Source: Clostridia bacterium
GTDB lineage: Bacteria > Bacillota > Clostridia > Oscillospirales > Acutalibacteraceae
Assembly: GCA_017623615.1 (NCBI GenBank)
Contig: JAGAOT010000027.1
Coordinates: 1 to 47,746, forward strand
Reading direction: 5' to 3'
DNA length: 47,746 nucleotides
The notes beneath the pieces were generated by a model that saw only the letters and a program-made list of their open reading frames with translations, ran no database searches and had not been told where the DNA came from. Shown piece by piece: positions 1 through 47,746 of the stretch (position 1 is its first letter; every line of letters starts with the position of its first letter). The position numbers and the translations under genes were made by a program.

Positions 1-1235
1 CGATTGCCCTTGCGATAAAATGCGAATGCGGCACAATAGTGCAGACGGGTGACTTTAAGATTGACAGCACTCCCATTGACGGCGGCATGATTGAGCTTTC
101 ACGCTTTGCCCAGCTCGGCGACGAGGGCGTGCTTGCGCTTCTCTCCGACTCCACCAACGCCGAAAGACCGGGCTACACCGAAAGCGAGCGCAAGGTTGGC
201 GAATCCTTTGAGGTGCTTTTCAGAAAAGCGGGCAAGGGCAGAATTATTGTTGCAACATTCGCTTCCAACATTCACAGAGTTCAGCAGATAATCAATGTTG
301 CAAGCTCACTCGGACGTAAGGTTGCCATTATCGGCAGAAGCCTTGAAAACGTTGTTAATATCAGTGCACAGCTCGGCTATCTCAATATCCCCGACAACGT
401 TCTTATCAGCGCGGATTTGATTAACCGCTATCCCGCCGAAAATATTGTTATTATAACCACGGGCAGCCAGGGCGAGCCGATGTCGGCTCTTTCAAGAATG
501 GCGTTCTCCGACCATAAAAAGGTCGAGATTTGCCCCAACGACTATGTTATTATTTCCGCAACGCCCATTCCCGGCAACGAAAAGACCGTCGGCAAGGTTG
601 TCAATGAATTATTAAAGCTCGGTGCGCATGTTATCTATGAAAAGATGTATGACGTTCATGTTTCGGGTCACGCATGCCAGGAAGAGTTAAAGCTTATAAT
701 GGGTCTTGTTAAGCCCAAATATTTTATACCCGTTCACGGCGAGCAGAAGCATCTTCGCAAGCATGCCGCCCTTGCCGAGGGTATGGGCATCGGAAAAGAA
801 AACATCTTTATTGCCGATAACGGCTATGTTGCGGAAATCACAAGCAAATCCATCAAGAGCGGCGCTCCCGTTCCCGCAGGCAAGGTCTTTGTTGACGGCT
901 ACGGTGTGGGCGATGTCGGCAGCGTTGTGCTCCGCGACAGAAAGCATCTTGCGCAGGACGGCATTATTATCGTTGCCGCTTCGATAGATTACGAAACGGG
1001 TCAGCTTATCGCGGGTCCCGAGGTTATTTCCAGAGGCTTTGTTTATGTTAAGGAAGCCGAGGAGCTTATTGCCAACGCAAGAAAAATTGCCGAAAAATCG
1101 CTTGAGGGCTGTTACTATAATAATATCAGCGATATCGGAGCAATCAAGGGCAAGCTTCGCGATGCGGTTTCTCATTTCGTTTATGAACAGACAAAGAGAA
1201 GCCCGATGATTCTCCCTGTTATTATGGAGGTTTAA
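1..1235 (+). CDS. rnj: Ribonuclease J, 5'-truncated by the window edge
   Basis: Ribonuclease J is a cytoplasmic metallo-beta-lactamase/beta-CASP nuclease with endonuclease and 5'-3' exonuclease activity, used in mRNA turnover and rRNA maturation. The frame is open from base 3, so roughly the first 145 residues, including the HxHxDH metal motif, lie outside; about 410 residues remain of a usual 555 or so. Family signatures seen in order are TGDFK, LLSDSTNAERPG, FASNIHR, GSQGEPMSALSRMA, VSGHA, PVHGEQKHLRKHA and the terminal PMILPVIMEV. The GTG at 39 is internal, not the start. The stop directly abuts the gdpP start codon, suggesting one transcript. The family is certain; whether it is the J1 or J2 paralogue cannot be decided. 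Confidence 0.96.
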   Translation, partial: IALAIKCECGTIVQTGDFKIDSTPIDGGMIELSRFAQLGDEGVLALLSDSTNAERPGYTESERKVGESFEVLFRKAGKGRIIVATFASNIHRVQQIINVASSLGRKVAIIGRSLENVVNISAQLGYLNIPDNVLISADLINRYPAENIVIITTGSQGEPMSALSRMAFSDHKKVEICPNDYVIISATPIPGNEKTVGKVVNELLKLGAHVIYEKMYDVHVSGHACQEELKLIMGLVKPKYFIPVHGEQKHLRKHAALAEGMGIGKENIFIADNGYVAEITSKSIKSGAPVPAGKVFVDGYGVGDVGSVVLRDRKHLAQDGIIIVAASIDYETGQLIAGPEVISRGFVYVKEAEELIANARKIAEKSLEGCYYNNISDIGAIKGKLRDAVSHFVYEQTKRSPMILPVIMEV

Positions 1236-3203
1236 ATGAAATTCAAAGGTTTTTGGTATGACAGCCTGATGATTTGCCTGACTGCGGGAATTGCCGCGGT
1301 CTTTATCGCCATGACTGCCTTTGTTGAGCCGAGGCTTGCGGTTGCAGAGGGTATTGCATTTTTGATTGTGTGCGTTATTGCGGTTTACAGAGCCTTGTCC
1401 GCCAAAAACAGATATAAGCGTTTTATTATCAAAACGTCGAAAAAGCTTGATTTTACGGACCAAAAGGTGCTGTCAACCTTCCCTTTCCCCGTTGCGGTTT
1501 GCGACGAAAAGGGCTACATAACATGGTGCAGTAACCGCTTTTTAAACGAAATATCGCTCGGCGATATAACACAGACCGACAATATTGTTAAATTTACAAA
1601 CGGAATAAAGCTTGATGTTATTGTCCAGAGCGGCGAAACAAGTGTCTTGCTCAATGACAGATATTACACCGTCTATCCGATAAAGTATATTTCCGGCGGC
1701 AAAAATTACTGCGCTGTCTATTACTTTGACAACACCACTCTCAAAAAGACGGAGCTTGAATATATCAATTCGCGCCCCTATGCCGTTTTGATTGAGCTTG
1801 ATAACCTCGATGAATCAAGGTCGGAGCTTCGTGACAGCGAGCGCACCGAGATTAAAAGCCAGATTGAAGCAATGCTCGATGACTGGACGGAAAAATACGA
1901 CAGCGTTATCAAAAAGATTGGCGACGACAGATATCTTTCCGTCACGGAGAGAAAAAACATCAACCTCATGATTGAGGACAGGTTTTCCGTGCTCGAAGCC
2001 GTTCGCAATTTTGAATACAAGGGCAAAAAAATCGGCGCGACCCTTTCAATCGGCGTTGCGGCGGGTGACAACATAAAGAAAAGCGAAAGAAATTCAAGGA
2101 AATCTCTTGAAATGGCTCTCGGCAGAGGCGGCGACCAGGTTGCAATCAAAACCAAAGACGGTTATGACTACATCGGCGGCGTTTCCAAGAGCGCGGAAAA
2201 GCGCAACAAGGTTAAAAGCCGCGTTATCGGCTCCGCGCTTGCAGAGCTTATAAAATCCGCAAGCAATGTTATCGTTATGGGTCATGCTTATACCGACCTT
2301 GATGCGATAGGCGCGGCGGTGGGTGTTGCGTGCGCGGCGCAAAGCTTTGATATTCCCGTATGCATTGCAACCGACAAAAAGAAAACCCTTGCTTCAAGCC
2401 TTATTGATAAGCTTGAAAAAGAGGGGATGGGCAGCCTTATCGTCGGGCAGGAAACTGCAAACGAGCTGCTCGGCAAAAAAACTCTGCTTGTTCTTGTTGA
2501 TACTCATATAGAGGGCTTTGCGGAATTCCCCAAGCTCTATGAAAAAGCGGAAACAAGGGTTATTATCGACCATCACCGCAGAGCGGTTACGGATATCGAA
2601 AACGCGGTTATTTTCCACCATGACCCAGGGGCTTCCTCGGCGTGTGAAATGGTAACGGAGCTTTTGCAATATATCAATCCCGATATAAGCATAACCAAAA
2701 CAGTTGCCGAAGCCCTGCTTGCGGGCATTATGCTTGACACAAAGGATTTTGTTGTCGGAGCGGGTGTCAGAACCTTTGAGGCGGCGGCGTTCCTCAAGGA
2801 TAAAAATGCTGATACGGTCAGCGTCAAAAAGCTTTTTGCAACCTCAATGGAGGTGAATAAGCTTCGCACAAAGGTTATTTCCGCGGCGGAGAGCTTTATG
2901 GGCTGCGCTGTTTCGGCGGCAGATTTCCAGTCGCCCGATATCAGAATTATTTCCGCGCAGGCTGCGGATGAGCTGCTTAAGGTCAGCGGAATAAAAGCCT
3001 CGTTTGTTATGTTTGAAAACGGCGGAGCAATAAATATTTCGGCTCGAAGCCTCGGCGAGGTCAATGTTCAGCTTATAATGGAAGCTCTCGGCGGAGGCGG
3101 CCATCAAAACATGGCGGCATGCCAGCTCAAGGGCTGCACCATGATAACGGCTAAAGAAAAGCTGAACGGAGCAATTAAAGAATTTTTCGAAAAAAACTCA
3201 TAA
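1236..3203 (+). CDS. gdpP: Cyclic-di-AMP phosphodiesterase GdpP
   Basis: GdpP hydrolyses the second messenger c-di-AMP to pApA at the membrane. The 655 residues show two membrane segments in the first 55 residues, a PAS-like region (about 85-170), a degenerate GGDEF-like region (about 175-310) and a DHH/DHHA1 phosphodiesterase module. Metal-binding motifs are intact: [11 protein letters not shown] (family form GHxxxDxDA), VDTHIEG, IIDHHRR and the C-terminal [10 protein letters not shown]. The ATG follows the rnj stop with no gap, with a GGAGG-type site inside the rnj end. The gdpP-rplI-dnaB order is standard in Firmicutes. The matching synthase, cdaA, lies at 40779, so both halves of the c-di-AMP cycle are present. 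Confidence 0.95.
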
Positions 3204-3217
3204 GGAGATTTAAAGAT

Positions 3218-3658
3218 ATGAAAGTTGTATTAATCCAGGATGTTAAAGGACTCGGAAAAAAAGGTGAGCTTGTAAGCACATCTGACGGCTATGCAAGAAA
3301 CTTCCTTTTCCCCAGAAAGCTTGCAATGGAAGCAAATTCGCAGGCAATGAGTGAGCTTAAAAACAGAGAAGCTTCCGAAAAGCACCGCATTGAAACCGAG
3401 ATTGCCGCCGCAAAGGCAAGCGCAGCAAAGCTTGAGGGCAAAACAGTCAAGATGACTGCAAAAGCTGGCGCAAACGGCAAGCTTTTCGGCTCTGTAACCT
3501 CAAAAGACGTTGCGGCACTCATTTCAAACCAGTTCGGCATTCAGCTTGACAAGCGCAAGGTTGTTGTTGACGACATCAAGGCATTCGGTACTTATCCCGT
3601 TGAGGTTAAGCTTTATAACGGAATTTCCGCATCAATGTTTGTAATGGTAGGCGAATAA
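3218..3658 (+). CDS. rplI: 50S ribosomal protein L9
   Basis: L9 binds 23S rRNA at the base of the L1 stalk and helps maintain reading frame. The 146-residue length is normal. The N-terminal domain is clear: [17 protein letters not shown] and the [14 protein letters not shown] signature, then a long helix linker (about 45-75) and the C-terminal domain ending [14 protein letters not shown]. An AAGGAG site lies 10 bases before the ATG. It sits between gdpP and dnaB as in Bacillus and most Clostridia; its stop is one base before the dnaB start. Confidence 0.98.
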
Positions 3659-3659
3659 A

Positions 3660-5039
3660 ATGGCAGAAAACGGTTTGCTTTCTTTTGACAATATAACAAT
3701 GCCTTACAGTGCCGAAGCGGAGCAGGCGGTTTTGGGCAGCATTCTTGTTGACCCCTCCTGCCTTTCGCAGGCGGCGGTTTACATAACGCCCGAATCGTTC
3801 TTTCTTCCGCAGCATTCGGCTATCTTTGAGGCAATGATAACCATTGACAGCACCGGCAAGGTTATTGACCCGCTTGTTATTCTCGATTTGCTTGTTCAGC
3901 AGAATGTTTATGACAATGCTGCAGGCAGAAACTATCTTTTCCAGCTTGCGGAGAGCGTTCCGTCAACTGCAAATGTTGAGATGTATGCAAAGATAGTGCG
4001 TGAGAAGTTCTATATGAGAACTCTCATCAACATTTCAAGCGAAACGATTGAAAACGCGGTTGCTCAGCAGGAAACGGCAGATGCTCTGCTTGATAACGCG
4101 GAGCAAAAAATCTATAACATCCGTCAGGGCAAAACCTCCAACGCACCCTCAAAGCTCAAGGATATCATTGTTAACAATGTTTACGATACCCTCAAAAAGA
4201 TAACGGGTGAAGATAAAGAGCTTTATAAGGGCTACACAACCGGCTATTCGGATTTGGACAAGGTGCTCACGGGTCTTAACCGCTCCGACCTTATTCTTAT
4301 CGGCGCAAGACCAGCAATGGGTAAAACGAGCTTTGCGCTCAACCTTGCAAGAAACGTTGCCGCGCTTGGCAAGCGCAAGGTGCTTTTCTTCTCGCTCGAA
4401 ATGACGAAGGAACAGCTTGCAATGAGAGTTCTCGGCACGGAAGCGCGCGTTTCCAGCATGAAAATGAGAAACGGCAACATCTCACAAGATGAATGGATTA
4501 GGCTCGGCATGGCAACAAGCGCGCTCAATGACTGTGAGCTTTATTTTGACGATACTTCAAGCATTACCGTGCCCGAAATGAAAGCGAAAACAAGGCGTTT
4601 GGGTGGCGTTGAATGCGTTATTATTGACTATCTAGGTCTTATTAAGGGCAGCACAAGAACGGAAAACCGTGTTCAGGAGGTTTCCGAAATTACCCGTAAC
4701 CTTAAAATGATGGCAAAGGATTTGAATATCCCCGTCATCTGCTGTGCGCAGCTTTCCAGAGGCACGGAGGGCAGAGGCAAATCCCACAGACCCCAGCTTT
4801 CCGACCTGCGTGAATCGGGCTCAATCGAGCAGGATGCGGATATCGTTATGATGCTTTACCGACCCGATTACTACAAAGGCGAGAGAGAGGATGACGAGCC
4901 GGAGGAGCAGAAGCAGGATGCCAACATTGCCGAGGTTATTGTTGTTAAAAACCGCCACGGCGAAACGGGCACGGTTGAATTTGTGTTTGACGGCGAACAC
5001 ACCTTATTCCTCCAGCTTGAAAAAATTCACGATGATTAA
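3660..5039 (+). CDS. dnaB: Replicative DNA helicase DnaB (DnaC in Bacillus naming)
   Basis: Hexameric ATP-driven helicase that unwinds DNA at the replication fork and contacts primase. At 459 residues it has the usual size. The N-terminal DnaB domain starts PYSAEAEQAVLGSIL; the RecA-like domain carries Walker A in GARPAMGKTSFALN (near residue 215), the Walker B region VECVIIDYLGLI, and the AQLSRGTEGR and LSDLRESGSIEQDADIV motifs. No intein is present, although this gene is a frequent intein host. The ATG is one base after the rplI stop, so translation is probably coupled; the 3' end overlaps tilS by 8 bases. Confidence 0.98.
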   Translation: MAENGLLSFDNITMPYSAEAEQAVLGSILVDPSCLSQAAVYITPESFFLPQHSAIFEAMITIDSTGKVIDPLVILDLLVQQNVYDNAAGRNYLFQLAESVPSTANVEMYAKIVREKFYMRTLINISSETIENAVAQQETADALLDNAEQKIYNIRQGKTSNAPSKLKDIIVNNVYDTLKKITGEDKELYKGYTTGYSDLDKVLTGLNRSDLILIGARPAMGKTSFALNLARNVAALGKRKVLFFSLEMTKEQLAMRVLGTEARVSSMKMRNGNISQDEWIRLGMATSALNDCELYFDDTSSITVPEMKAKTRRLGGVECVIIDYLGLIKGSTRTENRVQEVSEITRNLKMMAKDLNIPVICCAQLSRGTEGRGKSHRPQLSDLRESGSIEQDADIVMMLYRPDYYKGEREDDEPEEQKQDANIAEVIVVKNRHGETGTVEFVFDGEHTLFLQLEKIHDD

Positions 5040-6363
5040 TAAGATTAAATCGGCAATAGAAAAATATTCAATGCTTCCCGTCGGCGCAACGGTTGTTGCG
5101 GCGGTTTCGGGCGGCAGCGATTCAATGGCAATGCTGACCGCTCTCAACATGCTCAAAAACGAATATTCAATCGAGCTTTGCGCAGCGCATGTTAACCATT
5201 GCCTGCGCGGCGAGGATGCCGACAGCGACGAAGCTTTTGTTGTTCAAAAGTGCAATGAAATGGGCATCCCCGTGCATGTGCTTCGGGCCGATGTTGCAAA
5301 AAAAGCGGCTGAAAGCGGCGAAAGCTTTGAGGAGTGCGGGCGCAGGGTCAGATATGAGTTTTTTGCTTCAATAGCCGAAAATGCGCTTATTGCCACCGCG
5401 CACAACCTTGATGACAGAGTTGAAACCTTTCTTTTCAATTTTGCAAGGGGCAGCGCACTGCGCGGGCTTTGTTCAATTCCCGCAAAAAGAGATAACATAA
5501 TAAGACCGCTCATTGATTGCACCAAGGCTGAAATCTTTGATTTCTGCGAGAAAAATTTAATAGAATATGTAACCGATGCCACAAATGCGGATGTTAAGTA
5601 TGCGCGAAACAGAATAAGGCACAATGTCATAACCGAGCTTCGCGAAATCAATCCGTCTTTTGAAAGTTGTGCGGCAAGGTGCATTTCCGCGGTTAACGAG
5701 GATGAGCGATTTTTGTCGTCGCTTGCCGATGAGCTTGTTGAAAAGGCAATGACAGACGGCGGCTTTGATGCTTCCGTTATTTCCGAAGCTCCCGCACCGC
5801 TCAAAAAACGCGCGGTTATCAAAATCTGTGAAAAGAGCGTTGATATTACTCCTGAACAGAAATTTGTTGAAAAAATCTGTGATTTGCTCAAAGATGCGGG
5901 CAGTCTGCAGATTAACGGCGGCGTAACCGTCAGGGTGCGCAGGGGAGTGCTTGATTTTCCGCAGGAAGAAGCAAATCCTGAGCCTGTTAAGATTGAAAAC
6001 GGCAGAGCAGCTTTTGCGGGTGCAAGCATAGAAACACAAATTATTAATATTAATGAAATAAATAATTTACAAAACATTTTAAAACAGGGCTTGGAATATT
6101 TCCTCGATTGTGATAAAATACTCGGCGATGTTACTGTCAGAAGCCGTGCGGCAGGCGATAAAATAACGCTCAAATCGCGCGGAGTGACAAAATCGCTCAA
6201 AAAGCTTTTTAATGAGCTTGCGGTTGCTCCCGAAAAAAGAAACGGAATTGCGGTTTTCGCCGATGACGGCGGAGTTATTCTTGTTGAGGGTGTCGGATGT
6301 GATGCGAGAGCTGCGGTTACAAAGGCAACCGAAAAAGTTATGATTGTTAAAATCAAAAGATAA
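5032..6363 (+). CDS. tilS: tRNA(Ile)-lysidine synthase
   Basis: TilS attaches lysine to C34 of the CAU-anticodon tRNA-Ile using ATP, converting it to an AUA decoder; it is cytoplasmic and essential. The 443 residues show the N-type ATP pyrophosphatase loop SGGSDSMAM near residue 25, [17 protein letters not shown], then [11 protein letters not shown] and a C-terminal TilS domain. The frame extends upstream to 4891 inside dnaB, but the ATG at 5032 gives the canonical start [11 protein letters not shown] and overlaps the dnaB stop by 8 bases, so it was chosen. The tilS-hpt-ftsH order downstream matches Bacillus. Confidence 0.95.
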
Positions 6364-6380
6364 ATATGGGGTATGACTAT

Positions 6381-6923
6381 ATGCTGAAAGATATTGAAAA
6401 GGTATATTACAGCGAAGAAACCATTCGTGAAATTGTTGAACGCCTCGGAAAGCAGATAAGTGAAGATTATAAGGATAAAAACCTGCTTCTTGTCAGCGTG
6501 CTTAAAGGCTCCGTTATTTTTATGGCGGATTTGATGAGGGCGATAACCGTGCCCTGCGCGATTGATTTCATGTGTGTTTCCAGCTATAAAGATAAAGCGG
6601 TTTCCTCAGGCGTTGTCAAGATTGTTAAAGACCTTGACATTGATTTGCAGGGCTGGGATGTTCTTATAGTTGAAGATATTCTTGACTCAGGCAAAACATT
6701 GAGCTATCTTAAAAAGCTTCTTTTAAGCAGAAACCCGAAAAGCATCAGAATATGCACTCTGCTTGACAAACCCGAGCGCAGAGCGGTTGATGATGTTTTT
6801 GCCGATTATTCGGGAGCGGAAGTTCCTGACGAATTTGTTGTCGGCTACGGTCTTGACTACAATGAAAAATACAGAAATCTTCCGTATATCGGAGTTCTCA
6901 AAAGAGAGATATATGAAAAATAA
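6381..6923 (+). CDS. hpt: Hypoxanthine phosphoribosyltransferase
   Basis: Purine salvage enzyme that joins hypoxanthine or guanine to PRPP, giving IMP or GMP. The PRPP-binding motif is [42 protein letters not shown] and [19 protein letters not shown] are diagnostic. I start at ATG 6381 (180 residues, the usual length), which has GGGGT 7 bases upstream; an in-frame ATG at 6366 would add five residues but has no ribosome site. It lies between tilS and ftsH as in many Firmicutes. Confidence 0.96.
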
Positions 6924-6968
6924 TTGAACCTTCGCGGGGAAAGATAGATTAAGGAGTGATTATTCCAG

Positions 6969-8870
6969 TTGAATACAAAAAATAACAAACCGGGTGACTT
7001 CAAGAAGAAGCTGCCGACAATACTTTCATATATTCTGATTCCCGTTATGATAATCGGCGGCATGTTTTTCTACATGCAGAATCAGACAAAAGAAAAAACA
7101 GAATATTACGAAATCGTTGCTCTTTTCGATGAGGGCAAGGTTGCCGAATATAAGCTTAATTTGAGCAGCGGAGCGCTCACTTATACGCTTCGGGGCGAGG
7201 AGCAGGCGCGTTCCTTCTCCGTGCCGAGCGTCAGCCTTTTTGTTGAGGATATTCACGAAAGCGTTATCAAATATAACCGTGAAAATCCCAAAAACAAGAT
7301 AGAGGCGGATTATATTGCCGGCTCAACGGGCGAATGGCTTTATAACATCGTTCCCACTCTGCTTTTGCTTGCGGTTATGGGCGTTTTGACCTTCTTCATG
7401 TTCAGACGCATGAATCAGACAATGACCAACGAAAACAACCGCACCTTAAGCTTCGGCAAAGCAAGAATCAAGCATGCAAAGGACGAAAAGAGAAAAACAA
7501 CATTCAAGGATGTTGCAGGTGCGGATGAGGAAAAAGAAGAGCTTGAAGAAATTGTTCAGTTCCTCAAAGACCCCCACAAGTTCGATACTCTCGGTGCACG
7601 CATTCCCAAGGGCGTTTTGCTTGTAGGCCCTCCGGGCACGGGTAAAACCCTGCTTGCAAGGGCGGTTGCGGGCGAAGCGGATGTTCCGTTCTTCTCAATT
7701 TCGGGCTCTGACTTTGTTGAGATGTATGTCGGTGTCGGCGCATCAAGAGTGCGCGACCTTTTTGACCAGGCAAAGAGAAGCTCGCCTTCAATTATTTTCA
7801 TCGACGAAATTGATGCCGTAGGCCGCCACAGAGGCGCAGGCATGGGCGGCGGTCATGATGAAAGAGAACAGACTCTTAACCAGCTTCTTGTTGAAATGGA
7901 CGGCTTCGGCGCAAACGAGGGCGTTATTGTTATTGCGGCAACCAACCGCCCCGATATCCTTGACCCCGCGCTTCTCCGCCCCGGCAGATTTGACCGTCAG
8001 GTAACCGTTAATTATCCCGACACAAAGGGCAGAGTTGAGATTCTTAAAGTTCATGCAAAGGGCAAACCCATCGCTCCCGATGTTGACCTTAACAGCATTG
8101 CTCACGCAACCGTCGGCTTCACCGGTGCTGACCTTGAAAACTTGCTCAACGAAGCAGCGCTTCTTGCGGCAAGAAACGATAAAAAGGCAATCACCATGGA
8201 GGAGATTGACGAGGCCGCCCTTAAAGTTCAGGTCGGCTCCGAAAAGAAATCCCATAAGATGAACGAAAAAGCGAAAAAGCTGACTGCTTATCACGAGGCG
8301 GGTCACGCCGTTTCAAGCTTCTATCTTGAAAACAAAGACCCCGTTCATCAGATTTCGATTATCCCCAGAGGCATGGCAGGCGGCTACACGCTTTACAGAC
8401 CCGTTGAGGATAAGAATTACACCTCCAAGAACGAGATGCTTGATAACCTTGTCAGCCTGCTTGGCGGACGCGTTGCGGAGGCGCTTGTTCTCGGCGATAT
8501 TTCAACGGGTGCTTCAAACGATATTGAAAGAGCAACCGAAATTGCCAGAAGCATGGTTACAAAATACGGCATGAGCGAAAAGCTTGGTCCCATCTCCTTC
8601 GGCGGCGAAAACCATCAGGTTTTCCTCGGAAAAGATTACAGCAACGTTCGCAACTATTCCGAAAGCGTTGCGGCGCAGATTGACGAAGAGATTGAAAGCA
8701 TCATCAGAAATGCTTACGGCAGAACGGAAAGCATCCTCACCGAGCATATGGATAAGCTTCATATAATCGCTCAGAAGCTCTTTGAGCACGAGAAGATGAC
8801 AGGCGAGGAATTTGCCGCAATCATGACCGAAACGGCTCCCGCAGCCGCTGAAAGCGAAACAAACGAATAA
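6969..8870 (+). CDS. ftsH: ATP-dependent zinc metalloprotease FtsH
   Basis: Membrane-anchored AAA+ protease that degrades misfolded membrane proteins and short-lived regulators. The 633 residues contain two membrane segments (about 13-34 and 122-143) around an external loop, the AAA domain with Walker A GPPGTGKT at 220-227, Walker B IIFIDEID and the second region of homology [20 protein letters not shown], then the peptidase zinc site HEAGH at 442-446. The start is a TTG with AAGGAGTG ten bases upstream; no in-frame ATG fits. A strong hairpin terminator follows at 8878. This is the last gene of the housekeeping block. Confidence 0.97.
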
Positions 8871-8877
8871 AACATTA

Positions 8878-8917
8878 ATCACCGCAGACTGAGTATTGTC
8901 TGCGGTGATATTTCTTT
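8878..8917 (+). terminator. Rho-independent terminator after ftsH
   Basis: A perfect 12-bp stem, ATCACCGCAGAC (8878-8889) with GTCTGCGGTGAT (8898-8909), closes an 8-base loop and is followed by the T-rich ATTTCTTT. It starts 7 bases after the ftsH stop and separates the housekeeping block from the metallophosphoesterase unit. Confidence 0.9.
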
Positions 8918-8928
8918 ATAAGATACAG

Positions 8929-8957
8929 TTGACAGTTTAAGGCTTTAGATTTATAAT
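8929..8957 (+). promoter_or_regulatory. Sigma-A promoter of the first metallophosphoesterase
   Basis: Consensus hexamers TTGACA (8929-8934) and TATAAT (8952-8957) are spaced by exactly 17 bases. Transcription would start near 8964, leaving a 5' leader of about 92 bases that contains the inverted repeat at 8975-9031. Confidence 0.85.
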
Positions 8958-8974
8958 CAATAAAAAACATAGAT

Positions 8975-9031
8975 TGAAATGATTCGAACTAAATACGCCT
9001 TTCAAAACCGTATGGAGTTCAAATCATTTCA
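8975..9031 (+). promoter_or_regulatory. Inverted repeat in the leader of the metallophosphoesterase gene
   Basis: The arms TGAAATGATTCGAACT (8975-8990) and AGTTCAAATCATTTCA (9016-9031) are inverted repeats matching at 15 of 16 positions, separated by 25 bases. The element lies just downstream of the predicted transcription start and ends about ten bases before the ribosome site. It has no T-run, so it is not a terminator. It could be an mRNA stem that controls translation, or a pair of protein-binding half-sites. The structure is plain in the sequence; the function is unknown. Confidence 0.6.
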
Positions 9032-9055
9032 CTCTAAAGTGTTAAGAGGTGCAAT

Positions 9056-10120
9056 ATGGCAACTGTAAAACTTGTTTTAGCATTCTTTATTTCGCTTTTT
9101 CAGATTCTTACGCCCGTAACGGCTCTTGTTATGAATTTCGGTGAAAGCAATTTTTTTGACGAGTGGTCGGCAACGGATAAGTTCACGGCAGATTATTGTG
9201 CGGAAATTGAAAAGAACCCGAACGAAGATTTTATTATCCTTAACCTTGCCGATGTACAGCTTAAAGATGATTTGGTTTATGAGGAAGAAGGCGAGAAAAC
9301 AGAAGAGATGATTGACAGTCTCATCCAAAAAACCAAACCTGACCTCATCACACTGACGGGTGACAATGCTTGGGGCACGATTGCGTATATTAAACTTATC
9401 AATCAGATTGATTCTTACGGTATTCCTTGGGCACCCGTTATGGGAAATCACGACGGTCAGTGCCTGATAAATGAATTTTGGGCTGCTTATCTTCTCTTCA
9501 AGGCCGAAAACTGTCTTTTTGAGTTTGGTCCCGAAAACATGGGCTACGGCAACTATATCATAAACATTACCGAAAACGGAAAAATCATCCACACGCTTTT
9601 CATGGTTGATACTCATAATAACGCAGAATTTACTCTTGAAGACGGCTCAACGGTTGGCGGTTATGACCATCTCTGGGATAATCAGATTGAGTGGTATAAG
9701 TGGGCTGTTAACGGGATTACCGAAATTGCGGGCAAAACTGTTGAAAGTTCGGTTTTTTTACATATTCCCGTTTGTGAATACAAAGATGCATGGTTAAAAG
9801 CCTATGGCAGCGATGAGCACGGAGCTCTTGCTTCTGAGCTTGCCCCTGCCGCAATCGGCATTAACGGAGAAGGCGTATGCTGTTCACCCGTAAACAACGG
9901 TTTCTTTGATGTTTGCAAAGGACTCGGAAGCACAAAAAATATATTTGCAGGTCACGACCATGCAAATAATTTCCAGATTTATTATGAGGGTATCAGACTC
10001 AACTATACGCTCAAAACCGGATACGGTGCATATTATACCGACGGTCTTATGGGCGGAACGGTAATATCGGTTAACTCTGACGGCGCGGCATATGCAGAGC
10101 ATCTTTATATGTCAAACTGA
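9056..10120 (+). CDS. Calcineurin-like metallophosphoesterase, probably exported
   Basis: A binuclear-metal phosphoesterase of the calcineurin fold; the substrate cannot be deduced. Of 354 residues the first 25 are hydrophobic and look like a signal peptide or membrane anchor. Metal-site motifs appear in order: DVQ at 66-68 (families usually have DxH here), GDN at 102-104, GNHD at 130-133, a central H in FLHIPV, and GHDH at 299-302. An AGAGGT site precedes the ATG. It stands alone with its own promoter and a shared terminator. A second DxQ-type metallophosphoesterase lies at 13231, on the other side of the zinc transporter operon. Confidence 0.85.
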   Translation: MATVKLVLAFFISLFQILTPVTALVMNFGESNFFDEWSATDKFTADYCAEIEKNPNEDFIILNLADVQLKDDLVYEEEGEKTEEMIDSLIQKTKPDLITLTGDNAWGTIAYIKLINQIDSYGIPWAPVMGNHDGQCLINEFWAAYLLFKAENCLFEFGPENMGYGNYIINITENGKIIHTLFMVDTHNNAEFTLEDGSTVGGYDHLWDNQIEWYKWAVNGITEIAGKTVESSVFLHIPVCEYKDAWLKAYGSDEHGALASELAPAAIGINGEGVCCSPVNNGFFDVCKGLGSTKNIFAGHDHANNFQIYYEGIRLNYTLKTGYGAYYTDGLMGGTVISVNSDGAAYAEHLYMSN

Positions 10121-10151
10121 AAAAACAATTTGATGAGCTGAACATACGGTA

Positions 10152-10182
10152 AAAGCCAAGGTGAAAATTCCACCTTGGCTTT
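10152..10182. terminator. Bidirectional terminator between convergent genes
   Basis: A perfect 12-bp stem, AAAGCCAAGGTG (10152-10163) with CACCTTGGCTTT (10171-10182), has a 7-base loop. Short T-tracts occur on either side depending on strand. It sits between the forward metallophosphoesterase and the reverse znuB, so it can end both transcripts. Confidence 0.8.
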
Positions 10183-10189
10183 AATCATT

Positions 10190-11032
10190 TTATGACCTTT
10201 TTGTAATCTTACCGACGAGCATAAACAGTATAAACACAGCGATATTCGCTGCAACGATTGTTGAGCCGACGGGCGTTCCGTATAGTATCGCAATAATAAT
10301 TCCGATAACTGCGCATACTACCGCAATCACAGCCGAGCTGATTATAACCGAAAAGAAATTTTTGAAAATACGCATTGCCGCAAGGGCGGGGAAGATAATC
10401 AATGCGGAAATCAGAAGCGCGCCAACAAGATTCATTGCGAGCACTATTACAACTGCGGTAACAACCGCAATGAGTGTGTTGTATGCCTTTGCGTTTGTGC
10501 CCGTTGCCGAGGCAAAATCCTCGTCGAAAGTAACAGCGAATATCTTGTGATAAAACAGAATGAACACAAGCAAAACAACGCAAGCAAGCAGAACGCAGAG
10601 AAGAACATCGGTCTGAGAAAGCGTAAGTATTGAGGTAGAGCCGAAAAGCGTTGTGCATACATCACCGCTCACGTTTGACGAAACGGAAAAAATGTTTAAA
10701 AGCAGATATCCGAGGGCAAGCGCGCCGACTGAAATCATTGCAATCGCCGCATCGCCCTTAATTTTTGCGTTGCCCGTTATTCCCAAAAGGATTATTGCCG
10801 CAACAATGGTTATCGGCAGGGTAACGGTCATCGGTGCCATGCTGCATACGGTTGCTATTGCCATTGCGCCGAATGCAACATGCGAAAGTCCGTCGCCAAT
10901 CATCGAATATCTTTTCAGCACAAGGCTGACTCCGAGAAGAGCGGCACAGAGTGCAATCAGAACGCCCGCAATGAGAGCGTAGCGCACAAACGGATAGCTG
11001 AAATAAGAGGTTAATGTTTCAATTATATTCAT
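10190..11032 (-). CDS. znuB: Zinc/manganese ABC transporter permease (ZnuB-like)
   Basis: Inner-membrane channel of an ABC-3 family importer for Zn2+ or Mn2+. The 280 residues form about eight hydrophobic segments; the family signatures are MIGDGLSHVAFG near residue 45 and FDEDFASATGTNAKAYN between later segments. It is the last gene of the reverse operon, and its ATG overlaps the znuC stop by four bases (ATGA), so translation is coupled. The substrate is inferred as zinc from the His-rich binding protein and the Fur-family regulator in the same operon; manganese remains possible. Confidence 0.9.
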   Translation of the reverse strand: MNIIETLTSYFSYPFVRYALIAGVLIALCAALLGVSLVLKRYSMIGDGLSHVAFGAMAIATVCSMAPMTVTLPITIVAAIILLGITGNAKIKGDAAIAMISVGALALGYLLLNIFSVSSNVSGDVCTTLFGSTSILTLSQTDVLLCVLLACVVLLVFILFYHKIFAVTFDEDFASATGTNAKAYNTLIAVVTAVVIVLAMNLVGALLISALIIFPALAAMRIFKNFFSVIISSAVIAVVCAVIGIIIAILYGTPVGSTIVAANIAVFILFMLVGKITKRS

Positions 11033-11739
11033 TCGTCACACCCTCCGTCGCAGATAAAGCAGTGGCAGCCGTCGCTGTTTTTATAGTCCTCTTTTGTTCC
11101 GAAGAAAAGGGGCTTGTTGCCGATGTGCAGAATGTGAGAAGCAAATTCAATCGCGGCGTGGATATCGTGAGAAACCATTATAACCGTGACGCCCTCTTTG
11201 TTTATATCGGTTATCAGCTTGTAAAGATTTTTTGTAACAACGGGGTCAAGCCCCGCAACCGGCTCGTCAAGCACAAGCAGCTTTTTGCTTGCGCAAAGTG
11301 CCCTTGCAAGCAAAACCCTTTGCTGCTGACCGCCCGAAAGCTCTCTGTAACAGCTTTTTGCAAGGTTTGTTATATCCAAACGCTCCATAATGTCAAGCGC
11401 ACGCCTTTTTTGCTCTTTTGAATAAAACGGGCGCATTCCGCAGCCGTTAAGGCAGCCCGAAAAAACAATTTCTTTAACCGAAGCGGGAAAATCCTTTTGC
11501 ACCTCGGTTTGCTGCGGCAGATAGCCTATTTCTTTTTGCTTTAATCCATCGCCGAATTCAATTTTGCCTGCAACAACATTCTTTTGCCCGAGCAGCGTTT
11601 TCATAAGCGTGCTTTTGCCGGAGCCGTTTTCACCCACGATGCAGAGATAGTCGCCTTGGTTAACTTCAAAATTAAGGTCGGTAACTATCGGCTTGCCCTC
11701 GTATCCGAGCGAAGCTCCGCTGACTGTAATCAATGCCAT
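11029..11739 (-). CDS. znuC: Zinc/manganese ABC transporter ATP-binding protein (ZnuC-like)
   Basis: Cytoplasmic ATPase that powers the importer. The 236 residues show Walker A GENGSGKST, a Q-loop in GYLPQQTEV, the signature LSGGQQQRVLLARAL, Walker B LLVLDEPVAGLD and the switch His in VSHD. The last residues are unusual: C225, H226, C227, C230 and C234 in GCHCFICDGGCDE form a possible metal-binding tail that most ZnuC proteins do not have. The start overlaps the znuA stop by one base (TGATG) and the stop overlaps the znuB start. Confidence 0.93.
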   Translation of the reverse strand: MALITVSGASLGYEGKPIVTDLNFEVNQGDYLCIVGENGSGKSTLMKTLLGQKNVVAGKIEFGDGLKQKEIGYLPQQTEVQKDFPASVKEIVFSGCLNGCGMRPFYSKEQKRRALDIMERLDITNLAKSCYRELSGGQQQRVLLARALCASKKLLVLDEPVAGLDPVVTKNLYKLITDINKEGVTVIMVSHDIHAAIEFASHILHIGNKPLFFGTKEDYKNSDGCHCFICDGGCDE

Positions 11740-12692
11740 CAGTTAAGTGCCTCCCGAAGAATTTCAAGATTGTTTTCCATAATATTAAGGTAATTTGCGC
11801 CTTGTACGATATCTACAGAGGATACCGATTGGCATGAGTTGAGCGAGAGCACCTTTGCGCCCGTTTCGCCCGAAATCATTTCCGCAATCGAGCCGTCAGA
11901 GCCGTCAATGGAAAGAATGACGGGCAAATTCAGTTCTTTGGTTTTGTCGATGAGAAACGCCATTGTTTCAAAGCTCGCTTCGCTTTCCGATGAACAGCCG
12001 GCGAACGCGGCGTAATATGTCAGAGAATAATCCTCTGTCATATATCTGAAAGGAAAGCGGTCTGCAAAAAGGAGTGTATTCCTTTCGGCAGAGTTGATAA
12101 CGGCTTGGTATTCGCCGTCAAGTGCGTTAAGCTTTTCAATATATTCATCGGCATTTGCTCTGTAGAGTGCTGCATTTTGCGCATCAATTTCGCAAAGCGC
12201 ATTGCAGAGATAATCCGTGATTTTTGCGGCGTTTTTAAGAGAAAGCCAGATATGCTCGTCCTCTTTTTCGTGGTCGCCGTCATGCGCTTCAATATGCTCG
12301 TGCTCATGGTCATGCTCCATGCCCGCGGCATATTCTTCTTCAAGAGTATCAACCGTATCCATCAGCGCAACCGCCTTTAAATCGGGATTGTTTGCGGATT
12401 TCAGCGCGCCCTCTGCCCATGAGTCCGAAACCCCGCCGAGATAAACAAACAAATCAGCCGAGCCTATTGCGATTATATCCTGCGCCGTCGGCTCATAGCT
12501 GTGCAAATCCCCGCCGTCGTCAACAAGCATGGCAAGCCCCTCGTCGGAGCCGAGAATGTTTTTGATGTAATCATATTGCGGAAATGCCGTGCAAACAATT
12601 TTCAGACCCTCGCTTTCCTGCGCCGTGTTGCCGCAGGAGCAAAGAGAAAATGCAAGAATAAATATAAGTATTAACGAAACAATTTTTTTCAT
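11739..12692 (-). CDS. znuA: Zinc-binding lipoprotein of the ABC importer (ZnuA-like)
   Basis: Extracellular solute-binding protein, cluster A-I, delivering Zn2+ or Mn2+ to ZnuB. I start at ATG 12692, which has GGAGGA just upstream; the frame extends to 12758 without a good start. The 317-residue product begins with a lipoprotein signal (hydrophobic stretch, then LCSC with C20 as lipid site). The metal ligand region DLHSYEPTAQD and a loop rich in His, Asp and Glu (HDHEHEH...DHEKEDEHIW) are typical of zinc-specific members. The third ligand region reads ADRFPFRYM rather than the common HxAFxY, a variant I associate with clostridial proteins. It sits 13 bases after the regulator gene. Confidence 0.92.
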   Translation of the reverse strand: MKKIVSLILIFILAFSLCSCGNTAQESEGLKIVCTAFPQYDYIKNILGSDEGLAMLVDDGGDLHSYEPTAQDIIAIGSADLFVYLGGVSDSWAEGALKSANNPDLKAVALMDTVDTLEEEYAAGMEHDHEHEHIEAHDGDHEKEDEHIWLSLKNAAKITDYLCNALCEIDAQNAALYRANADEYIEKLNALDGEYQAVINSAERNTLLFADRFPFRYMTEDYSLTYYAAFAGCSSESEASFETMAFLIDKTKELNLPVILSIDGSDGSIAEMISGETGAKVLSLNSCQSVSSVDIVQGANYLNIMENNLEILREALN

Positions 12693-12705
12693 TTTGTCCT
12701 CCGCT

Positions 12706-13092
12706 TTATTTGCAGTTGCCGCATTTGCCCAGCAGCATTGTGTGGCTGTCAATTTCAAAATGCGTGCTTTCTTTGATATCGTTTTGTATCAGCGCGGTTA
12801 CGCTGTGGTCAAGATGATATACCTTTCCGCAGTCCGTGCACTTCATGTGCAGATGTCCGTCGCATTTTTCGCTGTTAACATACTGATAAACAAAGCTTCT
12901 GCTGTTGCCTTTTACAGAGCGGTGAACAAGCCCGTCCTCAACCAGCTTTGTCATCAGTCTGTATGCCGTGCTCTGGCTTATTCCGCCGCCGCTCATTTTC
13001 TCAACTATTTCCTCAACAGTAAATGCTTCCTTTGAATGCGCCTGCAAAAAATCAATCAAAGCCTTGCGCTGATGTGTGTTATAGGTTTTCAT
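12706..13092 (-). CDS. Fur-family metal-responsive repressor (Zur-like)
   Basis: DNA-binding repressor that senses a metal ion; its place as first gene of the znuACB operon points to Zur. The 128 residues contain a winged helix (TVEEIVEKM...SQSTAYRLMTKLVEDGLVHR, about 22-58) and a dimerisation half with Cys4-type zinc motifs CTDCGKVYHLDH and terminal CGNC. The ATG at 13092 gives the usual MKTYNTHQRKALIDFL start; GGAG lies 11 bases upstream, a little far, and a TTG two codons earlier is possible. One promoter at 13132-13159 serves regulator and transporter, which implies autoregulation. No clear Zur operator palindrome was found. Confidence 0.9.
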   Translation of the reverse strand: MKTYNTHQRKALIDFLQAHSKEAFTVEEIVEKMSGGGISQSTAYRLMTKLVEDGLVHRSVKGNSRSFVYQYVNSEKCDGHLHMKCTDCGKVYHLDHSVTALIQNDIKESTHFEIDSHTMLLGKCGNCK

Positions 13093-13131
13093 TTTCAAAT
13101 CATCTCCGAAATTGAGAATAACTCCTAAATT

Positions 13132-13159
13132 ATTATACACATTTGAAAGCCGATGTCAA
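13132..13159 (-). promoter_or_regulatory. Promoter of the Fur-type regulator-znuACB operon
   Basis: On the reverse strand TTGACA (13159-13154) and TATAAT (13137-13132) are 16 bases apart. It is back-to-back with the forward promoter at 13169-13197, only 9 bases between the -35 boxes, so a regulator bound here could affect both directions. Confidence 0.8.
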
Positions 13160-13168
13160 TAATATTGG

Positions 13169-13197
13169 TTGACTTTGGAGCGATTTTGATATAAAAT
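13169..13197 (+). promoter_or_regulatory. Promoter of the second metallophosphoesterase
   Basis: TTGACT (13169-13174) and TAAAAT (13192-13197) are 17 bases apart. A TATAAA two bases upstream is an alternative -10. Divergent from the znu operon promoter. Confidence 0.7.
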
Positions 13198-13230
13198 ATT
13201 AACATTAATTTATTATACGGAGGTATTGAA

Positions 13231-14418
13231 ATGAAAAAAATTGTTTCAATCGTGCTCGCACTTGTGCTTGCTTTCGGCGCCTGTGCAATTTCGGCTTCGG
13301 CTTATGACCTTGTTCCTCTTAAGTTCGACAAAAACGGCGAATTTAAAATCATGCATATTTGCGACTGCCAGGACGGTTATCCTGCAGTTGACACAATGCT
13401 TAAGTTTATTGATGCCGCTCTCAAGGAATATCAGCCCGATATCGTTGTTCTCGGCGGTGACAACACAACAGGCCCCAAAGAAACAAAAGCACAGGCTATT
13501 GAAGAGCTTTGCAAGGTTTTTGTTGATAATGAAACATATTTCACCCTTGTCTTCGGCAACCATGACCGTGAGCAGGGCTATGAAAACGACGAGCTTCTTC
13601 CCATGTATCAGCTTTACGGCAAGGGCTACTGCCTTGCATATGATGAGGTTCCCGCTCTTCACGGCACAGCAACCCACAATCTTCCCGTTATGAGCTCGGA
13701 CGGAACAAAGGTTAAGTTCAATCTTTGGATGTTTGACTCAGGCTCACACTATATCGACGAAAACGGCAAAGACCTCGGCATCTATGACTGCGTAAGAGAA
13801 GACCAGATTAAGTGGTATCAGGAAGAGAGCAAGGCTCTCGAAGCTCTTGCAGGCGGCAAAGTTCCTTCCCTTGCATTCCAGCATATCGTTGTCGGCGAGG
13901 TTTATGAGGCTCTTTTCCACGAGTCACTTGTTGACCTCGGCGTGCTTACTCCCAAGGCAAACGGCAAAATTTATTCGTTCTTCCCCAGAACAGAAAACAT
14001 TCAGGAAGGCTTCCTTTTTGAATTCCCTTGCCCCAGCGAAAAGAACCACGGTCAGTTTGATGCCATGGTTGAGCGCGGCGACGTGCTTGCAATGTTCTTC
14101 GGTCACGACCATATCAACTCATACACAACAGAGCTTGACGGAATTAAGATTATCAATACTCCCGGCGCAACATTCGATGCATACGGCAACGATATTGTAA
14201 GAGGTGTCAGAATGATTACCGTTAAGGAAAATGACCCCACGAAATTCGAAACGGAAGTTGTTACCGTCAGCCAGTTTGCGCTTGATAACAATGACTTTGC
14301 AGAGGATGCGGGTATCGACACCTTCACAGCAGGCCTTATGCTTTTCCTCGGTGATATCCTTCTCGCTCTCAATGGCTTAACAAAGGGCTTTTCCTCGATT
14401 ATTTCAATGATTTTCTGA
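13231..14418 (+). CDS. Secreted calcineurin-like metallophosphoesterase
   Basis: A second binuclear-metal phosphoesterase, 395 residues, substrate unknown. It has a clear signal peptide (KK, a hydrophobic run, then SASA-Y cleavage near residue 25) and therefore acts outside the cell. Catalytic motifs: DCQ at 45-47 in place of DxH, GDN at 76-78, GNHD at 109-112, FQHI in the middle and GHDH at 291-294. The last 35 residues are hydrophobic (a possible membrane tail). GGAGG lies 7 bases before the ATG. It shares the DxQ variant and overall layout with the product at 9056; the two paralogues flank the zinc importer. Terminated at 14427. Confidence 0.87.
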   Translation: MKKIVSIVLALVLAFGACAISASAYDLVPLKFDKNGEFKIMHICDCQDGYPAVDTMLKFIDAALKEYQPDIVVLGGDNTTGPKETKAQAIEELCKVFVDNETYFTLVFGNHDREQGYENDELLPMYQLYGKGYCLAYDEVPALHGTATHNLPVMSSDGTKVKFNLWMFDSGSHYIDENGKDLGIYDCVREDQIKWYQEESKALEALAGGKVPSLAFQHIVVGEVYEALFHESLVDLGVLTPKANGKIYSFFPRTENIQEGFLFEFPCPSEKNHGQFDAMVERGDVLAMFFGHDHINSYTTELDGIKIINTPGATFDAYGNDIVRGVRMITVKENDPTKFETEVVTVSQFALDNNDFAEDAGIDTFTAGLMLFLGDILLALNGLTKGFSSIISMIF

Positions 14419-14426
14419 TTATAACG

Positions 14427-14459
14427 AACAAGGCGGATTTGTTCCGCCTTGTTTTTTTA
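14427..14459 (+). terminator. Rho-independent terminator after the second metallophosphoesterase
   Basis: Stem AACAAGGCGGA (14427-14437) with TCCGCCTTGTT (14443-14453), 5-base loop, followed directly by a run of T to 14458. A textbook intrinsic terminator 8 bases after the stop. Confidence 0.95.
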
Positions 14460-14471
14460 TGGCAATATACC

Positions 14472-14500
14472 TTGAATTATTTTTTTGCATGGATTATACT
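14472..14500 (+). promoter_or_regulatory. Promoter of the deoC-deoD-cdd-pdp operon
   Basis: TTGAAT (14472-14477) and TATACT (14495-14500) with a 17-base spacer. It lies between the upstream terminator and deoC. No operator for a DeoR-type repressor was recognised. Confidence 0.65.
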
Positions 14501-14535
14501 GAAATATATAATGTATTAATTAAAGGAGCAATATA

Positions 14536-15201
14536 ATGGATATCGGAAAAATTCTTTCTCACTGTGACCACACTCTGCTTGCCGTTGATGCAAAGTGGGA
14601 TGATATAAAGCAAATCTGCGATGACGGCATGAAATATAAAACCGCAAGCGTGTGTATTCCCGCTTCTTATGTAAAGCAGGCGGCGGAATATGTTGACGGT
14701 GCTCTCGCAATCTGCACGGTTATCGGCTTCCCGAACGGCTATTCCACCACCGCCGCAAAGGCGTTTGAAGCCGCCGATGCAGTTAAAAACGGAGCTGACG
14801 AAATTGACATGGTCATCAATGTCGGCTGGGCAAAGGACGGCAGATTTGACGATATATTAAATGAAATAAAAGAAGTAAAAGCCGCGTGCGGGGATAAAAT
14901 ACTTAAAGTGATTATCGAAACATGCCTTTTGACGGACGAAGAGAAAAAAGAAATGTGCCGCGTCGTTACCGAATCTGGCGCGGACTTCATTAAAACCTCA
15001 ACGGGATTTTCAAAGGGCGGTGCAACAAGAGAGGATATCGCTCTTTTTGCCGCCAATATCGGCGAAAATGTCAGAATGAAAGCCGCGGGAGGCATCCGCT
15101 CATTTGAGGATGCGCAGGATTATCTTGACCTCGGCTGTGAAAGGCTCGGCACAAGTGCGATAGTTAAACTGGTTAAAAACCAAGAGGTTACAGGATATTA
15201 A
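14536..15201 (+). CDS. deoC: Deoxyribose-phosphate aldolase
   Basis: Class I aldolase that cleaves 2-deoxyribose-5-phosphate to glyceraldehyde-3-phosphate and acetaldehyde, feeding nucleoside carbon into glycolysis. The 221 residues contain [20 protein letters not shown] and the Schiff-base lysine K153 in FIKTSTGF, then KAAGGIR. AAAGGAG stands 8 bases before the ATG. First gene of the salvage operon, 12 bases before deoD. Confidence 0.96.
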
Positions 15202-15213
15202 GGAGGATTTGTT

Positions 15214-15927
15214 ATGAGCTTACCGACTCCGCACATTGCGGCAACCGAAAAGGATGCATTTGCCAAAACCGTTTTAATGCCCGGCGACCCTTTAAGGGCA
15301 AAGTATATTGCAGAAAATTTTCTCGAAAATCCCGTGCTTGTCAACAACACAAGGGGAGTGCAGGGCTATACGGGGTATTATAAAGGAAAAAGAGTTTCCG
15401 TTATGGCTTCGGGCATGGGCATGCCGTCGATAGGAATTTATTCCTATGAGCTTTTTAATTTTTATGATGTTGAAACAATAATCCGTGTCGGCTCCGCGGG
15501 CGCGATAAGCCCCGATTTGCATTTGCGCGACGTGATTTTCGGTATGGGCGCATGCACAAATTCTTCGTATGCAAGGCAGTATAATCTGCCCGGTGACTTT
15601 GCACCCATTGCAGACTATGGAACGCTCCAAAACGCCGTAAAAGCAGCGGATACGCTCGGAGTAAAGCCCTTTATAGGCAATCTGTTTTCATCGGATACTT
15701 TCTATGACGATGCAAACAGTCTTGCCGAGTGGCAGAAGATGGGCGTTCTCGCCGTTGAAATGGAGTGCGCCGCGCTTTATATGAACGCGGCAAGGGCGGG
15801 CAAAAGGGCTCTTGCAATCTGCACAATCTCTGATTGCCCTCTTTCGGGCGGAGAGGAATGCACAGCCCTTGAAAGGGAGCAGACCTTTAACAAAATGATT
15901 GAAATTGCATTGGAGGCGGCTGAATGA
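15214..15927 (+). CDS. deoD: Purine-nucleoside phosphorylase, DeoD type
   Basis: Cleaves purine (deoxy)nucleosides with phosphate to the base and (deoxy)ribose-1-phosphate. The 237-residue length and motifs are those of the hexameric DeoD class: LMPGDPLRAKYIAE, RVGSAGAIS, EMECAALY and the catalytic Asp in ISDCPLSGGEE. An AAGGAGG site precedes the ATG. Its stop overlaps the cdd start by four bases (ATGA). Confidence 0.95.
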   Translation: MSLPTPHIAATEKDAFAKTVLMPGDPLRAKYIAENFLENPVLVNNTRGVQGYTGYYKGKRVSVMASGMGMPSIGIYSYELFNFYDVETIIRVGSAGAISPDLHLRDVIFGMGACTNSSYARQYNLPGDFAPIADYGTLQNAVKAADTLGVKPFIGNLFSSDTFYDDANSLAEWQKMGVLAVEMECAALYMNAARAGKRALAICTISDCPLSGGEECTALEREQTFNKMIEIALEAAE

Positions 15928-16331
15928 ACAATTCAGAGCTTATAAAAGCCGCTCTTGAAGCGCGCGGGCTTTCATATTCGCCGTATTCGGGCTTTGCCGT
16001 GGGTGCGGCTCTGCTTTGTAAAGACGGCTCGGTTTTTACCGGCTGTAACATCGAAAACTCCGCGTTCACTCCCACCAACTGCGCCGAAAGAACAGCGTTT
16101 TTCAAGGCGGTTTCGGAGGGCAAAAAAGATTTTGTCAAAATTGCGGTAGTCGGTGGCAATGCAGATAAACAGCCTGATAATTACTGCCCGCCGTGCGGCG
16201 TCTGCAGGCAGGTTATGAAAGAATTCTGCTCACCCGATTTTGAAATAATCATGGCGAAGAATGCTGATGATTATAATGTAATGACCCTTGCCCATTTGCT
16301 TCCCGCATCCTTTGACAAACGTGAGGTTTGA
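15924..16331 (+). CDS. cdd: Cytidine deaminase
   Basis: Zinc hydrolase that converts (deoxy)cytidine to (deoxy)uridine. The 135-residue homotetramer-type enzyme shows the catalytic TNCAERTA (Cys ligand and proton-shuttle Glu) and the second zinc motif PPCGVCRQVM. Starts by ATGA overlap with deoD and ends one base before pdp, placing it upstream of the pyrimidine phosphorylase that uses its products. Confidence 0.96.
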   Translation: MNNSELIKAALEARGLSYSPYSGFAVGAALLCKDGSVFTGCNIENSAFTPTNCAERTAFFKAVSEGKKDFVKIAVVGGNADKQPDNYCPPCGVCRQVMKEFCSPDFEIIMAKNADDYNVMTLAHLLPASFDKREV

Positions 16332-16332
16332 T

Positions 16333-17634
16333 ATGAATTTTATTGATATTATCCGAAAAAAGCGTGACGGCTTTGAGCTCACCAAAGAGGAAATTGAATT
16401 TTTTGCTTTTTCCGCGGCAAACGAAACCGTTCCCGATTATCAGCTTTCCGCAATGCTTATGGCGATATATTTGAACGGGCTTAACGAACGCGAAACGCTT
16501 GATTTAACAACAGCTATGGCGCATTCGGGCGATATGGCGGATTTGTCGGCGATTGACGGCGTAAAGGGCGACAAGCACTCAACCGGCGGAGTGGGCGACA
16601 AAACAACGCTGATTGTTGCACCCATTGCTGCCGAATGCGATGTGAAGATTGCCAAAATGAGCGGCAGAGGTTTGGGGCATACGGGAGGCACGGTTGACAA
16701 GCTTGAATCCATACCGGGTTTTAAAACATCGCTCGAAACCGAAGAATTTTTTGCCGCTGTCAATGCGTGCGGTCTTTGCGTTGCAGGTCAGTCGGGCAGG
16801 CTTTGCCCTGCCGATAAAAAGCTTTACGGGCTTCGTGATGTTACCGCAACGGTTGACAACATGCCCCTCATCGCATCAAGCATCATGAGCAAAAAGCTTG
16901 CGGGCGGTGCGGACTGCATTGTTCTCGATGTCAAATGCGGAAGCGGAGCATTTATGAAAGACGCTTCTTCGGCAACGTCACTTGCCGAAAAGATGGTTGA
17001 GATTGGCAGGGGAGCGGGCAGAAGGGGTGCCGCGCTTATAACCGACATGGATGTGCCGCTCGGTCATAATATCGGCAATTCGCTTGAGGTTATCGAAGCT
17101 GTTGAAACGCTCAAGGGCAACGGACCCGAGGATTTAACCCGTATTTCCGTTTTGCTTGCCGCAAAGCTTCTGCAGCTTGCAGGTAAGGGCAGCTTTGAAG
17201 AATGCCAAACACTTGCAAAATCAAAGATAGATGACGGCACCGCGCTCAACAAGCTTGCGGAAATGGTTGCCGCGCAGGGCGGTAACGCGGAATATATCCG
17301 CAATCCCTCGCTTTTTGAAGCGGCAAAACACAGCTTTGAGGTCAAAGCTGCCGAAAACGGCTATATAGCTCATATGGATGCCGAGGGTATAGGCTCTGTC
17401 TGCGTCGCTTTAGGTGCGGGCAGAATGAGAAAAGAGGATTCGATTGACCCGAGTGCGGGAATAATTCTGCACAGAAAGACGGGAGATTACGTTGAAAAGG
17501 GCGAAGCTGTTGCAACGCTTTATGCATCGGACAATTCTCTTTTTGCCGCCGCATGCGAAAAATTCGCGCAGTCTGTTGAATTTTCCGCAGAAAGACCCGC
17601 GCTCAATCCGCTGCTGCTCGGCGTTGTTGAGTAA
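16333..17634 (+). CDS. pdp: Pyrimidine-nucleoside phosphorylase
   Basis: Splits uridine, thymidine and deoxyuridine with phosphate into base and sugar-1-phosphate. At 433 residues it fits the NP-II family: KHSTGGVGDKTTLIVAP, KMSGRGLGHTGGTVDKLESI and the C-terminal domain with ILHRKTGDYVEKGE. The frame runs back to 16288 inside cdd, but the ATG at 16333, just after the cdd stop with GAGGT upstream, gives the standard start MNFIDIIRKKRDG. It completes a four-gene route from nucleosides to glycolytic intermediates. Confidence 0.95.
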   Translation: MNFIDIIRKKRDGFELTKEEIEFFAFSAANETVPDYQLSAMLMAIYLNGLNERETLDLTTAMAHSGDMADLSAIDGVKGDKHSTGGVGDKTTLIVAPIAAECDVKIAKMSGRGLGHTGGTVDKLESIPGFKTSLETEEFFAAVNACGLCVAGQSGRLCPADKKLYGLRDVTATVDNMPLIASSIMSKKLAGGADCIVLDVKCGSGAFMKDASSATSLAEKMVEIGRGAGRRGAALITDMDVPLGHNIGNSLEVIEAVETLKGNGPEDLTRISVLLAAKLLQLAGKGSFEECQTLAKSKIDDGTALNKLAEMVAAQGGNAEYIRNPSLFEAAKHSFEVKAAENGYIAHMDAEGIGSVCVALGAGRMRKEDSIDPSAGIILHRKTGDYVEKGEAVATLYASDNSLFAAACEKFAQSVEFSAERPALNPLLLGVVE

Positions 17635-17643
17635 TAATGCACA

Positions 17644-17661
17644 AAAATGCTCTGCATTTTT
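17644..17661 (+). terminator. Weak AT-rich hairpin after pdp
   Basis: AAAATGC (17644-17650) pairs with GCATTTT (17654-17660) over a 3-base loop, followed by further T. It is short and AT-rich, so termination may be partial. Confidence 0.45.
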
Positions 17662-17665
17662 TGAC

Positions 17666-17695
17666 TTGCCAAATTATGTGTATATATGATATAAT
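17666..17695 (+). promoter_or_regulatory. Promoter of the GtrA-like gene
   Basis: TTGCCA (17666-17671) and TATAAT (17690-17695) with an 18-base spacer and an extended -10 (TGA before TATAAT). A TTGACT at 17661 is too far from this -10 (23 bases). Confidence 0.6.
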
Positions 17696-17729
17696 CACAT
17701 GCGAATAAATAATGATAGGAGATTTTATC

Positions 17730-18263
17730 ATGGGAAAATTAAATCAAATCGATAAAGCTGCCGAGAGCAAGGGTTCGCTTCTTGTAACAATCTGGCAGTT
17801 TGTCAAGTTCATCGTTGTAAGCCTTCTTGCAATGATAGTTCAGTTCGTTCTTCTTAACACTCTTAACCTCATTCCCCCCATTGCAGAGCTTTACAATCAG
17901 GATTTCAGCTGGTGGGTATTCGTTTATCCCGTTGCAGTAGGCGGTCTCGGCTACTTCATCGTAAGCAACGTTGCCAACATCATCGCCCAGATTGTTGCTT
18001 TCTTTGTTAACAAAGAAAAGACCTTCAATTCCGGCGCAAATGTTGCGGTTGCTCTTCCCATCTACATAGTTTTCACAATCGCTCTTATTTTCTTCTCCGC
18101 ATGGCTTAACCCCACTCTTAAAGAAGTATTCGTAGGCTGGGGTCTCGAAGAAGTTGCAGCAAAGAACATTGCAACAATGATTTGCTCCGCTGTTCAGTTC
18201 TTCCTCTATTTCCCCGTTGACAAAATTCTCTTCCACAAGAAGAAGGAAGAAAAGGCTGCATAA
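17730..18263 (+). CDS. GtrA-like integral membrane protein
   Basis: A 177-residue membrane protein with four predicted hydrophobic segments (about 12-35, 58-88, 105-125, 145-163). The stretch NIIAQIVAFFVNKEKTFN after the second segment resembles the GtrA signature, a small family linked to transfer of lipid-linked sugars across the membrane or to cell-wall and exopolysaccharide genes. I start at ATG 17730, which has TAGGAG upstream; an ATG six codons earlier has no ribosome site. It is transcribed alone between its own promoter and terminator, so context gives no substrate. Confidence 0.65.
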   Translation: MGKLNQIDKAAESKGSLLVTIWQFVKFIVVSLLAMIVQFVLLNTLNLIPPIAELYNQDFSWWVFVYPVAVGGLGYFIVSNVANIIAQIVAFFVNKEKTFNSGANVAVALPIYIVFTIALIFFSAWLNPTLKEVFVGWGLEEVAAKNIATMICSAVQFFLYFPVDKILFHKKKEEKAA

Positions 18264-18276
18264 TTGTTTGCTTATA

Positions 18277-18310
18277 AACACGGTGCTGTGCTACGGCACC
18301 GTGTTTTTTT
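18277..18310 (+). terminator. Rho-independent terminator after the GtrA-like gene
   Basis: Stem AACACGGTGC (18277-18286) with GCACCGTGTT (18296-18305), 9-base loop, followed by T to 18310. Confidence 0.92.
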
Positions 18311-18318
18311 TGTCCCAA

Positions 18319-18334
18319 ACACCATATATAGTAA
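18319..18334 (+). promoter_or_regulatory. Candidate NrdR box, distal, upstream of nrdG
   Basis: ACACCATATATAGTAA resembles the 16-bp NrdR palindrome (consensus about ACACwATATATwGTGT). Its centre is 62 bp, close to six helical turns, from the box at 18381, fitting co-operative binding on one DNA face. NrdR itself is not in the window. Confidence 0.6.
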
Positions 18335-18373
18335 ATTTTTTTGAAAAAATTCAAAATTTTGTGGTTTTACCTA

Positions 18374-18402
18374 TTGCAAAACAAAATATATTGTGTTATT
18401 AT
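18374..18402 (+). promoter_or_regulatory. Promoter of nrdG
   Basis: TTGCAA (18374-18379) and TATTAT (18397-18402) are 17 bases apart. The spacer is filled by the NrdR-like box at 18381-18396, the arrangement expected for direct repression. Confidence 0.6.
18381..18396 (+). promoter_or_regulatory. Candidate NrdR box, proximal, in the nrdG promoter
   Basis: ACAAAATATATTGTGT is close to the NrdR consensus and occupies the -35/-10 spacer of the nrdG promoter. NrdR is an ATP-cone repressor of ribonucleotide reductase genes, so binding here would lower nrdG expression when dATP is ample. Confidence 0.7.
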
Positions 18403-18449
18403 AACACTACACCACCGATTAAACGCAACTAACCGAGGGGTTGATTAAC

Positions 18450-19142
18450 ATGAACATTCAAGGCTTTCAAAAATTAACTTTGCTCGATTATCCGGGCAAA
18501 ATGGCATGCACGGTTTTCACGGCAGGCTGCAATCTGCGCTGTCCGTTCTGCCATAATTCAAGGCTTGTGCTGAATCCGGAAAAGCAGAGCGAGTTCAGCG
18601 AGGACGAAATTCTCACTTTTCTCAAAAAAAGGGTCGGCATTCTTGACGGCGTTGCGATATCGGGCGGTGAGCCGCTGATGCAAAAAGATATAGATGTTTT
18701 TATAAAGAAAGTAAGGGAACTCGGTTTCTTGGTGAAGCTTGACACAAACGGCACATATCCCGAAAGGCTTCGCGAGCTTGTTGAGCAAGGTCTTATTGAC
18801 TATGTTGCCATGGATGTTAAAAATTCACCTGAGCTTTACGGCGAAACCGTCGGCATAAGCGGCTATGACATTTCCAAAATAAAAAAGAGCATCGATTTTT
18901 TGCTTGAGGGCAGGGTGGATTACGAATTCCGAACAACAGTTGTGCGCGAGTTTCACAGCGTTTTCGGCATGAATAACCTCGGCGAAATGATAAAGGGCGC
19001 AAAAAGGCATTTCCTGCAAGGCTTTATTGATTCCGGTGAACTCATCGGCTTCGGGCTGTCAGCCGTACCGAAAGAAGAGATGGAAGCAATGCGAAAAATC
19101 ATGCTGAATTATGTTGAGGACTGTCAAATAAGAGGCGCATGA
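18450..19142 (+). CDS. nrdG: Anaerobic ribonucleoside-triphosphate reductase activating protein
   Basis: Radical SAM enzyme that installs the glycyl radical on NrdD using S-adenosylmethionine and a 4Fe-4S cluster. The cluster motif is CNLRCPFC (the radical SAM CxxxCxxC spacing) near residue 30, followed by GVAISGGEPLMQ (GGE motif). The 230-residue size and DYPGKMACTVFTAGC region match the longer NrdG/PflA-like class. I start at ATG 18450 with GAGGGG nine bases upstream; a TTG at 18441 is less likely. It is separated from nrdD by 202 bases containing further NrdR-like boxes and a second promoter. Confidence 0.92.
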   Translation: MNIQGFQKLTLLDYPGKMACTVFTAGCNLRCPFCHNSRLVLNPEKQSEFSEDEILTFLKKRVGILDGVAISGGEPLMQKDIDVFIKKVRELGFLVKLDTNGTYPERLRELVEQGLIDYVAMDVKNSPELYGETVGISGYDISKIKKSIDFLLEGRVDYEFRTTVVREFHSVFGMNNLGEMIKGAKRHFLQGFIDSGELIGFGLSAVPKEEMEAMRKIMLNYVEDCQIRGA

Positions 19143-19160
19143 GAAAAATAACCAATTTTA

Positions 19161-19176
19161 TCTGCATATATAGTGC
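19161..19176 (+). promoter_or_regulatory. Weak NrdR-like box upstream of nrdD (distal)
   Basis: TCTGCATATATAGTGC shares the ATATATAGT core of the box at 18319 but the left half departs from consensus. Centre is 41 bp (about four turns) from the box at 19202. Confidence 0.35.
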
Positions 19177-19201
19177 ATTTTTCACAAACTTAAAATATTC
19201 G

Positions 19202-19217
19202 GCACAATATCTTGTAA
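19202..19217 (+). promoter_or_regulatory. Candidate NrdR box upstream of the nrdD promoter
   Basis: GCACAATATCTTGTAA agrees well with ACACAATATATTGTGT and lies directly upstream of the -35 at 19224. Confidence 0.55.
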
Positions 19218-19223
19218 AATCCA

Positions 19224-19252
19224 TTGACATAACCGCAATAATTTGTTAATAT
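19224..19252 (+). promoter_or_regulatory. Promoter of nrdD-trxB
   Basis: TTGACA (19224-19229) and TAATAT (19247-19252) with a 17-base spacer. Downstream, the leader contains a GC-rich hairpin (GCCGCC 19260-19265 with GGCGGC 19273-19278) not followed by T, whose role is unknown. Confidence 0.6.
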
Positions 19253-19283
19253 CTTAATCGCCGCCGTGCTATGGCGGCAAAAA

Positions 19284-19299
19284 ACACAATATCTTGGGT
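19284..19299 (+). promoter_or_regulatory. Candidate NrdR box downstream of the nrdD promoter
   Basis: ACACAATATCTTGGGT repeats the core of the box at 19202 (ACAATATCTTG identical). Its centre lies 82 bp from that box and 32 bp from the weak box at 19316, near whole numbers of helical turns. Confidence 0.55.
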
Positions 19300-19315
19300 A
19301 TAATTAAAAATTAAC

Positions 19316-19331
19316 ATACAATATTATCGAA
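19316..19331 (+). promoter_or_regulatory. Weak NrdR-like box just before nrdD
   Basis: ATACAATATTATCGAA keeps the ACAATAT half only. The 32-bp centre distance to the previous box is the classic NrdR pair spacing, which is the main reason to list it. Confidence 0.3.
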
Positions 19332-19344
19332 AGGAACGAAAGGC

Positions 19345-21732
19345 ATGTATCAGGTAATCAAAAGAGACGGAAAAACAGCAGATTTCAACATCACCAAAAT
19401 CGCCGAAGCCATTAAAAAGGCATTCGAATCTCAGGAGAAGCAGTATCATCCCTCAACCATCGATTTCCTCGCCCTTAAAGTAACAGCAGATTTCGAGCCC
19501 AAAATTCAAAACGGCACAATCGCTGTTGAGGATATTCAGGATAGTGTTGAATCCGTTCTTATCCAGGCGGGCTATGCCGATATCGCAAAGGCATACATTC
19601 TCTATCGCCGTCAGCGCGAAAAGCTCCGCAACCTCAAGTCAACCATTCTCGACTATAAGGAGCTTGTTAACAGCTATGTTAATGTTACCGACTGGCGCGT
19701 TAAAGAGAACTCAACCGTAACCTATTCCGTAGGCGGTCTTATTCTCAGCAACTCCGGCGCAATCACCGCTAACTATTGGCTTTCAGAAATCTATGATGAC
19801 GAAATTGCCAATGCTCACAGAAACGCGGATATCCACATTCATGACCTTTCAATGCTTACCGGCTACTGCGCAGGCTGGTCACTCAAGCAGCTTATTCAGG
19901 AGGGTCTCGGCGGCGTAACAGGTAAGATTACCTCCGCCCCCGCAAGCCACCTTGCAACCCTTTGCAACCAGATGGTTAACTTCCTCGGCATTATGCAGAA
20001 TGAATGGGCGGGTGCTCAGGCATTCTCATCATTCGACACATATCTCGCACCCTTCGTAAAGGTTGACAACCTCACATACGACCAGGTTAAGAAGTGCATT
20101 GAATCCTTTGTTTTCGGCGTTAACACTCCCAGCCGCTGGGGTACACAGGCTCCCTTCTCAAACATCACCCTTGACTGGACCGTTCCCGCTGACCTTGCAG
20201 AACAGAACGCTATTGTCGGCGGCAAGGAAATGGATTTCAAATATAAAGACTGCAAGGCTGAAATGGATATGATTAACAAAGCCTTCATCGAAATCATGAT
20301 TGAGGGCGATGCCAACGGCCGCGGCTTCCAGTATCCCATTCCCACATATTCAATTACTGCTGACTTTGACTGGTCAGAAACAGAGAACAACAAGCTTCTC
20401 TTTGAAATGACCTCAAAATACGGCACACCTTATTTCTCAAACTATGTTAACAGCGATATGGAGCCCAGCGATGTCCGCTCCATGTGCTGCCGTCTGCGCC
20501 TTGACCTTCGCGAGCTTCGCAAGAAGAGCGGCGGTTTCTTCGGCAGCGGTGAAAGCACAGGCTCCGTCGGCGTTGTAACAATCAACCTTCCCAGAATTGC
20601 ATATCTTGCCGAAAGTGAGGCAGACTTCTACAGAAGACTCGATAAGATGATGGATATTGCAGCCCGTTCACTCAAGGTTAAGCGCACCATCATCACAAAG
20701 CTTCTCGACGAGGGCCTTTATCCCTACACAAAGAGATATCTCGGCACTTTTGCAAACCACTTCTCAACCATCGGTCTTGTCGGCATGAACGAAGTCGGTC
20801 TTAATGCTAACTGGCTTCGCGCAAACATGACAAACGAGAAAACTCAGCAGTTTGCAAAGGATGTTCTTAACCACATGAGAGAGCGCCTTTCTGACTATCA
20901 GGAAGAATACGGCGACCTCTACAATCTCGAGGCAACTCCCGCAGAGTCCACATCTTACCGCCTTGCAAAGCATGACGTTAAGCGTTATCCCGGCATCATC
21001 ACCGCTTCCGAAGAAACTCCCTACTACACCAACAGCTCCCATCTTCCCGTTGGCTACACAGAGGATATCTTTGAAGCTCTCGATATTCAGGACGAGCTCC
21101 AGACTCTCTACACATCGGGCACAGTTTTCCACGCATTCCTCGGCGAAAAGCTTCCCGATTGGAAGGCTGCCGCAGAGCTTGTTAAGAAGATTGCAAACAA
21201 CTACAAGCTTCCCTATTATACTCTTTCACCCACGTATTCCGTATGTAAAAACCACGGCTATATTTCCGGCGAAGTTTTCACCTGCCCCGAGTGCGGTGAA
21301 ACAACAGAGGTTTACAGCCGTATTACAGGCTACTACAGACCCGTTCAGAACTGGAACGACGGCAAGGCTCAGGAATATAAGGAGCGCAAGGTTTACGACA
21401 TCGCAAACTCCGATATTTCAAAGCATAAGAAAACAGCAGAGGCTCCCAAGGCAAACATCGATTTTGAAGAAGAAAGCTGCGGTCTTGCAGACGGACTTTA
21501 TCTTTTCAAAACCGCAACCTGCCCCAACTGCAAGGTAGCTATTTCGCTTCTCGGCAAGGCAGGCATTGAGGTTCAGGAGCTTATGGCTTATGAAAACGAA
21601 GAGCTTGCAATGAAGCTCGGCGTAAGACAGGCTCCCACTCTTGTTGTTGTTTCGGGCGGCGAAGCCGAAAACTATGCAGGCGTTGCAGAAATCAAGAAAT
21701 TTATCGATGCTGCAAAGGGCGCAGCTATCTAA
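19345..21732 (+). CDS. nrdD: Class III ribonucleoside-triphosphate reductase with fused glutaredoxin-like domain
   Basis: Glycyl-radical enzyme that reduces NTPs to dNTPs without oxygen. The 795 residues comprise an N-terminal ATP-cone (1 to about 90, YQVIKRDGKTADFN), the reductase barrel with LCNQMVNFLGIMQNEWAGAQ and a vicinal Cys pair in RSMCCRLRL, a C-terminal zinc site (CKNHG and CPECGE) and the glycyl-radical motif RITGYYRP with G662. Beyond the normal end is an extra domain of about 85 residues, with C726-P-N-C729 in TATCPNCKVAISLL, reading as a glutaredoxin/NrdH-like fold. This gives the enzyme its own candidate dithiol donor. AAAGGAACGAAAGG precedes the ATG; a flavoprotein reductase gene follows at once. 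Confidence 0.96.
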   Translation: MYQVIKRDGKTADFNITKIAEAIKKAFESQEKQYHPSTIDFLALKVTADFEPKIQNGTIAVEDIQDSVESVLIQAGYADIAKAYILYRRQREKLRNLKSTILDYKELVNSYVNVTDWRVKENSTVTYSVGGLILSNSGAITANYWLSEIYDDEIANAHRNADIHIHDLSMLTGYCAGWSLKQLIQEGLGGVTGKITSAPASHLATLCNQMVNFLGIMQNEWAGAQAFSSFDTYLAPFVKVDNLTYDQVKKCIESFVFGVNTPSRWGTQAPFSNITLDWTVPADLAEQNAIVGGKEMDFKYKDCKAEMDMINKAFIEIMIEGDANGRGFQYPIPTYSITADFDWSETENNKLLFEMTSKYGTPYFSNYVNSDMEPSDVRSMCCRLRLDLRELRKKSGGFFGSGESTGSVGVVTINLPRIAYLAESEADFYRRLDKMMDIAARSLKVKRTIITKLLDEGLYPYTKRYLGTFANHFSTIGLVGMNEVGLNANWLRANMTNEKTQQFAKDVLNHMRERLSDYQEEYGDLYNLEATPAESTSYRLAKHDVKRYPGIITASEETPYYTNSSHLPVGYTEDIFEALDIQDELQTLYTSGTVFHAFLGEKLPDWKAAAELVKKIANNYKLPYYTLSPTYSVCKNHGYISGEVFTCPECGETTEVYSRITGYYRPVQNWNDGKAQEYKERKVYDIANSDISKHKKTAEAPKANIDFEEESCGLADGLYLFKTATCPNCKVAISLLGKAGIEVQELMAYENEELAMKLGVRQAPTLVVVSGGEAENYAGVAEIKKFIDAAKGAAI

Positions 21733-21744
21733 GGAATGACTTTA

Positions 21745-22650
21745 ATGCATGATATAATCATAATTGGTGCGGGCCCCGCAGGTTTAACTGCGGCGCTCTA
21801 TGCACTGCGCGCAGACAAATCCGTTCTTGTGCTTGAAAAAGGCACCTTCGGCGGTCAGATAACCTATTCTCCGCAGATTGAAAATTACCCCGGCTTTGCA
21901 TCAATGAGCGGCAATGAATTTGCCGAAAAGCTTGTTGATCAGGTTATTTCGCAGGGTGCGGAGATTGAAATGGAAACAGTCACCGCCATTCGCGACAACG
22001 GCGCAACCAAAACCGTTGTTACCGAGGATGGCGAGCACGAAGCGAAGGCTGTTATCATTGCAACGGGTGTTAAGCACAGACAGACGGGTCTGCCCAACGA
22101 AAACGAGCTTGTCGGCGCGGGTATTTCATACTGCGCGGTTTGCGACGGCGCATTCTTCAAGGGTCAGACGGTTGCCGTTCTCGGCGGAGGAAATTCCGCT
22201 TTGCAGGAGGCTGTCCTGCTTTCCGACACCTGCAAAAAGGTTTATGTTATCCAGAATCTTGATTATTTCACGGGCGAAGCACGCCTTGTTGAAAAGCTTA
22301 AAGAAAAGGATAATGTTGAGTTCATTATGGGCACGGTTATTTCCGAGCTTAAGGGCGAAAAATCCCTTGAAGGTCTTGTGCTTAAAAAGGAATCGGATTC
22401 AAGCATAACCGAGCTTGCGGTTGACGGGCTTTTTGTTGCGATTGGTCTTATTCCCAACAATGCGGCGTTTGCCGATATTGCGGGGCTTAACGAATGGGGC
22501 TATATCGACTCAGACGAAAGCTGTGTTACCAAAACAGCGGGCGTATTTGTGGCAGGGGACTGCCGCCAAAAGCAGATTAGGCAAATTACAACCGCAACCG
22601 CAGACGGTTCAATAGCCGCTCTCGCAGCATGTAAATATATTGACGGTTAA
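21745..22650 (+). CDS. trxB: Thioredoxin-reductase-like flavoprotein without the NADPH motif
   Basis: FAD-dependent disulfide reductase, 301 residues: FAD motif GAGPAGLTAALYALRA, ENYPGF, redox pair C130-A-V-C133 in YCAVCDGAFF, second dinucleotide motif GGGNSALQEA and C-terminal VAGDCR. NADPH-linked TrxB has HRRxxxR after the second motif; here that position reads VIQNLDYFTGEA, so the 2'-phosphate contacts are missing. NADH or another donor is therefore likely. ATG 21745 has AAGGA nine bases upstream; ATG 21736 overlaps that site. Being 12 bases after nrdD, it probably recharges the reductase's fused glutaredoxin domain. A stable terminator follows. Confidence 0.9.
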   Translation: MHDIIIIGAGPAGLTAALYALRADKSVLVLEKGTFGGQITYSPQIENYPGFASMSGNEFAEKLVDQVISQGAEIEMETVTAIRDNGATKTVVTEDGEHEAKAVIIATGVKHRQTGLPNENELVGAGISYCAVCDGAFFKGQTVAVLGGGNSALQEAVLLSDTCKKVYVIQNLDYFTGEARLVEKLKEKDNVEFIMGTVISELKGEKSLEGLVLKKESDSSITELAVDGLFVAIGLIPNNAAFADIAGLNEWGYIDSDESCVTKTAGVFVAGDCRQKQIRQITTATADGSIAALAACKYIDG

Positions 22651-22654
22651 AAAC

Positions 22655-22685
22655 AAGGAACTTGCATAACTATGCAAGTTCCTTT
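22655..22685 (+). terminator. Rho-independent terminator after trxB
   Basis: Stem AAGGAACTTGCATA (22655-22668) with TATGCAAGTTCCTT (22671-22684), minimal loop, then TT. Confidence 0.85.
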
Positions 22686-22691
22686 TGCTAT

Positions 22692-22721
22692 GTAGGGGTC
22701 GATGTAGGCATCGACCCTTTT
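22692..22721. repeat. GTAGGG-headed palindrome, unit 1
   Basis: GTAGGG is followed by a 9-bp perfect stem GGGTCGATG (22696-22704) and CATCGACCC (22709-22717) with loop TAGG, then TTTT. It belongs to a family of palindromes in this window sharing the GTAGGG head but with different stem sequences (see 30147, 35384, 43609, 44134, 44192, 45882, 45940, 46193). It may also help end the reverse gene at 22733. Confidence 0.7.
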
Positions 22722-22732
22722 CGAATTTGAGC

Positions 22733-22927
22733 CTAAAAGAAACTGTCTCTGCCTTTTTCAAGCTTGTTGACAATTCGGTTCATTTCGTCCTTTGAGCGAA
22801 CGGAGCGGGTAAGGTCAATAATGCGTTTCTTTTCCGTTTCATTAAGATGCGAAAAGTTCTCCATTGCCTTTGCGTTTCTTGTCAGAGCCATTCCGAAGCC
22901 TTGCGGAATGCCGTTTAATTCAAACAT
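22733..22927 (-). CDS. Small soluble protein of unknown function
   Basis: A 64-residue protein with N-terminus MFELNGIPQGFGMALTRN and a helical, charged C-terminal half (NETEKKRIIDLTRSV, DEMNRIVNKLE). GAGGTG lies 7 bases before the ATG, and there is no overlapping forward gene, so it looks real. It has no signal peptide or membrane segment. I recognise the general pattern from small uncharacterised Clostridia proteins but cannot name a function. Transcribed against its neighbours. Confidence 0.65.
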   Translation of the reverse strand: MFELNGIPQGFGMALTRNAKAMENFSHLNETEKKRIIDLTRSVRSKDEMNRIVNKLEKGRDSFF

Positions 22928-22979
22928 ATTAACACCTCAAGCTTATTTTTTCTCGATGAATGTGTTTTATTCGTTGGTT

Positions 22980-23103
22980 AGTGAAGAGTGAAAAATGAAA
23001 GGTTAAAAGTAAAAGATAGGCTTCGCCTAAAACTGTTTATAATTGGGTGATGGCAAAGCCCTCCCGAAACTTTTCAATCTTCATTTTTAACTTTTCACTT
23101 TTA
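22980..23103. repeat. AT-rich imperfect inverted repeat
   Basis: Purine-rich segments built from AGTGAAAAATGAAAG- and GGTTAAAAGTAAAAG-like units (22980-23016) face related segments in inverse orientation (23069-23103). A small hairpin TAGGC/GCCTA sits inside near 23018. The layout resembles a MITE-like or palindromic intergenic element. No coding capacity is seen. Confidence 0.4.
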
Positions 23104-23116
23104 CATATTATAATAC

Positions 23117-23145
23117 TTGTTTTTAATTAAAATATATGTTATAAT
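23117..23145 (+). promoter_or_regulatory. Promoter of the aldo/keto reductase operon
   Basis: TTGTTT (23117-23122) and TATAAT (23140-23145) with a 17-base spacer and an extended -10 (TGT). It precedes the run AKR-SGNH-PTS-ceramidase-like. Confidence 0.65.
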
Positions 23146-23174
23146 ATACCAAGTTTTATAATGGGGTGATAACG

Positions 23175-24287
23175 ATGCGTTACAGAACACTCGGCAAAAC
23201 CGGCGTTGAAGTTTCCGCGCTCGGCTTCGGCTGCATGAGGCTGCCGGTTATTGACGGCGACGGTGACAGAATAGACGAAGCAAAGGCGGTTGAATTGGTT
23301 CGCCGCGGCATCGACAACGGAATAAATTATCTTGACACCGCGTTTTTCTACCACGGCGGCAACAGCGAAGCTTTTGTCGGCAAGGTTATAAAAGACGGCT
23401 ACAGAGAAAAAGTTTATATAGCAACCAAGCTTCCTCTCGGCAACGTCAACTGCGAAGAGGATGTTGAAAAAATATTTAACGAACAGCTTTCAAGGCTCGG
23501 CGTTGACTGCATTGATTTCTATTTGCTCCATGCGGCAAACAACGATTCGTGGGAAAACAGAGTTCTGAAATTTAATGTTCTTCCAAAGCTTGAAAAGCTT
23601 AAAGAGCAAGGCAAAATAAAGCATCTCGGTTTTTCCTTCCACGATGATTTGGATGTTTTTAAAAAGATAATCGATTCATATGACGGTTTTGAATTCTGCC
23701 AGATTCAGTTCAACTACATTGATGTTGACTATCAGGCGGGTATTGAAGGGCTTGAATATGCGGCTTCAAAGGGTCTTGGCGTAATAGTTATGGAGCCTCT
23801 TCTCGGCGGCAAGCTTGCTTCGCCTCATGAAAAGGTTGCCGCAAAGCTCGGCAGCGAAAAAACTCCCGTCGAATGGGCTTTGGATTTTGTTTGGAACAGA
23901 CCCGAGGTTGCAATGCTTCTGAGCGGCATGGGCACAACGCAGATGGTTGACGACAACCTCTCTTATGCGGATAAGGCCGAAGTCGGAATGCTCTCAAAAG
24001 AAAATCTTGAAATGCTTTCCGATGCAAAACGCGTGTTTGATGAAATGAATCTTGTTCCATGCACGGGCTGTGAATACTGCATGCCATGCCCTGCGGGAGT
24101 GCTTATTCCGAAAGTTTTTTCGGCGTTTAACAAAATAACAGAGGGCGGCAGGCGCCTTGTTAAGGAAATTTTTCCCGATATCGAAACAAACGCATCCCTC
24201 TGCCAAAAATGCGGCAAGTGCGAAAAGGCTTGTCCGCAGCATATCGGAATAATCGAAACATTGCGAAAGGTCAGAAATCAGTTTTGA
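23175..24287 (+). CDS. Aldo/keto reductase with C-terminal ferredoxin-type domain
   Basis: Cytoplasmic NAD(P)H oxidoreductase of the AKR fold, 370 residues; substrate unknown. The catalytic tetrad is recognisable: D and Y in YLDTAFFYHGG, K in IATKLPL and H in YLLHAAN. After the barrel come two cysteine clusters, CTGCEYCMPCPAG and CQKCGKCEKACPQH, which should bind one or two 4Fe-4S centres and let the enzyme exchange single electrons. This clostridial subfamily is common but poorly characterised. The ATG at 23175 is chosen (GGGGTGAT upstream); the frame also opens at a GTG three codons earlier. A SGNH hydrolase follows after 10 bases. Confidence 0.88.
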   Translation: MRYRTLGKTGVEVSALGFGCMRLPVIDGDGDRIDEAKAVELVRRGIDNGINYLDTAFFYHGGNSEAFVGKVIKDGYREKVYIATKLPLGNVNCEEDVEKIFNEQLSRLGVDCIDFYLLHAANNDSWENRVLKFNVLPKLEKLKEQGKIKHLGFSFHDDLDVFKKIIDSYDGFEFCQIQFNYIDVDYQAGIEGLEYAASKGLGVIVMEPLLGGKLASPHEKVAAKLGSEKTPVEWALDFVWNRPEVAMLLSGMGTTQMVDDNLSYADKAEVGMLSKENLEMLSDAKRVFDEMNLVPCTGCEYCMPCPAGVLIPKVFSAFNKITEGGRRLVKEIFPDIETNASLCQKCGKCEKACPQHIGIIETLRKVRNQF

Positions 24288-24297
24288 GGGTGATAAA

Positions 24298-24924
24298 ATG
24301 AAAATTTTGTTTCAAGGTGATTCAATAACCGATGCGGGCAGAGACCGCTCCGATTACCACGATTTGGGCAAGGGATATCCCTTCTATGCCGCCCAATACA
24401 TAGCGGAGGACAACCCCGACATTGATTTTGAGTTTATCAATCTCGGCATAAGCGGCAACCAAACTATTGATTTGGTTAACAGACTGCAAAGCGATTTTAT
24501 CGATATCCAGCCCGATATCGTTTCAATTCTTATCGGTGTTAATGACACATGGCACAGGGCGCACAACCGCAAGTGGCTCGGCAATGATGTTTTTGAGGCG
24601 AATTACCGCAAGGTGCTCACCGAAATCAAAGAAAAAACAAATGCTAAAATTCTTATGCTGGAGCCGTTTCTTCTCCACGCTCCCGACAAAGAGTATTTCA
24701 GGGTGGATTTAAACCCGAAGATTGATATTGTCAGAAAGCTTGCAAAGGAATTTGCGGATTTCTATATTCCGCTTGACGGCTTTTTTGCTTCCGCAAGCAT
24801 AGGGCATGATGATTTGCATTGGTCGGAGGACGGCGTTCATCCCAATGACAACGGCTCTGAATTTATCGGCGATGCGTATGCAAACGCCATCAATATTTTG
24901 ATAGACGAGATGGACGAAAAATGA
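24298..24924 (+). CDS. SGNH/GDSL-type esterase
   Basis: A 208-residue serine hydrolase of the SGNH fold, probably a deacetylase or esterase on sugars or lipids. Block I is GDSITDAGRD (nucleophile S9), block II includes NLGISGNQT, block III is GVNDTWH and block V is DGVHPND (catalytic D and H). It has no signal peptide, so it acts in the cytoplasm. GAGGGTG precedes the ATG. It overlaps the permease gene by four bases (ATGA), suggesting it may act on a compound that the permease brings in. Confidence 0.85.
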   Translation: MKILFQGDSITDAGRDRSDYHDLGKGYPFYAAQYIAEDNPDIDFEFINLGISGNQTIDLVNRLQSDFIDIQPDIVSILIGVNDTWHRAHNRKWLGNDVFEANYRKVLTEIKEKTNAKILMLEPFLLHAPDKEYFRVDLNPKIDIVRKLAKEFADFYIPLDGFFASASIGHDDLHWSEDGVHPNDNGSEFIGDAYANAINILIDEMDEK

Positions 24925-25994
24925 AGGCGTTAAAAAACATTTTTAACTATATTTTCGTTGACGGACTTTCGGGTATGGCTCTCGGTCTGTTTGCAACCCT
25001 TATAATCGGCACGATTCTTGAGCAGATTGGCGGATTTATCAATCACAGCATCGGCACTTATCTTATAGCGATAGCCGCTGTTGCAAAATCGCTCACCGGT
25101 GCGGGCATCGGCGTGGGAATGGCGTTCAAATATAAGGTGTCGCCGCTTGCGGGTGTTTCCGCGGCGGTTGCGGGTATGGTCGGTGCTTTTGCCCCCAAGA
25201 TTCTTGCAGGTGCGGTTATTATCGATGCGGGCATGCTCTATTCAGGTCCCGGTGACCCTCTTTGTGCGTTTATCGCAGGCTTTGTTGCCATTCAAGTCGG
25301 AAAGCTTATCGGCGGCAAAACAAAGCTTGATATCATTCTGACTCCTGCGGCTTCGATTATCGCAGGCTGTGCGGCGGGTCTGCTTATCGGACCTCCCGTT
25401 TCAAGTGTTACAACATATATCGGTCAGATAATAAGCTGGGGCATGGAGCGTCAGCCCGTGCTCATGGGCATTGTTGTTTCGGTTGTTATGGGTATCTGCC
25501 TCACGCTTCCTATCAGCTCCGCAGCTCTCGGAATTATCCTCGGTCTTTCGGGTATTGCCGGCGGTGCGGCTGCTGTCGGTTGCAGCGCGCAGATGGTCGG
25601 CTTTGCTGTTGCAAGCTATCGCGAAAACAAGCTCGGCGGTCTTATCGCGCAGGGCATAGGTACTTCGATGCTTCAGATGCCCAACATCGTAAAGCATCCG
25701 CAAATATGGATTCCGCCCATTGTTGCCGGCGCAATTCTCGGACCCATTTCGTCTGCAGTGCTCAAAATGACCTGTTATGCATCGGGCTCCGGCATGGGCA
25801 CATCGGGTCTTGTAGGTCAGTTTATGACCTATGCTTCAATGGTTGAGTCGGGCATTGACCCCGTTGTTACCGTTATTGAAATAATGGTTATGCATTTTGT
25901 TGCACCTGCCGTTATTTCTTATGCGGTTTCGGAGTTTATGCGCAGGAAAAAGCTTATCAGCTTCGGTGACATGAAGCTTGAAAATACAAATTGA
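24921..25994 (+). CDS. PTS IIC-like membrane permease
   Basis: A 357-residue polytopic membrane protein with about nine hydrophobic segments. The glycine/alanine-rich composition and motifs such as LAGVSAAVAGMVGAFAPK, YSGPGDPL and LTPAASIIAGCAAGLLIGPP fit the PTS sugar transporter subunit IIC family PTS_EIIC_2. No IIA or IIB domain is fused or nearby, so either these are encoded elsewhere or the protein works outside the phosphotransferase system. Translationally coupled to the SGNH esterase; 19 bases before the ceramidase-like gene. Confidence 0.75.
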   Translation: MKALKNIFNYIFVDGLSGMALGLFATLIIGTILEQIGGFINHSIGTYLIAIAAVAKSLTGAGIGVGMAFKYKVSPLAGVSAAVAGMVGAFAPKILAGAVIIDAGMLYSGPGDPLCAFIAGFVAIQVGKLIGGKTKLDIILTPAASIIAGCAAGLLIGPPVSSVTTYIGQIISWGMERQPVLMGIVVSVVMGICLTLPISSAALGIILGLSGIAGGAAAVGCSAQMVGFAVASYRENKLGGLIAQGIGTSMLQMPNIVKHPQIWIPPIVAGAILGPISSAVLKMTCYASGSGMGTSGLVGQFMTYASMVESGIDPVVTVIEIMVMHFVAPAVISYAVSEFMRRKKLISFGDMKLENTN

Positions 25995-26013
25995 TTAATA
26001 CGGAGGTATAACC

Positions 26014-27615
26014 ATGGCAAAAAAATTAACGGCAATTATTCTCACAATCGCGGTTTTTGCGTCTGCTTTTGCAATCCCCGCATACGCCGCAACAGAAGTT
26101 ACATCGGATTTTGAGCGAGGCTTCTACCGCTTTGTTGACAAGGCTCTCGATGCTCTTGTAGGCGGAATCACCGCTCTTATCACAGAGCCCCGTGAATGGG
26201 ATGCGAAAAAAGATTATGTCAGCGAAAACTTCTATGAGGGTCTTTCGGCTGATGAATTTCTTGATGCTCCCGCAGCAGGCGCGGAATGGAAGCTCGGCTA
26301 TTCAAACGCTTCAATCCTTACGGGCAAAGAGCTTGAGGATGAGCACTATGTAGGCGGCAGCCTTTCCGTAACAAAGAAGCTTGCAACAGCACAGTATGAT
26401 GACCAGAAGGTCAGAACAATCGCTATTTCCGACGGCAGAGGCATCAGCATTTTTGCTGTTATCGACTCTTTCGGTCTTCCCAACAATGAGGTAAGAGTTA
26501 TCAGAGAAAAGTTCCAGGCATATGCTGATGAAAACAATCTTGATATCACTTCCGTTAACATTTCCGTTCTCCACCAGCACAGCTGCGTTGACACATTCGG
26601 TCTTAACGGCGATATCATCGGTGCACTTTTCACCGCTTCAATCAAAAATCTTCTCGGTCTTGAGCTTCCCAGCGGCAAGAACAAGAACTACATGGAAAAC
26701 CTTTACAAAGTTACCGTTGATTCAATGATTAACGCAGTTAATGACATGAAGACCGGTAAGCTTTATTTCGGCGCTCTTGATATCTCTGAGTATATCAAAG
26801 ACAAGCGCGCTCCCAAGGTTTTTGACGGCAATCTCAACAGACTCCGCTTTGTTCCCGATGCGGAAAATGCTGCGGAAACATGGATTGTTAATGTTCCCAT
26901 GCACTGCGTAGGCAACGGCGCCGCAGGCACAGAGCTTACAGGCGACTACCCCTACTACATGGAGCAGTATATTAAAGAAAAAGCCGGCGCAAACTTCATG
27001 CAGATTCTCGGCGCAGAGCTTGCAATTACCTCCGAATATCCTGAAGACCTTGTCAGAGAAGAAGCTGACATCGCTAAATTCGGTGACGGCTATGCAGGCA
27101 TTGTTGCTTACGGTAAGCTTCTCGGTGAGCTTGCATGCTCCGTTAAGGATTCGGAAGAAGTTGCTCCCATTCTTAACATCAGATTTACTGAGGTATTTAT
27201 GCCCATTAACAACTCAATCTTTAAGCTTGCCGCAAGAGGCGGTCTGCTTACCAACACGGTTGTTAAGAACGGCTTTGATTATGAAACTCCCACAGAAATC
27301 GGCTATGCCGAATTCGGCACAACTCTTGCAGTTGCAATAATTCCCGGCGAGCTTGCTCCCGAAATTGCATTCGGCGGCGCAATCGCTGCAGAGGATTCAT
27401 GGGACGGTAAGAAGTGGAACTATTCCTCATTTGCGGAGGTTACAGACAGAAAGCTTCTTGTTTTCGGCATTACAAATGACCAGGTAGGTTACATGATGAC
27501 AGATAACGACTGGCGTTCATACCTTACCGAAAACGAAGAGATTGTTTCAACAGGACCCAGAGCAGGCGCTGTTGTAGCCGATGCATATCTCAACCTTTAT
27601 AACGAAGTAAAATAA
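26014..27615 (+). CDS. Secreted neutral-ceramidase-like hydrolase
   Basis: A 533-residue exported protein: signal peptide with cleavage near AYA-AT (residue 25). Several blocks resemble neutral/alkaline ceramidases, zinc amidases that cleave ceramide to sphingosine and fatty acid: VLHQHS (H187, H189) for the zinc-binding THTHS block, VPMHCVGNG (H297), GDYPYYMEQYI, AIIPGELAPEI and FGITNDQVGYM for the conserved NDxxGY. No C-terminal Ig-like domain is seen. The match is by motif only and the substrate may be another amide or a lipid. CGGAGGT precedes the ATG. The cluster with an esterase, a permease and an MFS transporter suggests capture of an external compound. Confidence 0.6.
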   Translation: MAKKLTAIILTIAVFASAFAIPAYAATEVTSDFERGFYRFVDKALDALVGGITALITEPREWDAKKDYVSENFYEGLSADEFLDAPAAGAEWKLGYSNASILTGKELEDEHYVGGSLSVTKKLATAQYDDQKVRTIAISDGRGISIFAVIDSFGLPNNEVRVIREKFQAYADENNLDITSVNISVLHQHSCVDTFGLNGDIIGALFTASIKNLLGLELPSGKNKNYMENLYKVTVDSMINAVNDMKTGKLYFGALDISEYIKDKRAPKVFDGNLNRLRFVPDAENAAETWIVNVPMHCVGNGAAGTELTGDYPYYMEQYIKEKAGANFMQILGAELAITSEYPEDLVREEADIAKFGDGYAGIVAYGKLLGELACSVKDSEEVAPILNIRFTEVFMPINNSIFKLAARGGLLTNTVVKNGFDYETPTEIGYAEFGTTLAVAIIPGELAPEIAFGGAIAAEDSWDGKKWNYSSFAEVTDRKLLVFGITNDQVGYMMTDNDWRSYLTENEEIVSTGPRAGAVVADAYLNLYNEVK

Positions 27616-27628
27616 CATAACATTCTCT

Positions 27629-27656
27629 TATAGCCCCGTATTTTTGCGGGGCTATA
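27629..27656 (+). terminator. Terminator-like hairpin after the ceramidase-like gene
   Basis: Stem TATAGCCCCG (27629-27638) with CGGGGCTATA (27647-27656) and an 8-base loop. No T-run follows, so it may attenuate or protect the mRNA end rather than terminate fully. The MFS gene starts 18 bases later. Confidence 0.5.
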
Positions 27657-27673
27657 AATTGGTATGAGTATAA

Positions 27674-28870
27674 ATGAGTATAAGAACTAATTTTAAACAT
27701 ACAATGGCGGCAAGCTATTTCGGCTATATCACGCAGGCAATAGTCAACAATTTTGCGCCGCTGTTGTTTGTTACTTTTCAAAATACTTTTGAAATATCGC
27801 TTGAAAAAATAGGATATCTTGTAACCGTTAATTTCTGTCTGCAACTTTTGGTGGATTTTGTTGCCGCAAAGTTTGTTGACAAAATCGGCTACAGAGTGTG
27901 CGTTGTTGCCGCTCATGTTTTTTCGGGCGCAGGTTTGATTCTTATGGGCATTCTGCCCTTTGTTTTTGCGGACCCGTATTGGGGGCTGATAGTTTCCATA
28001 ATGTGTTATGCAGTTGGCGGCGGCTTGATAGAGGTGCTGATAAGCCCCATAGTTGAAGCATGCCCCACCGATGAAAAATCCGCGGCAATGAGCCTTTTGC
28101 ATTCGTTCTATTGCTGGGGTCACGTTGCTGTCATACTTCTCACAACGCTGTTTTTTGTGACCGCAGGCATTGAAAACTGGCGCATGCTCGCTTGCCTCTG
28201 GGCGATAATCCCGCTTGCAAATGCCGTTTATTTCTGCTTTGTTCCCATCAACACTCTTGTCAGTGCTGAGGATTCCGTGCCCATGAAAAGCCTTTTCAAA
28301 TCCAAGCTTTTCTGGATTTTTATTTTGCTGATGGTTTGTTCGGGCGCGTCGGAGCAGGGGATGAGCCAATGGTCATCGGCGTTTGCGGAAATGGGTCTGA
28401 ATGTTTCAAAAACAATGGGGGATTTGCTCGGTCCCTGCATGTTTGCGGTTATGATGGGCATTTCCCGTGTTTTCTATGCCGCGTTCAGCACAAAGCTTAA
28501 TTTAACAAAATTTATCGCTGGCAGCTGTGTCCTTTGCGTTGCGGGTTATCTCATCGCTTCGTTTTCGCCGATACCCGTTCTTGCATTGGTCGGCTGCGGA
28601 ATCTGCGGCTTATCCGTCGGCATACTTTGGCCGGGTGTTTTCTGCCTTGCCGCCGAAAAAATGCCCACGGGAGGAACGGCAATGTTTGCGCTGCTTGCGC
28701 TTGCGGGCGATTTGGGATGCTCCTCCGGTCCGACTCTTGTCGGCGTTGTTTCGGGAGCTTTTGACGATAATCTTAAAATCGGCTTTCTTGCGGCTATTGT
28801 TTTTCCGGTTGCGCTTATTGCCGGAATAATTCTTTTGAAACGCGCAAAAAGTTCACAAGTTGCATCTTGA
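27674..28870 (+). CDS. Major facilitator superfamily transporter
   Basis: A 398-residue protein with twelve hydrophobic segments and the loop 2-3 region FVDKIGYRVCVV, a form of the MFS motif A. The central loop (about 200-215) is short. The layout resembles sugar or metabolite symporters of the FucP/Bypass type, but the substrate is not identifiable. The ATG at 27674 has no good ribosome site; an upstream ATG at 27664 is in a different frame. No promoter of its own is seen, so it may rely on read-through past the hairpin at 27629. Confidence 0.8.
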   Translation: MSIRTNFKHTMAASYFGYITQAIVNNFAPLLFVTFQNTFEISLEKIGYLVTVNFCLQLLVDFVAAKFVDKIGYRVCVVAAHVFSGAGLILMGILPFVFADPYWGLIVSIMCYAVGGGLIEVLISPIVEACPTDEKSAAMSLLHSFYCWGHVAVILLTTLFFVTAGIENWRMLACLWAIIPLANAVYFCFVPINTLVSAEDSVPMKSLFKSKLFWIFILLMVCSGASEQGMSQWSSAFAEMGLNVSKTMGDLLGPCMFAVMMGISRVFYAAFSTKLNLTKFIAGSCVLCVAGYLIASFSPIPVLALVGCGICGLSVGILWPGVFCLAAEKMPTGGTAMFALLALAGDLGCSSGPTLVGVVSGAFDDNLKIGFLAAIVFPVALIAGIILLKRAKSSQVAS

Positions 28871-28895
28871 TTTGGCAAAGATAAAAGCATATAAT
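28867..28895 (+). promoter_or_regulatory. Promoter of rodA
   Basis: TTGATT (28867-28872, overlapping the MFS stop) and TATAAT (28890-28895), 17-base spacer. Confidence 0.7.
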
Positions 28896-28926
28896 ATCAA
28901 TTAATCAATTTTAGGGCGGTGATGCT

Positions 28927-30135
28927 TTGGGTAAGAAAACTGCAATTAAATATGCCCTTAAAGAAACCGACTTTCTGCTTTATATTACCTGCATTCTGAC
29001 CTCGGCATTCGGTGCTCTGATGGTTTACAGCGCAACAAGAAATGAAGCCATTGCGGACGGCGATTTGATTGCCCGCGACTGTCTTATCATGATTTTGGCG
29101 GCTTCCGTGGGTATTTTTGCCTGCCTCATTATTTCGTTTCTTGATTATGATGCGATAGTCAGGCTGTGGCCGCTCGTTGCGGGCGTGTGCCTGCTTCTGC
29201 TGTTTCTGCTGTTCCCGTTCGGCGACGGTCCTTCCGACAGACCGGGCGCAAGATGCTGGCTGCCAATTATCAAAACTGACGGATTTGTTGTTAATTTTCA
29301 GCCGTCGGAGCTTGCGAAAATCGGTTTTCTGATAACCTTTACCGCCCACATTGAAGCGGTTAAGGATAACATGAACAGCATTAAAAATGTGTTGCTCCTT
29401 ACGCTCCATGCTATTGTCCCTATAGGTATAATTATCATTACGGATGACCTCGGTTCAGCAATCGTTTTTGCCTGCATTTTTGTGGGCATGATGTTTGTGG
29501 CGGGGCTTCATATGCGATATTTCGCTGTTGCGGCTGGAGTGGTTATTGCTTTTGTTCCTCTGCTGTGGACAAAGTTCCTTGCCGGCTTCCACAAACGCAG
29601 AATCCTTGCAATCTATTATCCGTCTGCCTTGAGCGAGGATGTATATAAAGATATTATATATCAGCAGCAGCGCGGAGTTAATGCGATTGGCTCGGGCGGA
29701 TTTTTCGGCGACGGACTGTTTAAAGGCACTTATACGCAGTCCGCTCTCGGTGTTCCCGTTAACGAAAGCGACATGGTTTTTACTGTTGTCGGCGAAGAGC
29801 TCGGATTCATCGGCTCAATTCTGTTTTTGGCGGTTATGGTTTTTATAATTGCCAAAATTATTTCGGTCGGCAAAAAATCAAGAAACCTTACCGGCAGTTT
29901 GATTTGCTACGGCACGGCTTTTATGATTGGTGCGCAAACTGTTATCAATCTCGGTATGTGCCTTATGCTTTTGCCGAGTATCGGCATCACGCTTCCGTTT
30001 ATGAGTGCGGGCGGGTCGGCAAACCTTTGCATTTATTTTGCGATAGGATTGGTTATGAGCGTTTATCGTTTCAACTGCAACCGCGACCCCGTCAATTTCA
30101 GACTTACGCATATAAATACACCTTTTTCCGAATAA
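28927..30135 (+). CDS. rodA: SEDS-family peptidoglycan glycosyltransferase, RodA/FtsW type
   Basis: Membrane glycosyltransferase that polymerises lipid II together with a class B penicillin-binding protein during elongation or division. The 402 residues have about ten membrane segments. Family motifs: GARCWLP, FQPSELAKIGFLI, VNESDMVFTVVGEELGFIG (with the catalytic-type Asp) and SIGITLPFMSAGGSANL. RodA is favoured over FtsW on overall look, but this is not certain. The start is TTG 28927 behind GGGCGGTGAT; the ATG at 28922 is out of frame. It stands alone between its promoter and terminator. Confidence 0.88.
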   Translation: MGKKTAIKYALKETDFLLYITCILTSAFGALMVYSATRNEAIADGDLIARDCLIMILAASVGIFACLIISFLDYDAIVRLWPLVAGVCLLLLFLLFPFGDGPSDRPGARCWLPIIKTDGFVVNFQPSELAKIGFLITFTAHIEAVKDNMNSIKNVLLLTLHAIVPIGIIIITDDLGSAIVFACIFVGMMFVAGLHMRYFAVAAGVVIAFVPLLWTKFLAGFHKRRILAIYYPSALSEDVYKDIIYQQQRGVNAIGSGGFFGDGLFKGTYTQSALGVPVNESDMVFTVVGEELGFIGSILFLAVMVFIIAKIISVGKKSRNLTGSLICYGTAFMIGAQTVINLGMCLMLLPSIGITLPFMSAGGSANLCIYFAIGLVMSVYRFNCNRDPVNFRLTHINTPFSE

Positions 30136-30146
30136 ATAAATACAGA

Positions 30147-30178
30147 GTAGGGCGGGGGCTTGCTCCCGCCGATTTTTT
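30147..30178 (+). terminator. Terminator built from a GTAGGG-headed palindrome
   Basis: GTAGGG head, stem GGCGGGGG (30151-30158) with CTCCCGCC (30163-30170, one G-T pair), 4-base loop, then GATTTTTTT. It ends rodA and belongs to the palindrome family noted at 22692, showing that such units can act as terminators. Confidence 0.8.
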
Positions 30179-30217
30179 TGCCCAATCAACATCTTGCCGT
30201 GCCGTCAGCGTTTTTTC

Positions 30218-30246
30218 TTGACAAATCACCAAATATAGTATAAAAT
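30218..30246 (+). promoter_or_regulatory. Promoter of the sigma-like/WG/SH3 fusion gene
   Basis: TTGACA (30218-30223) and TAAAAT (30241-30246) with a 17-base spacer. Transcription would begin near 30253, only 11 bases before the ATG at 30264, which supports the GTG at 30312 as the true start. Confidence 0.7.
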
Positions 30247-30311
30247 AATTATAATTATGTTTAATGGAAAATTGTTTTCAGATAATAAATACGATTGGAG
30301 TGGATTTAAAA

Positions 30312-32441
30312 GTGAGTGAGAACATCGTTCAGTATGTTGCCGCCGCTTCAAAGGGCGACACAGATGCAATGGCAAAGCTCTACTCAAAAACTTTAAAAGC
30401 ATCCTATTTCCTTGCTTCTGCGTTAAGCGCGGAGGACTCAAATGCAGTCGATATAACCAAAAAGGCTTATGCAAAGGCTTTCAGCTCGATTGATAAGCTC
30501 AAAAGACCCGAGGCTTTTGAAATTTGGATGAAGCAGAATGTTGCCGCCGCATATAAAGAAGGCAAAAAGTTTGTTTTTGCCGATGCAGATGCAGGTGCAG
30601 CCGAAAATTCCTCCGAATTCCTTTCGGAAGATGTTTTTGAAGATGAAGAAAAAAGTGCAGGCGTGCTCAAGGCTGTTTCCGAGCTTCGCCCCGAGCTTCG
30701 TGCCGCAATCATTCTTCACTATAACAACGGAATGCCCGTTTCAATTATTGCAAAGTTTTTCGGCGTTTCCGAAAGCACGGCAAACGCGCTCCTCGGAAAA
30801 GCAAGGGCAAACGTTCTTGCCGGTGCAGGTCTTGAAGCAGACAGCAGCTCAAGCGGCTCGCTGCCCGTTTTAACAAGAATTTTCCAGCGTGCGGCTGCTG
30901 CAATATCTATTGATAACACGGTTGTCAGAGATGTGTTTATTTATGCAATAGATGCATATGAGGCATCAAAGCCCGCCGTTCCCGCCGAAGAGGAACAGCC
31001 CGTTCCCGCTCCGGTTGAAGCTCCTGCAGAGGAAGAAAAGCCGGCGGAAGAACCCGTTCAGGAGGCGGTTGAAGCTCCCGCAGAGCCCGAAGCTGTTCCC
31101 GAAGAGGAAGCACCGCAGAGCAATATCATCTCGTTCAAGCAAAAGATAAACGAGCTTCTTGATAATAACGGCGAGTCTGCTCCCGAAGCGGCAGAAGAGA
31201 TTCCTGCAGATGATGATGCAGAGGATGCCGTTGAAATCCCCGCGTTTGTTCCCGTCAGCGAAGAAGCAGAGCGTGCCGTTGAGCAGTTCTCAAGCTACGA
31301 AAAGCCCGAGGCACCTGCATCTCCCGCCAAGAAAAAGCTTGATATTAAGCTTAACAAAAAAGTCATCGGCATCGCATGTGCATGCCTTGCGGTTGTTGTT
31401 GTAATCTGCGTTGCAATCGGTGTTGGCCGTTCCGATGCTCCCGCAGGCAATGAAGGCTCAAATGCCGTTGAAACCGTTGCAGCAGGCTATAAATGGGTTG
31501 AGGGCGGCTTCGCGGAGTGCGCAGAGCTTGAATATCTTGACGAAACATGCGCATATTTCAAATCCGCATCAACCGGCAAATACGGTCTTATCGACTATCA
31601 GGGCAATGTTATTCTTCAGCCCAATTACGACGGCTTCAAGCGCTGCGCAACGGGCAGAGATTATGAAAACGGCGACCTTTATCACAGCCTTGTTATCATC
31701 AACGGCGAGGAATACGAAATTTCCGTTGATAACGGTTTGGCTTCAATCTCTCAAACTCCTCATATTGACCACAGCGTAAGCAACGCTGTTCTTGAAGATA
31801 CCTCATATGACGAGCGTGACCGCTATTTTGAGGGCTATGCCGCCGCAAGAAAAGACGGCAAGTGGGGCTATGTCAGCCAGGAAAAGGACAAGCGCGTTAT
31901 CAAATATGAGTATGATGCCGTTAATGAATTTTCGTCCGCTTTGGATTCTGCAGGCAGCGACTATTGCCGCCCCGTAACAAACGGACTTGTTGCTGTTAAG
32001 AAAGACGGCGCAATGGGTATCATCGACCTTAAAAACAAAACCGTTGTTCCTTTTGAATACAGCAACATCATGCCCGGCAGCAACGGTGTGTTTATTGCAT
32101 GCAAGGGCGGCACATGGGGCGTTATCCTTGTGGGCGATGCCGTAGCATCATTCGGCGGTGTTAACATTTCCGTTGACCCGCTTTCACCCGATATGCCGGA
32201 GGATATCACCTCAAGCGGCACTAACACCCTCGGCAGCTACACGGTTATTTCCGAGGACGGTGCCAATGTTCGCGGCGGCGCAGGCTCCGATTATGACCTT
32301 CTCGGTGAGCTTGAATACGGCGACACGGTTGTTGCTTATGAAACAAAGAGAGCCGATAACGGCAACAAATGGGCAAAAATCAAATATAACGGCGAATACG
32401 GCTGGGTTGCTTTGAGCATGCTTGAAGAAGAGGGAGCGTAA
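30312..32441 (+). CDS. ECF-sigma-like domain fused to a membrane-anchored WG-repeat and SH3 sensor
   Basis: A 709-residue single-pass membrane protein. Cytoplasmic side: an ECF sigma region 2-like part (1 to about 95, GDTDAMAKLYSKTLKASYFL and NAVDITKKAYAKAF), a region 4-like helix-turn-helix (about 123-172, ELRPELRAAIILHYNNG, IAKFFGVSESTANALLGKAR), then a Pro/Glu/Ala-rich linker (about 215-337). A membrane segment spans 351-372. Outside lie WG repeats (GKYGLIDYQGN, GKWGYVSQ, GAMGIIDL, GTWGV; about 420-600) and a bacterial SH3 domain (642-709, ANVRGGAGSDY). The GTG start has GGAG 11 bases upstream; the ATG at 30264 would add 16 residues without a ribosome site. Whether the sigma part still binds RNA polymerase is unknown; it may sense the wall. 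Confidence 0.8.
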   Translation: MSENIVQYVAAASKGDTDAMAKLYSKTLKASYFLASALSAEDSNAVDITKKAYAKAFSSIDKLKRPEAFEIWMKQNVAAAYKEGKKFVFADADAGAAENSSEFLSEDVFEDEEKSAGVLKAVSELRPELRAAIILHYNNGMPVSIIAKFFGVSESTANALLGKARANVLAGAGLEADSSSSGSLPVLTRIFQRAAAAISIDNTVVRDVFIYAIDAYEASKPAVPAEEEQPVPAPVEAPAEEEKPAEEPVQEAVEAPAEPEAVPEEEAPQSNIISFKQKINELLDNNGESAPEAAEEIPADDDAEDAVEIPAFVPVSEEAERAVEQFSSYEKPEAPASPAKKKLDIKLNKKVIGIACACLAVVVVICVAIGVGRSDAPAGNEGSNAVETVAAGYKWVEGGFAECAELEYLDETCAYFKSASTGKYGLIDYQGNVILQPNYDGFKRCATGRDYENGDLYHSLVIINGEEYEISVDNGLASISQTPHIDHSVSNAVLEDTSYDERDRYFEGYAAARKDGKWGYVSQEKDKRVIKYEYDAVNEFSSALDSAGSDYCRPVTNGLVAVKKDGAMGIIDLKNKTVVPFEYSNIMPGSNGVFIACKGGTWGVILVGDAVASFGGVNISVDPLSPDMPEDITSSGTNTLGSYTVISEDGANVRGGAGSDYDLLGELEYGDTVVAYETKRADNGNKWAKIKYNGEYGWVALSMLEEEGA

Positions 32442-32455
32442 GTTGCTCTGTCGGC

Positions 32456-32483
32456 TTGACAACTGCCGTAAAGGTGTTATAAT
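32456..32483 (+). promoter_or_regulatory. Promoter of the alaS T-box leader
   Basis: TTGACA (32456-32461) and TATAAT (32478-32483), 16-base spacer with extended -10 (TGT). It begins 15 bases after the preceding stop codon. Confidence 0.8.
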
Positions 32484-32489
32484 ATTTTA

Positions 32490-32725
32490 GTATTATATTT
32501 ATAGGCTTTGATGGGGAAGAAATCCTCACCTGCTTCCAGAGAGACGGGCTGTTTGCTGCAATGCCCGTTAAGCGATTGGTGATGTTGGGCCGCCCCGGAG
32601 CTCTGCCGCGATGAGCGGCGGCGTTACCTGCGTTAAAGGAGTTGAGTGGTGCAGTTTGCGCAATTTGGGTGGTACCGCGGCATATGCCGTCCCATTACCG
32701 AATTGGTGTAACTGCACCTTTTTTA
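32490..32725 (+). promoter_or_regulatory. T-box leader controlling alaS
   Basis: Uncharged tRNA-Ala sensing leader. The T-box core GGGTGGTACCGCGG (32667-32680) contains TGGT (32670-32673), which would pair with the tRNA ACCA end; the A discriminator fits tRNA-Ala. The antiterminator stem GCGGCA/TGCCGT plus GGG/CCC follows. The competing terminator uses GGTGCAGTT (32648-32656) and AACTGCACC (32710-32718), then six T. Upstream AGAGAG and the CGGGC/GCCCG stem belong to the leader helices. I could not place the specifier codon with confidence. The leader occupies the whole gap between the fusion gene and alaS. Confidence 0.9.
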
Positions 32726-32750
32726 TGTAACAAACAGGAGGAAAACTATT

Positions 32751-35381
32751 ATGCAATGGATGGGACTTAACGAAATCAGAGAGAAATATCTTTCATTCTT
32801 CGAGTCAAAAGAACATTTGAGAATGCCCAGCTTTTCGCTGGTGCCTCAGGGCGACAAGAGCCTGCTTCTTATCAACGCGGGCATGGCACCCCTTAAAAAA
32901 TATTTCACAGGCGAGCTCACTCCGCCCAGAAACAGAGTGACAACCTGCCAGAAGTGCATCCGCACACCCGATATCGAGAGCGTTGGTATTACAGCCCGCC
33001 ACGGCACATATTTTGAAATGCTCGGCAACTTCTCATTCGGCGATTATTTCAAGCACGATGCAACCCGCTGGGCTTGGGAATTCTGCACCAAGGTTATGGA
33101 AATGCCCGCTGACAGAATTTATATCAGCGTTTATGAAGAAGATGATGAGGCTTTTGATATCTGGACAAAGGAAATCGGCATTCCCGAGGACCATATGGTC
33201 AGATTCGGCAAGGCAGACAACTTCTGGGAGCACGGCGCAGGTCCCTGCGGACCTTGCTCTGAACTTTATTTTGACCGCGGTGAAAAATACGGCTGCGGCT
33301 CGCCCGACTGCAAGGTCGGCTGTGAGTGCGACAGATATATAGAATTTTGGAACCTTGTTTTCACCCAGTTTGATAACGACGGCAACGGCAACTATACAAA
33401 GCTCAAGAGCTGCAATATCGACACGGGCATGGGTCTTGAACGCCTTGCATGCATCATGCAGGATGTTGACAACATCTTTGAGGTCGATACAGTTCAGAAC
33501 ATCATGAAGCATGTTGTTGACCTTTCCGGCGTTAAATACCACGATAACGAAAAGAACGATATTTCTCTGCGCGTTATCACCGACCATATCAGAAGCACAA
33601 CCTTCATGATTGGCGACGGCGTTATGCCCTCCAACGAGGGCAGGGGATATGTTCTCCGCCGTTTGCTCCGCAGAGCCGCACGCCACGGCAGATTGCTCGG
33701 CATCGACGGAATGTTCCTCTATAAAGTCTGCGAAACCGTTATTAACGAAAACGCAAACGCATATCCCAACCTTGTTGAAAAGCATGACCTCATCGTTAAG
33801 GTTATCAAGGCAGAGGAAGAAAGCTTCAACAAGACTATCGATACAGGCCTTACTCTTCTTGAAAATATCATTGCAAACAACGATTCAAAGGTGCTCAGCG
33901 GCGCAGATGCATTCAAGCTGCAGGATACCTTCGGCTTCCCCATAGATTTGACCAAGGAGCTTCTTGAAGAAAGAGGCATGAGCGTTGATATCGATGAATA
34001 TAAGAGGCTTTATGCAGAGAGCAGAGCTGCCGCAAGAGCCGCCCGCAAGGATGCAGGCGCAGAGGCTTGGAAGGGCGGTCAGGCTTCGCTCAAGGATATC
34101 GAAGCTACCGAATTTGTCGGCTATACCGATTATGAATGCAAGGCAGCCGTTAAGGCAATTATTGCTGACGGCGAAAGAACGGATGTTGCAACCGCAGAGT
34201 CAAGCGTTGCTCTTGTTCTTGACAAAACCGCATTCTACGGCGAAAGCGGCGGTCAGGCAGGCGATATCGGCGTTATCAAAACCGCAAATGCGGCTTTTGA
34301 AGTAACTGCAACCAACAAAACTCCCGACGGAATTATTCTCCACATCGGTAAGATTGTTGACGGCGACAGCATCTCCGTCGGCGATGAAGCAACCGCTTCA
34401 ATCTGCGTTAAAACAAGAGAAGCTGCTATGAGAAACCATACAGCCGCTCACCTTATTCAGGCGGCTTTGAGAGAAGCTCTCGGCACTCACGTTGAGCAGG
34501 CTGGTCAGCTTGTTAACAGCAGCGCAATGAGATTTGACTTCACTCATTTCTCCGCTCTTACCGCAGAGGAGCTTGCGGCGGTTGAAAATAAGGTTAACGA
34601 AATCATTCTTTCCGCAGTTCCCGTAACAAGCGAGGAAATGCCCATTGAAGAAGCCAAAAAGCTTGGCGCAATGGCTCTTTTCGGCGAAAAATACGGCGAT
34701 GTTGTGCGCGTTGTCAGAGCAGGTGACTTCTCAACCGAGCTTTGCGGCGGTACACACGTTAACAATACGGGCAAGCTTGGTCTGTTCAAGATTGTTTCCG
34801 AGTCCTCCGTTGCAGCGGGTGTTCGCAGAATTGAGGCTGTAACGGGCTTTGGTGTGCTTGATTATATCGCAAAGGATACCGCTCTTATCCGAAACACAGC
34901 CGCAACAATGAAGCTTGCAAATGTTTCCGAGCTTGATAAGAGGGCGGGCGTTCTTATGGCTGACCTCAAGGCAAAGGATAAAGAGATTGAACAGCTTCGT
35001 TCAGAGCTTTCAAACCTTAAAACGGGCGACCTTATGAGCAATTCTGTTGATGTTAACGGAGTTACTCTTATTGCAACAACCGTCGAGGGCGTTAACCCCG
35101 GTGACCTTCGTGCAATGTGCGACAAGGTCAAAGAGGATGCAAATGCGGTTGCGGTTATATGCGGCATTAACGGCGGTGCGGCTAACTTTGCTTGCGCTTG
35201 CGGCAAGGATGCCGTTGCAAAGGGCGCGCATGCAGGCAACATCGTTAAGGCTGTTTCAAAGCTTGCAGGAGGCTCGGGCGGCGGCAGACCCGACAGCGCA
35301 ATGGCAGGCACAAAGGATGTTTCCAACGTTAAGGCGGCTATGGATGCCGTTGCCGATATCCTTAAAGAAATGATTAAATAA
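32751..35381 (+). CDS. alaS: Alanyl-tRNA synthetase
   Basis: Class II synthetase that charges tRNA-Ala. The 876 residues carry the catalytic core (SFSLVPQGDKSLLLINAGMA, RTPDIESVG, FEMLGNFSFGDYFK, GPCGPCSELYFDRG, IDTGMGLERL), the editing domain with zinc ligands NHTAAHL and CGGTHVNNTG, and a C-Ala domain ending GGSGGGRPDSAMAG. CAGGAGG lies 11 bases upstream. Expression is set by the T-box leader. A GTAGGG palindrome starts two bases after the stop. Confidence 0.98.
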   Translation: MQWMGLNEIREKYLSFFESKEHLRMPSFSLVPQGDKSLLLINAGMAPLKKYFTGELTPPRNRVTTCQKCIRTPDIESVGITARHGTYFEMLGNFSFGDYFKHDATRWAWEFCTKVMEMPADRIYISVYEEDDEAFDIWTKEIGIPEDHMVRFGKADNFWEHGAGPCGPCSELYFDRGEKYGCGSPDCKVGCECDRYIEFWNLVFTQFDNDGNGNYTKLKSCNIDTGMGLERLACIMQDVDNIFEVDTVQNIMKHVVDLSGVKYHDNEKNDISLRVITDHIRSTTFMIGDGVMPSNEGRGYVLRRLLRRAARHGRLLGIDGMFLYKVCETVINENANAYPNLVEKHDLIVKVIKAEEESFNKTIDTGLTLLENIIANNDSKVLSGADAFKLQDTFGFPIDLTKELLEERGMSVDIDEYKRLYAESRAAARAARKDAGAEAWKGGQASLKDIEATEFVGYTDYECKAAVKAIIADGERTDVATAESSVALVLDKTAFYGESGGQAGDIGVIKTANAAFEVTATNKTPDGIILHIGKIVDGDSISVGDEATASICVKTREAAMRNHTAAHLIQAALREALGTHVEQAGQLVNSSAMRFDFTHFSALTAEELAAVENKVNEIILSAVPVTSEEMPIEEAKKLGAMALFGEKYGDVVRVVRAGDFSTELCGGTHVNNTGKLGLFKIVSESSVAAGVRRIEAVTGFGVLDYIAKDTALIRNTAATMKLANVSELDKRAGVLMADLKAKDKEIEQLRSELSNLKTGDLMSNSVDVNGVTLIATTVEGVNPGDLRAMCDKVKEDANAVAVICGINGGAANFACACGKDAVAKGAHAGNIVKAVSKLAGGSGGGRPDSAMAGTKDVSNVKAAMDAVADILKEMIK

Positions 35382-35383
35382 TC

Positions 35384-35410
35384 GTAGGGCGGGATGCCCA
35401 CATCCCGCCG
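35384..35410. repeat. GTAGGG-headed palindrome, between alaS and the HIT gene
   Basis: Head GTAGGG, then a perfect 9-bp stem GGCGGGATG (35388-35396) and CATCCCGCC (35401-35409) with loop CCCA. No T-run follows, so unlike the unit at 30147 it is unlikely to be an efficient terminator. Confidence 0.7.
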
Positions 35411-35437
35411 TGAAATAATAATTAAGGAAGTGTAATT

Positions 35438-35773
35438 ATGGATTGCCTTTTCTGTAAAATTATAAACGGCGAAATCCCCTCATCAAAGGTTTATGAGGAT
35501 GAAAAAGTGCTTGCCTTCAACGACATTGAGCCGCAGGCACCCGTTCACATTCTTATAATCCCCAAGGAGCATATCAAATCCGCCGCCGAAATTGACGAAA
35601 ACAACAGCGCACTTATCGCCCATGTTTTCGAGGTTGCGGCAAAGATTGCCAAGGAAAAGAATCTTGACGGTTTCAGGATTGTCAACAACTGCGGCGACTG
35701 CGCAGGTCAGACCGTTAAGCACATTCATTTTCACATGATGGGCGGCAGAGATTTCGGCTGGCCCGCAGGCTGA
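35438..35773 (+). CDS. HIT-family nucleotide hydrolase
   Basis: A 111-residue histidine-triad protein, Hint type, which hydrolyses adenosine 5'-monophosphoramidates and related compounds. The N-terminal Cys pair CLFCKIINGEIPS, FNDIEPQAPVHILIIPK and the catalytic triad KHIHFHMMGG are clear. GGAAGTG precedes the ATG. First of a closely spaced forward group through ispF. Confidence 0.93.
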   Translation: MDCLFCKIINGEIPSSKVYEDEKVLAFNDIEPQAPVHILIIPKEHIKSAAEIDENNSALIAHVFEVAAKIAKEKNLDGFRIVNNCGDCAGQTVKHIHFHMMGGRDFGWPAG

Positions 35774-35786
35774 TGGAGGTGTCGCT

Positions 35787-36326
35787 ATGTCAGAATATTA
35801 CAGAGTAAATATTGCGGGGCTTGAAAGGGACCTTCTCCGTTGCCCCATTAACGAAAAGCTCGATATCGCCGCCTTTATTCTTTTCGGCGATGTTGAAGTT
35901 ACCGTACATTCCGCGGCAGAGCTTCTCAAAAGACTGCCCGAATTTGATTATATCGTAACTCCCGAGGCAAAGAGCATTCCTCTTGCCTATGAAATGGCAA
36001 AACAGAGCGGCAAAAAGTATTTTGTTGCCCGCAAAAAAGCAAAGCTTTATATGAAAGACCCCGTTTCCGTTCATGTCCGTTCAATAACAACCGACTCCGT
36101 TCAGACTCTTATAATGGACGGCGTTGAGGGTGAACAGATTAGGGGTAAGCGCGTTGTAATTCTTGATGACGTTATCAGCACGGGCGAATCCCTCAAGGCT
36201 GTTGAGGAGCTTTGCTCAAGATTTGATGCAAACGTTGTTGCAAAGGCGGCTGTGCTTGCAGAGGGCGATGCCGCTCAAAGAGATGACATTGTATTCCTTG
36301 CAGAAATACCTCTTATCGAGAAATAA
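35787..36326 (+). CDS. Apt-like phosphoribosyltransferase
   Basis: A 179-residue type I phosphoribosyltransferase. The PRPP loop is VVILDDVISTGESL near residue 130, with a pyrophosphate-loop region YIVTPEAKSIPLAYEMA as in adenine phosphoribosyltransferases. The base specificity is not certain; sequences of this kind are often labelled adenine PRTase or PRTase of unknown base. TGGAGGTG lies upstream of the ATG, 13 bases after the HIT stop. Confidence 0.8.
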   Translation: MSEYYRVNIAGLERDLLRCPINEKLDIAAFILFGDVEVTVHSAAELLKRLPEFDYIVTPEAKSIPLAYEMAKQSGKKYFVARKKAKLYMKDPVSVHVRSITTDSVQTLIMDGVEGEQIRGKRVVILDDVISTGESLKAVEELCSRFDANVVAKAAVLAEGDAAQRDDIVFLAEIPLIEK

Positions 36327-36338
36327 GGGTGTGACTTT

Positions 36339-38555
36339 ATGCCGCGTCCCTTTGCCGTAATCGGTTTTACGGTATTTTTTACCATAGCTTTACTTTATAA
36401 TACGGAAACCGGAGTGACGGCGGCTGCTTTGGCGGCATATGCCGTTGCTCTGGTTGTTGCGCTTTTTGCGGAAAGGGCAAGGCGCGGGCGGGTTTTGCCC
36501 TGCGCGTTTGCTTCAGGTGCGCTTGCATGCGTGCTTTTGCTTGCAAACACAAGCTTTTCATATCTTCCCGCAGCTGCATACAGCGGCAAAACCTGCGATA
36601 TAACGGCGATTTTAACAAGCGAGGCGGAGCTCGAATACGGTAATTTTTATTACACCGCCCGCACAAAGCAAATCGATGGTGAAGACGCAGATTTAAAACT
36701 TCGTCTGAACTTTTCATCACATCCCGATGCCGAGCCTTATGACGAAATAAGCGGCAAATTTAATTTTTATATTCCCGGCGCATCAAGTGAGGAGTTTTTA
36801 TCCTCCAACAAGGCAAACGGTGTTTTTATTGCCGCCTATCCCGTTTCGGATTCCTATGAAGTAAGGGTAGTTCCCGAAGCGGAAAAGCCTGTTGGTAAAA
36901 CAATAATTGACATAAGGAATGCCGTAAAAAATGCGATTTACCGCGTTTTGCCTGATGAAAGGGGAGCACTCGCCGTTGCTTTGATTATCGGCGACAAAAG
37001 CGGCTTATCCGCAGAAACTCTCAATAATTTCCGCACCGCAGGGATATCCCACGTTATCTGTGTTTCGGGATTTCATCTGTCGCTGTGGTCAATGCTCATC
37101 TTCGAATTTTTAAGAAAATTAAAGCTTGGCGAAAAGCTTTCAAGTGTTATCTGCGCATTTGCGGTTGTCGGCTTTATGCTTGTTTCGGGGCTCACATATT
37201 CCGTTGTGCGCGCAGGTATTATGATGCTTGTTTTCTTGCTCGGCAATGTAATTATGCGTAAGCGTGATTCTCTTAATTCTCTCGGCTTCGCGCTGACTGC
37301 GATAGCCCTTTTTAACCCCTACGCAATGGGTTCTGTCAGCCTGCAGCTATCTGCGCTGGCAACCCTCGGAATTATACTTTATTCGCAAAATTTTGCGCTT
37401 CAAATTGAAAACAAATTTGAAAGAATTAAACATAAATTACCGCGAAAAGCGTTGAAAGGCATTGTTTCAACTTTTGCGGTCACGGTGGCGGCAACTGCGT
37501 TCACTCTGCCCGTTTCACTGAATATATACGGCGGCTTCAATTTTGCGGTTTTTGCGGCAAATCTTGTTGCCGTGCCGCTGGCGGGGCTTTGCATGGTGCT
37601 GTGCTCCCTCGGCGCACTTGTCGGCTGCGTGCCGATGAATCTGTTCAATATGCCTGCTGTTTTCGGTGGTGCATTATCTGAATTTTTAACATTCTTTGCC
37701 CGCAAAATTGCCGACTTTGATTTGCTCTCTTTCAGAGTTGAAAGCGATGAATCTGCAGTGATTATCTGCGCTGTTTTGTCGGTCTGCCTGTTTGCTGTTA
37801 TTATGGCATATTTCGGCAAGGCAATGCCGCGCTTGGCGTGTGCAATATCGGCGGCTGTCTTTACCGTAACGCTTCTGTTTTTCTCGTTATCGGAGCAAAG
37901 ACTGACCAAAATCCGCGTTGCGGATTGCGGAAACGGCACATCTGTTGTGTTCAGCAGCGGAGGTGAGAATCTGCTTATCGGCTGCGGAGGCACGGAATAT
38001 CTCGGAGCAATGAATATCTGCAATGCCGTTAATTCATGCGGCGGCAAAATTGACGCAGTTATCATTCCCGATGCCGATGATTATTCAACTGCTTATCTCA
38101 ACAAGGTTTTGGCTGAATACCGACCCGTGCAAATTTATTGCGGCAAATTGCCCAATGGCAGCTCTCTGTTGCTTAATAACACGGAAAAACATGTTTTCGG
38201 AAATGATTTTGAAACAGAAAACTTTTCGGTGAAATTTGTTGAAACACAAAACAGCTATGCCGTTTCAGTTGAAAATAACGATATATCCGCGCTTGTTCTT
38301 TTTGACCCGATTGCCGATTTTTCTTCCCTGCCGGAAAGGTTTCGCTCTGCGGATATCATAATAACCCGCGGCGATTATCCCTCGGGGCTTGAAGGCTCGG
38401 GGTGCAGGCTTGCGGTAATAAATGCGGAAAATCAGCGGGGAGTTCTTCTTCAAAAGGAGCTTTCCGATTTAGGTCTGCGGTGCGTTGCAACTGCAGACTG
38501 CGGAGATATAATCATAAAAGCCGACAGCGGCATTTTAAGTGCAAACAGGGAGTGA
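36339..38555 (+). CDS. comEC: ComEC/Rec2-type DNA channel with degenerate nuclease domain
   Basis: Membrane channel for single-stranded DNA uptake in competence. The 738 residues show N-terminal membrane segments with an OB-like external domain (about 80-185), the Competence domain (ISHVICVSGFHLSL, GLTYSVVRAGIMM, SVSLQLSALATLG) and a C-terminal metallo-beta-lactamase-like region from about 522. There the usual DVGQGD reads VADCGNG and the HxHxDH metal motif is replaced by IPDADDYSTAY, so the nuclease looks inactive. Next to holA as in Bacillus. No other competence genes are visible here. Confidence 0.88.
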   Translation: MPRPFAVIGFTVFFTIALLYNTETGVTAAALAAYAVALVVALFAERARRGRVLPCAFASGALACVLLLANTSFSYLPAAAYSGKTCDITAILTSEAELEYGNFYYTARTKQIDGEDADLKLRLNFSSHPDAEPYDEISGKFNFYIPGASSEEFLSSNKANGVFIAAYPVSDSYEVRVVPEAEKPVGKTIIDIRNAVKNAIYRVLPDERGALAVALIIGDKSGLSAETLNNFRTAGISHVICVSGFHLSLWSMLIFEFLRKLKLGEKLSSVICAFAVVGFMLVSGLTYSVVRAGIMMLVFLLGNVIMRKRDSLNSLGFALTAIALFNPYAMGSVSLQLSALATLGIILYSQNFALQIENKFERIKHKLPRKALKGIVSTFAVTVAATAFTLPVSLNIYGGFNFAVFAANLVAVPLAGLCMVLCSLGALVGCVPMNLFNMPAVFGGALSEFLTFFARKIADFDLLSFRVESDESAVIICAVLSVCLFAVIMAYFGKAMPRLACAISAAVFTVTLLFFSLSEQRLTKIRVADCGNGTSVVFSSGGENLLIGCGGTEYLGAMNICNAVNSCGGKIDAVIIPDADDYSTAYLNKVLAEYRPVQIYCGKLPNGSSLLLNNTEKHVFGNDFETENFSVKFVETQNSYAVSVENNDISALVLFDPIADFSSLPERFRSADIIITRGDYPSGLEGSGCRLAVINAENQRGVLLQKELSDLGLRCVATADCGDIIIKADSGILSANRE

Positions 38556-38578
38556 ATGCTCTCGGAAAGGACGGTTTT

Positions 38579-39607
38579 ATGCCCGTTTTAAATGAAGCAG
38601 GATTGAAAGAAAAGCTCAAAAGCAATCCCGTGGGAATTTATCTTATCTACGGCGAGGAGAGCTATCTTAAAAAAGCTTATATTGACAAAATTGTTGCCAA
38701 AACCGTTGATGACACTTTCGGCGACTTCAATTTTCATACCTTTGACGGCAAGGAAGCCACCCTTTCCGATATTTACGAGAGCGCGGTTGCCGTGCCTATG
38801 ATGGCGGAAACAAAATGTGTTCTTGTTAAGGATTTTCCGCTTGATGCTCTCGACGATAACGGTTTTGAGCAGCTCGAAACCGTTCTTGCCGATAATCCCG
38901 ATGACTGCGCGCTTGTTTTTTCGTTTGTTGCCCACACTCCCAAGGGCGCAAAATGGAATAAAGCCGTTAAAATGTTTGAAAAATACGGCTATGCCGTAAA
39001 ACTCGACAAAAAAACCACCCCGGAGCTTATTAAAATGCTTGAGAGCGGCGCAAAAAAACGCGGCAAAGCGTTTGACAAGGGCTCGGCGGCTTATCTTATA
39101 ACATGTGTCGGCACCGACCTCAATACTCTTCTTAACGAAACGGAAAAGGTTTGCGCCTATGCATCGGGTGAAACCGTTAAAAAGAGCGATATTGACGCCG
39201 TATGCATTAAAAGCCTTGATGCAAAGGTGTTTGATATGATAAAGGATTTGACCGCTGGCAGGTTTGACAGCGCGTTCAAAAAGCTCTCTCTTCTTTTTGA
39301 GCAAAGGGAGGATGAGTTTCAGATTCTCGGCGCTCTCATTGCGCAGTATTCCGATATTTACAGAGCAAAGGCTGCTGTCAAATCGGGCAACAGAGCCGAA
39401 ATGATAGCGCAATATTATGATTATTCCGGCAAGGAATTCAGGCTTACAAATGCGGCAAGAAACGGCTCGTCACTCTCGTTTGAAGCGATAGGCGAATGCA
39501 TTGAAATTCTTTCTTGGGCAGACACAACGCTGAAAAGTTCCGCGCTCGACAAACGGCTTGTTCTTGAGCAGACCGTAGTCAAGCTTTCGAGAGCCGGCAG
39601 GAGATAA
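38579..39607 (+). CDS. holA: DNA polymerase III, delta subunit
   Basis: Clamp-loader subunit that opens the sliding clamp. The 342 residues show the canonical start KSNPVGIYLIYGEESYLKKAYIDKI, a AAA+-like fold without a working Walker A, the middle domain with LNTLLNETEKVCAYA and the C-terminal collar with LSWADTTLKSSALDKRLVLEQ. The frame opens at 38402 inside comEC, but ATG 38579, with GGAAAGG eight bases upstream, is the real start. Follows comEC by 23 bases. Confidence 0.93.
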   Translation: MPVLNEAGLKEKLKSNPVGIYLIYGEESYLKKAYIDKIVAKTVDDTFGDFNFHTFDGKEATLSDIYESAVAVPMMAETKCVLVKDFPLDALDDNGFEQLETVLADNPDDCALVFSFVAHTPKGAKWNKAVKMFEKYGYAVKLDKKTTPELIKMLESGAKKRGKAFDKGSAAYLITCVGTDLNTLLNETEKVCAYASGETVKKSDIDAVCIKSLDAKVFDMIKDLTAGRFDSAFKKLSLLFEQREDEFQILGALIAQYSDIYRAKAAVKSGNRAEMIAQYYDYSGKEFRLTNAARNGSSLSFEAIGECIEILSWADTTLKSSALDKRLVLEQTVVKLSRAGRR

Positions 39608-39609
39608 AA

Positions 39610-40212
39610 ATGATTAAGATTAAACAAGCGGTAATTGTTGAGGGAAAGTATGACAAAATCAAGCTTTCCGGCATTATTGATGCTCCGATAATCCAGACCG
39701 ACGGCTTCGGTATTTTTAAGGATAAGGAGCTTCAGCAGCTTATCCGCACCTTGGCTGAAAAAAGAGGGATACTCGTGCTCACGGACAGCGATTCCGCGGG
39801 CTTTAAAATCCGTTCTTTTATCGGCTCAACGGTTGACCAAAGCAACATAATTCACGCATATATACCCGATATTTTCGGCAAGGAAAGCCGTAAAACAGAG
39901 CCTTCAAAAGAGGGCAAGATAGGCGTTGAGGGCGTTTCGGAGGAGATTATTATGCAGTCGCTTGCAAATGCGGGCGTTTTGTGCGAAACCACTCCGGAGC
40001 CCGAAAGACCCATTACAAAGCTTGATTTATATGAGCTCGGCTTCACGGGCGGGGAGCACAGCGCGCAGAAAAGGGCGGCTCTGCTCAAATATTATTCTTT
40101 CCCCGAAAGGCTTTCCGCAAATTCTCTCATAAAGGTGCTTAACTGCGTAACCACATATGACCGTTTTTTGCAGGATGTTGAAGAAATTGAAAAGGAGATG
40201 GCGCAATGTTAA
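39610..40212 (+). CDS. rnmV: Ribonuclease M5-like Toprim protein
   Basis: RNase M5 trims 5S rRNA precursors in Firmicutes. The 200 residues have the Toprim motifs [10 protein letters not shown] (Glu) and [12 protein letters not shown] (DxDxxG), then [12 protein letters not shown] and a C-terminal domain [21 protein letters not shown], all matching the RnmV layout. Its usual neighbour ksgA is absent. It begins two bases after the holA stop and overlaps ispF by 7 bases. Confidence 0.82.
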
Positions 40213-40679
40213 GAATAGGTCACGGATATGATGTTCACAGGCTCGTTGAGGGCAGAAAGCTCATTGTCGGCGGAGTCGAAATTCCCCACGAAAAGGGCTT
40301 GCTGGGCCATTCCGATGCGGATGTGCTTCTCCATGCAATAAGCGATGCGCTTCTCGGCGCGGCGGCGCTCGGCGACATCGGCTGCCTTTTTCCTGACACG
40401 GATGAACGCTTCAAGGGTGCGGACAGTCTTTTGCTTCTCAAAGAGGTTGTTTCTGTTTTAAAAGAAAACGGTTATTCCGTTGTTAATATTGACAGCACTC
40501 TGCTTGCACAGCGTCCCAAGATGCGCCCGCATATCAATGCAATGCGCAAAAATATCGCCGATGCCTGCGGGATTTCGGCAGATTTTGTGAGCGTAAAGGC
40601 AACAACCGAAGAAAAGCTCGGCTTTACCGGCAGAGAAGAGGGCATTTCCGCCCATGCAGTCTGCCTAATCGAAAAATAA
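40206..40679 (+). CDS. ispF: 2-C-methyl-D-erythritol 2,4-cyclodiphosphate synthase
   Basis: Enzyme of the MEP isoprenoid pathway; makes the cyclic diphosphate from CDP-ME 2-phosphate. The 157-residue trimer-type protein has the zinc ligands in GYDVHR (DxH), the loop [25 protein letters not shown] and the end [20 protein letters not shown]. Start overlaps rnmV (ATG at 40206); an AAGGAGATGG site lies upstream. Other MEP genes are not in the window. Confidence 0.96.
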
Positions 40680-40706
40680 ATTTTTTGTTAAATATCCAAT
40701 ATATGT

Positions 40707-40735
40707 TTGCAACGTGCTTTTCTTTATGTTATGAT
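40707..40735 (+). promoter_or_regulatory. Promoter of cdaA-cdaR
   Basis: TTGCAA (40707-40712) and TATGAT (40730-40735), 17-base spacer, extended -10 (TGT). Confidence 0.65.
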
Positions 40736-40778
40736 ATTTAAGTAAAAGTGTTTTTTAGTCAGAAAGGAATGGTCAAAT

Positions 40779-41654
40779 ATGACCTTTTTCGGAAATATAG
40801 CCGAGTTTTTTTCAAAGATTCCGTCTTTGAGCTTCGGCGTAACGGATTTTCTTGATATCTGCCTTGTTGCGTTCATTATTTACAACGCGATAAAGCTTAT
40901 CAGAGAAACAAGAGCTTTTCAGCTTGTTAAGGGTCTTTTGCTTCTCGGCGCGGGATATCTCATTATCGGCATGCTTGAAATGCAGGCAAGCTCCTATATT
41001 TTCAGGTTTGTTTTCCAAAACATTTTCATTATTCTCATTATCCTTTTCCAGCAGGAGATAAGGCAGATTTTGGAGAGAGTCGGCAAAAGTAAATTCACCA
41101 ACATCAGTCTGCTTTTAAAGGGTAACCGCGTTGCGCAGGAAGAAACAGTCGGCAATGCCGTTATCGAAATTGCAAAGGCTGTTCAGCGTATGAGCGACAG
41201 TAAAACCGGCTCCCTTATCGTTATGGAAAAAGAAATGCTTCTCGGCGATGTTATAAAGACGGGCAAAAGCATTGATGCTTTTGTTACCCATGAGCTTATC
41301 GGCAACATATTTTTCCCCAATTCTCCGCTGCATGACGGCGCGGCTGTTGTCAGAAACGGAAGGCTCCTTTGTGCGGGCTGCGTTTTGCCTCTGACCAAAA
41401 GTGACGAGGTTTCCAGCGATTTGGGCACAAGACACAGAGCGGCATTGGGCATGAGCGAGCAAAGCGATGCAATGGTTATTGTTACCTCGGAAGAAACAGG
41501 CATAATTTCCGTTGCATTTAAAGGCGAGCTTATCCGCGGTCTTAACGAAGCGGAGCTTCGCGAAAAGCTGCTTAACTATTTGATTGATGCCGTGCCCGAT
41601 AAGGATTCGGATTCGGGAATGCTCAAAAAACTGTTTAAGGGTTGGAAAAAATGA
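40779..41654 (+). CDS. cdaA: Diadenylate cyclase CdaA
   Basis: Membrane enzyme that joins two ATP into c-di-AMP. The 291 residues have three membrane segments in the first 90 residues and a DAC domain with the catalytic D186-G-A in SPLHDGAAVV and R218-H-R in GTRHRAALG. AGAAAGGAATGG precedes the ATG. It overlaps cdaR by four bases (ATGA). In Firmicutes cdaA-cdaR is usually followed by glmM; here the pair is followed by a terminator instead. The degrading enzyme GdpP is at 1236. Confidence 0.96.
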   Translation: MTFFGNIAEFFSKIPSLSFGVTDFLDICLVAFIIYNAIKLIRETRAFQLVKGLLLLGAGYLIIGMLEMQASSYIFRFVFQNIFIILIILFQQEIRQILERVGKSKFTNISLLLKGNRVAQEETVGNAVIEIAKAVQRMSDSKTGSLIVMEKEMLLGDVIKTGKSIDAFVTHELIGNIFFPNSPLHDGAAVVRNGRLLCAGCVLPLTKSDEVSSDLGTRHRAALGMSEQSDAMVIVTSEETGIISVAFKGELIRGLNEAELREKLLNYLIDAVPDKDSDSGMLKKLFKGWKK

Positions 41655-42928
41655 AAAAGAAAAATCAAAGAATAAGCGACCTTTTTTATAACAATCGCTT
41701 TTTGTTTGTGTTTTCGGTTGTTGTTGCCGTTATAACATGGCTTGTTGTTGCGGTTGAATTTGCAGAAACCGAAAACATCATAAAAAATGTTCCCGTTCAG
41801 ATTGATTACAGCAGAATTCAAGATAATCTCGGCGGGCTTGAGCCTTTCGGCGAAACCGAGTTTTTTGTTGATGTCACAATAAGCGGCAAACGCCATATTG
41901 TTGAGTCGGACGATGTCAAGGACGATTTGGTTGTAACAGCCAACACAAGCTATGTCAGCTCTGTCGGCACATACAGCCTGAATCTCGCCGTTACATCCGC
42001 TTCCGTCAGACCGGAATACGATGTTGTGGGCACTTCGACCAACTCGATTGATGTTTATTTTGATTACTACAAAGAAAAAGAGTTCAAGGTTGAAGCTGAC
42101 ATAGATTTTGCTTCTCCCGCTGTGCCGGAGGGATATCATATGGATAATTTTATCCTCTCCAATGCAGCAACTGTTAAGGTCAGCGGACCCGAAACCGAAA
42201 TCAACAAAATAAAGGCTGTGTCAGCAAAAGCAACGAATGAAGGCAATCTGCGCCAAAGCCAAACGGTTGATGCAATTCTGACTGCTGTTACGGTGGACGG
42301 CTCAACCCCGAAATATATTTCGTTCAACAGACAGTCCGAAAAAATTCAGATAACAATTCCCGTTTATAAGATTGCTACGCTTCCCGTAACCTGCGGCTTC
42401 AGCAACACTCCGTCGGAATATCTGGGCAATCTTCCGTTCACTGTTTCGATAAGCCCCGCAACGGTTACTTTCGGTGTGCCCGAAAACGAGCTTGCAGGCA
42501 AAACAAGCATGGAGCTTGCAACAAAGATAGATTTTTCGGAGCTGAAAACTGGGGTTAATACCTTCAATGTCAAGGCGACCGGCGGCGAAATAGTCGGCGG
42601 CATAGTGCTTGACGAAACGCAGGAATTTGTTATAACCGTCAAGGTTGGCGGCATGTCCTCAAAAACGGTTGCCGCACCGCAGAATGTCAGCTTTATCAAC
42701 GTTCCCGACGGTTTGGTAACAGAAACCTCAAGCCTCAATTTTTCTGAGATGACTGTTATCGGTCCGCAGGAAAAACTTGATTTGATTACTGCTGACAGCA
42801 TAAACCTTGTGGCGGATTTCAGCGACATAGACGAAAACGCTTCAGATGTTGTAACCGTGCCCGTGCGCATTTCAGACGGCAGCTGCTGGTCCTACGGCTT
42901 CTATACGGTAACGGCAACAATTTCATAA
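41651..42928 (+). CDS. cdaR: CdaA regulator CdaR (YbbR repeats)
   Basis: Extracytoplasmic partner that modulates CdaA. The 425 residues comprise an N-terminal membrane anchor (about 12-37, FLFVFSVVVAVITWLVVAV) and about four YbbR repeats, seen as recurring VxVSGP/VxVxGxxxxI patterns (for example VTISGKRHIV, VKVSGPETEI, MTVIGPQEKL). ATG 41651 overlaps the cdaA stop and gives the usual MKKKN start; a TTG three codons earlier is in frame but less likely. Ends before a strong terminator. Confidence 0.9.
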   Translation: MKKKNQRISDLFYNNRFLFVFSVVVAVITWLVVAVEFAETENIIKNVPVQIDYSRIQDNLGGLEPFGETEFFVDVTISGKRHIVESDDVKDDLVVTANTSYVSSVGTYSLNLAVTSASVRPEYDVVGTSTNSIDVYFDYYKEKEFKVEADIDFASPAVPEGYHMDNFILSNAATVKVSGPETEINKIKAVSAKATNEGNLRQSQTVDAILTAVTVDGSTPKYISFNRQSEKIQITIPVYKIATLPVTCGFSNTPSEYLGNLPFTVSISPATVTFGVPENELAGKTSMELATKIDFSELKTGVNTFNVKATGGEIVGGIVLDETQEFVITVKVGGMSSKTVAAPQNVSFINVPDGLVTETSSLNFSEMTVIGPQEKLDLITADSINLVADFSDIDENASDVVTVPVRISDGSCWSYGFYTVTATIS

Positions 42929-42941
42929 GATTATTAACCTC

Positions 42942-42970
42942 AACGGCATGGCTTCGGTCATGCCGTTTTT
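42942..42970 (+). terminator. Rho-independent terminator after cdaR
   Basis: Stem AACGGCATG (42942-42950) with CATGCCGTT (42959-42967), 8-base loop containing TTCGG, then T to 42970. It marks the boundary between the core genome and the repeat-rich region. Confidence 0.92.
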
Positions 42971-42982
42971 GTTGTGATGTTA

Positions 42983-43011
42983 TTGACAAAAATGCATAAA
43001 AAGCTTATGAT
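42983..43011 (+). promoter_or_regulatory. Promoter of the first cassette gene
   Basis: TTGACA (42983-42988) and TATGAT (43006-43011), 17-base spacer, directly after the cdaR terminator. It is the only good promoter seen before the cassette region and could transcribe several cassettes. Confidence 0.7.
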
Positions 43012-43044
43012 AATTTTGAAAAATAATGCTATGCATTCAGGCAT

Positions 43045-43070
43045 AACACATGGGGCGGTTCTGTGTGTTG
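43045..43070. repeat. Degenerate copy of the GGGGACGGTTCTGTGTC element
   Basis: Arms AACACA and TGTGTT enclose TGGGGCGGTTC, a decayed form of the GGGGACGGTTCTGTGTC unit seen intact at 43583 and 44110. It lies in the leader of the gene at 43090. Confidence 0.5.
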
Positions 43071-43089
43071 ACAATAAGGTGGGAATATA

Positions 43090-43581
43090 ATGAAATTCTG
43101 TAAAAATAAAGCAAAAGTGATTTTGTATTATTGTGTAACGTATCTTTTGTTGGCGGTTTTGGTTGCGACGATTGTCGCATTGGTTTTTGATGAAAATACA
43201 ATTCAGCGTATTGTTATAATAGAATTGATACTTGTTGCGGCTGTTTTCCCTTTTATTAAAATGCATATTGCAGAAGTGAAGCAGACCGTTGAGTTAGGTG
43301 AAGAAGGGCTAGTTTGTGAGAATTTTATTATAAACGGTAATGTGGCAAACGGAAAAATAGATTATAAACTAATTGAAAGTATAACTTTGAAAAGTGTTCT
43401 TTTGAAACCGTTTTCGTATTGTCTGTATGTAAAATTAAAGAACGAAAAACCCTTTGCATTAAATGATGATTATATCAATTATAAAGAATTGTGGTTATCA
43501 TTTTGTCAAAAATGCAAAGAGAACAACCCTGATGCTTTTATCGATGAAGCTATTTTTAAAAAATTAGGTAAACAGGGATAA
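43090..43581 (+). CDS. Small membrane protein with PH-like tail; possible orphan immunity protein
   Basis: A 163-residue protein of unknown function: two membrane segments (about 10-33 and 38-57) and a soluble C-terminal half with beta-rich pattern (VELGEEGLVCENFII, IDYKLIESITLKSVLLKP), like small bacterial PH-type domains. AAGGTGGG lies before the ATG. Codons are clearly more AT-rich than in the core genes. Its TAA stop is the TAA at the start of the composite repeat at 43578. Context next to an Rhs toxin remnant makes an orphan immunity role possible, without direct evidence. Confidence 0.7.
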   Translation: MKFCKNKAKVILYYCVTYLLLAVLVATIVALVFDENTIQRIVIIELILVAAVFPFIKMHIAEVKQTVELGEEGLVCENFIINGNVANGKIDYKLIESITLKSVLLKPFSYCLYVKLKNEKPFALNDDYINYKELWLSFCQKCKENNPDAFIDEAIFKKLGKQG

Positions 43582-43646
43582 GACAGGGGACGGTTCTGTG
43601 TCTTGAGGGTAGGGGCGATTCACGAATCGCCCGCCAATTCCGCACA
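43578..43646. repeat. Composite palindromic repeat, copy A
   Basis: Begins ATAAGACAGGGGACGG and is identical over 69 bases to 44105-44173 (copy B). Two modules: AGACA/TGTCT flanking GGGGACGGTT, then a GTAGGGG-headed palindrome with stem GGGCGATTC (43613-43621) and GAATCGCCC (43624-43632). After the shared block it continues into a different palindrome (43665) where B and C have a second GTAGGGG unit. The first TAA is the stop of the preceding gene. Confidence 0.85.
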
Positions 43647-43664
43647 CATCAATGTCAACCTTTG

Positions 43665-43710
43665 CCTCCCTCGCGAGGGAGGTGGATTTTGCGAAGCAAA
43701 AGACGGAGGA
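43665..43710. repeat. Palindromic element CCTCCCTCGCGAGGGAGG with second hairpin
   Basis: An 18-base perfect palindrome (43665-43682) is followed by hairpin TTTTGC/GCAAAA (43687-43701) and ends AGACGGAGGA. The final GGAGGA serves as ribosome site for the gene at 43719. From memory, similar elements recur in gut Clostridia genomes. Confidence 0.7.
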
Positions 43711-43718
43711 TAATTTAT

Positions 43719-44108
43719 ATGAAATATAAGAAGACTTTTTTGCAAATATTTGTTTATGTAGAGATGTTATTCTTTTTGCTCGGATATTTTGTTGATTTAC
43801 AGTTTTTTTTAACAGAGCATCCTTTGTCATTTTCTTTGTTTCCGCTTCTTTTTATCTTGATTCTAAATTTAGTTATAATACTAATTTCAATTTCAATTTT
43901 TAGATTTTATATTGAAATCAGCATTGATAAAAACATTATCAAAACATGCTTCAAAGTAAGTTTGGGTGTTTTGGTGTTTTTGATTGTATCATCAAGTCTG
44001 CAAATCATATTTGAATTAGAAAAAATGTTTTTGGTGTTGTCGCCCTTGTGCTTTACTGTATCAGTATGCACCTTAATATTAGTTTCAAAAGTTAAAAGTA
44101 ATAGATAA
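43719..44108 (+). CDS. Small four-helix membrane protein; possible orphan immunity protein
   Basis: A 129-residue hydrophobic protein with about four membrane segments (roughly 6-28, 36-60, 78-98 and 103-123) and no recognised motif. ATG 43719 has GGAGGA eight bases upstream, supplied by the repeat element; the frame extends to 43662 through the repeat and is not used. It is very AT-rich. Its TAA stop again coincides with the TAA that opens composite repeat copy B. Similar in size and type to the immunity-like protein at 45443. Confidence 0.65.
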   Translation: MKYKKTFLQIFVYVEMLFFLLGYFVDLQFFLTEHPLSFSLFPLLFILILNLVIILISISIFRFYIEISIDKNIIKTCFKVSLGVLVFLIVSSSLQIIFELEKMFLVLSPLCFTVSVCTLILVSKVKSNR

Positions 44109-44220
44109 GACAGGGGACGGTTCTGTGTCTTGAGGGTAGGGGCGATTCACGAATCGCCCGCCAATTCCGCACAAATTCAATTTTACATCGTAGGGGCGCA
44201 CCTCTGTGTGCGCCCTGAAA
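44105..44220. repeat. Composite palindromic repeat, copy B
   Basis: Contains the 69 bases shared with copy A, then a linker and a second GTAGGGG palindrome (stem GGGCGCAC with GTGCGCCC, about 44192-44217). Bases 44114-44220 are identical over 107 bases to 45861-45967 (copy C). Such identity implies recent duplication or gene conversion. Confidence 0.88.
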
Positions 44221-45443
44221 TCAATGCTCGTGTTGATTTATGCTACGATTCGCCGAGCTCTGGAAATGCCGTGTCAAAATACGGCGACTACACCATGACT
44301 TATGATGAGATTGGTAATCCGATAAGCTACAAGGGCTATTCCATGGCATGGACAAAGGCAAAACAGCTTGCCTCTGTGTCGGGTAACGGAATTACCATGT
44401 CATTCAAGTATGACAGCAACGGAATCAGAACATTGAAGCGCGTGAATGGTGTAGATACCGAGTTTACCTACGCAGGCACAACGCTTGTGAGCCAAAAAAC
44501 GGGCAATGAAATAATGAATTTTGCCTATACCGCAGGCGGCGCACCCTATGGCTTCACCTACAACGGAACAAATTATTTTTATCTGTTAAATCTCCAAGGT
44601 GACATAATCGGCATATATGATTCCAACGGCGATGTGGTTGTAAAATACGCCTACGATTCATGGGGTCAGCTAATGTCGATAACGGGCACTTTGGCTGATA
44701 CAATAGGTGTTAAAAATCCTTTGAGATACAGGGGATATTACTACGATACTGAAACAAAATTGTATTACCTGCAAAGCCGTTATTATGACCCCGAAACCTG
44801 TCACTTCATCAGCATGGATTCCTACTTTGTCGCAGGCGACTACATCAACGGTATGAATATGTATGCGTATTGCCTTAATAACCCGGTGATGTATGTTGAC
44901 CCGACGGGGTGTATGTCTGAATCTGCTTTTGAATTGATGAAGCTTGTTAATTTTGCCGTGAATGCACTTAGCGTTTTCCAAAAAATGCTTGATGTTATTT
45001 TTGGTGAAACTCCTGTTGAATCAAGTCCCGCTCCAGAAGGTGTAGATATTACAGAAAAGCTAAATAAAGTAATGAAAGCAAATGCAAAAGATATGAGCGA
45101 TTACAGGAAATCCCATTCTTATTTGGAAAGTGTAATGTTTTTTGTTGAAAATGTTAGGACTGGTGGTGAATGGGACTATAAAAATCATCTTGACCCTAAT
45201 ACAACCTACATATATAACAATAATGGCGTTTATGTTGAACTTCGTTATGATGATATTGGGAATATAAATTTTGGATATGTGGGAAGAATTTTGTTTAGTG
45301 AAGAGATTTTGTGCATGGGAGCTGGTGCATATCAATTAATTGGAGGCCCGCGAAATTGGGGGATAAGTTCATACTTTGATGATCCGAGAGACCAATGGGC
45401 AATTAGGTATGGTTACTCGCTATGGGACAATGGAGGTATATGA
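44130..45443 (+). CDS. 5'-truncated Rhs protein with toxin-44-like C-terminal domain
   Basis: Polymorphic toxin remnant. The open frame starts at a TTG inside repeat copy B, with about 42 codons of repeat sequence before Rhs similarity begins near 44256; there is no native N-terminus, export domain or clear start. YD repeats follow (YGDYTMTYDEIGNPISYKG, MSFKYDSNGIRTLKRVNG), then the Rhs core LRYRGYYYDTETKLYYLQSR, YDPETCHFISMDS and AYCLNNPVMYVDPTG, which ends near 44911. The last about 177 residues contain VRTGGEWDYKNHL, GNINFGYVGR, GAGAYQL and SSYFDDPRDQWAIRYG, matching my memory of polymorphic toxin type 44, a predicted RNase. A membrane protein gene overlaps its stop by one base. Confidence 0.75.
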   Translation: MRVGAIHESPANSAQIQFYIVGAHLCVRPEINARVDLCYDSPSSGNAVSKYGDYTMTYDEIGNPISYKGYSMAWTKAKQLASVSGNGITMSFKYDSNGIRTLKRVNGVDTEFTYAGTTLVSQKTGNEIMNFAYTAGGAPYGFTYNGTNYFYLLNLQGDIIGIYDSNGDVVVKYAYDSWGQLMSITGTLADTIGVKNPLRYRGYYYDTETKLYYLQSRYYDPETCHFISMDSYFVAGDYINGMNMYAYCLNNPVMYVDPTGCMSESAFELMKLVNFAVNALSVFQKMLDVIFGETPVESSPAPEGVDITEKLNKVMKANAKDMSDYRKSHSYLESVMFFVENVRTGGEWDYKNHLDPNTTYIYNNNGVYVELRYDDIGNINFGYVGRILFSEEILCMGAGAYQLIGGPRNWGISSYFDDPRDQWAIRYGYSLWDNGGI

Positions 45444-45880
45444 TGAGCAAAAAATTAATACCGGCAATTTTAGATGGAGTAGTTTGTAGCATAACTTTAC
45501 AAATTTTGAGTGAGTTTGTTATCTCGATTTATTCGAAAAATTTATCATTATATCAGTGTTTATTATTGAGTACAATAATTTCAATGGTTTGTGCAATAAT
45601 ATATGTTTCATCTGTTTCTAAAGAAGCAAAAAATAAAACGCTTGTGGTTTTATCATTAATTAGCGTTCTATCTTTTGTGCTTTTTACAATAGCAATAATT
45701 GTATGTTGTTTAATTTTTCCAAATTATAATTATTTTCCATTGCGCGAGGAAAATAATGGCGATGCTATTCTATTGATGTTTTCTATGGGTGCATTTATAT
45801 TGTTTTCTATATTTACAAGATTGGTTGTTTTAATAGTTTGTATAATAAAGAATAACACAAGGGACGGTTCTGTGTCTTGA
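45443..45880 (+). CDS. Membrane protein, candidate immunity partner of the Rhs toxin
   Basis: A 145-residue protein with four membrane segments (about 8-30, 38-58, 68-94, 112-137). Its ATG overlaps the toxin stop (TGATG) and GGAGG (45432-45436) lies 6 bases upstream, the layout expected of an immunity gene. The last about nine residues (NTRDGSVS) are encoded by repeat copy C, so the original C-terminus has probably been replaced. AT-rich like the other cassette genes. No recognised immunity family; function inferred only from position. Confidence 0.65.
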   Translation: MSKKLIPAILDGVVCSITLQILSEFVISIYSKNLSLYQCLLLSTIISMVCAIIYVSSVSKEAKNKTLVVLSLISVLSFVLFTIAIIVCCLIFPNYNYFPLREENNGDAILLMFSMGAFILFSIFTRLVVLIVCIIKNNTRDGSVS

Positions 45881-45967
45881 GGGTAGGGGCGATTCACGAA
45901 TCGCCCGCCAATTCCGCACAAATTCAATTTTACATCGTAGGGGCGCACCTCTGTGTGCGCCCTGAAA
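45855..45967. repeat. Composite palindromic repeat, copy C
   Basis: Identical over 107 bases (45861-45967) to copy B. The left edge differs (ACACAAGGGACGG for AGACAGGGGACGG), which shifts the stop: the preceding gene reads through to the TGA of TCTTGA at 45878. Confidence 0.88.
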
Positions 45968-46140
45968 CGACGTGCTCGTTTCCGTTTCCAATCCGCAGAT
46001 TTCGGGCGTGCCCGAAACAACGATTGAGCTAAGCTCGGATAACAGCTATTGGCAGATAGACAATGTCATGAACGTCTATTATGCGTGCTACGACCAATTC
46101 GGGCGCCTTGAAATGACGGCAACAGATGATATAACCTCTT
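45968..46140 (+). pseudogene. Fragment of an unknown gene between repeats
   Basis: An open frame of about 57 codons starts right after copy C, with ISGVPETTIELSSDN and YYACYDQFGRLEMTATDDI, then runs into repeat copy D. It lacks a ribosome site and start of its own. The end YDQFGR...DDITSL is similar to the fragment at 46223 (YDQYSR...EITSM), so both may derive from one gene interrupted by repeats. Confidence 0.5.
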
Positions 46141-46144
46141 TAAA

Positions 46145-46171
46145 AGACAGGGGACGGTTCTCTGTCTTGAA
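46145..46171. repeat. Copy D of the GGGGACGGTTCT unit
   Basis: AGACAGGGGACGGTTCTCTG plus TCTTG; arms AAGACAG and CTGTCTT form a hairpin. One base differs from copies A and B (TCTCTG for TCTGTG), and this change makes the palindrome better. No GTAGGGG unit is attached directly, but one follows at 46193. Confidence 0.75.
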
Positions 46172-46192
46172 AAGTATAGTTTTCAACGTGGT

Positions 46193-46218
46193 GTAGGGCG
46201 GATAATATCTGCCCCTAC
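46193..46218. repeat. GTAGGG-headed palindrome before the second fragment
   Basis: A 26-base imperfect palindrome: GTAGGGCGGATA at the left and ATCTGCCCCTAC at the right around AT. Both ends, including the GTAGGG head, take part in the symmetry here. Confidence 0.65.
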
Positions 46219-46222
46219 CTTG

Positions 46223-46321
46223 TACAGCTATGACCAATACAGCCGCGCGGCGGGGGTTGAAATAACCTCAATGGCAGACAGTTCAATCGGACTGTCTGCT
46301 TTTTTATTAACTATATATTAA
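46223..46321 (+). pseudogene. 3' remnant of a decayed gene
   Basis: Frame YSYDQYSRAAGVEITSM then runs through the terminator to a TAA. It resembles the end of the fragment at 45968. The strong terminator just after (46274) is what would follow a normal gene end, supporting a broken gene rather than chance. Confidence 0.4.
46274..46305 (+). terminator. Rho-independent terminator closing the cassette region
   Basis: Stem GCAGACAGT (46274-46282) with ACTGTCTGC (46291-46299), 8-base loop, then six T. Confidence 0.92.
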
Positions 46322-46346
46322 ATTTATAATAATTATTAAATAGATA

Positions 46347-46376
46347 TTGATTTATATATTAATATCGTGCTATAAT
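46347..46376 (+). promoter_or_regulatory. Promoter of the terminal lipoprotein gene
   Basis: TTGATT (46347-46352) and TATAAT (46371-46376), 18-base spacer, in a very AT-rich stretch. Confidence 0.65.
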
Positions 46377-46421
46377 AACATGAAATATTATCAAGATTAG
46401 GATGGGAAAGGAGCGACGAAA

Positions 46422-47746
46422 ATGAAACGCATTTTTTCGGCTGTTTCAGTGCTTATGGCGGCTGCCTGTTTTGTTTTTTCTTCGTGCAGCACCGATGTGC
46501 TCATACGTCCCGTTGACTCCCTGCTTTCCCCTCCGCTTTATTATGAGGAATACGAAGACCTTCTTGAAGCCTTCAACAAAAATGTCGGTGGCGATTTTTC
46601 ATTCTGCCATCCTCAAAGGGGCGACTACCGCTCCGCAATCATTGTTGAGGATATTGATTCCGACAGTCAGAAGGAAGCGTTTATATTCTATAAAAACAGC
46701 GCGGACACAACCAACGCAAGAATGTATTGCTTCGACTACACGGACGGCAGGTGGATTCCCGACGGCGATTTCAACGGCTACGGCAACGGGATTGACAGCA
46801 TCAAGCTGACCGATATGGATTCCGACGGCGTGAGCGAGCTTATGGTTTTGTGGAGCTTTTCGGGAGTTTCTTCGGGCAGCATAATGTCGCTTTACAGAGC
46901 CCAGCCTATCATCGGCGAATACAGAGAAATTTCTAACGAGGCGTGCTCCGTTTGCGAATTTGTTGATGTTAACGGCAACGGAGAGAAAGAAGTATTTTTT
47001 ATAACTCAAAGCAATGTTTCGGGTGTCAGCCAAAGGTCGGCAAAGGTTATGAAGCTTTCGGGCGATTCGGTTGCTTTGATGGGTGAAGCAAGGCTTGACC
47101 CCAACATAAGCAGCTATACGGCGGTCAAAACAGAAAAAGCAGCTTCCGACGAGCCGATGAAAATATATGTTGATGCGCTCAAGGGTGAGCAGCAAATGAT
47201 AACCGAGCTTGTTTATTGGGACGGTGAAAAATCCGAGCTCTGCGCTCCGTTTCTTGATGCGGAAACAATGTCCAACACCGTAACGCTCCGCTACGAGCCA
47301 ATCGGATGCTCCGATATGAATAACGACGGAATAATTGATATTCCCGTTCAGTCCCGTATTTTCGGCAAGGGCGACAATGCGCTCACAATCGACACGGAAA
47401 ACATATATCTCACCGAGTGGAAAAACTACAGAGGTGCGGGTCTTGAAACCGCCGCATACACTCTGATAAATTATTCCGACGGCTATATGGTTGCTCTTGA
47501 TGAGAGCGAAATCAACACAACGGGGATAAGAAACTACCGCTCGCAAAATTGCTGGGTTGTATACAAAACAAACGCTGCGGGCGAATCGACAGGCGAGATT
47601 TATTCGGTGCTCAAAATCTTTTCCGACAGATGGGATGAAGCCAGATTCAGCGCGTATATTCCCATAGTAGAAAAAGAGGATTCCGTGGTTTGCGTTTATG
47701 TTACTCAAAACGGCAAGGACAGGGGAATTGACGAGGATTTTGTGAA
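46422..47746 (+). CDS. Lipoprotein with EF-hand-like (VCBS/FG-GAP type) repeats, 3'-truncated
   Basis: An open frame of 441 codons with no stop before the window end. AAAGGAG lies 8 bases before the ATG. The N-terminus is a lipoprotein-type signal (KR, hydrophobic run, FSSC with C22), so the protein should be anchored outside the membrane. Recurrent acidic loops EDIDSDSQKEAF, TDMDSDGVSELMV, VDVNGNGEKEVFF and SDMNNDGIIDIPV look like calcium-binding DxDxDG motifs of VCBS/FG-GAP proteins. The function is unknown. A long reverse frame over the same DNA (46599-47708) is a shadow. Confidence 0.82.
   Translation, partial: MKRIFSAVSVLMAAACFVFSSCSTDVLIRPVDSLLSPPLYYEEYEDLLEAFNKNVGGDFSFCHPQRGDYRSAIIVEDIDSDSQKEAFIFYKNSADTTNARMYCFDYTDGRWIPDGDFNGYGNGIDSIKLTDMDSDGVSELMVLWSFSGVSSGSIMSLYRAQPIIGEYREISNEACSVCEFVDVNGNGEKEVFFITQSNVSGVSQRSAKVMKLSGDSVALMGEARLDPNISSYTAVKTEKAASDEPMKIYVDALKGEQQMITELVYWDGEKSELCAPFLDAETMSNTVTLRYEPIGCSDMNNDGIIDIPVQSRIFGKGDNALTIDTENIYLTEWKNYRGAGLETAAYTLINYSDGYMVALDESEINTTGIRNYRSQNCWVVYKTNAAGESTGEIYSVLKIFSDRWDEARFSAYIPIVEKEDSVVCVYVTQNGKDRGIDEDFV

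Follow-up and report, generated by a model that had tools for sequence, protein, structure and literature searches.

How does a series of small genes, each finishing at the same composite repeat, come to lie between two genes that are neighbours in most relatives? The window is the whole stretch of DNA that was analysed, 47,746 nucleotides from a Clostridia bacterium (Acutalibacteraceae), and the assembly carrying it has 1.31 Mb and is 64% complete. The sequence-only reading had described a cassette collection bounded by palindromic repeats. The features of the region are as follows.

41642..42928, + strand: gene with a YbbR domain, flanking the insert on the left (PF07949, E 2.9e-9)
42942..42967, + strand: terminator-like hairpin ahead of the array (4 in the region vs 3.2 expected)
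42983..43011, + strand: promoter-like site TTGACA-17-TATGAT upstream of gene A (11/12 consensus bases)
43038..43071, + strand: degenerate M1, left border of the array (match at 43048, 3 mismatches)
43090..43581, + strand: gene A, 163 aa with a hydrophobic N-terminus; no Pfam family, immunity-type solely from its context
43578..43709, + strand: composite A (M1 43582-43602, M2 43609-43632, M4 43665-43709)
43719..44108, + strand: gene B, hydrophobic, 129 aa; no Pfam family, immunity-type solely from its context
44105..44220, + strand: composite B (M1 44109-44129, M2 44136-44159, M3 44190-44215)
44220..45443, + strand: displaced Rhs C-terminus, core (TIGR03696, E 2.6e-22) then Ntox44 toxin (~45141-45431; PF15607, E 7.3e-18)
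45443..45880, + strand: hydrophobic gene C, presumably coding for the Ntox44 immunity protein, as judged from its position
45852..45967, + strand: composite C (M1 45857-45876 with 1 mismatch, M2 45883-45906, M3 45937-45962)
45972..46144, + strand: possible YD-repeat (Rhs-like) remnant, from a reading of the frame
46146..46218, + strand: final M1 (46146-46166, exact) and GTAGGGC hairpin (46193-46218)
46273..46376, + strand: terminator and promoter-like site, resembling the spacer that ancestrally separated the two flanking genes
46422..47746, + strand: lipoprotein-like gene flanking the insert on the right, continuing past the window end

Sequence matching in the window located three copies of the composite repeat (43578-43693, 44105-44220 and 45852-45967), and the units end at these copies, as the sequence-only reading had it, more exactly at M1. 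The composites are assembled from M1 (GACAGGGGACGGTTCTNTGTC), which folds as a hairpin, the GTAG-hairpin REPs M2 and M3, and M4. Both reported identities were reproduced by direct reading: copies A and B have exactly 69 bases in common (ATAAGACAG...CCGCACA), and copies B and C show 98% identity across 116 bases, with no difference in the final 107. The modules are indeed mixed in the third slot, with CCTCCCTCGCGAGGGAGG in copy A and GTAGGGGCGCACCTCTGTGTGCGCCC in copies B and C. Two further M1 copies flank the array at 43048 and 46147, and the observed numbers of M1 and M2 matches were never reached by any shuffle. The exact M1-M2 composite pattern was found in 0 stretches of the genome-contig collection, from which the genome of the window was possibly excluded.

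The two flanking genes are adjacent, with a spacing of 127-311 bp, in 24 of 29 genus relatives examined, and in the assembly of the window they are 3.5 kb apart. Judging from this gene order, the array is an insert within a conserved gene pair; the closest relatives compared share about 52% identity in the flanking protein. The terminator-like hairpin at 42942..42967 is only suggestive because such hairpins hardly exceed expectation, and the promoter-like sites taken as a set showed no excess over chance. The window contains no tRNA that would indicate a tRNA-linked island, and an Rfam search of 42600-46500 with E up to 1 gave no RNA family match.

The third unit is an Rhs orphan module according to its profile matches, in which a piece of the Rhs core is fused to a toxin domain, without its own start downstream of the repeat. 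It is followed by hydrophobic gene C, in line with the toxin and membrane-protein pair of the first reading. Gene C, a membrane protein behind the Ntox44 toxin, is probably its immunity protein, as its position suggests. The stops of genes A and B directly abut M1, while gene C runs into M1, which codes for its C-terminal end and supplies its stop codon. Genes A and B matched no family among Pfam profiles at E up to 1, and a comparison of genes A, B and C with 362 loci gave a single weak match, for gene A (E 0.032). The candidate YD-repeat remnant had no Pfam match and no tblastn match in the loci compared. No second Rhs copy that could have served as donor occurs in the assembly, and the main rhs gene is absent from the window. 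The remark that no integrase or transposase is in view agrees with our scan of 21 of the 37 listed upstream ORFs (20 ORFs and the YbbR ORF), which found no such family.

Are all parts of the composite equally good candidates for a unit boundary? A genome-wide search for the repeats gave a divided answer, as M1 was found only in the array in this assembly, whereas GTAG hairpins are dispersed, with 49 in the 1.31 Mb of this 64% complete assembly. GTAG and a stem are present in all listed M2 and M3 copies, following the definition of GTAG-type REPs in the available text of PMC6006769. The hairpins form at least 7 inverted pairs with a spacing of 21-26 nt, and their many intergenic copies are of the kind expected of REPs. 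Their placement at gene ends did not differ from that of random intergenic places. The assembly has a single PF01797 gene, and M2 occurs both within and beside it. The transposase of M1 was not found in this assembly, which is 64% complete.

Elsewhere, M1 lies on both sides of one Y1 gene family at seven of eight loci (L127, L142, L181, L205, L258, L325 and L328) and on one side of the Y1 gene at the eighth (L198). This flanking arrangement, which defines TIRYTs, indicates on sequence grounds that M1 is a terminal repeat of the TIRYT/RAYT (HUH Y1 transposase) class. M1 carries the TIR-type motif GGGGACGG, which agrees with the published GGGGWSAS at 7 of 8 positions, thus short of the full motif; in the available portions of PMC3733652 and PMC6006769 this motif is common to some TIRs, not all. 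This class of repeat, with its transposases, is already in the literature (PMC3733652, PMC6006769). The outer positions of the M1 stem pair at 0.84 vs 0.65 and at 0.81 vs 0.54 for independent columns, but we give little weight to this covariation because 231 of 290 perfect M1 stems (479 contexts) are one sequence.

M1 was also traced in a family sample of 76 genomes selected for Rhs matches, of which 18 carry M1 in 67 copies. Of the 67 copies, 21 have an Rhs core no more than 3 kb away (0.30 expected), and 15 of the 21 lie downstream of the core, 14 on the same strand. These come from 11 of the 18 genomes, representing 10 genera, against 0.29 expected (P ~6e-17 under uniform placement). In nine of these 11, an immunity-type gene behind the toxin has an M1 overlapping its end or no more than 30 bp from it. 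As M1 stands beside Rhs toxin genes in the family far above chance, it may be a marker of where exchangeable units end. The boundary role proposed earlier for all the repeats is thus kept for M1, which is Rhs-linked in the family, and not for M2 and M3, which are dispersed REP-type hairpins. The M1-Rhs link appears to be unpublished as far as open papers were searched; these contained neither RAYT together with Rhs nor the 16-base M1 core, and the link was not apparent among the papers listed in wider searches.

It could be argued that selection keeps M1 behind immunity genes because its hairpin shields or terminates the transcript, and that M1 has no role in exchange. The hairpin fold and the position at the end of immunity-type genes would suit such an RNA element, and the available text of PMC6006769 states that REPs can stabilise mRNA or terminate transcription. 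However, terminator prediction did not call M1, and this explanation leaves unaccounted for the differing genes between M1 copies and the transposase genes that also occur within Rhs arrays; we regard it as quite improbable.

Passive insertion deserves more attention. M1 and the GTAG REPs would then be ordinary REP/TIR elements landing between genes, and the Rhs arrays, being non-essential, would tolerate them or travel along from M1-rich donors, the array itself having grown by displacement of Rhs C-termini and recombination in the Rhs core. Orphan Rhs-CT/immunity pairs that lie behind the main rhs gene and recombine via the shared core are known, according to the accessible part of PMC3967940. 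Outside the family, M1 is mostly in ordinary places, and 73 of 80 M1 loci in the genome-contig collection lacked both the Y1 transposase and an Rhs match. Over all copies, the fraction within 30 bp of a stop is modestly raised (0.32 and 0.37 vs 0.19 and 0.24 at intergenic places drawn at random), and genes ending near M1 differ little in membrane content from other ORFs of 70-300 aa (0.46 vs 0.39). Within the family, Rhs orphan arrays without M1 are common; of the 19 arrays retrieved through Rhs similarity, M1 (2 mismatches allowed) occurred in just two, G604 and G593. In seven of the 18 M1-bearing genomes none of the M1 copies lies close to a listed Rhs place, M1 is present and distant from Rhs in G016, G087 and G396, and the whole-genome association of M1 with Rhs is slight (27/133 vs 33/265, p 0.053). 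On the other hand, GTAG hairpins of the same genomes do not cluster at Rhs (1 of 150 examined), and neither the regular position of M1 at the end of immunity-type genes nor the comparison of G594 with G659 is expected from passive landing, which we consider doubtful.

G594 and G659 are sister species of another genus. At one site their flanks, 95-99% identical, end at M1-type palindromes that enclose different genes; the comparison covers this site alone, and both genomes are drafts, one with a break inside the array. An M1-bounded unit with the Ntox44 toxin family is found in G527, where M4 lies in the spacers of the array. Kinship of gene C with the hydrophobic protein paired with Ntox44 in G527 was considered and rejected, as the match (E 0.36) was limited to the M1-coded tail.

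We therefore lean, with slightly better than even confidence, towards a horizontally acquired array of Rhs toxin-immunity and immunity-type genes in which M1 is a portable unit boundary. Displaced Rhs toxin-immunity and immunity-type genes would have been acquired from elsewhere and placed between two conserved genes, each unit terminating at M1, to which the REP-type hairpins M2 and M3 and also M4 would have been joined. Units may be gained, lost or swapped, with M1 as the breakpoint, through homologous recombination of composites that carry M1, through a transposase acting on M1, or through both routes. That the process seen at the G594/G659 site also built this array is our inference, as are the array's foreign origin, the enzymes at work and the immunity function of the genes. 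Cassette collection by repeat recombination, as first proposed, gains from the insert status, the M1-Rhs link and the G594/G659 gene difference, and it loses from the dispersal of M2 and M3 and the ordinary places of M1 outside the family.

A bolder version, which we think unlikely, is that M1 together with its Y1 transposase serves gut clostridia as a gene-cassette system, in which the HUH enzyme would act in trans on M1 hairpins of single-stranded DNA, moving or swapping the single genes and toxin-immunity pairs enclosed by two M1 copies. If so, toxins and immunities would be collected in an integron-like manner by an unrelated enzyme. How Gram-positive gut bacteria come to gather and exchange displaced Rhs toxin and immunity genes is poorly explained so far; M1 at unit ends, together with one case of differing genes, offers a testable route of exchange, and its palindrome is a simple sequence handle for discovering toxin and immunity genes.

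In integrons, which gather resistance genes, the small cassettes share one orientation and a hairpin-forming repeat (attC) stands behind each. The array resembles them in its small units of one orientation with a hairpin-forming repeat after each, but the scan of upstream ORFs (21 of 37) found no integrase family, and M1 accompanies a Y1 transposase gene. With TIRtrons/TIRYTs and REPtrons/RAYTs, as presented in the available text of PMC3733652 and PMC6006769, the repeats share the flanking of a PF01797 (Y1) gene by M1, seen at other loci, a TIR-type motif in M1, and M2 and M3 consisting of GTAG and a hairpin in inverted pairs resembling REP dimers. Unlike them, M1 in the family also delimits Rhs toxin-immunity units and other small genes, passenger genes being absent from these available descriptions. 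The Rhs orphan modules of PMC3967940, in the part accessible, likewise have an Rhs C-terminal piece with toxin followed by a small gene, without the N-terminal part or own start. The present array differs from them in that the main rhs gene is absent from the window and no other Rhs match occurs in the assembly, while its unit ends are marked by M1 composites and some of its units consist of a single gene.

The sequence-only reading, which had described three composite copies with 69 identical bases common to A and B and 107 common to B and C, was borne out on this point. Each cargo unit of the array ends at one of these composites, for which only 0 or 1 of 200 shuffles fold as well. Their modules are as follows:

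M1, palindrome of the TIRYT/RAYT class: GACAGGGGACGGTTCTNTGTC
M2, GTAG-type (GTAGGGG) REP hairpin: GTAGGGGCGATTCACGAATCGCCC
M3, GTAG-type (GTAGGGG) REP hairpin: GTAGGGGCGCACCTCTGTGTGCGCCC
M4: CCTCCCTCGCGAGGGAGG with TGGATTTTGCGAAGCAAAAGACGGAGG

M1 lies directly at the stops of genes A and B, which matched no Pfam family, and gene C runs into M1, which supplies its stop codon. Two extra M1 bracket the array, a degenerate one at 43048 and a further copy at 46147. The third unit, consisting of an Rhs core (TIGR03696), Ntox44 (PF15607) and then a hydrophobic protein, is a displaced Rhs C-terminus; no second Rhs match was found in the window's own assembly (1.31 Mb, 64% complete).

The array interrupts a conserved gene pair. 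The YbbR-domain gene on its left was found in 41 of 45 genomes including its own, and loci were obtained for 30. The distance from this gene to the lipoprotein-like gene on the right is 127–311 bp in 24 of the 29 relatives with loci at hand, and 3.5 kb in the window; in the loci of the other five, the right-hand gene had no match, and the contig ends in one of them (L042). A terminator and promoter-like site at 46273-46376, similar to the relatives' spacer, was retained right of the array, and a second terminator-like hairpin with a strong promoter-like site precedes gene A, the number of such sites, taken as a set, being not above chance. The insert would have arrived as a string of M1-ended units, and the REP-type hairpins would have been added to this string. 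The YbbR-domain gene is the second of an ORF pair (40779-42928) just before the array, the first being, we presume, a diadenylate cyclase look-alike; a GdpP-type cyclic-di-AMP phosphodiesterase is encoded 38 kb away (1236-3200). Elsewhere in the window, a single ORF (30264-32438) combines a sigma-70 region 4 domain, WG repeats and an SH3 domain.

In the own genome M1 was found in the array alone, though further copies may lie in the third of the genome that is absent from the assembly. GTAGGGG hairpins number 49, of which 5 are in the array. These hairpins form at least seven inverted pairs with a spacing of 21–26 nt, M2 followed about 30 nt on by an M3-like hairpin recurs on contigs C5 and C21, and they match the published description of GTAG REPs (PMC6006769). 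The single PF01797 (Y1, HUH transposase) gene found in this assembly, on contig C9, has M2 within and adjoining it. In this ORF (G000 C9:50543-50923, L095; 212 aa, open), M2 occurs twice in frame and encodes an AIHESP/AIRESP peptide.

The window's Rhs protein matches 133 of 398 family genomes. The distance test covered 76 genomes with Rhs places among the matches listed (4 other genomes were left out); at most four places were scored per genome, among the matches listed, so some Rhs places are missing from it. With up to 2 mismatches, M1 was present in 18 of the 76 (67 copies). Of the 67 copies, 21 had an Rhs core no more than 3 kb away, against 0.30 expected; 15 of these 21 were downstream of the core and 14 shared its strand. 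By genome, this was 11 of 18 (10 genera) against 0.29 expected (P ~6e-17, which presumes uniform, independent placement and ignores copy clustering and kinship). In two further Rhs-positive genomes, G500 and G584, M1 lies 1.26 and 1.29 kb behind the Rhs core.

The main rival explanation is that M1 was inserted passively. As a control, GTAGGGG hairpins from the same genomes were measured against the Rhs cores, and 1 of 150 came within 3 kb (Fisher p 2.6e-11). These were 150 of 184 counted hairpins, and the 34 left out, from six genomes (G687, G441, G631, G498, G544 and G553, two of them M1 genomes) raise passive insertion slightly. It is also raised slightly by the Rhs arrays fetched by Rhs similarity, of which only 2 of 19 (G604, G593) contain M1; as most lack it, M1 is one way in which such units end and not the rule. 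Across whole genomes the M1–Rhs association is weak (M1 in 27/133 Rhs-positive vs 33/265 Rhs-negative genomes, p 0.053). Other Rhs arrays carry a different repeat type ahead of units, in which a TTGACA-type site comes after a terminator-like hairpin:

L307, 5832-5965 and 8036-8169
L319, 9143-9268 and 10058-10183
L184, 1211, 4588 and 6182

One Rhs array (L303, G563) contains near-identical 900-bp stretches (5467-6370 and 11157-12060), a sign of recent duplication.

On our reading, exchangeable units probably have their ends at M1 composites. In 9 of the 11 genomes (G749, G706, G506, G527, G594, G593, G604, G626 and G498), M1 overlaps the end of a gene behind the toxin or is no more than 30 bp from it; G635 has four copies 43–157 bp after small genes, and G616 has M1 at 564 bp. 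Taken over all M1 copies, proximity to stops is modest (fractions within 30 bp, 0.32 and 0.37 vs 0.19 and 0.24 at random intergenic places). Several proteins ending at M1, including gene C, have a DGSVS-like tail coded by the M1 frame. Rows of small genes between M1 copies, many with hydrophobic or lipoprotein-like starts, were seen in L332 (G635), L336 (G659) and L330 and L331 (G604), with no Rhs match in the last three loci.

A counterpart was found in G527, where consecutive units each have M1 at the end. Its last unit lacks an Rhs core and encodes Ntox44 (E 4.6e-10; 36% identity to the window's) and, behind it, a hydrophobic protein ending in M1; this protein and its counterpart in the window show no detectable kinship beyond the M1-coded tail. 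M1 is joined to an M4-type element in two spacers of G527, the first with the tail of composite A. Cargo turnover was observed at one site in two draft genomes, one of them (G659) broken inside the array. In G594 (L337), a single 191-aa gene lies between two M1-type palindromes. In the sister species G659, contig C37 matches the left flank at 95% over 2.4 kb and contig C17 the right flank at 99% over 2.5 kb, and both matches end within a few bases of the palindromes. Beyond the right flank, G659 has a different sequence with a 325-aa gene, and beyond the left flank a different sequence in which a hydrophobic protein seems to begin; neither the 191-aa nor the 325-aa protein matched Pfam. Homologous recombination between composites would suffice for unit exchange, and action of a transposase is possible.

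Exact M1 occurs in 6 of 394 genomes of the order. At least one copy adjoins an Rhs piece in the own genome, G063, G221 and G028. The stretches fetched from G087, from G396 and, within the window's genus, from G016 gave neither an Rhs nor a Y1 match near M1. A scan of genome contigs (M1 pattern + TTG) gave at least 119 stretches, and the 80 turned into loci held a Y1 gene of one family in 5, an Rhs match in 2 and neither in 73. This Y1 family is flanked by M1 on both sides in L127, L142, L181, L205, L258, L325 and L328 (split in two pieces in the last), and on one side in L198. An Rhs array contains or adjoins the M1-enclosed Y1 gene in G706, G594 and G221. M1 on either side of a Y1 gene is the TIRtron arrangement described in PMC3733652, and the motif published there, GGGGWSAS, compares with GGGGACGG in M1.
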